Source: a virus. From it: 29,271 nt of DNA. Of the stretch, positions 1-29,271 are shown piece by piece. The position numbers and the translations under genes were made by a program. Numbering within the stretch: the stretch's first letter is position 1; each line of letters begins with the position of its first letter. The stretch spans positions 1-29,271 of the IMG/VR virus record IMGVR_UViG_3300017783_000137. The stretch is one strand, 5' to 3'. The notes beneath the pieces are model-generated. The model saw only the letters and a list, made by a program, of their open reading frames with translations, was not told the DNA's origin and ran no database searches.

Positions 1-335
1 AAATTCCAGAGTCCCCCAAGTTGGCACCACCGCTGGAAATTCCCCTGAGACTCAGGACCCCAAAGTAGAAGAAGAGAATGACCCATAGCATCAGCAGGCG
101 TCGAGACAGCTGCTGTGAGAAAGTTAGCACCCTCAAGATAGGAAGAAGCAAGACCGTGGGTGTACCAACTCGTGACAAAAGCTGTGCCAGTAAGCCAACC
201 GCCAATGGCCAAATAAGCAGTGGGAAGAAGTAGTAGTCCAGACCAGCCCACAAATACAAAGCGGTCGCGTTTAAGCCAGTCGTCCAGGACATCAAACCAC
301 CCCCTTTGTGGTGTCTTTAGTGTACTTGTCGTCAT
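1..335 (-). CDS. psbD: Photosystem II D2 protein, 5' part of gene
   Basis: D2 is one of the two reaction-centre core proteins of photosystem II in the thylakoid membrane; cyanophages carry copies to sustain photosynthesis during infection. The frame starts with ATG at 335 and reads [20 protein letters not shown], then [12 protein letters not shown] and the segment ending [20 protein letters not shown], all typical of D2. Only about 111 residues are present; the rest lies beyond the left edge. It follows the small membrane-protein gene at 398-616 with a 62-bp gap that shows no clear promoter. The start is preceded only by a weak AAGG ribosome site. Identification is certain; completeness cannot be judged here. 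Confidence 0.97.
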
Positions 336-397
336 TTTTGTTTACCTTTTTAAAATCTTTTAACCAGTAGAGTTGTGGCCAAGTGTCACGTATGATC

Positions 398-616
398 TCA
401 GCCAATTTCGAGGAAGAATTTTGATTGATCACTAGGAGAATTCTCGTAGATAGAACTGTCACCATATTCTTTGTGGTCTTTGTATCCAACCATACGACCT
501 TTCGTATTCTGGATTGCTCCCATCATGGCAATGATCAGGAAGATTGCTGGTGGTCCAATGATAAGGGCACCGCCAATCACATAGTAAGTCAGGATTTCGA
601 GTAGAGAGGGTTCCAT
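398..616 (-). CDS. Small membrane protein between petF and psbD
   Basis: This 72-aa protein is not recognised as a named photosystem subunit. Residues about 9-33 form one strongly hydrophobic helix (YYVIGGALIIGPPAIFLII), followed by a short polar tail with GRMVGYKDHKEYGD. Size and layout (one helix near the N-terminus, charged cytosolic tail) resemble the low-molecular-weight subunits of photosystem II, and the gene lies between petF and psbD, 7 bp after petF. Sequence similarity to PsbX, PsbK, PsbN or PsbJ could not be seen by eye, so a photosynthetic role is inference from context only. A conserved cyanophage gene of unknown function is the safest call. Confidence 0.75.
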   Translation of the reverse strand: MEPSLLEILTYYVIGGALIIGPPAIFLIIAMMGAIQNTKGRMVGYKDHKEYGDSSIYENSPSDQSKFFLEIG

Positions 617-623
617 TAGTAAA

Positions 624-914
624 TTAATAAAGTGATTCTTCTTGTTCAGTCAGGATTACACAGTCAGATGTAGGGTATGAGACACAGGTGAGCAGGAAAC
701 CTGCTTCGATTTGGTCATCATCCAAGAATGATTGATCACTTTGGTCAACAGTACCACTAACGATCTTGCCTGCACAAGAGGAGCAGGCACCAGCACGACA
801 GGAGTAATTAATATCAACTCCTGCTTCTTCAGCAGCATCAAGAATGTATTGGTCATCCTCACACTGAATGACCTGCTCGCCTTCGCTGGTTTGGAGAGTA
901 ATAGAATATGACAT
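624..914 (-). CDS. petF: Plant-type [2Fe-2S] ferredoxin
   Basis: This soluble electron carrier accepts electrons from photosystem I and passes them to ferredoxin-dependent enzymes such as bilin reductases and NADP reductase. The 96-aa protein begins [14 protein letters not shown] and has the cluster ligands C39, C44, C47 in CRAGACSSC and C77 in LLTCV, the normal plant-type spacing. A longer frame extends upstream to 992 but would overlap the psbA stop and the terminator, so the ATG at 914 is chosen; it also gives the usual family length. It lies just downstream of the psbA terminator, so it depends on read-through or an unseen promoter. Both identification and start are firm. Confidence 0.95.
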
Positions 915-932
915 GAAACTTAATAATTGTTT

Positions 933-960
933 AGAAAAGAAAAGGGACCGTGAGGTCCCT
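933..960 (-). terminator. Intrinsic terminator after psbA
   Basis: On the minus strand AGGGACC-TCAC-GGTCCCT forms a 7-bp stem with a 4-nt loop (943-960), followed by TTTCTTTTC. It starts 22 nt after the psbA stop codon. It should end most psbA transcripts before petF. Confidence 0.88.
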
Positions 961-981
961 CTTATTATACCACAAAGAGTA

Positions 982-2061
982 TCAACCGACAACAGGTGCG
1001 GTGAGTGCCACAGGAGTGGACTCAGCAGCTGCTAGGTCGAGTGGGAAGTTGTGAGCGTTGCGCTCATGCATCACTTCCATACCCAGACCTGCACGGTTGA
1101 GTACGTCTGCCCAGGTATTGAGCACACGACCCTGACCATCAAGGATGGACTGGTTGAAGTTGAAACCATTCAGGTTGAATGCCATGGTGCTTACGCCCAG
1201 TGCAGTAAACCAGATACCAACCACAGGCCATGCAGCAAGGAAGAAGTGAAGACTTCTGCTGTTGTTGAAGGATGCGTATTGGAAGATCAAACGACCGAAG
1301 TAACCATGGGCTGCGACGATGTTATAGGTCTCTTCTTCTTGACCGAACTTGTAACCATAGTTTTGTGACTCAGTTTCAGTCGTCTCACGGACGAGTGAAG
1401 AGGTGACAAGACTACCATGCATTGCTGAGAAGAGTGATCCACCGAAGACACCTGCGACTCCCAACATGTGGAAGGGGTGCATCAAGATGTTGTGCTCTGC
1501 TTGGAAGACAAGCATGTAGTTAAAGGTGCCACTGATACCCAGGGGCATTGCGTCAGAGAAAGATCCTTGACCGAATGGATAGACTAGGAAGACAGCAGAT
1601 GCTGCTGCGACTGGAGCTGAGTATGCGACACAGATCCATGGACGCATACCGAGACGGTATGACAATTCCCACTCACGTCCCATATATGCATAGATGCCGA
1701 TGAGGAAGTGAAAGACTACCAGTTGGAAAGGACCGCCGTTATACAACCACTCATCGAGTGATGCGGCTTCCCAGATGGGATAGAAGTGAAGACCAATTGC
1801 GTTTGAAGATGGGACAACTGCACCAGAGATGATGTTGTTGCCATACATGAGACTACCAGCGACGGGCTCACGGATGCCATCGATATCGACAGGAGGTGCT
1901 GCTACGAATGCAACAATGAAGCAGATAGTTGCTGCAAGCAGTGTTGGAATCATAAGCACACCAAACCAACCGACATACAGACGATTGTTAGTGGACGTTA
2001 CCCACTCGCAGAATGATTCCCACGAAGAGGTAGATTGTTGTTGCCTTGAAAGTGTTGACAT
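982..2061 (-). CDS. psbA: Photosystem II D1 protein
   Basis: D1 binds P680, the manganese cluster and QB; phage copies replace light-damaged host D1. The 359-aa frame keeps canonical numbering. Visible are H118, Y161 (YZ), D170, E189, H190, H198 (P680 ligand), H215, H272, S264 at the QB site, H332, E333, D342 and A344, the processing site, followed by a 15-residue C-terminal extension. Residue 130 is Glu (GREWELS), the form linked to high-light D1 in cyanobacteria. There is no intron or frameshift. The gene has its own promoter at 2208-2236, a leader of about 140 nt with a possible pseudoknot, and a terminator. Identification is certain. Confidence 0.99.
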
Positions 2062-2135
2062 TTGAAAAGGGTTAGTTAAGAGTGCAGGGAAACACTGGTA
2101 TGTTATTCCTATCTCACCCTCAGAGACAGGTATTA

Positions 2136-2180
2136 AAGACTGTTGTTTAACGACGCTGTTTAGTCTTGGTAAGGCGTCGT
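2136..2180 (-). promoter_or_regulatory. psbA 5' leader stem and pseudoknot
   Basis: In the untranslated leader, ACGACGC (2180-2174) pairs with GCGTCGT (2156-2150). Inside the 17-nt loop, AAGACT (2167-2162) is complementary to AGTCTT (2141-2136) downstream of the stem, which would make an H-type pseudoknot. PhotoRC-type RNA motifs have been reported upstream of psbA in cyanobacteria and cyanophages; position fits, but identity with that motif was not tested. It probably affects psbA mRNA stability or translation. Confidence 0.6.
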
Positions 2181-2185
2181 GGGTT

Positions 2186-2201
2186 AACGTTTCGTAACGT
2201 T
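2186..2201 (-). promoter_or_regulatory. Paired AACGTT sites at the psbA transcription start
   Basis: Two copies of the palindromic hexamer AACGTT (2186-2191 and 2196-2201) are separated by 4 nt. They lie just downstream of the psbA -10 box, over about +1 to +16. It may be an operator or a weak 5'-end hairpin; no binding protein is known from the sequence. Confidence 0.4.
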
Positions 2202-2207
2202 GGACAT

Positions 2208-2236
2208 ACTATATATGATTTTCAACACCTTGTCAA
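2208..2236 (-). promoter_or_regulatory. sigma70-type promoter of psbA
   Basis: TTGACA (2236-2231), a 17-bp spacer and TATAGT (2213-2208) form a near-perfect host-type promoter. The -35 box overlaps the stop codon of the halogenase gene. The expected start near 2201 gives a leader of about 140 nt. The same -35/-10 pair and spacing recur upstream of hli. Confidence 0.88.
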
Positions 2237-3702
2237 GCGTAATCGAAGGTGGACGATAAAAAATCTGTCATAGGGGGGCAGGTCTCTGCATACTGCAGGA
2301 CTCTGTTGTGCCTGTAGATCCATTCATTCACCTTTCTCTGGGTGACAAGCTCAGGAATCTTGTAATATTCGTTGAGTCTGGTATTGATATTGGTGTAACC
2401 AGACCCTGCCAGGATGTGTAGGACAGGCATCTCACCATGTGCTATGGGTTCATTGCCACATAGGATGTATTGCACCACTTCATGGGTGCCTTTGACATTA
2501 TATTCAACTTCATCTGATGCAGCACGCCAGAAGGGTGTGTCACGACGGCGACTGTAGTAATAGTGTGCCTCAACAAACTCACACCACCCATCCATGTGCT
2601 CAGATAGGTTGTAGTTGAATCGATCTCGTGCAAACTGACCAGGTAAGTTTCCTTCCTGCAGGATATCCATCAGTGCAAGGATGCCATGATGAGTATTGAA
2701 TAGTGATGTTGATTCAAGTGGCTCGATGAATCCAAACGAGAGTCCGATAGAAACACAGTTACCTGTCCATGCTCTCTCGTGTCTACCATTCTCAAACTTT
2801 ACTACCTTGACATTCTCGTATCCAAATTCTTTACGAGCATCTTCTTCACTCTGGAAACGTGATCCAAATACATACCCTCTACTGATAAAATCATAGGTAG
2901 GTATAGTCCACTGCCATCCAGCAGACATTGCTTTAGCATTGGTATAGGGCACCATCTCTTCACGACGGTTGACATAATCAGTTTTAACTACGAGAGCAGT
3001 GTCAGTTAAGATACTATCGTATGGTTTCCACTTGCTTAGCGACCCCGAGAGGACTGCCTGCTGCCCAGTACAGTCGATATAGAGATCTGCGTAAACCTTT
3101 TCTCCCCCGAGCGAGTAGTGTCCTCCACTAACCACGAGATGTTTGATGTTTTTTCCTTCGTTAACAACCGACTTAACTTTACTATCAACCACCGTAAGAT
3201 TACTGCAGTAGGTTTCTCTGAGAAACTCTGAGAATGCTGCTCCGTTGATGTGGAATGATCTGTCTTTCGCGAGGTCATAGGGATCCAATACTTCGTTATT
3301 AAGTGGCAACCTTCCTTGCTCTGCCACTGTAACAAAAGGCATGAATGTCTCGGAGAATTCTGGCAATCCTTCTGGATGATACTCCTTAGCAAGCATCCAC
3401 TCTTGAAACTTTACTGTTTGAGTGATGCTCTGCCCGTTAGGGTAGTGGAATACTTTACCTTCTTCTGCGAAACCATCAAAACGTGACGATGATTTGAATG
3501 TTGCTCGTGCTGCTGGTAGGAATACCTCATCAGGTATCCCCATAAACTTAAGATACTGATTGATATGCGGTGTAGTGCTTTCACCAACACCAATAGGATC
3601 ACCCCATTTAATAAGGGTTACATCCCAATCGGGGAATGTCTTACAAAATGCAGCAGCAGTCATCCAACCAGATGTACCGCCACCGACGATCACTATACGC
3701 AT
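2233..3702 (-). CDS. Flavin-dependent tryptophan halogenase family protein
   Basis: Members use FADH2, O2 and halide to make hypohalous acid, which chlorinates or brominates tryptophan or related aromatics. The 489-aa protein has the FAD-binding GGGTSG at residues 7-12, a Lys at about 70 in FKSSSRF that aligns with the catalytic Lys of PrnA, the family signature WQWTIP at 263-268, and FIEPLESTS around 325-333, whose Glu330 matches the second catalytic residue. It therefore looks active and complete. It starts 5 bp after the 44-aa gene and ends within the psbA promoter. Such genes are frequent in cyanomyoviruses, but the phage substrate is unknown and non-tryptophan targets are possible. Confidence 0.93.
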   Translation of the reverse strand: MRIVIVGGGTSGWMTAAAFCKTFPDWDVTLIKWGDPIGVGESTTPHINQYLKFMGIPDEVFLPAARATFKSSSRFDGFAEEGKVFHYPNGQSITQTVKFQEWMLAKEYHPEGLPEFSETFMPFVTVAEQGRLPLNNEVLDPYDLAKDRSFHINGAAFSEFLRETYCSNLTVVDSKVKSVVNEGKNIKHLVVSGGHYSLGGEKVYADLYIDCTGQQAVLSGSLSKWKPYDSILTDTALVVKTDYVNRREEMVPYTNAKAMSAGWQWTIPTYDFISRGYVFGSRFQSEEDARKEFGYENVKVVKFENGRHERAWTGNCVSIGLSFGFIEPLESTSLFNTHHGILALMDILQEGNLPGQFARDRFNYNLSEHMDGWCEFVEAHYYYSRRRDTPFWRAASDEVEYNVKGTHEVVQYILCGNEPIAHGEMPVLHILAGSGYTNINTRLNEYYKIPELVTQRKVNEWIYRHNRVLQYAETCPPMTDFLSSTFDYA

Positions 3703-3707
3703 AACAA

Positions 3708-3842
3708 TTACTTTTCTTTCTTGATGGTTTTCTTTATCAGTTTAGCATACATAACTTCCTCTGGTGTGTACCAGTCAGGATGCTTCTTTGCTTGTTTGAT
3801 TATTTGTTTGATTGCTTTCTTTGTTGAGAGCGGTTTCTTCAT
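3708..3842 (-). CDS. Small basic protein, 44 aa
   Basis: The frame reads MKKPLSTKKAIKQIIKQAKK, then HPDWYTPEEVMYAKLIKKTI and ends KKEK. It is very lysine-rich and predicted helical, with a central WYTPEEV turn. No function is recognised; nucleic-acid or membrane binding would suit the charge, but this is a guess. Its first 68 bp overlap the 3' end of the 106-aa gene in another frame, and it ends 5 bp before the halogenase start, suggesting translational coupling. The balanced length and gap-filling position support it as a real gene. Confidence 0.72.
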   Translation of the reverse strand: MKKPLSTKKAIKQIIKQAKKHPDWYTPEEVMYAKLIKKTIKKEK

Positions 3843-4095
3843 TCAGGTCAGTCCACTTGGTATACTCTTTGAAGAGTTTGCCACTGAGGTGACCGAATAG
3901 ATCCCCACCTGTCTGATCAAATAATTCTTGTAATTTATCCTTATCCTTTGGCAAATCCATCAGGCCATTGGAGACATAATAGTGACAAAACTCGTATGTA
4001 TTCCTATTTATCTCAATACGCTCTTTGATGAAACAAGTTAACGCAAGTTGCCTCTCAAGCATCTTACCATCGTCATAGCGCCAGTCATCAATCAT
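3775..4095 (-). CDS. Hypothetical protein, 106 aa
   Basis: No family is recognised. The protein is acidic to neutral, mostly helical, with MIDDWRYDDGKMLERQLALT at the N-terminus and a Cys/His/Tyr-rich segment (EFCHYYVSNG) in the middle. The C-terminal 23 residues are low-complexity Asn/Ser/Glu/Lys and lie in the region that also encodes the start of the 44-aa gene, so the tail may be unimportant. The start overlaps the stop of the 52-aa gene by 8 nt. An uncharacterised phage accessory protein is the only supportable call. Confidence 0.75.
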   Translation of the reverse strand: MIDDWRYDDGKMLERQLALTCFIKERIEINRNTYEFCHYYVSNGLMDLPKDKDKLQELFDQTGGDLFGHLSGKLFKEYTKWTDLNEETALNKESNQTNNQTSKEAS

Positions 4096-4246
4096 GTAAT
4101 ACTTTCCTAAATTGTTTGTCTGTTTTAAATGCTTCAGACCCCAACCCTATGACATAGAGGAGGAAGTCTGCCTTGGCAGGTGATAGGTTGGTGTAATGCT
4201 TTAGTCTAACCCAATCACCTTGACAATAAAACTCTAAAGAATACAT
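4088..4246 (-). CDS. Hypothetical protein, 52 aa
   Basis: This short frame reads MYSLEFYCQGDWVRLKHYTN, then LSPAKADFLLYVIGLGSEAF and ends KTDKQFRKVLHD. It fills the space between the lysozyme-like gene (stop at 4250, 3 bp away) and the 106-aa gene, which it overlaps by 8 nt; this spacing is typical of the window. No motif is recognised. A CTAAATAA stretch resembling the late motif lies in the end of the upstream gene (about 4269-4276). Confidence 0.7.
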   Translation of the reverse strand: MYSLEFYCQGDWVRLKHYTNLSPAKADFLLYVIGLGSEAFKTDKQFRKVLHD

Positions 4247-4249
4247 GAC

Positions 4250-4810
4250 TCATGAAGTCAACTGTAGTTTATTTAGATAGTCCCAGGCATATACTTCCCT
4301 GTTACCTTTGATACCCCATCCCAACCAACGATATGCTGGTCGCATATAGTCTGCGATTGCAAGACCAGATCCTTGGAAGTATGGTAGTTGGCGGACAAAG
4401 ACATCTTCATTCACCATGTAGTGAAGTTGGCAGTCAAATTCACTTGGGTCACAGGCAAACTTTTGTGCAAATTTACCTAGGTTGACATAACGATTGACGC
4501 TAGTCCATTGGATGATTCCATACCCACCAGTAAGACAATCCTCATAACTCACACGAGCACCACCTTCACAGATGTTAGCAATGAATTTAGATTCTTGTTT
4601 GATGTTGCCAAGGATGGTTGCAATAGCATTCTTGTCTACAATATTTTTATCTTGTAGTACTGCTACTGCTTTCTGCTCTTCAGGAGAGCATCCGACACAT
4701 TCATAGTATGGATCTTTAGGTTGCTCGATGATGCCAACTGCTGAGGCGGGAGGTTGTTGGGCACATGCTATGAGCAAAGGCGTTAGCATTACTGCTATAA
4801 GATTTTTCAT
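4250..4810 (-). CDS. Lipoprotein with phage tail lysozyme-like domain
   Basis: This is a probable peptidoglycan hydrolase. It begins MKNLIAVMLTPLLIAC, a lipoprotein signal with lipobox Cys16, then a Cys-containing linker, then a domain with NIKQES (Glu73 the likely catalytic acid), GGYGIIQW around residues 95-102 and an aromatic-rich C-terminus (RWLGWGIKGNREVYAW). This matches the layout of phage tail lysozyme domains. A lipid anchor is odd for a tail enzyme; it suggests a membrane-attached lysis or superinfection role. An upstream ATG at 4822 sits in the U-tract of the hli terminator, so the ATG at 4810 is preferred. Family call good, role uncertain. Confidence 0.8.
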   Translation of the reverse strand: MKNLIAVMLTPLLIACAQQPPASAVGIIEQPKDPYYECVGCSPEEQKAVAVLQDKNIVDKNAIATILGNIKQESKFIANICEGGARVSYEDCLTGGYGIIQWTSVNRYVNLGKFAQKFACDPSEFDCQLHYMVNEDVFVRQLPYFQGSGLAIADYMRPAYRWLGWGIKGNREVYAWDYLNKLQLTS

Positions 4811-4823
4811 AGTAAGTCTCATT

Positions 4824-4848
4824 AAAATGGGGTAGCAGTGCCACCCCA
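4824..4848 (-). terminator. Intrinsic terminator after hli
   Basis: On the minus strand TGGGGT-GGC-ACT-GCT-ACCCCA (4848-4828) forms a stem with one internal mismatch, followed by TTTT. It lies 32 nt after the hli stop and just before the lysozyme-like gene. Confidence 0.82.
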
Positions 4849-4880
4849 GTAATCATATCATATTTAGACGGTCAGGTCAA

Positions 4881-5099
4881 TCACCAAACTCCGAAGAAGA
4901 GGTTACCTGTGATTGCATAGGAAAGGAAAGCACTCATGAGTCCCAGCATAGCGAGACGACCATTGAGTTTTTCTGCCTTTTCGTTGTGGGTTTCGTATGT
5001 TTCAGTTTGCATTGCTTTGGTTACCTTAGGATCGATGTACATGGTTGGCTCGTTAGCAAACATGTTTGTTTGTCCGAGCTCGTTGGTTGTAACAGTCAT
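4881..5099 (-). CDS. hli: High-light-inducible protein
   Basis: Hli proteins are single-helix relatives of the chlorophyll a/b-binding proteins; they bind pigment and protect photosystem II assembly from excess light. The 72-aa protein ends with EKLNGRLAMLGLMSAFLSYA and then ITGNLFFGVW, where ExxNGRxAMxG carries the chlorophyll-ligating Glu and Asn. The N-terminal 35 residues are polar and variable, as in phage versions. It forms its own unit with a consensus promoter (5127-5155) and terminator (4824-4848). Identification is certain. Confidence 0.95.
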   Translation of the reverse strand: MTVTTNELGQTNMFANEPTMYIDPKVTKAMQTETYETHNEKAEKLNGRLAMLGLMSAFLSYAITGNLFFGVW

Positions 5100-5126
5100 T
5101 TGTGTTAAGACATGTAACTTCTTGTA

Positions 5127-5155
5127 ACTATATATAAAGTTTTAACTTTTGTCAA
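5127..5155 (-). promoter_or_regulatory. sigma70-type promoter of hli
   Basis: TTGACA (5155-5150), a 17-bp spacer and TATAGT (5132-5127) match the psbA promoter in both boxes and spacing. The expected start near 5120 gives a leader of about 20 nt containing the direct repeat GTTAC-AAGAA-GTTAC near its start. Confidence 0.88.
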
Positions 5156-5159
5156 CCCC

Positions 5160-5447
5160 TCAACTGAATGAGATTACGTCCTGACCACCTTGGACAATGC
5201 CAGGATCAACTGGTTGAGCAGCGTTGTTGTAGAAGTCTGTATACTCATTGCTATAATCAAATGAGATAGCATCGTAGTCAAGACTAGGAGGAGGAGTGTC
5301 CTCAGCACATGATTCGAGGATGCAGGCAACACCATTATAGTGCCTCCACAACTCACTCAAGTGACTCTTATTGAAGTTGACATCATCAATAGCACAATGC
5401 AGTGCCACTTTCAATGCTTCGGTTGCTCTTTGTAATTCTGCTTTCAT
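5160..5447 (-). CDS. Hypothetical protein, 95 aa
   Basis: No family is recognised. The N-terminal half is helical (MKAELQRATEALKVALHCAI) with a short His/Trp-rich stretch (SELWRHYNG). The C-terminal half is acidic, tyrosine-rich and probably disordered, with DYDAISFDYSNEYTDFYNN. AAAGGA precedes the ATG by a good distance. The start overlaps the stop of the upstream gene by ATGA and the stop lies just before the hli promoter. It is the last gene of a run of small unknown genes. Confidence 0.8.
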   Translation of the reverse strand: MKAELQRATEALKVALHCAIDDVNFNKSHLSELWRHYNGVACILESCAEDTPPPSLDYDAISFDYSNEYTDFYNNAAQPVDPGIVQGGQDVISFS

Positions 5448-5734
5448 AATTTTCCTTTGTAAGATTTTACACTATCCCTAAGATAACAGGGCACACCATC
5501 TGGATCCAACCACTTGGTATACTCAAAGTCTTCAATAGCAAGAAGCATCTGATCTCCATTGTCAAACAAGTAAATGTCAGAATACTTTTTGGTATACTCG
5601 TTTGCTTTTTGCAAACGAAAATCTGGTTTACCATTCAGTTGAATGTGACCTCTCTGCACATAACGATAGGGAAACCTCTCGTTAATTACAATAGTCTTAG
5701 TGGTAGCAACTGACTTAGGATCTAGATCATTCAT
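5444..5734 (-). CDS. Hypothetical protein, 96 aa
   Basis: No family is recognised. The sequence looks like a compact beta-rich domain: FPYRYVQRGHIQLNGKPDFR, then YSDIYLFDNGDQMLLAIEDF and a final CYLRDSVKSYKGKL. It overlaps the next gene by ATGA, which implies coupled translation, and follows the 47-aa gene by 6 bp. A conserved small phage accessory protein is likely; function unknown. Confidence 0.8.
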   Translation of the reverse strand: MNDLDPKSVATTKTIVINERFPYRYVQRGHIQLNGKPDFRLQKANEYTKKYSDIYLFDNGDQMLLAIEDFEYTKWLDPDGVPCYLRDSVKSYKGKL

Positions 5735-5740
5735 AGTTTG

Positions 5741-5884
5741 TTAGTTGAATTTGGCAGTTACACCCATGATACGGGCGTTTGGATACTGTGCAAGGGCTAC
5801 CTGCTTAGCATCTTCATAGTTTGCAGCATAGCATTCAACAGAGAATACTTTACCTGCAACATAACACTTCACTTCACACTTCAT
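5741..5884 (-). CDS. Hypothetical protein, 47 aa
   Basis: The frame reads MKCEVKCYVAGKVFSVECYA, then ANYEDAKQVALAQYPNARIM and ends GVTAKFN. The pattern beta-beta-helix-beta, with AANYEDAKQVALAQYPNA as the helix, suggests a tiny folded domain of the type seen in many marine phages. It overlaps the upstream gene by 11 nt and lies 6 bp from the next gene. Function unknown, but the regular fold pattern and spacing support a real gene. Confidence 0.78.
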   Translation of the reverse strand: MKCEVKCYVAGKVFSVECYAANYEDAKQVALAQYPNARIMGVTAKFN

Positions 5885-6128
5885 TAGTCTGCTCCTCTAC
5901 CACAGGAGCGACAGAAGGGACCCATGGATCACGAGTCTTATTCTTGAAGACAATGAAGGCGTCCTTGTTATACTTGCGGTGCCCCCTAGGTGAGGACCAC
6001 TTCTCATTGTAACCTTCAGGTTGATCAATGCCAGAGACCTGAGTCCCACCGATCTCCAACTTAATGTCATCGGATGGGTCCCAACCTAGGGTCTCAAAGG
6101 CGTGAATCAGAGATTCATACAGATTCAT
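5874..6128 (-). CDS. Hypothetical protein, 84 aa
   Basis: No family is recognised. It begins with a helix (MNLYESLIHAFETLGWDPSD), continues with a Gly-rich beta segment and a WSSPRGHRKYNKDAFIVF motif, and ends in an acidic tail. The start overlaps the stop of the 55-aa gene by ATGA and the end overlaps the 47-aa gene by 11 nt. The gene sits in an operon-like chain of small unknown genes between the first 2OG oxygenase and hli. Confidence 0.77.
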   Translation of the reverse strand: MNLYESLIHAFETLGWDPSDDIKLEIGGTQVSGIDQPEGYNEKWSSPRGHRKYNKDAFIVFKNKTRDPWVPSVAPVVEEQTNEV

Positions 6129-6292
6129 GGGCGTCTAAGCGTCTTCAGATATTCTAGCATAGATTCTCGGATCCACAACAATTCGTTGAAGCATCCTTGA
6201 TTGTGGGCACACCCCCTCAGTTTACTGTCAGGTTTGTGGACACTCTCAATGAAGAGATCCAATCCTCTATTCCAACGCTCGTTTTGATCCAT
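6125..6292 (-). CDS. Hypothetical protein, 55 aa
   Basis: The frame reads MDQNERWNRGLDLFIESVHK, then PDSKLRGCAHNQGCFNELLW and ends IRESMLEYLKTLRRP. Two Cys and one His (GCAHNQGC) form a compact possible metal or disulfide site, flanked by helices. The stop overlaps the next start by ATGA. A late-type CTAAATAC element lies 17 nt upstream. Function unknown. Confidence 0.72.
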   Translation of the reverse strand: MDQNERWNRGLDLFIESVHKPDSKLRGCAHNQGCFNELLWIRESMLEYLKTLRRP

Positions 6293-6309
6293 GTCTTTAA
6301 AGTCTTTCA

Positions 6310-6317
6310 GTATTTAG
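6310..6317 (-). promoter_or_regulatory. Candidate late promoter CTAAATAC
   Basis: CTAAATAC on the minus strand resembles the cyanophage form of the T4 late box (TATAAATA). It lies 17 nt before the ATG at 6292 and overlaps the stop region of the oxygenase gene. Short motif, so chance occurrence is possible. Confidence 0.45.
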
Positions 6318-6937
6318 ATGTAACTAAACCACCCTGTAATGATTGCCTTCTCTTTAGTATGAGAGACTCTTCCACGGTGGTGATGGGTCCAGTCTGCTGG
6401 CCAGATGACAGTATAACCTTTCTGAGCAGGGACATATTTATCTTGATGATACCATTCAGTGCCGCCATCAGGCACATCATTAAGGTATGTCATGAATACT
6501 AGGTGACGGTAAACGGATCCAGGCAGGGCATTAGACCTTTCGGTATGCCACAACTTGAATCCGCCACCTTTAGGATACCACTGCATAGACAGTGGCTCTT
6601 TTACTTGAAACCTAGAGGTCTCCGCCATCGGAAACCGTTTCAAGTATTGATTGAGGACATCTTGCAAAGCATCCAAGTAATTTCTTACAGGAGCACATGA
6701 TAATTCAGTAGGGACATGTAGATCGGTAGAGTCTTTGTAGTCTTTATCGACCGTCACATCACCTTGACGCAACACCATCCCATCATGGAAGTTAAGAATA
6801 TCTTGACTATGCCAGAACTCATGAAGACCATCTACAACGGATTCATTAATAAAGTTACCCCAGATAAAGTCATTACACTCATCAGTGAGAGGGGTACAGA
6901 TGTTGCCTTTGTATATCGTGAGTTCTGTATCAAGCAT
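6314..6937 (-). CDS. 2OG-Fe(II) oxygenase family protein
   Basis: This is a putative 2-oxoglutarate and Fe(II)-dependent dioxygenase. With the ATG at 6937 it has 207 residues. The iron triad is visible as H131-T-E133 in LWHTERS and H187 in WTHHHRG, and a basic residue for 2-oxoglutarate follows (SHTKEKAIITGW). The first metal pair is HxE rather than HxD, which some members use. A longer frame with GTG at 6997 also exists; neither start has a strong ribosome site, and the ATG gives a cleaner domain start. Substrate unknown: proteins, nucleobases or small molecules are all possible. It is the last of three putative oxygenase genes in this region. Confidence 0.85.
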   Translation of the reverse strand: MLDTELTIYKGNICTPLTDECNDFIWGNFINESVVDGLHEFWHSQDILNFHDGMVLRQGDVTVDKDYKDSTDLHVPTELSCAPVRNYLDALQDVLNQYLKRFPMAETSRFQVKEPLSMQWYPKGGGFKLWHTERSNALPGSVYRHLVFMTYLNDVPDGGTEWYHQDKYVPAQKGYTVIWPADWTHHHRGRVSHTKEKAIITGWFSYI

Positions 6938-7008
6938 AGTAATCCCGACCAGGGTGAGTTTAGTGCCATCCCAGGGCAGGGTCAAAATTGACTCCACCAG
7001 GGTATGTT

Positions 7009-7233
7009 TTACGTCATTTCCAAGACGCCATCAGCAATCATGTTATCAATGAGAATCGTATAATCCTCTTCAACATTCAGTCCCCAGAAGTGGACGTGGT
7101 GTTTATTCTCGTCGCTGTAGAAACGGCAAAGAGAAGAGAAGAGGGCAGGATACTCAGCGTCAAGGGCAATGTTACCATTGACAGTATCCTTCAGAATTTG
7201 TAGTCTGTCCACAAATCGATCTCTAACAGTCAT
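7009..7233 (-). CDS. Hypothetical protein, 74 aa
   Basis: No family is recognised. The protein reads MTVRDRFVDRLQILKDTVNG with later HHVHFWGLNVEEDYTILIDN, an unusual aromatic/His cluster in the middle. A good ribosome site (AGGAG) lies before the ATG. It follows the tRNA gene by 39 bp and precedes the oxygenase gene. It may belong to the same operon. Confidence 0.78.
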   Translation of the reverse strand: MTVRDRFVDRLQILKDTVNGNIALDAEYPALFSSLCRFYSDENKHHVHFWGLNVEEDYTILIDNMIADGVLEMT

Positions 7234-7272
7234 GACTGACTCCTATTTTGTTTTACTTGCCCGTTAAGGCAA

Positions 7273-7346
7273 CGGTCCAGGCAGGATTCGAACCTGCGAC
7301 CAACGCTTTAGAAGAGCGATGCTCTATTCCACTGAGCTACTGGACC
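7273..7346 (-). tRNA. tRNA-Arg (anticodon UCU)
   Basis: A full cloverleaf is readable on the minus strand. Acceptor GGTCCAG pairs with CTGGACC, the D stem is GCTC/GAGC, the anticodon loop CTTCTAA carries TCT, and the T arm is GCAGG-TTCGAAT-CCTGC. The base after the acceptor is G. One U-U mismatch closes the anticodon stem, and CCA is not encoded. It decodes AGA, a codon likely richer in phage than in host genes. It lies one base beyond the end of the DUF6445-like gene. Confidence 0.95.
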
Positions 7347-7347
7347 A

Positions 7348-7977
7348 TTAGTAGTTTAAAAAATGCACCTCTGTGTAGCGTCTCTTGTTTACAAATGTAT
7401 CACCAACCAGTCTCATTGCATGATAAGTGCTACCAGAAAAGAAAACACCACAGTTGAAGCGGTCTAAGATACAGTGGGATTCAACTGCATCCTTACACCA
7501 AGGGTCTGAGTGCTCACCTCCACCATTGTAATCAAAGGACTTGTAAAAAGATGTGCCAGGACCATAGTTGTTACTCTTGTTTAGATAAACGATACAGTTA
7601 ACTGAGTTAGGATCTGTGTGTGGAAACCAGTGTCCTTTAGGTGGAGAGTTTAACATAGTCATGTTGAACTTACAACCTTCATCGAAGTGGACACCAATCA
7701 TTCCTAGACGGACAGAGACTTGTTGATGAATAGAAAACCAACGTGGATCATATGCCTCCGTGATAGTATGTCTGCCGTCATAGAAGTCTATGCCGTTGCC
7801 CTTGATAGGGTCTTGGGGTTTGTGTGAGAGGATAGGGCAGCAGTCGAGATACTCAACCACCCTATCAGGATTCTTATATAGGTTATCAATATAGACAACC
7901 CTCTGATCGTTAATTATTTCTACATTATACTCAAGGTTTTCATTGAGTATAAAGTCATCACCAGTAAAGAAACTCAT
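7348..7977 (-). CDS. DUF6445-like, putative 2OG-Fe(II) oxygenase fold protein
   Basis: The 209-aa protein contains DNLYKNPDRVVEY near residues 31-43, HWFPHTDPNSVNCIVYLN with H120-T-D122, GTSFYKS, and FFSGSTYHAMRL with H186, followed by Arg199/200. This is the jelly-roll HxD...H layout, and the whole resembles the DUF6445 type that in some bacteria is encoded near tryptophan halogenases; that link is from memory and not tested here. The frame opens earlier (8010), but the ATG at 7977 gives an ATGA overlap with the upstream oxygenase. Possible role: modifying an amino acid or peptide together with the halogenase. Family call moderate. Confidence 0.78.
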   Translation of the reverse strand: MSFFTGDDFILNENLEYNVEIINDQRVVYIDNLYKNPDRVVEYLDCCPILSHKPQDPIKGNGIDFYDGRHTITEAYDPRWFSIHQQVSVRLGMIGVHFDEGCKFNMTMLNSPPKGHWFPHTDPNSVNCIVYLNKSNNYGPGTSFYKSFDYNGGGEHSDPWCKDAVESHCILDRFNCGVFFSGSTYHAMRLVGDTFVNKRRYTEVHFLNY

Positions 7978-8561
7978 GCCTGCTCTCTCACAATAGGATC
8001 TCCTTCCCATAGAGTCCTCTTAACCTTATCAACTTTGCCTCTTAGATTAAACGAGACAATAGTGCGAGGGACATCAGACTTATTCTCTAGCGCCTGGTGG
8101 TGGACAGTAGTAGGAAAGATAATTAGATCACCCTCATTTATAGGGGGAATAAAACTCTGCAACCTACCACTCCAGGGATTGTTGAATGGTGATATGAATT
8201 GAGTTGCATCATGAAGCTTAGGATTAAACTCAACATAAAGAATGCAACTCCAACCACTATGACCATGGTTATGAATGCCATGGTATTGACCTTTACGTGA
8301 TGTTTGACACCACATATCAGTAAACTCAACCCTTCTACGCTCAGTAAACTGAGCAAGATAGGGCTCAATGATTGGAATAATTACATCAGCATACGGAGGT
8401 AACGTCTCTTCTTCCATGTGAAAGAAGTCAGTATACATTTCATTGTTATCCAGATGCTCTTGCCCAAACTGAGGTAGGGACTCCATGATAATTTGTTTCT
8501 GTGATTCCCAATTCTCTACTTCGTAATGTGCGATTGGGACAGAAAATAAATTATGAATCAT
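7974..8561 (-). CDS. 2OG-Fe(II) oxygenase (TIGR02466-like)
   Basis: This 195-aa dioxygenase-like protein shows HGIHNHGHSGWSCILYVE (His97/His99 at the first metal position), then GDLIIFPTTVHHQALENK with the distal His154/155, and Arg166 for 2-oxoglutarate. That order and the surrounding Ser/Gly pattern match the putative 2OG-Fe(II) oxygenases common in marine T4-like phages. It starts by ATGA overlap with the 50-aa gene and ends by ATGA overlap with the DUF6445-like gene, so the three are translated from one message driven by the promoter at 8735-8763. Substrate unknown. Confidence 0.85.
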   Translation of the reverse strand: MIHNLFSVPIAHYEVENWESQKQIIMESLPQFGQEHLDNNEMYTDFFHMEEETLPPYADVIIPIIEPYLAQFTERRRVEFTDMWCQTSRKGQYHGIHNHGHSGWSCILYVEFNPKLHDATQFISPFNNPWSGRLQSFIPPINEGDLIIFPTTVHHQALENKSDVPRTIVSFNLRGKVDKVKRTLWEGDPIVREQA

Positions 8562-8710
8562 TTGAGTATCTCAGTATAGTGTCGGATCTTAATGCCGATC
8601 GCTTCTGCGTCAACATAGTCACCACTCTCTAGGGCATCGTGCATCTGGTCCACTAGGATTTCAATCATGTTATTGATAGCGTCAATTTCCTCAAGAAACT
8701 GATCGTCCAT
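8558..8710 (-). CDS. Small acidic helical protein, 50 aa
   Basis: The frame reads MDDQFLEEIDAINNMIEILV, then DQMHDALESGDYVDAEAIGI and ends KIRHYTEILK. It is a helical hairpin-like acidic protein without a recognised family. A strong GAGGAG ribosome site lies 6 nt before the ATG, a consensus promoter is just upstream, and its stop overlaps the next start by ATGA. It is the first gene of the oxygenase operon, so it is made early and in quantity; host-takeover proteins often look like this, but that is inference. Confidence 0.82.
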   Translation of the reverse strand: MDDQFLEEIDAINNMIEILVDQMHDALESGDYVDAEAIGIKIRHYTEILK

Positions 8711-8734
8711 GGTGGTCTCCTCGTATGCCTTGTA

Positions 8735-8763
8735 AGTATATATGGTTAGGGTCCGAGTGTCAA
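8735..8763 (-). promoter_or_regulatory. sigma70-type promoter of the oxygenase operon
   Basis: TTGACA (8763-8758), a 17-bp spacer and TATACT (8740-8735). The boxes and spacing follow the psbA and hli promoters. The -35 box overlaps the last codons of the endonuclease-like gene. Expected start near 8728, 18 nt before the first ATG. Confidence 0.87.
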
Positions 8764-9092
8764 CCCTTAAAATTCTTAATAAACCATTCGGCGTCCACTA
8801 CCACAAGTGGTTGCTTCCTATTCTTCTTCATAAAAAGTATAGGTTGGTGGTCTCCTGAGTTGGCACATGCCTGCTCGTATGCATCGTAAACGTTTAGTTT
8901 CTCCACATTCTTACACTCAATACTGAAGGGAAACTTCTGCCTAGCATCTCGTGCCATCATAATATCTTCCCCACCAGCACCCATGCTGCGAGACTCGATG
9001 TCTTCAGGGTGGACATTCCTATGCTCGATGAGCATGTCTCTCACCCACTGTTGGAATCGTCTACCTTTACCCTTTGCACTCTGTGGTTTCAC
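8760..9092 (-). CDS. PD-(D/E)xK endonuclease, Holliday-junction-resolvase-like
   Basis: The 110-aa protein has the compact nuclease plan: basic N-terminal helix (KGKGRRFQQWVRDML), SRSMGAGGEDIMM with Asp43, then FPFSIECKN with E59-x-K61, the PD-(D/E)xK catalytic pair. This order (GGED ... ECK) is seen in small phage and archaeal resolvase-like nucleases that cut branched DNA. It starts with GTG at 9092, overlapping the upstream stop as GTGA, which decides the start. The promoter of the next operon lies in its 3' end. Activity is likely; exact substrate (recombination junctions versus host DNA) is not shown. Confidence 0.82.
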   Translation of the reverse strand: MKPQSAKGKGRRFQQWVRDMLIEHRNVHPEDIESRSMGAGGEDIMMARDARQKFPFSIECKNVEKLNVYDAYEQACANSGDHQPILFMKKNRKQPLVVVDAEWFIKNFKG

Positions 9093-9259
9093 CTGCTTAT
9101 CCTCTCATCAAGTGCTTCATGAATAATTTGTTTCAACTCAATACGCTCTTCTGGTGTGAAGATTGTCCTTACCTTGACAGGCATAGGTGCATAACTACTT
9201 GGTTTCTTAGACTTACCAGGGAGACTCATGCCTTGAGTGTCGATCTTATCCTTCGACAT
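9089..9259 (-). CDS. Hypothetical protein, 56 aa
   Basis: The frame reads MSKDKIDTQGMSLPGKSKKP, then SSYAPMPVKVRTIFTPEERI and ends ELKQIIHEALDERISR. A disordered basic N-terminus is followed by one amphipathic helix beginning TPEERIELKQ. GGAG lies upstream of the ATG. It overlaps the previous gene by 14 nt and the nuclease gene by GTGA, so it is probably a coupled partner of the nuclease. Function unknown. Confidence 0.77.
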   Translation of the reverse strand: MSKDKIDTQGMSLPGKSKKPSSYAPMPVKVRTIFTPEERIELKQIIHEALDERISR

Positions 9260-9464
9260 TTTCTTTCTCCGTCTTCTTATTAAATCCGAATGGTCCTGCT
9301 TTATCTTCTGATCTATTCTTCATGGCAACACCAGCAAGAGACTCCATGATCTTAAGGATATCCTTTGCCTCAGCATTCTCTCCAAGTTCCTTGGCAACAT
9401 ACCAATACTTGGGCCAAAACTCTTCACCTGCAATGAGGTATTCGTCTAATGAAATTGGTTTCAT
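9246..9464 (-). CDS. Hypothetical protein, 72 aa
   Basis: The protein starts MKPISLDEYLIAGEEFWPKY and continues WYVAKELGENAEAKDILKIM, then a Lys/Glu-rich tail. The frame opens further upstream (to 9527) but that part covers the terminator at 9495-9517. The ATG at 9464, with AAAGGGA before it, is therefore the likely start. A helical Trp/Tyr-rich core is the only structural hint. It is the first gene after the terminator, so it needs its own promoter, which was not found. Confidence 0.8.
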   Translation of the reverse strand: MKPISLDEYLIAGEEFWPKYWYVAKELGENAEAKDILKIMESLAGVAMKNRSEDKAGPFGFNKKTEKENVEG

Positions 9465-9494
9465 AATAAATCCCTTTCGTCTATCTATAACAAT

Positions 9495-9517
9495 AAAAAA
9501 GGCACCCGTAGGTGCCT
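9495..9517 (-). terminator. Intrinsic terminator after the 47-aa DUF4278-like gene
   Basis: On the minus strand AGGCACC-TACG-GGTGCCT (9517-9500) is a 7-bp stem with a stable 4-nt loop, followed directly by a run of T. It begins 7 nt after the stop at 9524. Confidence 0.92.
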
Positions 9518-9523
9518 CTGTTA

Positions 9524-9667
9524 TCAACTCTTAGATGCGAACTTACGCTCGATTCTAATCCCGCGATACATCAAATTATGATTGCGAGTCTGAGTTTGCT
9601 CTTCTAGCACGGCTGTCTTGTATGACTCAGCATCATACTGGACACCGCGATATGTGATAGTAGTCAT
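9524..9667 (-). CDS. DUF4278-like small protein, 47 aa
   Basis: The frame reads MTTITYRGVQYDAESYKTAV, then LEEQTQTRNHNLMYRGIRIE and ends RKFASKS. The TYRGVQYD start and the second MYRGI repeat match the YRG-Y pattern of DUF4278 proteins found in cyanobacteria and their phages; function is unknown. TAGGAG lies 7 nt before the ATG, and an intrinsic terminator follows. The host-like family points to exchange between phage and cyanobacteria. Confidence 0.82.
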   Translation of the reverse strand: MTTITYRGVQYDAESYKTAVLEEQTQTRNHNLMYRGIRIERKFASKS

Positions 9668-9707
9668 TGATATACTCCTAAAGTAGTTGGTGGTTAAACC
9701 CGTTCCT

Positions 9708-9872
9708 TTAGTCGTGTGCGTCCCATGGATAGCAATTAGGGGTTGATTCCTTCATGACCTCAATCAATTCCACCTTATATTCAGGAGGAATATTCTCGTT
9801 TGTTCTCATCCGAAGCATGATTGCATCGGCTTGAGCACAAGTGAGAGTTGAATAGAATAATACTTCTAGCAT
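9708..9872 (-). CDS. Small conserved protein with structured leader, 54 aa
   Basis: The frame reads MLEVLFYSTLTCAQADAIML, then RMRTNENIPPEYKVELIEVM and ends KESTPNCYPWDAHD. The hydrophobic start plus a Cys could be a short signal sequence, but the remainder is a helical pair similar in form to small cytosolic regulators. Two Cys are present. No family is recognised. It is preceded by an unusual structured leader with direct repeats (9873-9948) that abuts the ATG, and by a late-type box. Confidence 0.78.
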   Translation of the reverse strand: MLEVLFYSTLTCAQADAIMLRMRTNENIPPEYKVELIEVMKESTPNCYPWDAHD

Positions 9873-9948
9873 GGGATGAACGCTCCGTTCCGCGACTTAC
9901 TTGCGTCCTCCTTTCGGGGGATGAACGTATGGATATACTAACATATCC
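9873..9948 (-). promoter_or_regulatory. Structured 5' leader with repeated CGTTCATCCC
   Basis: On the minus strand the leader contains hairpin GGATAT-GTTAGT-ATATCC (9948-9931), then CGTTCATCCC (9927-9918), a GAAA-loop hairpin whose 3' arm includes GGAGG (about 9922-9905), GAACG (9890-9886), and a second CGTTCATCCC (9882-9873) touching the ATG. GAACG can pair with CGTTC of either repeat, so two exclusive folds exist. A translational switch is inferred, not shown. Confidence 0.55.
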
Positions 9949-9952
9949 ACAA

Positions 9953-9960
9953 CTATTTAG
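9953..9960 (-). promoter_or_regulatory. Candidate late promoter CTAAATAG
   Basis: CTAAATAG lies about 80 nt upstream of the 54-aa gene and just before its structured leader. It overlaps the last codon and stop of the 84-aa gene. The same octamer occurs upstream of two other late genes in this window. Confidence 0.5.
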
Positions 9961-10211
9961 CAACTCACTTCCTTTTTTTGCCTTTTTTTGGTCTTGCTCT
10001 GACTGGTCTGGTATTCTTTAAGTCCTTCTTGAGTCTCTTCAAGAAGGATAAGTGGTCCCGAATACCAATTTGAGGGGTCTTGGGACAACCAATCACCTTC
10101 TCGTCTTGTATCGATCTTTTGCACTTCTTTCTTTTCATGTAGTAGGTTATCAATCCATCGACTGATGGAATACTTATAGTTGAAAACCACCGAAAGTACT
10201 TGCTTCAACAT
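9957..10211 (-). CDS. Hypothetical protein downstream of nrdB, 84 aa
   Basis: The protein contains FNYKYSISRWIDNLLHEKKE, then a region with WLSQDPSNWYSGPLILLEET and a very basic tail (SKTKKRQKKEVSC). The ATG at 10211 overlaps the nrdB end by 38 bp; a GTG at 10190 would give a shorter overlap and a start right at FNYKY, and cannot be excluded. No family is recognised. Its position after nrdB suggests expression with the nucleotide-metabolism genes. Confidence 0.68.
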   Translation of the reverse strand: MLKQVLSVVFNYKYSISRWIDNLLHEKKEVQKIDTRREGDWLSQDPSNWYSGPLILLEETQEGLKEYQTSQSKTKKRQKKEVSC

Positions 10212-11310
10212 CTTGTTTGATACCTCCAACAACATAGGACTCAATCTCAGTTTCCTGAGGAGCATTTTGCTGACCTTTGCTATTTAGCCAGTGCTCTGTC
10301 CATGGTAGGGGATTATTCTTAGCAGGGATGTCATAGACTGGATCGATACCAACTGCCTTCATGCGACGGTTAGCGATCCACTCAACGTATTGACAGAGCA
10401 GTCTCTCATTAAGACCGATCATGCTGCCGTTTTCAAATAGATATTTTGCCCAGTCTTTCTCCTGGTTTACTGCGTCGATAAACATCTGACGCACTGTTTC
10501 TTTTTCTTCTTGTGCGATGACCTGCATCTCAGGATCATCACCTTTCTTCCACTTGTAAAGGATCTTCTGAGTCAGTGCCAAATGTTGTGACTCATCCCTG
10601 GCAATAAGGGAGATAATTTTTGCTGAACCTTCCATGAGTTTAAGTTCACCAAAAGCAAAACTACAAGCAAAAGAAACATAGAACCGTATTCCTTCCAGGA
10701 TGTTGACATTAGCAATCGCCAGATAAAGTTTACGTTTAACATCATTCAGTGTCCAGTCACGAGTAGGTGATCCCTCCCAGGACTTCTCCCACATGGTGCT
10801 GGATGCCCACTCAGATGCTGCTTCAATGAAATCATTGTATGCTTTGGTTACAGACTTAGCACGATCGAGAATCTTCTCGTCATCTAATACCGTATCGAAG
10901 ACTTCTGTTGGATCTGGGTAGATGTTTTTGATGATATGGGTATAGGAACGAGAGTGAATCTGCTCCATGAATTCCCATACTCCCATGCATCCTTCCAACT
11001 CAGGAAGACTACAGTAAGGTGAGAATGCCATCCCAGGACCACGCCCCTGCACAGAGTCCAGAAGGATCTGATACTTGAGGTTACTGGTGTAGATATGTTT
11101 CTGTTGATCATTCAGTGTTTTGTAATCGGACCTGTCTTTCTGAAGGGAAACCTCTTCAGGTCTCCAGAAGTATCCTAACTGTGTCTGTGTCAGTTTATCA
11201 AAGTCAGCATACTTGTATTCATCATAACGTTGCATCCCTAAAGGAGCACCAAAAAACATTGGTTGGTTTTTTGTGTCTACCTTCTTGTCGTTAAAGACTG
11301 TCAGTCCCAT
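10174..11310 (-). CDS. nrdB: Ribonucleotide reductase class Ia, beta subunit
   Basis: NrdB holds the diiron-tyrosyl radical that starts reduction of ribonucleotides to deoxyribonucleotides. The 378-aa protein has the ligands D85, E116, H119, E206, E240 and H243, and the radical Tyr123 in HSRSYTHI, closely following E. coli numbering. It ends STFGGFQL, a conserved tail that binds the alpha subunit. The ATG at 11310 is chosen because AGGAG lies upstream and it overlaps the 59-aa gene by 10 nt; the longer frame to 11337 lacks these. It works with NrdA to supply dNTPs for phage replication. Confidence 0.97.
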   Translation of the reverse strand: MGLTVFNDKKVDTKNQPMFFGAPLGMQRYDEYKYADFDKLTQTQLGYFWRPEEVSLQKDRSDYKTLNDQQKHIYTSNLKYQILLDSVQGRGPGMAFSPYCSLPELEGCMGVWEFMEQIHSRSYTHIIKNIYPDPTEVFDTVLDDEKILDRAKSVTKAYNDFIEAASEWASSTMWEKSWEGSPTRDWTLNDVKRKLYLAIANVNILEGIRFYVSFACSFAFGELKLMEGSAKIISLIARDESQHLALTQKILYKWKKGDDPEMQVIAQEEKETVRQMFIDAVNQEKDWAKYLFENGSMIGLNERLLCQYVEWIANRRMKAVGIDPVYDIPAKNNPLPWTEHWLNSKGQQNAPQETEIESYVVGGIKQDVEASTFGGFQL

Positions 11311-11480
11311 TCTTGTGGCTCCTTTGGATTTTTGCATGTACCATAGTTGTAGATATAATTTAGAAAGCCATTGATCCTTGGAGGAAACTCCAAGGACTTA
11401 CAGACTTCAAGGTAAGACTCAAACTCGTCTTGTAGATCTTTGTTGAGTGTGATTGTAATGTCCTTAGACGTTGCAGGCAT
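11301..11480 (-). CDS. Hypothetical protein between nrdA and nrdB, 59 aa
   Basis: The protein reads MPATSKDITITLNKDLQDEF, then ESYLEVCKSLEFPPRINGFL and ends with YNYGTCKNPKEPQEWD. The pattern of a short beta strand (DITITL), a helix and a second helical half resembles a ribbon-helix-helix DNA-binding fold, but key positions were not verified. It overlaps the nrdA end by 17 nt and the nrdB start by 10 nt. If it binds DNA it could regulate the surrounding operon; this is inference. Confidence 0.72.
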   Translation of the reverse strand: MPATSKDITITLNKDLQDEFESYLEVCKSLEFPPRINGFLNYIYNYGTCKNPKEPQEWD

Positions 11481-13764
11481 CGCACTCACCTTCTTCACCA
11501 TTGTCAATCTCTCCCAGAAGGGTGTCTAGTTTAGATTGTTGAGACTCATCCACATCAGGATCTCTCTTGGCATCATATGTGTTTTGATAATAAGAAGTTT
11601 TCCATCCATACTTGTAGGTAGTAAGAAGATCATTTGCCATTACTGACACAGGGATCTTATTATCAGGGAAATTTTCGGGATTGTATGACCAGTTGCCACT
11701 GATCGCTTGATCAAAGAATTTCTGGAGCACTGCAGTAATTTCAATGTAACCTTTGTTAGAGGTCATGTCCCACAGAAGAGTGTAGTTATTCTTCAGGGAA
11801 TTGTATTGTGGAACAATCTGCTTAAGAGGTCCCTTCTTTGATTTTTTAACGGACAAGTAGTCTCTAGGTGGTTCGATTCCATTGGTTGCGTTTGACACAA
11901 CGGAACTGCTTTCTGAAGGCATCTGTGCGGACAGAGTGCTGTGTCGCAATCCATACTCCTCGATATCCAACCTAAGGCTATCCCAATCATAATTATAATG
12001 CGGTTTGATTAACTCGTCAACGTCCTTCTTATATGTATCAATTGGTAGAAGTCCATCAGCATACTTTGTGCGATGGAATGCTTCACAAGGACCACGCTCT
12101 TCAGCAAGTTTACAAGAAGACTTAAGAAGGTTGTATTGGAATGCCTCAGTCAACTCATGGACCATCTTCAGAGCATTGGGATCATCATAATGCTCACCAT
12201 TCTTAGCAAGGTAATGTGCTAGTCCAATGAAACCAATACCCAGAGAGCGACGTGCCATGGTGCTACGGCGAGCAGCAGCAACAGGATACTCCTGGTAGTC
12301 AATCAACTCTTCAAGTCCCCTCACAGATAGATCTGTAAGGTTTTCCAACTCATCTAGATTCTTGATCTTACCAACGTTAATAGCAGACAGAATGCACAAA
12401 GCAATCTCACCACCATCATCATCAATGTGATTGATAGGATCAGTAGGCAGTGTGATCTCTTGACACAGGTTACTCATGTTAACCTTGTCTTTGAATGAGG
12501 AGTGACTGTTGCAGTGATCGATATTCATGATGTAAATACGACCTGTCTCTGCTCTCTCCTTCAGGATGCTAAGGATTAACTCTTGCGCCTTGACAGTCTT
12601 TCTTGGAATAGACTCGTCTGATTCATAACCCACATAGCAAGAGTCAAATGACTCAGTACCAAAAGCATCGTACAAACCTGGTACGTCATGCGGTGAGAAG
12701 AGGCTAATCTCTCCATCCGCAATGAAACGCTCGTAGAAAATCTTTGATAGTTGGATGGAGTAGTCAAGTTTCCTCACTCGATTATCTTCTGTGCCCTTAT
12801 TATTCTTGAGGACAATAAGGTCTTCTATTTCTTGGTGCCAGATTGGGAAGTGGACAGTTGCTGATCCACCTCGGACGCCATTCTGAGTACAACATCGGAC
12901 AGTGCTTTCAAACTTTTTGAGGAATGGGATAACACCTGTGTGCTGTACTTCTCCGCCTCTGATCTTAGCGTTGATGCCACGGATTCTGCCTGCGTTGATA
13001 CCGATTCCTGCACGTTGAGCAACATAGTAGCCAATCGCCATGTCACTAGAAAAGATACTATCGATGGTGTCATCGACATCAACAAGAACACAGCTAGCAA
13101 ATTGTCGAAGTGGAGTTCGCACCCCTGCCATGATAGGTGTGGGAATGTTGATTCGGTGTTTGCTGATTGCGTCGTAGTATCTTTTGACATAATCAAGTCT
13201 TGTTTCTGTAGGGTATCGTTGAAACAGAGTCGCAGCAATCATGATATACATTTGCTGAGGAGTCTCGAAGATATCTCCAGACGACCTGTCCTGTACCAGA
13301 TATTTATCAACTACCTGTCTTAGACCTGCATAGGTAAACAGATAGTCTCTGTCGTTATCGATCATGTCATTGATCTGATCCCACTCATCGTCTGTGTATG
13401 CCTCTACAATGCTGCTGTCGTAAACTTTACTAGCAGCACATTCAATCACATGATTCTGAAGGTGTGGAGCGTTGTCTGGATGGAATCCATATACACTTTT
13501 ACGAAGTCCAAATAGCAGCAGTCGTGCTGCAGCAAACTGATAGTTAGGTGCATCCAAACTAATAAGATCATTAGCAGACCTTACTAGAATCTCTTGGATG
13601 TCTGATGTCTTGATACCATCAAATAGTTGTAGGTTGGCATTCATTTCGATTGCCGATTCCGACACACCAGCAAGTCCTCTGCAAGCGTGCTCAACCATTT
13701 CATGAATTTTACTTAGGTGAATCTCTTCAACCTGTCCATTACGCTTTACAACTGTGTCGCTCAT
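11464..13764 (-). CDS. nrdA: Ribonucleotide reductase class Ia, alpha subunit
   Basis: NrdA binds NDP substrates and allosteric nucleotides and carries out the reduction. The 766-aa protein aligns over its whole length with E. coli NrdA as remembered. Visible parts are an N-terminal ATP-cone (VVKRNGQVEEIHLSKIHEMV), FASCVLVDV with the first redox Cys, SNLCQEITLP with the radical Cys plus Asn and Glu, ALCILSAINVG with the second redox Cys, SESSSVVSNATNGIEPPR, the radical-transfer pair YYQNT, and a C-terminal CDAC that re-reduces the site. No intron, intein or split is present. It overlaps gp61 by ATGA. Confidence 0.98.
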   Translation of the reverse strand: MSDTVVKRNGQVEEIHLSKIHEMVEHACRGLAGVSESAIEMNANLQLFDGIKTSDIQEILVRSANDLISLDAPNYQFAAARLLLFGLRKSVYGFHPDNAPHLQNHVIECAASKVYDSSIVEAYTDDEWDQINDMIDNDRDYLFTYAGLRQVVDKYLVQDRSSGDIFETPQQMYIMIAATLFQRYPTETRLDYVKRYYDAISKHRINIPTPIMAGVRTPLRQFASCVLVDVDDTIDSIFSSDMAIGYYVAQRAGIGINAGRIRGINAKIRGGEVQHTGVIPFLKKFESTVRCCTQNGVRGGSATVHFPIWHQEIEDLIVLKNNKGTEDNRVRKLDYSIQLSKIFYERFIADGEISLFSPHDVPGLYDAFGTESFDSCYVGYESDESIPRKTVKAQELILSILKERAETGRIYIMNIDHCNSHSSFKDKVNMSNLCQEITLPTDPINHIDDDGGEIALCILSAINVGKIKNLDELENLTDLSVRGLEELIDYQEYPVAAARRSTMARRSLGIGFIGLAHYLAKNGEHYDDPNALKMVHELTEAFQYNLLKSSCKLAEERGPCEAFHRTKYADGLLPIDTYKKDVDELIKPHYNYDWDSLRLDIEEYGLRHSTLSAQMPSESSSVVSNATNGIEPPRDYLSVKKSKKGPLKQIVPQYNSLKNNYTLLWDMTSNKGYIEITAVLQKFFDQAISGNWSYNPENFPDNKIPVSVMANDLLTTYKYGWKTSYYQNTYDAKRDPDVDESQQSKLDTLLGEIDNGEEGECDACNV

Positions 13765-14753
13765 ACCTTTTTCCAGTCTGTGAATTTAATTTGTGCTTCT
13801 AACCCGTGATAGGTATTCGATTTGATTATAGCACTAGGGTCAAGTCCTGCCATAAACATATCATTCATATCTTTGTGTGATATACCCTTAGGCCATATCA
13901 CTACTTGCTCCTTACTGTCTATCGCAGATTTGATTCTCTGCACGATCTGTCTGTTGCGGGGCTCATTATCGAAGACCCAGACCCTAGATCTATAAGGAAG
14001 AGAGCGGTGGTCAACATCGCTACCACACATAGCAACAGAGTTGGCAATGAAAGTGGAGTCGAATGGTCCTTCTGTAACATAAACTGTCTCCTCAGGGTTA
14101 ATAATATCTTGTCCGAATAACTTTAGACGATCTTCAAACATCACAGTGATGTATCGTAACGTGCTAGTTGGAGCCAGAGATCTACCCTGAATGCCAAACC
14201 ACACACCGTCCTCACCAATGAGAGGGATAATAATTCTAGGTCTGTCATTCTGGAGATTATCAAATGTCTGTCGTTGAGTGTTGACCCATCTCTTAAACTT
14301 GTCAACATAATAGAATCTTCCCAGTTGTGATGCTGGTATCTTCCTATCTTCTAGATACTTTCTAGCAAGGTGCCCAATATTTAGCTCGTTGATTGGTGTC
14401 ACATCTGTGATTTTCTTGGCGAAATATGGGGTGGCACTGACATACTTTGGACTGGGTGTATGCCTACCTTTACCAGTCATCCCTTGCTTATACTTCTCCA
14501 TGATAAATTGATCATGAAGATCGACAGCATGATCCTTCAGAAAGTTTGAGACCGACCTACCCATGCCACAGTTATGACACTTGAATATATACTCAGTCTT
14601 CTTTAGAAAGAAAAACCCCCTTGCTTTACTCTTATTCTTCTGAGAGTCACCGCAATAGGGGCATCTAAAATTATACAGTCCAGACTTTACGTGTTTAAAC
14701 TTCTCCAGTCTGCAACTGAGGAGTCGGATGTATTTGTCCTCAACGTAGTCCAA
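13761..14753 (-). CDS. 61: T4 gp61-like DNA primase
   Basis: The primase makes RNA primers for the lagging strand together with gp41 helicase. The 330-aa protein has a zinc ribbon with C31, C34, C59 and C62 (CPYCGDS ... CHNCGMG) and a Toprim region with YVTEGPFDSTFI and VWVFDNEPRN. The start is a TTG at 14753; an in-frame TAG lies just upstream and no ATG occurs for many codons, while DYVEDKYIRLL fits the expected N-terminus. It overlaps the coiled-coil membrane-protein gene by 67 bp and nrdA by ATGA. A promoter candidate lies 22 bp upstream of the start. Family call is firm. Confidence 0.93.
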   Translation of the reverse strand: MDYVEDKYIRLLSCRLEKFKHVKSGLYNFRCPYCGDSQKNKSKARGFFFLKKTEYIFKCHNCGMGRSVSNFLKDHAVDLHDQFIMEKYKQGMTGKGRHTPSPKYVSATPYFAKKITDVTPINELNIGHLARKYLEDRKIPASQLGRFYYVDKFKRWVNTQRQTFDNLQNDRPRIIIPLIGEDGVWFGIQGRSLAPTSTLRYITVMFEDRLKLFGQDIINPEETVYVTEGPFDSTFIANSVAMCGSDVDHRSLPYRSRVWVFDNEPRNRQIVQRIKSAIDSKEQVVIWPKGISHKDMNDMFMAGLDPSAIIKSNTYHGLEAQIKFTDWKKV

Positions 14754-15133
14754 TGATCTGCTGCCGCTACAGACATACTATCATCTGTAGGGCGAATGGT
14801 CAACCCCAGGAGGGGCAGTAATTGAATTGCACCAACGATCACCAGGGCACCCCAGGACACCTTCCAAACAGTCTTCTGATTATCTTCTACCTTAACCTGC
14901 AATGCTTCCACCTGCTTCTCTACTCTAGAGATGAGTTTGATGATTGCATCATTCGCTTTATCACCCTCGTCAAGTCTATTCTCATGACGCTCAAGGATGA
15001 TAGCAACCTTATTACTATTATCTTGAATAGAGCTTACTGCTCTCTCAAGTTTATCCAACATCTCCTTAGAGAGGTCTTCATAGATACCCAGTTTGGCTTC
15101 TAGTGTATTTAATTTTCCAAAACCGAATGGCAT
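14687..15133 (-). CDS. Coiled-coil protein with C-terminal membrane segment, 148 aa
   Basis: Residues about 10-90 are a charged helical coiled coil (EDLSKEMLDKLERAVSSI ... LISRVEKQVEALQVKVEDN). One hydrophobic segment follows, VSWGALVIVGAIQLLPLLGL at about 93-112, and then a Ser/Thr/Asp-rich tail. The topology resembles tail-anchored membrane proteins of phages, including some spanins or hemolysin XhlA-type lysis proteins, but no specific family is established. It starts directly after the stop of the preceding gene. Its last 67 bp overlap the primase gene, so the polar tail may be partly a by-product. Confidence 0.75.
   Translation of the reverse strand: MPFGFGKLNTLEAKLGIYEDLSKEMLDKLERAVSSIQDNSNKVAIILERHENRLDEGDKANDAIIKLISRVEKQVEALQVKVEDNQKTVWKVSWGALVIVGAIQLLPLLGLTIRPTDDSMSVAAADHWTTLRTNTSDSSVADWRSLNT
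14775..14803 (-). promoter_or_regulatory. Candidate sigma70-type promoter for primase and RNR genes
   Basis: TTGACC (14803-14798), a 17-bp spacer and TAGTAT (14780-14775). It is weaker than the three consensus promoters and lies within the upstream gene, but position (start about 15 nt before the primase TTG) fits an early promoter for gp61-nrdA-nrdB. Confidence 0.45.
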
Positions 15134-15523
15134 TTATTCCGCTCTCAATGCTTGTTGTCTTTTTTTCCAGTAAAACTTAATGACATCATTTGGATACAGT
15201 CTAACAACTGCCAACTTTTTAAAATTCTCAGGGCGATAGATCTTTCTCAACTCAATCTTGAGTTGTGCTTCTGATCTACCATACAATACATATTGCTCTG
15301 CTCCATCATAGGAGATGAGGAATGGGAGGTAAGAAGAATCCTTCTGTGCTCCTTCAGTCTTTAACATCTCTCCTTGTGAGATGGTATAGCGGCGACGTTT
15401 CTTAGGTTTCTTTTTACTTGCCCCTAAGAGAGGATCAAAACCACCGTTAGGTCCAGTGGGATCAGCACTACTACTGAATCCACCATCACCAGCACTCATT
15501 GTAGGTGCGTCTTCGTTAATCAC
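15134..15523 (-). CDS. Hypothetical protein, 129 aa
   Basis: With the GTG at 15523 it begins INEDAPTMSAGDGGFSSS, a Gly/Ser-rich disordered stretch, followed by a basic block (SKKKPKKRRRYTISQ) and a folded C-terminal half ending FYWKKRQQALRAE. The start is decided by a GGAGG ribosome site 5-6 nt upstream and a GTGA overlap with the previous stop; the longer frame to 15634 lies inside the preceding gene. Low-complexity start plus basic block is common in phage virion proteins. Function unknown. Confidence 0.8.
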   Translation of the reverse strand: MINEDAPTMSAGDGGFSSSADPTGPNGGFDPLLGASKKKPKKRRRYTISQGEMLKTEGAQKDSSYLPFLISYDGAEQYVLYGRSEAQLKIELRKIYRPENFKKLAVVRLYPNDVIKFYWKKRQQALRAE

Positions 15524-15888
15524 AGAACCTCCAGTAATTCTACTACGTCGCGATCGACTTCTATTGCATCTAAACACCCACCTAATTGTGGGTATAGGTT
15601 TAAGTAGACAAGAAAGGTTTTGATCAAGGACCAATACTCCCTATCTAACTTATACATCAACAAAGGTATAGTGCCATCGTTGAATACATTAAACAAAATA
15701 ATCAGATGATTCAATATAAGATTGACTCGGAGGACACCTGTCTTTAAATATCTTTTGAGTAATCTCTTTAGATATTTAAACTTCTTCATGTCCTCCATGA
15801 AATCGTCTACAGTAACTGATTGTGGATTATCATAATGCTGAATAGCAAACATCAAATAGTTTTTTTCATTAAGTAGATCAAAATGCAT
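15520..15888 (-). CDS. Conserved T4-like phage protein, 122 aa
   Basis: No function is recognised, though the layout (NEKNYLMFAIQHYDNPQSVT, then MEDMKKFKYLKRLLKRYLKT, then LILNHLIILFNVFNDGTIPL) recalls a conserved family of unknown function in T4-like phages and marine viruses. It is helical, with a hydrophobic LILNHLIILFNVF stretch that is more likely a buried helix than a membrane span. It follows the Ig-like virion protein by 16 bp and overlaps the next gene as GTGA. It is probably co-transcribed from the late promoter at 16553-16560. Confidence 0.82.
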   Translation of the reverse strand: MHFDLLNEKNYLMFAIQHYDNPQSVTVDDFMEDMKKFKYLKRLLKRYLKTGVLRVNLILNHLIILFNVFNDGTIPLLMYKLDREYWSLIKTFLVYLNLYPQLGGCLDAIEVDRDVVELLEVL

Positions 15889-15904
15889 TACGAAAATCTA
15901 TTCA

Positions 15905-16525
15905 TCAGGATCCGAATGTAACAGCACCCACGCCATCGCTGATCACTTCCTCTGTGCCACCTGCTGAGGTGATCTTGACGCGATACTTGTAACCGTCCAG
16001 AGTGTCAGCAGCGAGACCACTGTAAGCAAGAGTTGCGGTCGTGAAGTCTGCATAGGTGATACCTGTGTCAAGTCCAGCAGTGATGTTGGTCCACTTCTTG
16101 GTTGAGTTAGCAGTCTGACGCTGCCAGACATATGCAAGGGCACCAGGTGTGCCAGTGGTCGTGGTGGTGAGGGTGAATGTTCCAGCACCAGAAGATGATG
16201 TGGAAGCAGCAGGTTGTACTGTGATTGTCACTGCCGATGCAACGTCTGCTGCAATCGTGTCATCTGTTTGTGTCTCGGTGCCATCAGGGTTGCTGATGAA
16301 TGCGAGTTGCTCTGCCTTGTGACGTGTGTCTCCATTAGCAGTGGTGTATGTGCGATATGCCCACCAACCAGGACTGCAAAGACCACGAGACTTATTCTCT
16401 TCTAACAATGCTTCAGCAGCATCCACAAAAATAATTGTCTCGGAAACGGATCCGCTACCGTTACCACGGGCGAGACCTGCTTGAGTTTTGTTTGCGTTAC
16501 TGTCAGTTCTCCCGTAAAGAGACAT
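15905..16525 (-). CDS. Virion-associated protein with Ig-like domain
   Basis: The 206-aa protein opens MSLYGRTDSNANKTQAGLAR, followed by a segment with GLCSPGWWAYRTYTTANGDT and a linker, then from about residue 96 a Thr/Ser/Gly-rich Ig-like beta domain with YVWQRQTANSTKKW and YKYRVKITSAGGTEEV. Such domains decorate capsids or tails of tailed phages and bind host-surface carbohydrate weakly. An exact T4 late box (TATAAATA) lies 27 bp upstream of the ATG and GGAG is the ribosome site. Virion location is strongly suggested; whether it is on head or tail is not. Confidence 0.82.
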   Translation of the reverse strand: MSLYGRTDSNANKTQAGLARGNGSGSVSETIIFVDAAEALLEENKSRGLCSPGWWAYRTYTTANGDTRHKAEQLAFISNPDGTETQTDDTIAADVASAVTITVQPAASTSSSGAGTFTLTTTTTGTPGALAYVWQRQTANSTKKWTNITAGLDTGITYADFTTATLAYSGLAADTLDGYKYRVKITSAGGTEEVISDGVGAVTFGS

Positions 16526-16552
16526 GGTGTACTCCGTTAATTCTAGTATATT

Positions 16553-16560
16553 TATTTATA
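16553..16560 (-). promoter_or_regulatory. T4-type late promoter TATAAATA
   Basis: Exact TATAAATA on the minus strand, in a true intergenic gap between a terminator and the Ig-like virion gene, 27 bp before its ATG. This is the best late promoter in the window. Confidence 0.85.
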
Positions 16561-16562
16561 AC

Positions 16563-16580
16563 AAAAGGGGCTTCCGCCCC
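16563..16580 (-). terminator. Intrinsic terminator after the 64-aa gene
   Basis: On the minus strand GGGGC-GGAA-GCCCC followed by TTTT, directly after the stop at 16585. It is followed at once by the late promoter, so one transcription unit ends and the next begins within 30 bp. Confidence 0.87.
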
Positions 16581-16584
16581 CTAA

Positions 16585-16779
16585 TCATCTTGCCTTCATT
16601 GCTTCTACAACTTGTGCAAGTAATTGGTCATCCATATCAGTCTTGGTCAATTTAACTGCCTTCTGCAGGATAACAATGCAGATGTCAACTAACTTCTCCC
16701 CGAGTTCTTCATTCTCAGGAATCTTGGCGACGGCATCAGAAATAATTTTAGATGCTAATGGTAATAGAAATGAAAGCAT
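16585..16779 (-). CDS. Small helical protein, 64 aa
   Basis: The protein reads MLSFLLPLASKIISDAVAKI, then PENEELGEKLVDICIVILQK and ends AVKLTKTDMDDQLLAQVVEA plus MKAR. Two amphipathic or hydrophobic helices are separated by a PENEE turn. A holin-like or membrane-associated role is possible but not established, as the helices are not uniformly hydrophobic. GAGGA precedes the ATG, and a terminator follows. Confidence 0.78.
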   Translation of the reverse strand: MLSFLLPLASKIISDAVAKIPENEELGEKLVDICIVILQKAVKLTKTDMDDQLLAQVVEAMKAR

Positions 16780-16813
16780 ATTCAGTCCTCAGATGGTGCT
16801 GAACTATATATGC

Positions 16814-17200
16814 TTACTTACCACCAGCACGTTTAGCGTCATGGTCCTGTGTCATCTGTAGCATCTTCTGCTTCATGCGATCTTTACTCGCTTTCTTAGC
16901 AGCAGAGTCATCTGCTTTTGATTCTTTGGGTGGTGCTTCGCACTCTTCCTTTTTAACATCCTGACCAGGCTCATACCATTTGCCATCGCCATCAGAATCT
17001 TGCCAACGCTTACCTGCTTTTGCTGCAGCGATGTGCTTTTCTTTTGCTTTTTTCTTGGCGGCTTCTTTCAACTCCTCAACAGAGGATTGAATACGCTTTC
17101 TTAGATTTTCAGACATGAGATCTTCTTTCTTAGGGTTGATAGTAACGTTACCCTTTTTGGTTGTTTTTAGAGAGGACTTCTCTGAACCCATTGGTTTCAT
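16814..17200 (-). CDS. Lysine-rich protein with DxDxDG calcium-type loop, 128 aa
   Basis: The protein is highly charged: a Lys-rich helical part (SVEELKEAAKKKAKEKHIAA), then RWQDSDGDGKWYEPGQDV at about residues 65-82, where D68, D70, D72 and G73 form a DxDxDG loop like the start of an EF-hand or dockerin site, then an acidic/Lys tail. The twelfth loop position is Gly rather than Glu, so calcium binding is not certain. It overlaps the previous gene by ATGA with a strong GGAGGAG site. A TATAAATA box lies 59 bp upstream. Probably a late virion or scaffold-related protein. Confidence 0.78.
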   Translation of the reverse strand: MKPMGSEKSSLKTTKKGNVTINPKKEDLMSENLRKRIQSSVEELKEAAKKKAKEKHIAAAKAGKRWQDSDGDGKWYEPGQDVKKEECEAPPKESKADDSAAKKASKDRMKQKMLQMTQDHDAKRAGGK

Positions 17201-18084
17201 TCCATCTCCTCCATTGCTTTTAATTCTGCATCAGTAAACAGTCCTGACTCAGACAGTTTATTTATAAACTCTTCATTCTTCTTGTCAGCCTCTTTCTTCT
17301 TTAGTGCTGCTTTACGGAATGTTAGATCAGTGCGACTGCCACTGTCCATCTTGCCCTGACTTTCAGGTTTCTTAGACCCACCAGCAGGTTGAGCACCAGC
17401 ATCACTACCAGTCCTTCTGCCCTGAGCATACTTGGATCCACTCATCTTAGAGTCGCCAGAGACCATCTTGCCTGCATCAGATCTACTGTCCTGATACTGC
17501 TTCTCAGTCTGACCGTGCTTACCCTTGTAGAGCTCTTCGATCTCCTCTTCCTTCACGCAGTTAGGGACTTCCTTACCGCCTTTATTCTTAGTGCCGCTTG
17601 CCTTGTATCCTGCCCAGCATGTGGAAGCACCAACGTTTTTACGTGCTGCTTTCATACCCTCAAGCATTTCCTGGTGGAGATCTTCGATATCAATACCGAC
17701 ACCCTCACTCTTGCTAGTAACACCGAGATCTGCTGCATCCTTTGCAGTCTTCTCTCCTTTCTTACCAACAACAATGTAACGACCGTCTGCCTTCTTACCA
17801 GTAATCAGCATAGACTGACCACCAGACTGGACTACACGTCCAACATTACGATCACCATCACTCTGACTCTTCTTCTTAGCAACTGACTCACGATCAATTT
17901 GGAATCCAGCATACCCCTCAACTTGAGGTTCGTATGCATCAAGGACTTCCATCACCTTCATCACGCCATTGTGTAAGCGATTAGTTTTAGGTAGGGTGTC
18001 CTCTTCAATTGCTTTGAGAATATACGCCTGCTCAGTAGGATTATAGTCCATTAAGGCGGCAGACACCAGCATTTCTAAGGTCAT
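17197..18084 (-). CDS. Conserved late phage protein with CW..NCV motif
   Basis: The 295-aa protein starts MTLEMLVSAALMDYNPTEQA, has a basic middle, and at about residues 155-177 the motif CWAGYKASGTKNKGGKEVPN then CV, with C156 and C176, a sequence shared by several virion or prohead-core proteins of marine T4-like phages (from memory). The C-terminal third is Lys/Ser/Gly-rich and likely disordered. The frame opens at a TTG (18153), but the ATG at 18084 is preferred because it lies about 30 nt after a CTAAATAG late box. A head-related role is likely but not proven. Confidence 0.75.
   Translation of the reverse strand: MTLEMLVSAALMDYNPTEQAYILKAIEEDTLPKTNRLHNGVMKVMEVLDAYEPQVEGYAGFQIDRESVAKKKSQSDGDRNVGRVVQSGGQSMLITGKKADGRYIVVGKKGEKTAKDAADLGVTSKSEGVGIDIEDLHQEMLEGMKAARKNVGASTCWAGYKASGTKNKGGKEVPNCVKEEEIEELYKGKHGQTEKQYQDSRSDAGKMVSGDSKMSGSKYAQGRRTGSDAGAQPAGGSKKPESQGKMDSGSRTDLTFRKAALKKKEADKKNEEFINKLSESGLFTDAELKAMEEME
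17259..17266 (-). promoter_or_regulatory. T4-type late promoter TATAAATA inside a gene
   Basis: Exact TATAAATA on the minus strand, within codons for EFINKL near the 3' end of the preceding gene and 59 bp upstream of the 128-aa gene. An internal late promoter is plausible, but the match may reflect coding sequence. Confidence 0.55.
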
Positions 18085-18115
18085 GGTCTTATTAACAGAA
18101 GGGAATTCGTTGTAA

Positions 18116-18123
18116 CTATTTAG
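18116..18123 (-). promoter_or_regulatory. Late-type promoter CTAAATAG
   Basis: CTAAATAG overlaps the stop codon of the nucleotidyltransferase gene and precedes the ATG at 18084 by about 31 bp. It supports that ATG as the true start. Confidence 0.6.
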
Positions 18124-19240
18124 TTTCAGAAGTTTTTCTAATTTCTGAGGCAAACTGACTAAACTTTTTGGTTGCTTGACCAGGGGTCATATCTTGTAAT
18201 GCCTTTCTATATAGATCTGTGCCGACTTTCCAGTCGTTTCCACTGCCATCGTCAGCAGAATAGTTGCTTTGATCCTTTGATGTGTCAGCAGCCTTTGCCC
18301 ATGCTGATTGAATGCCATCACCCTCTGAAATCTCAGTGATGTGCTGCAACCATGCACGATTCTCTCCACCATATTGATCTTTGAATACGATGTAGTTGGT
18401 GCCACGGTGGACAACTTCACCACGGATACCACTATCATCATGCTCGATAATAGCACCCACCTTGAAGATGTGATCCAGCATATAGTGATCACGGAATGCT
18501 TCAAAGTCTAGGATAGGAGCATACTCCCATACAGATTCATGCACAGACTCACCCTTCTTACCCTTCTTCGCTTTGGGTGGTGGGGTCATACCAGTGAGAA
18601 CGTCCTGCATCAACTGTTTGCTGTGCTTGTAACCACCAGATCCAGCGTGGAATGATTCATGATCACCACTCTGTGCATGTGCTCTCTGCTTACTGGCAGA
18701 CATGTTTTCCACAGGGTCATCACTATCGTCAGCACGAGCACCAGCAGACTTAATGTTTATGCTCTTGAAGTCATAGTGCATTCCATTATATTTGTTAGTC
18801 AGTTTCTCAAATTCTTTCACACGGTCGTCACCAACAACCATGGTTACATGCTCATGACCCTCATCATGTAGGTCTCTGAGGATGTCAAATACATTCTTAT
18901 GCTGCTCATTGTTTTGGATCGCATCCTTGTGACCCTTAAACATCTTACGCATGTGATCTACTTTCTGCCCAGCAGTGAGCGGATTCTTCTTGTGATCTTG
19001 GGACCGTGATGGATAGATACGGTAGTTACCTGAGTCCCCCGAATGCGCTTTGACAGCATCCAACAACTTACCATGACCAGCATGAGGAGGATTAAACCTA
19101 CCAAAAGTAAAGGCGACATGTTTGTCTTCTAGTTTCTTATCTGCTGCCGTAGAGGTCTTACCCTTAGATGAAGTAGCAGGTTTCTTTGTTGCAGTCTTTG
19201 CTGCAGCAGCTGCTTCTTTGATGAATTCTATAAAACGCAT
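18116..19240 (-). CDS. HxGH nucleotidyltransferase with capsid-targeting-like N-terminus
   Basis: The protein has a cytidylyltransferase-fold core: AFTFGRFNPPHAGH at about residues 43-56 with H53-x-G-H56, later TMVVGDDRVKEFEK, and NMSASKQR as the second phosphate-binding motif. It would transfer a nucleotidyl group, as in NMN or coenzyme A precursor adenylation. The C-terminal half (from VWEYAPILDFEAFRDHYMLD) is of unknown fold. The ATG at 19240 gives MRFIEFIKEA, close to the T4 internal-protein capsid-targeting peptide MKTYQEFIAEA, with a possible gp21 cleavage site after IKE. An ATG at 19264 is less likely because the late start would fall on it. Confidence 0.82.
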   Translation of the reverse strand: MRFIEFIKEAAAAAKTATKKPATSSKGKTSTAADKKLEDKHVAFTFGRFNPPHAGHGKLLDAVKAHSGDSGNYRIYPSRSQDHKKNPLTAGQKVDHMRKMFKGHKDAIQNNEQHKNVFDILRDLHDEGHEHVTMVVGDDRVKEFEKLTNKYNGMHYDFKSINIKSAGARADDSDDPVENMSASKQRAHAQSGDHESFHAGSGGYKHSKQLMQDVLTGMTPPPKAKKGKKGESVHESVWEYAPILDFEAFRDHYMLDHIFKVGAIIEHDDSGIRGEVVHRGTNYIVFKDQYGGENRAWLQHITEISEGDGIQSAWAKAADTSKDQSNYSADDGSGNDWKVGTDLYRKALQDMTPGQATKKFSQFASEIRKTSETK

Positions 19241-19270
19241 TTGTCTCGGGAAAAACTCAGTCATATATTC

Positions 19271-19278
19271 TATTTATC
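19271..19278 (-). promoter_or_regulatory. Late-type promoter GATAAATA
   Basis: GATAAATA differs from the T4 late box by one base. It overlaps the stop region of the ligase-like gene and lies 30 bp before the preferred ATG at 19240. Confidence 0.6.
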
Positions 19279-20464
19279 AACCCCAGTTCTTTTCCACAGT
19301 AAAGTTTGCTCTGGAAAACTCTAGACGGTCTACCAATTTGATAGCAGCACCACTCCTGATAGCAACAAAACCTTCTGGGGCAGTCACTTTGAAACCATTC
19401 TCAGTCTTGATGAAGGTGCCAATACCCTGGACCTTCTCCAGTTGACGGATGACTATAGTCTTAGACGCAGCAAGATTCATATAGGAAGCGACAGTCATGT
19501 AAATGGATTGGGAGTGTGCGTTGATAAACTTCAGACCATCATCCATAATCTTCTGATACTTCTCCTTGGTCTTCTCTTGCTTCTTAGAGTCAATCTCTTT
19601 CTGTAATGCACCCTTATAGTATCCACTGAATCCAGCAGCTACAGCTCTAGCATTAGGAAGAGCACGTCCTGTACGGATGAAACTATTGAAATAAATCTTA
19701 AACATAGAAGCAAGCATAAACTTACCCTCACCTGTTGACTGTAGCACGTCAAGGAATTTGGATGCCTGCTTGAGAGATCCTTCTGCTTTCCTGATAGATG
19801 CTTGATACTTTACGAATTCTGCAGGGGTGAATAGAGTTGCGTCCTGAGTGCTGAAGTCTGAAGAGAAGACCATAACATCAGGCACATTCTGCATCTTGGA
19901 TACATCAACACCGAAACTAGCAGTCATGTCACGCAACTCAGGACCGCCATTATAGGTAGTGTGAAAGACGATACCCAGTTTTGCACGGGCAACCTTACGA
20001 CCCAGGTCTGATTTTGTAGGTACAGCATAGGTAATAGTGTTTGGTTGGAAGGTGATTGACTGCTCACCACCCATCATACGTGTGCTCTTACCAGTGGTGA
20101 ATAGAAGATCACCCTGAATCACACCCTCAAAAGGGAGTTTAGGCAGTTGCTTCAGACACTCCTTGAGCATTGCTGCAAGGTTGCCAGTGTAGAGAGCATC
20201 AACATCAGCAAACGATTGACAGATCTTAGGGACTTGAGCAAAGACACCCTTGGTGCCCACGAAGAATCCTCCGTTAGTGGGGTGGAAACCACAGATCACA
20301 GCAGGAGCACCGTCCCACTTGGTAGTGACACGCATTGTAGATCTAGGCTCCGTCAGCATGACGCCTAACTCATTAAGAAACTTGATCGCATTGCGACCAC
20401 CTGCTGATCCCTGGTTAAGGATGTCATCTTCTAGGTGCTCTAGGTGGGTGTTTTGCTTTGCCAT
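19277..20464 (-). CDS. KxDG ligase-superfamily nucleotidyltransferase-like protein
   Basis: The 395-aa protein starts MAKQNTHLEHLEDDILNQGS and shows, in the right order, the motifs of covalent nucleotidyltransferases (DNA/RNA ligases): motif I K49-W-D-G52, an IQGDLLF motif III-like segment at 116-122, a GIVFHTTYNG segment like motif IIIa, EGFV at 364-367 (motif IV) and AIKLVDR with K376 (motif V). Motif III has Asp where Glu is usual. I infer a ligase or capping-like enzyme that forms an enzyme-NMP; the family is usually left unannotated in cyanophages. It lies between nuclease-like and HxGH nucleotidyltransferase genes. A TATAAT stretch lies just upstream. Confidence 0.7.
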   Translation of the reverse strand: MAKQNTHLEHLEDDILNQGSAGGRNAIKFLNELGVMLTEPRSTMRVTTKWDGAPAVICGFHPTNGGFFVGTKGVFAQVPKICQSFADVDALYTGNLAAMLKECLKQLPKLPFEGVIQGDLLFTTGKSTRMMGGEQSITFQPNTITYAVPTKSDLGRKVARAKLGIVFHTTYNGGPELRDMTASFGVDVSKMQNVPDVMVFSSDFSTQDATLFTPAEFVKYQASIRKAEGSLKQASKFLDVLQSTGEGKFMLASMFKIYFNSFIRTGRALPNARAVAAGFSGYYKGALQKEIDSKKQEKTKEKYQKIMDDGLKFINAHSQSIYMTVASYMNLAASKTIVIRQLEKVQGIGTFIKTENGFKVTAPEGFVAIRSGAAIKLVDRLEFSRANFTVEKNWG

Positions 20465-20517
20465 ACCTGTATTATACTTGAATTAGATCGGCCTCGCAAC
20501 CGATGGTGGACACTTCT

Positions 20518-21909
20518 CTAACTGATCTTGTAGTAGACAGATGACTTGTCTGACTGGGAAGCAGCATACAAATACATCTCTTTCATTGCATCATCTTTCT
20601 TTGACTGAGACTTCAACCAGTCTAAAAATCTCAACCCTGACAACTTACTATACTTCCAAGACTGTTTCTGATCTGCAATGACTGCCATTGCATCCTTCTT
20701 ATTAGAAGGGAGTCCTGTAGCACGATGCTTCTGAAGCAAGGTATATATCTCATTATCCAATGTGTTTCCAGCACACTTTGACCAGTTTGCTTCTGCAGGG
20801 AGACCTTTAAATCCTGCCTGTGTTAGTAGTTGTCTAAGCACTGCACCTTGAATCTTACCCTGAGCAGCATTCTCCCCTTTCAATTCTAACTTCCAATCTC
20901 CTTTCTTATCACCACCAAAGTTTCTGGCCTGAAACTTATTAAAAGTGCCAGCACCATAGTGATAATAGACATCCATAGGGTGTGAGCTGTCACCTTTACG
21001 TCCATTATCAAAGGTTAGTGTGTATGAATGATACCCTGCTGATTCCTTTCTCTTCCTCTCTATAGGAGTGTCAGCATTTAGTAGTTTGATTGTGGGTGAT
21101 GCTCCGAGTTTCTTAAGGGAGAATCCTACAAGATCCTTGGACTTGTTTAACTCCTGCAGATAATTGTTAAGACAATCGATTGTATTTTCCTTTGCAAGTT
21201 TAGCAGCAATTGTTGATTTCTTACTCTTCTTTACTGCCCAGATGTCTGCAGGATTCCACTTGTCCTCAGTAGCAAGATTACTACCAGCCTTGACTCTCTT
21301 AAATGCTTTACTAATCTGCTCCTCAATCAATGTATCGCCACGTAGGAATTCATACTGCCCTGCACCACCTCCCAGTGTCTTCTTGATCAATGCAGCACCC
21401 TTCAAAGATGATTCTTTCCAGTCCTTTGGAAGACCTGAGATGTCATCCAACTTAACACCAGGGGCGTCAGTATACATCATTCCACACTCATAATCTTTCT
21501 CAGTGATCACTCGCAGATCTCTACACTGATAAAGCATTGCTGCATATACACACTGTGCAGACTCTACAATCTTTGTGACATCTGCACCAGCACCAGACCC
21601 ACCAGAGGGTGGTTTGATTTCAAGTCTAACTATTTTCTTACCATCGGTGCCAGCAATTATTACATCAAGCTCATTACTCTTCTTAATTACCTCAACATTG
21701 TCTCTTGCAAGAGCGTCTGCAATGTTTTCTGTTGCCTGGTCCCTCTGTGATTGAGGGACAAAAATCTTTAGTGCGATCTGCACTTTTTTATTAGACTCTT
21801 TAGTCTCTACCTTCTTTACATCAAAGGAATAGTATGCATAATTTTCGCCACCCAGTGCTTCCATTACCTTTCTAAAGGTGGCACTATTTGCCTCAGGGAC
21901 ATTAAGCAT
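20518..21909 (-). CDS. PD-(D/E)xK nuclease-like late protein
   Basis: The 463-aa protein is not assigned to a named family. Residues 80-100 read ELDVIIAGTDGKKIVRLEIK, i.e. D82 followed 15 residues later by E97-x-K99, the spacing of a PD-(D/E)xK nuclease core, then PPSGGSGAG and a helix (DVTKIVESAQCVYAAMLY). Further on there is KWNPADIWAVKK at about 216-227 and a basic, helical C-terminus. A CTAAATAG late box lies 24 bp before the ATG, so it is probably made late. Nuclease activity is inference; a virion or packaging-linked role is possible. The gene is intact. Confidence 0.7.
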   Translation of the reverse strand: MLNVPEANSATFRKVMEALGGENYAYYSFDVKKVETKESNKKVQIALKIFVPQSQRDQATENIADALARDNVEVIKKSNELDVIIAGTDGKKIVRLEIKPPSGGSGAGADVTKIVESAQCVYAAMLYQCRDLRVITEKDYECGMMYTDAPGVKLDDISGLPKDWKESSLKGAALIKKTLGGGAGQYEFLRGDTLIEEQISKAFKRVKAGSNLATEDKWNPADIWAVKKSKKSTIAAKLAKENTIDCLNNYLQELNKSKDLVGFSLKKLGASPTIKLLNADTPIERKRKESAGYHSYTLTFDNGRKGDSSHPMDVYYHYGAGTFNKFQARNFGGDKKGDWKLELKGENAAQGKIQGAVLRQLLTQAGFKGLPAEANWSKCAGNTLDNEIYTLLQKHRATGLPSNKKDAMAVIADQKQSWKYSKLSGLRFLDWLKSQSKKDDAMKEMYLYAASQSDKSSVYYKIS

Positions 21910-21917
21910 AGTAGGAC

Positions 21918-22118
21918 TTAAAATTCGTCCAAACTATTTAGATATTTCTTTTCATTCTGATATGGTTTCTCTTCCCCAGTCCACAGTTTATAACCCTGCA
22001 CTACCTCTGGCAGTAACCACTGATCCACTCGATAGCAATGCTGCCAGTTGACAGGTTGAGCACAACCAACAACTACGACAGCAAAGAATGCTCGCAAGTG
22101 GATCCAGAGGGAGATCAT
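21918..22118 (-). CDS. Small putative lipoprotein, 66 aa
   Basis: The protein begins MISLWIHLRAFFAVVVVGCA, a hydrophobic segment with a lipobox-like VVGC, and continues QPVNWQHCYRVDQWLLPEVV to a Lys/Glu-rich C-terminus. It could be an inner- or outer-membrane lipoprotein, or simply an N-terminally anchored membrane protein. A spanin-type role would fit the size but no Pro-rich linker is seen. It starts one base into the MazG stop (TAATG) and ends 8 bp before the next gene; the late box of that gene lies inside it. Confidence 0.78.
   Translation of the reverse strand: MISLWIHLRAFFAVVVVGCAQPVNWQHCYRVDQWLLPEVVQGYKLWTGEEKPYQNEKKYLNSLDEF
21934..21941 (-). promoter_or_regulatory. Late-type promoter CTAAATAG
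   Basis: CTAAATAG lies 24 bp before the ATG of the nuclease-like gene, inside the end of the lipoprotein gene. Same octamer as at 18116-18123 and 9953-9960. Confidence 0.6.
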
Positions 22119-22771
22119 TAGATATCGCCAGGGGCACGATTCTCACTGTAATTGACATCAAACATACCCTCAGGGTATCGTGCTGCCAACTTCAGAGTGT
22201 TGATGTAGATGACTTCATCCAGACGCATGTCTAAGGCAAGTGCTGCTTGTGCAACATACCACATGATGTCACCCAACTCTTTCTGGAGATGCTCTTTGTT
22301 TGCCTGGTCCCAGGGTTTGCCTTGGAATTTGATCTTCTTAACGATCTCTGCAAACTCTCCACCCTCAGCACTGATACCTGATGCTGCAGTGTCTAGACGT
22401 TGAATGTTGCATCCTTGATCATGCAACTCTTGATAACGACTCATCAAAGTATCGAAATCTTTACTAGCATTTGATGTTACTTTGTCAACGAAGGTAGTAT
22501 ACCTATCAAGATCAACTTCAAACTTTTGACTTTTGCCACCATTCTTAGCAGCTGCTGCCTTCTTCTCAGCAACCTTCTTCTTAGTCCGAGGAGCAACAAC
22601 CTTCTCGTTATCTAAGACTGCTTCAGGACTCTTAGGAGTCTCCTCTGCTACTCTCTCAGCACGTTGACGCTCGTCTTCAATCTGCTCTTGTGCCTCGCCA
22701 GAAATCTTCTCAGTCTGTTGCTCCAAGTCGTAGTTGGGATCGCCTTGGGTGGTGAAGTTGGTTTTGCTCAT
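22118..22771 (-). CDS. mazG: MazG-type nucleotide pyrophosphohydrolase
   Basis: MazG hydrolyses (d)NTPs or alarmones to monophosphates and may keep nucleotide pools favourable during infection. The domain lies in residues about 85-217, with EGGEFAEIVKKIKF (E136, E139) and KELGDIMWYVAQ (E165, D168), the four metal-binding acids of the all-alpha NTP-PPase fold. The first 80 residues are a charged extension rich in Glu, Lys and Ala, not part of the fold. It overlaps gp41 by ATGA, placing nucleotide metabolism with replication. Confidence 0.92.
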   Translation of the reverse strand: MSKTNFTTQGDPNYDLEQQTEKISGEAQEQIEDERQRAERVAEETPKSPEAVLDNEKVVAPRTKKKVAEKKAAAAKNGGKSQKFEVDLDRYTTFVDKVTSNASKDFDTLMSRYQELHDQGCNIQRLDTAASGISAEGGEFAEIVKKIKFQGKPWDQANKEHLQKELGDIMWYVAQAALALDMRLDEVIYINTLKLAARYPEGMFDVNYSENRAPGDI

Positions 22772-24138
22772 ACTTTAAATCCTTCAAATTGTTTTTTGGT
22801 GTTGGTCTCTGGTGCGATGTCGCCTGCGTCGATGATGTCATCTTGTGCAGACTGATCACAATCATACAGTCTCATCTTCGCTCTGTCAATTCCGATGACA
22901 AATCGCTTGAAGACTGTTGGATCATTATATCTGTTTTTGAGTTGCTTGACCATGATCTGACCCAGTTGCTCCATGTCCTCTGTGGAAATAAGCGCGAACA
23001 TAAGATCAGCAGTAGCAGGCAATCCAAAAGACTCTGAAGTGTCAGTAATGTCCACGTCGGAATTTCCATATCCTGATCTCGTAGTTTGGGTGGCAGAAAC
23101 GATAGGCACATTATGCTCAGCGGCGAGTCCACGCAACTCTTCAGCAATGGCTTTAACATATGTATAGGAGTTGACAATCGTGCCCTTGTAACGTGAGGAA
23201 GCACAGATATTCAGGTAGTCAATGAAGATGATATCAGGATGGAATCCTTTCTTCAGAGACAACTCACCGAGCAATGCCTTGAAGTGTCCGTTGTGAGCAG
23301 ACGCTGTAGGATACTCTTTGATAACAAGACGACCTGATGTCTTCTCCTTCAGTTTCTCAACTTTAGAGATGTATTTACTCTTGGTTAGAAGAGGATCACT
23401 CAGTTGTTGGATTGGTATGTCGAGGAGGTTTGCGTCAATTCGTTCAGCAATCTTCTCCTCTGCCATTTCAAGTGTAATATAGAGTACGTTTTTGCCTTGC
23501 AGGAGGCAGGCACTAGCCATATGGCACATGAATAGACTTTTCCCGACACCCGTTCCAGCAAGAGCGATGTTGAGAGTCTTATTAGGGAGACCACCTTTGG
23601 TGATTTTGTTAAAATAGTCGAGATCAAAGGGAATCTTCTCCTCTTTACGGTGGTAAAAGTCATAGCGGTCTTCAGCATCTTTGGTATAGTCGTGTCCAAC
23701 ATGGTCGTCAAAACAAACACCGAGTGCTTCTGACATAATCGAAGGAATAGAATCCTTCGTACGTGTTTGATCCTGTCCGTCAGCAATCTTTACTGACTCC
23801 ATAAGAGCAATGTACACTGCCCTCTCCTTACACCACTTCTCAGTAGTAGCAAGTAACCACTCATCATTATATTGATCGCGATCAAGATTGTCTAAGAAAG
23901 ATTCAATCTCTTTGTAGACATCCTCGGTGATGTCACGTCGCTTTTCAATCTCAATTTTGAGAGCAGTAGGTTCTGGATTTACATCGTATTCATCAATGTA
24001 GTCATTGATCGTGCTAAACAAAACACGATTGGTAAACATGTCAAAGTATTCATCTTTGATGAATGGCAACACTTTCCTGCAGTAGTCTTCATTAAGAATG
24101 ATCTTACTGAGGGCAACGTTTTCAATTTGTAGACTCAT
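22768..24138 (-). CDS. 41: T4 gp41-like replicative DNA helicase
   Basis: The hexameric DnaB-type helicase unwinds DNA at the phage fork and partners with gp61 primase. The 456-aa protein has Walker A AGTGVGKS at residues 194-201, Walker B with IIFIDYLNI, SATQTTRSGYG as the Gln sensor, and a C-terminal DnaB-like RecA domain. The N-terminal half is the helical scaffold. Length is close to T4 gp41 (475 aa). It starts one base into the stop of the following 2OG gene and overlaps mazG by ATGA. Confidence 0.96.
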   Translation of the reverse strand: MSLQIENVALSKIILNEDYCRKVLPFIKDEYFDMFTNRVLFSTINDYIDEYDVNPEPTALKIEIEKRRDITEDVYKEIESFLDNLDRDQYNDEWLLATTEKWCKERAVYIALMESVKIADGQDQTRTKDSIPSIMSEALGVCFDDHVGHDYTKDAEDRYDFYHRKEEKIPFDLDYFNKITKGGLPNKTLNIALAGTGVGKSLFMCHMASACLLQGKNVLYITLEMAEEKIAERIDANLLDIPIQQLSDPLLTKSKYISKVEKLKEKTSGRLVIKEYPTASAHNGHFKALLGELSLKKGFHPDIIFIDYLNICASSRYKGTIVNSYTYVKAIAEELRGLAAEHNVPIVSATQTTRSGYGNSDVDITDTSESFGLPATADLMFALISTEDMEQLGQIMVKQLKNRYNDPTVFKRFVIGIDRAKMRLYDCDQSAQDDIIDAGDIAPETNTKKQFEGFKV

Positions 24139-24701
24139 TATTGATAGTGTAAGTAAGTGGTCAATTCATACTTGTCTTGGTTGACAGGAGCATTGTCCTG
24201 GTATGGGAAGGTCCAACCAGGAGGATATACTACCACATCTCCCTGCCCAGGTCTAATCTTTAGGTCCAGTTGGGGAAACTCCATCTCACCACCCTCCTCA
24301 ACATCGTTAAGGAAGATCTTATAAGCAAGAAACCGTCGTGCTGAATCAACATCACCGACATCAATATGCAAAGCGAATGAGTCATTCGTCTCAGCAATAT
24401 ATTTATTCATTTTAATCTGCTCAAGATTATTCTTTTGTGCCCAAAACTTTTCACAGTCCATGGCTCGCATATACTCTTGAGCAGACCACTGAATGACACT
24501 GATGATCTGGTTTTGAATTGCTCCCCACTCATGGTCACCATTGTCAGACTCATGAGAGAGATTAATCACATTAAACTGTGGCACTCCTTTGTCCCATCGG
24601 ACTTGTTGATCACTATTAGTGTCAAACTTAAGTATGGCATTCTTGCATACATTAGGATCTAGTGCTTTTTCATAGATCCTAATCCAATCACTATGATCCA
24701 T
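24138..24701 (-). CDS. 2OG-Fe(II) oxygenase-like protein lacking the distal His
   Basis: The 187-aa protein has the prolyl-4-hydroxylase-like layout: ALHIDVGD with H112-x-D114, [14 protein letters not shown], then [20 protein letters not shown] and DKYELTTYL with a Lys for 2-oxoglutarate. In related proteins the segment after WTFP holds the distal His iron ligand; here Tyr167 takes that place and no His occurs until the last residues. It may be inactive or have an altered centre. The ATG at 24701 is chosen because AGGAG lies 7 nt upstream; it overlaps uvsX by 11 nt. Placed between uvsX and gp41, it may act with replication. Confidence 0.78.
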
Positions 24702-25704
24702 AGGAAAACTCCTTTGCTGCTGCTTCATCAAGTGCTTGCATTACTTCTGGAGTGAAATACTTCTCAGGATCTTGGAGAATAACCTTAGGATAAACAGAAG
24801 ACTCACCCATCTTAACCCTGTTGCCAACCCGCTGGAAGACTCCATGCTTCTCACCCAATTCCAGTAGTCCGAAATAGCGGTCAAGTCCACGCTCGTCATA
24901 AAATAGTCGTGTCTCAACTACAGTATTCTCCTTACTCATACGTGACTTAGCAGTCTTTGCCTTGATAATGTTTCCAATGACATCTTTGCCATCCTTCTCC
25001 TTCTTCTTGGAGAGATAGATGATGGTAGAGGCGGCATACTTGAGACCACTACCTCCTCCCATTTCTTTAGTTGGCACATAAGCTCCGACAACATCATAGG
25101 TGTGATTGGTTACGATCATTGGGACGTTTGCTTTACCGAGTTTGAGGGTCAGCACACGGAAGATGGACTTGACAACTTGGGCACGGGTCATATCCCGTGT
25201 CTCTTTCCCTGCCTCAGAGTCTTCAATCTCTTTGGTGGTCGAGAGCATCCCCAATGAGTCTAGCACAAACATCAGAGGTTTGCGGGTCTCTTCAGATTGT
25301 TGTAAGTATTTGTCCAGAATCTTGATGGCCTGCAGACGAAACTCCTGCACTGTGGTGACAGGGACAATGACCATACGGCGTGAGTCAATCTTGCGAGACT
25401 CGATCATGCCTTTACTGATAGCAGACTCAGACTCAAAGTAGATCACACCTGCATCAGGGTCAGTGTCAAGGAAGTGTTTAACAATACCAAGGCAATAGAA
25501 AGTCTTACCAGTGGATGACTCACCAGCAATGGCAGTGATCTTGTTTGATGGAATACCACCGAAAATAGATCCTGATACCAGTGCATTGAAGATGTAACTA
25601 CCAGTATCAATGAAGTTTGTAGTGTCACCCGCTGATACACCATCACTGACCAGACCAGCGTATTCATTATCAATTTCATTTACAATGTCTTGTAAAAAAT
25701 TCAT
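24691..25704 (-). CDS. uvsX: UvsX, RecA-like recombinase
   Basis: UvsX coats ssDNA and drives strand exchange for recombination-dependent replication. The 337-aa protein has Walker A GESSTGKT at residues 61-68, FESESA, Walker B with [11 protein letters not shown], and [20 protein letters not shown] of the DNA-binding loop region. The ATG at 25704 is chosen: it makes an ATGA overlap with the gp43 stop, and the longer frame starts at TTG. It is shorter than T4 UvsX (about 390 aa), as usual in cyanophages. Identification is firm. Confidence 0.95.
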
Positions 25705-28208
25705 GACCAAAGTGCCTCTAATGTGTTTATTTTCTCAGGTTTCCAACCAATCGTATCTAGAATAACAGTCAAAGGGTCAAGGAAACTCTTTTTAAACTGT
25801 AAGTCATAGTCAATACTTTTGTCAAGACCAAACTCGGTTGGGAGAGTCTGGAAGAATGAGATTACATTCTCATTAATTTTGTTAGGTGTCCTCAGCATCA
25901 CGTATTTAATCTTCTCACCCTCTTGAATGAGTGGATACTTGTGTGCTAGTTTTCTCTTCTTGACATAGAAGTTATACAACAGTGCTCCTCGCACATGCAT
26001 AGGACATCCCTTGCCATAAATGGTAGCAGGAGAAGAATTCTTTGCTACATTATTGCACCCACGGGGGAAAGCAATCTCCTCAACAGGCATATTCTCAAAG
26101 CGATTACGGAAGTCAGCGATAAACTTTTGCAATTCATCTTCTGTCCCATTCATAATTACCTTTAGAGCGTCCTTAATGGCGGTCCTACAGGGTGCTGGTG
26201 TGGAAGATTTGACTGCCTCAATACCGTTGATCTTTAGTTTAGGAGTCTTGTAACGGACACCCTCACTATCAAATACATTGAGGATGTATCGTTTCTTAGC
26301 AGTCCAGATGCCACGGTTAGCGATATTCTCTCGCTTCATAAACATCTTCTGGTCGTAGGCGTTTACATAGGTCGCCAACGTTTCATAAGAATCTCCAATA
26401 TACTTCTCAAATTCCACTTCACACACCTTGTTAAGGAACCTAACAATACTCTCATCGCTCTTCTCTCTGCCTTGGAATACCTTGTCAACAAAAGGACCCA
26501 GATTGAGATAGATGGAATCAGTATCAGCAGCAATAACGTAGTCAACATCAGTAGTCCTCAAGATTTTATTAAGGTAAGTATTCATTTTGTTTTGTATCCA
26601 TCGGATACTTACCTGCCCCGATAGAGTAATCGCTTCAGCATTTGCCAGAGAGTAGTATCGGAAGTATTGGTTTCCGATGGCACCATAGGCGCTGTTGAGT
26701 TGGATCTTTCTTGCCATTTGGATGTTGTTGAATTTTGACACATCCTTTTGTAATGCCAAGGTTTCTGCAGGTGTGGTGGCATTCTCAAGATCTTGCTTAG
26801 CGGCAAGCATTCTCTTCTTGTATATGGTCCTTTCATCGTAGATCCTCTGCATCATTTGTGGAAGGAATCCAAGTGTATCCTTACGATACTGAGCACCGTT
26901 AGCACACACACAACCATCCCCATCGAATACTATTTCCTGATTAAGTATCTTATCAACGGTAACCGTGGGGTGTCGCTCATCCAAGAGTGTCTCGGGTGAG
27001 ATGTTGTACTGCATAATGAGATGAGGATACAGAGAGTTGAGATCGAAAGACACCACCCAATCATAACTTCCTGGAATCGGCTCCTTGACATAAGCACCTG
27101 CATACTTATCATCCTTCTTAGTAGTTATACGTGGGGGCACCACAATGTTACGACCCTTAAGGTCATTGTAGATTAGGGTGTCCCACATACGGACCTGAGA
27201 ATATACATCATCAAGGTTTACCTTAGCGTCATACGCCATGGTAACTGCCAACTCGATTAGTTTCATCTTATCTTCCAGCATGTCAACCAGGTTAACATCA
27301 TGGATGTTATATTCCACGAAGCGTTGCCAGTCAGACGTGTAGAAGTCCTTGAAGTTTTCAAACTGAGAGTGATCCAACTTCTTATCACCCAACTCAACCA
27401 TAGCAATATGGTCTAGGCGATAGGATTCCTGGTTAGTGTAAGTGAATTTCTTATAGAGATCGAGATAATCAAGGATCGCTACACCAGTTATCTCATACGC
27501 TATATTGGTGCGTCCCATCATCTTGATCTCTCTGTCAATTACCCTATTCCAGGGAGACAAAGACTTCTTCCACTTCTCACCTAGCACCCTCTCGATACGA
27601 CGACAGATATAAGGGATGTCATACAGATTATTATTCCACCCAGTAATGATGTCTGGAGTATTCTCCGTCCACCACTTGTGGAAATTCTGTAGCATCTCCT
27701 GCTCTGTCCAGAATACACGATACTCAACGTCCTTAGGTGTGACAAACTCTCTAGTCCCCCATGTGATTGTCTCCTTGGTGTTGAAGTTTTTCATTGTGAT
27801 GCATAGCATTTCTTCCTGTGATGCTTCCACATCAGGGAATCCATTCTCACATGCCACCTCAATATCAATTGTCCAGATCTGCATCTGGGACATGTCATAA
27901 TCAATCTCACCAGTGTATTTCTGAGCGATGTGCTGGTAAACAAACCGCTCGTATCCATGCACCTCTAGACCTACAGCACCCTCATACTGCTTAATAAACT
28001 CTCGTGCTTCTCTAGCACCATCAAACTGCTTGGGGAAAGCATTTCGATTGTCGAGAGTCTTATACTTGGATTTCTTTTGTTGGGCCTGTGGGACCAGAAA
28101 CAAGAAAGGGCGAGACTTCTCTCGATACTGCACACGTTCACCGTGCTCGTATCCACGAAAGAGAATGTCATCGCCCAATAAGCATATGCTGGTATAGAAA
28201 TTACTCAT
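25701..28208 (-). CDS. 43: T4 gp43-like family B DNA polymerase
   Basis: This is the replicative polymerase with 3'-5' proofreading. The 835-aa protein shows Exo I WTIDIEVA, Exo II with [12 protein letters not shown], Exo III with [10 protein letters not shown], motif [15 protein letters not shown], motif [15 protein letters not shown], and motif [10 protein letters not shown] with the catalytic Asp pair. All active-site acids are present, and the gene is not split. It is slightly shorter than T4 gp43 (898 aa). Its start overlaps the preceding gene by 8 nt and its end overlaps uvsX by ATGA, so it forms a chain with the Sm-like genes and uvsX. Confidence 0.98.
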
Positions 28209-28446
28209 TAATTGCTTTCTTGTGTGCCGCGAGGACTGAGGGTGACGGGTCCATCATAGTCATAACATCGGTGGATGTCAAGAAAACGTATCGTTGTGTT
28301 GTGTGAAGTGGATAGACCTCCATCTCTCCGTCTGGGGTGACCTGGAAGACATCTTCAACTAGGAGACTAGGTTCCTCATCCATCTCTTGGATGTTACCAA
28401 CCAGATAGGTGTCTGGTGAATGCTTAAGAATAATAATTTTGATCAT
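28201..28446 (-). CDS. Small Sm-like barrel candidate, 81 aa
   Basis: The protein reads MIKIIILKHSPDTYLVGNIQ, then EMDEEPSLLVEDVFQVTPDG and EMEVYPLHTTQRYVFLTSTD. The pattern of a short strand, YLVGxI, a further strand and PLHTT...I resembles an Sm/Hfq-like small barrel; the next upstream gene has the same layout. It overlaps that gene by ATGA and gp43 by 8 nt. RNA or ssDNA binding near the polymerase would fit, but no catalytic or binding residue is certain. Confidence 0.75.
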   Translation of the reverse strand: MIKIIILKHSPDTYLVGNIQEMDEEPSLLVEDVFQVTPDGEMEVYPLHTTQRYVFLTSTDVMTMMDPSPSVLAAHKKAINE

Positions 28447-28835
28447 AATTCTCTCGCACTATTATCTTCTTCATCGAAGTAGACAGACATACCTGCAGGT
28501 TTATGTTTACCTAAGATCTTGTAGTAACTCTCTTCGATATTTTCATGGGGATCTCCAATAGAGACAACCGATACAACCGAAACAATACTGTTACCGACTG
28601 TTAGTGGTGACCATGGAAATAATTTGACCTGCACATTAGACAGATCCATTTCATCTGGGGCAGTCTCTTCACCTTGGAATTCAAACATCTGGTCTGCTGG
28701 TTGCTCCAACACCACAGAATATGGTTGAGTGAATTGGTAGGCAAGAGGCACAGCAGACTCATCGCTAGCACGTACTTCTTTTACGTCAGCGATTACGTCC
28801 TCCCCGCTTTGCATTCTTACGACCTTTACGCTCAT
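28443..28835 (-). CDS. Sm-like barrel candidate, 130 aa
   Basis: The N-terminus SVKVVRMQSGEDVIADVKEV looks like strands 1 and 2 of an Sm-like barrel (xGExVIAxV), followed by a loop and FTQPYSVVLEQPA, and then KLFPWSPLTVGNSIVSVVSV as a further strand pair. The C-terminus is acidic (YFDEEDNSAREL). A similar arrangement in marine phage proteins suggests a small nucleic-acid-binding module. It overlaps the 81-aa gene by ATGA and the 80-aa gene by 50 bp. Function not established. Confidence 0.77.
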   Translation of the reverse strand: MSVKVVRMQSGEDVIADVKEVRASDESAVPLAYQFTQPYSVVLEQPADQMFEFQGEETAPDEMDLSNVQVKLFPWSPLTVGNSIVSVVSVVSIGDPHENIEESYYKILGKHKPAGMSVYFDEEDNSAREL

Positions 28836-29028
28836 AGTTCTTCTCCATTAAATTTTCATAGGTGTACTTTACCATATCGGTAAAGGCACGTCTAGCATTG
28901 ATGTTTTTTTCTTCTGCCAGAATGTGGACATATTGCATAAACATGTCCATCTCTTCAGGTGGAATGTCTAGGGTAAGAGTCTCACTCTTTTCTGCGTATG
29001 CTGGACACAGATTTACATACATGTTCAT
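28786..29028 (-). CDS. Hypothetical protein, 80 aa
   Basis: The protein reads MNMYVNLCPAYAEKSETLTL, then DIPPEEMDMFMQYVHILAEE and a long helix, and ends in a very basic tail KGRKNAKRGGRNR. The tail lies in the 50 bp shared with the following gene, so it may be under double constraint. Nucleic-acid binding is suggested by the tail only. The gene begins 13 bp after the hairpin and U-tract at 29042-29066. Confidence 0.76.
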   Translation of the reverse strand: MNMYVNLCPAYAEKSETLTLDIPPEEMDMFMQYVHILAEEKNINARRAFTDMVKYTYENLMEKNYERKGRKNAKRGGRNR

Positions 29029-29041
29029 AAGTTACCTCAAA

Positions 29042-29066
29042 CAAAAAGAGACCTCGTAAGGTCTCT
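29042..29066 (-). terminator. Intrinsic terminator at the right end
   Basis: On the minus strand AGAGACCT-TACG-AGGTCTCT (29066-29047) is an 8-bp stem with a 4-nt loop followed by TTTTTG. It ends the partial gene at 29091-29271 and separates it from the replication block. Confidence 0.92.
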
Positions 29067-29090
29067 TCGGTTGTGAATTATATAGGTTGA

Positions 29091-29271
29091 TTAGTAGTCC
29101 ATGTTTCCACCATACCTGATGCAGGTCTTTTTGTTTTCTGCTGATGATCTACACCACTGCCTCACATAACTATCTGCATCTGCACTCATTGCGAAGTGTG
29201 CATGGTTATGAAGCATCCCTATTGTGATGAGCACACCAATAGTGATCAGATTATAGTGTGTCGCTGGATGG
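29091..29271 (-). CDS. Partial small membrane or secreted protein (3' part)
   Basis: The open frame runs from the right edge to the TAA at 29091. It reads a hydrophobic stretch YNLITIGVLITIGMLHNHAH, then FAMSADADSYVRQWCRSSAE and ends NKKTCIRYGGNMDY. A single N-terminal membrane or signal segment, followed by a short soluble tail with two Cys, suggests a secreted or membrane-anchored small protein. The start may lie beyond the window or at one of the internal ATGs. Function unknown. A strong terminator follows. Confidence 0.65.
   Translation of the reverse strand, partial: HPATHYNLITIGVLITIGMLHNHAHFAMSADADSYVRQWCRSSAENKKTCIRYGGNMDY

Follow-up and report, generated by a model that had tools for sequence, protein, structure and literature searches.

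Three large genes lie side by side in a 29,271-nucleotide stretch of DNA from a marine cyanobacterial virus (IMG/VR record IMGVR_UViG_3300017783_000137; the whole stretch is hereafter called the window). The original prediction described them as a late-expressed, packaged trio comprising a PD-(D/E)xK nuclease, a KxDG ligase-type enzyme and an HxGH nucleotidyltransferase (NTase), which raises the question of what these proteins are and how they might reach the host cell. ORF calling bore out the arrangement, with three adjoining minus-strand ORFs of 463, 395 and 382 amino acids, here genes 1 to 3 (Table 1). All three are genuine genes with conserved homologues. Homologues of gene 2, a DUF6267 protein, were found in 466 phage records and those of gene 3 in 552; several hundred cyanomyovirus records carry such homologues, and the closest relatives of the window include S-SZBM1. 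DUF6267 and a gene 3-type NTase lie within 4 kb of each other in 80 of 88 loci, with a median gap of 35 bp. The slot before DUF6267 is filled by nine families that are not linked by BLAST. In phage S-PM2, DUF6267 and the NTase are fused (S-PM2d138); a search for this fusion among the IMG/VR loci found none. An additional P-loop kinase domain or adenylate kinase occurs in some relatives (two examples, with the association counted crudely). A PADLOC scan for defense systems returned no matches, and no relatives turned up when the PDB was searched by sequence, whether with single proteins or with profiles.

Table 1 Features of the three-gene locus and its surroundings (window coordinates)
Feature	Position	Strand	Remarks
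Gene 1, 463 aa	20518..21909	-	phrog_1462 (function unassigned)
E116, gene 1	21562..21564	-	invariant helix glutamate; 100/100 homologues
P220-A221-D222, gene 1	21244..21252	-	P220 and D222 in 100/100
S264-L265-K266 (SxK), gene 1	21112..21120	-	S264 and K266 in 100/100
E97-I98-K99, gene 1	21613..21621	-	originally proposed motif; E97 43/100, K99 80/100
Late-promoter-like box TCTAAATA, upstream of gene 1	21935..21942	-	one mismatch to NATAAATA
Gene 2, 395 aa	19277..20464	-	DUF6267 (PF19782); helical insert at about residues 205-345
Motif I K49WDGAP, gene 2	20303..20320	-	invariant in 73 sequences
Motif IV-like E364GFV, gene 2	19364..19375	-	E364, G365 and V367 invariant in 73
Motif V-like K376LVDR, gene 2	19325..19339	-	K376 invariant; V378, D379 and R380 at least 90%
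Sigma-70-like promoter TTGCGA-N17-TATAAT	20471..20499	-	directly upstream of gene 2
Gene 3, HIGH-superfamily NTase, NMNAT-like, 382 aa ORF	18116..19264	-	PF01467, NCBIfam NMNAT models
GRFNPPHAGH (HxGH), gene 3	19073..19102	-	G55, R56, G63 and H64 in 84/86
SAGAR, gene 3	18734..18748	-	counterpart of NMNAT ISxTxxR motif; S173, G175 and R177 in 84/86
Capsid-targeting-like peptide MRFIEFIKEA, gene 3	19211..19240	-	IxE|A cleavage-like site
Late-promoter box GATAAATA, upstream of gene 3	19271..19278	-	matches NATAAATA
Gene 4, downstream partner, 295 aa	17197..18084	-	from ATG at 18084
Late-like box of gene 4	18124-18117	-	

Sequence comparison places gene 3 in the HIGH superfamily, closest to the NMN adenylyltransferases (NMNATs). 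The predicted HxGH motif is present, and the protein matches PF01467 (E = 1.6e-8; 35.3 bits against a cut-off of 21). Among NCBIfam models those for NMNAT rank best, although the score of 23 bits lies below the equivalog cut-off of 112. We rejected "cytidylyltransferase" as the best name for gene 3.

The KxDG motif of gene 2 was likewise confirmed. Across 73 DUF6267 sequences, K49xDG, Q117-D119, E364GxV and K376 are invariant and follow the order of the ligase motifs (KxDG ... GD/GE ... EGxV ... K) seen in T4 RNA ligase 2 (Rnl2), LigA and the fungal tRNA ligase Trl1. Motifs I, III, IV and V occurred in order in 167 of 171 DUF6267 members, compared with 39 of 2913 other ORFs and 2.7% of shuffles. 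DUF6267 differs from these ligases in its large helical insert and in a conserved N-terminal HLEHxED. The prediction of a ligase-type enzyme thus holds at the level of motifs, whereas the Foldseek matches, to LigA adenylation domains and Trl1, were weak (E 0.7-4). Profile comparison by hhalign with Rnl2, LigA and other ligases gave nothing significant, some of the sets being small or crude and a few domains in the wrong frame. A Pfam scan of all DUF6267 alignment members found DUF6267 only and no ligase family. We found no description of DUF6267 in the literature searched.

The prediction holds for the most part, yet several of its assignments change, including that of gene 1. D82 and E97-x-K99, the residues proposed as a nuclease site, fail as such, E97 being kept in just 43 of 100 homologues; we rejected E97/K99 as the active site in view of E116, D222, S264 and K266, which are invariant and make up a conserved acid-acid-(D/E/S)xK site. 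Cfr10I and NgoMIV are PD-(D/E)xK enzymes with SxK active sites, and the E ... PxD ... SxK pattern of such enzymes also appears in gene 1. Gene 1 differs from them in having no solved-structure match and in two helices inserted between the D and the SxK. The nine families that occupy the slot before DUF6267, including that of gene 1, have in common a D...(S/E)xK pattern that is 82-100% conserved. Judged by its conserved residues, gene 1 is probably PD-(D/E)xK-like. A nuclease assignment may hold at the superfamily level through residues other than those cited, but the fold matches speak against it. A Pfam scan of every gene 1 alignment member found no enzyme family.

These fold matches favor a different reading, in which gene 1 would be a Pol-beta/RelA-type nucleotidyltransferase and the locus would encode three NTases that differ in fold and work on nucleotides or RNA ends. 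The AlphaFold model of gene 1 (pLDDT 93) did not recover a nuclease fold: Pol-beta-type NTases, including TUTases, CCA enzymes, alarmone synthetases and CD-NTase, are its only consistent solved-fold matches and make up nearly all of the best 50 in the PDB, with no PD-(D/E)xK enzyme among these 50, and viral matches outside the gene 1 family include YjbM, Tas1 and a poly(A) polymerase. Nevertheless, the best Pol-beta-type match is weak (E 1.7e-3, TM 0.14), no PDB match reached E < 0.001, and query-normalised TM-scores did not exceed 0.18. The canonical GS...DxD is missing, gene 1 having D222-I-W with a single acid and W224 in place of the second. Comparisons by hhalign with RelA, CCA and Pol-beta sets, some small or crude and with a few domains in the wrong frame, were not significant. 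The E...D...SxK of the slot better suits PD-(D/E)xK, and we regard a trio of nucleotidyltransferases as quite unlikely.

We examined the promoter signals against the late-promoter consensus NATAAATA (PMC2984593). Late-type boxes stand before genes 1 and 3, as predicted, with TCTAAATA and GATAAATA, respectively. Within the window, TAAATA occurs 20 times on the coding strand and twice on the opposite strand, and of 94 distinct relatives 91 have a late box ahead of gene 1, compared with 0 of 150 gene interiors. The DUF6267 gene of the window has no late box upstream; it has a sigma-70-like promoter instead. TATAAT lies at a fixed -12 in 27 of 99 long-type DUF6267 relatives, as opposed to 3 of 1296 other ORFs at -14 to -10, and at -26 to -29 in 24 of 31 short-type relatives. 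Because DUF6267 is often preceded by TATAAT, gene 2 is not clearly late, and we rejected the label "late" for the trio as a whole.

A T4-like capsid-targeting peptide is present on gene 3 if translation begins at M9 (19240), which is the probable start and gives a protein of 374 amino acids. Similar starts were found in 95 of 152 gene 3 homologues versus 30 of 2416 other ORFs, and a control on reversed sequences with a stricter pattern gave 0 of 4505. The family consensus resembles T4 IPIII, with targeting residues at positions 4 and 7 and L/I-x-E at positions 8-10 (PMC9026906), while the peptide in the window is one residue shorter. The T4 internal proteins and Alt are capsid-targeted and injected, but their mature proteins are unrelated to gene 3. 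Cyanophage DUF6267 proteins have no targeting peptide, whereas some non-cyanophage ones do, and late boxes precede 11 of 30 peptide-bearing DUF6267 genes versus 4 of 121 without the peptide. This split suggests two routes for one enzyme, with some phages delivering it in the capsid and others making it inside the cell.

Published virion mass spectrometry covers homologues of two of the three genes. Gene 3 homologues were detected in virions as S-SCSM1 ORF91, S-SZBM1_140 and S-CREM2 ORF154, and a gene 1 homologue as S-SCSM1 ORF90; the S-SCSM1 and S-CREM2 authors noted that virion detection could be carry-over. DUF6267 is unreported in cyanophage virions, being unannotated as such in S-SCSM1 and absent from the S-SZBM1 virion list. 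The predicted packaging is thus supported for gene 3, by its homologues and its targeting peptide, and for one gene 1 homologue, but not for cyanophage DUF6267. Virion NMNAT- or cytidylyltransferase-like proteins are already known in cyanomyoviruses; they comprise these three gene 3 homologues and S-SM1 T4-GC190 and belong to the gene 3 family. Unlike the present analysis, the available portions of those reports draw no link to DUF6267, a targeting peptide or a nuclease-like slot; the DUF6267 link and the slot conservation appear to be new.

Relatives package genes 1 and 3 in their particles, which by analogy suggests that this virus brings a set of putative tools for handling nucleic acids into the cell. 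We tentatively favor a partly capsid-carried, virion-delivered nucleic-acid processing module, for which we infer the activities, the substrates, the injection and a purpose in early repair or protection. Gene 1, as a PD-(D/E)xK-like protein, and the NMNAT-like gene 3 would be made late and packaged, with the T4-type targeting peptide of gene 3 removed by a prohead protease. Once injected, gene 1 might trim or cut ends. In cyanophages DUF6267 would be expressed intracellularly from an early-type promoter, and some other phages apparently co-package it; it could pass through a lysine-NMP intermediate to seal ends or adenylylate them. Gene 3 might take part in this adenylate/NAD+ chemistry, for instance by regenerating NAD+ from NMN. 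Rather more doubtful is the full version, in which a capsid-delivered nuclease and NAD-linked transferase, with DUF6267 as a new covalent ligase-type family, would form an early cut-and-seal or end-protection kit of cyanomyoviruses and other marine phages.

The NMNAT likeness of gene 3 also fits NAD+ maintenance or anti-defense, in which a packaged NMNAT-like enzyme would restore NAD+ at the start of infection with DUF6267 as an NAD+-linked partner. The leading NCBIfam models for gene 3 agree with this, the S-SCSM1 authors proposed NAD synthesis, and kinase-bearing relatives resemble the logic of NadR. A route of NAD+ salvage that combines NadV with NadM has been described in phages (PMC9503650), and the phage NadM/NadR/NadV systems have a HIGH-superfamily NMNAT-like domain as gene 3 does. 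However, NadV (PF04095) is missing from eight of nine phage records tested, DLP_6 alone having it, gene 3 falls under the NMNAT equivalog cut-offs, and the conserved nuclease-like slot is left unexplained; we consider NAD+ maintenance or anti-defense unlikely. It could take two forms, one directed against NADase defenses and one favoring phage metabolism. The location among late head-type genes and the detection in virions would also suit proteins that are mainly structural or core-assembly parts with enzyme-like motifs as relics; the catalytic-type residues are nonetheless invariant over very divergent homologues, and this explanation seems very improbable.

Genes labeled "hypothetical" or "cytidyltransferase" become one testable functional unit in the light of the targeting peptide, the fusion and the conserved slot. 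Downstream of gene 3, gene 4 has a late-like box of its own, and S-SZBM1_139, which occupies its place in S-SZBM1, was detected in the virion.

The window, 29,271 bases from one virus record, derives from a T4-like cyanomyovirus, with S-SZBM1, S-WAM1 and P-TIM40 as the best matches in DNA comparison. After mazG and a small gene come gene 1, DUF6267, gene 3 and gene 4, in that order on the minus strand. We found the gene-3 transferase within 4 kb of DUF6267 (median gap, 35 bp) in 80 of the 88 DUF6267 loci with sufficient downstream sequence, and S-PM2 encodes a single 591-aa protein comprising DUF6267 (5-398) and a HIGH domain (414-554). This linkage is strong but not universal, since DUF6267 lies distant from the other module genes in S-SCSM1 and S-CREM2 has a transferase without an adjacent DUF6267. 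At another locus, L180, the gene directly 3' of DUF6267 (4801-5385) encodes an adenylate kinase (ADK E=1.8e-40) that bears a targeting-like peptide.

Coordinates of the module genes and the conserved TATAAT in the window
Feature	Position	Strand	Assignment or remark
Gene 1	20518-21909	-	phrog_1462
Gene 2	19277-20464	-	DUF6267
Gene 3	18116-19264	-	HIGH-type CTP_transf_like protein
Gene 4	17197-18084	-	fourth gene, after gene 3
TATAAT	20471-20476		~12 bases before DUF6267 ATG; conserved in relatives

The original prediction placed a PD-(D/E)xK nuclease site in gene 1 at D82 and E97-x-K99. This placement did not hold: position 97 is glutamate in only 43 of 100 homologues, whereas E116, P220, D222, S264 and K266 are invariant (100/100). 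Residues 1-111 are missing entirely from one homologue (L136), and S-SCSM1 ORF90, a virion homologue, lacks the glutamate of the proposed motif. In other phages, proteins in the position just upstream of DUF6267 are unlinked by BLAST to gene 1 and to one another; in the families that were aligned, D followed by S-x-K or E-x-K was among the most conserved positions. This pattern supports a PD-(D/E)xK-like site well, though not conclusively, because the regular expression matched 6 of 8 family representatives (12% for shuffles) and several families comprise 5-8 distinct sequences each. Counting against it, the top 50 PDB matches of the gene 1 AlphaFold model (pLDDT 93.3) included no PD-(D/E)xK enzyme; nearly all were Pol-beta-type nucleotidyltransferases, a tentative fold match given low TM-scores and no hit at E<0.001.

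K49xDG, Q117/D119, E364GxV and K376 were present in all 73 diverse DUF6267 sequences, and the predicted structure (pLDDT 88.3) arranges these motifs in covalent-nucleotidyltransferase strand order with a helical insert. Foldseek retrieved LigA adenylation domains and Trl1 at E 0.7-4, and profile similarity to ligase sets was not significant; "ligase-type" is therefore a putative, motif-based label. For gene 3, the best curated models were nearly all NMN adenylyltransferases, with scores far under their cut-offs, and the HxGH and SAGxR positions were kept in 84 of 86 sequences. Translation probably starts at M9 (19240), given a late box, GATAAATA, ~36 bases upstream and a methionine at or beside the same place in relatives. 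Among the relatives of gene 3, L170:7183-9921 (913 aa) has a targeting-like peptide at its start, then a PNK/zeta-type P-loop kinase domain (AAA_33 E=2.8e-12) and the HIGH domain, and L219:6584-8968 combines an N-terminal region weakly matching Pol-beta NTases with a DUF5824-like C-terminal part.

The published cyanophage late promoter is NATAAATA (PMC2984593). Among distinct relatives, NTAAATA occurred upstream of gene 1 in 91/94, gene 3 in 49/132, gene 4 in 57/79 and DUF6267 in 50/141 (median position -68). The start of gene 4 is listed as TTG 18153, but ATG 18084 is the probable one; the gene's late-like box (18117-18124) lies within the end of the preceding gene. DUF6267 was instead preceded by TATAAT at fixed positions, at -12 in 27/99 long-type and at -26 to -29 in 24/31 short-type sequences, compared with 3/1296 other ORFs at -14 to -10. 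In the window, it would place the DUF6267 transcription start approximately at the ATG, yielding a near-leaderless transcript.

In T4 capsid-targeting peptides, residues 4 and 7 do most, and cleavage follows L/I-x-E (PMC9026906). This N-terminal pattern was found in 95/152 gene-3 homologues, 33/161 DUF6267 proteins, 1/89 gene-1 proteins and 30/2416 other ORFs, many of the last in the same neighbourhoods. Late boxes accompanied 11/30 DUF6267 genes with the peptide versus 4/121 without. Published mass spectrometry detected S-SZBM1_140 and S-SZBM1_139 in virions, which we assigned by length and position to the transferase and the next gene; DUF6267 and the upstream gene are absent from that list, non-detection being weak evidence of absence. 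Also reported by mass spectrometry were S-SCSM1 ORF89-93, annotated as virion proteins and including a gene-1 homologue and an NMNAT-like protein, S-CREM2 ORF154-156 and S-SM1 T4-GC190, although carry-over is a possibility that the authors themselves raise.

These data are most simply read as a nucleic-acid processing module with two capsid-carried proteins, whose mechanism, substrate and role we infer. DUF6267 would be made inside the cell in cyanophages and is probably co-packaged in some other phages. The literature searched, itself incomplete, yielded no description of DUF6267, and a T4 review was the only text in it to combine capsid targeting sequences with cyanophages; claims of novelty are limited to that scope. 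NMNAT-like proteins in virions, and the NAD role proposed for them, are already in the literature, and NAD+ maintenance is the main rival to nucleic-acid processing; against it, of nine records tested, eight lacked NadV. The sole NadV-bearing record, Stenotrophomonas phage DLP_6, also has DUF6267 and a 722-aa gene-3 relative.
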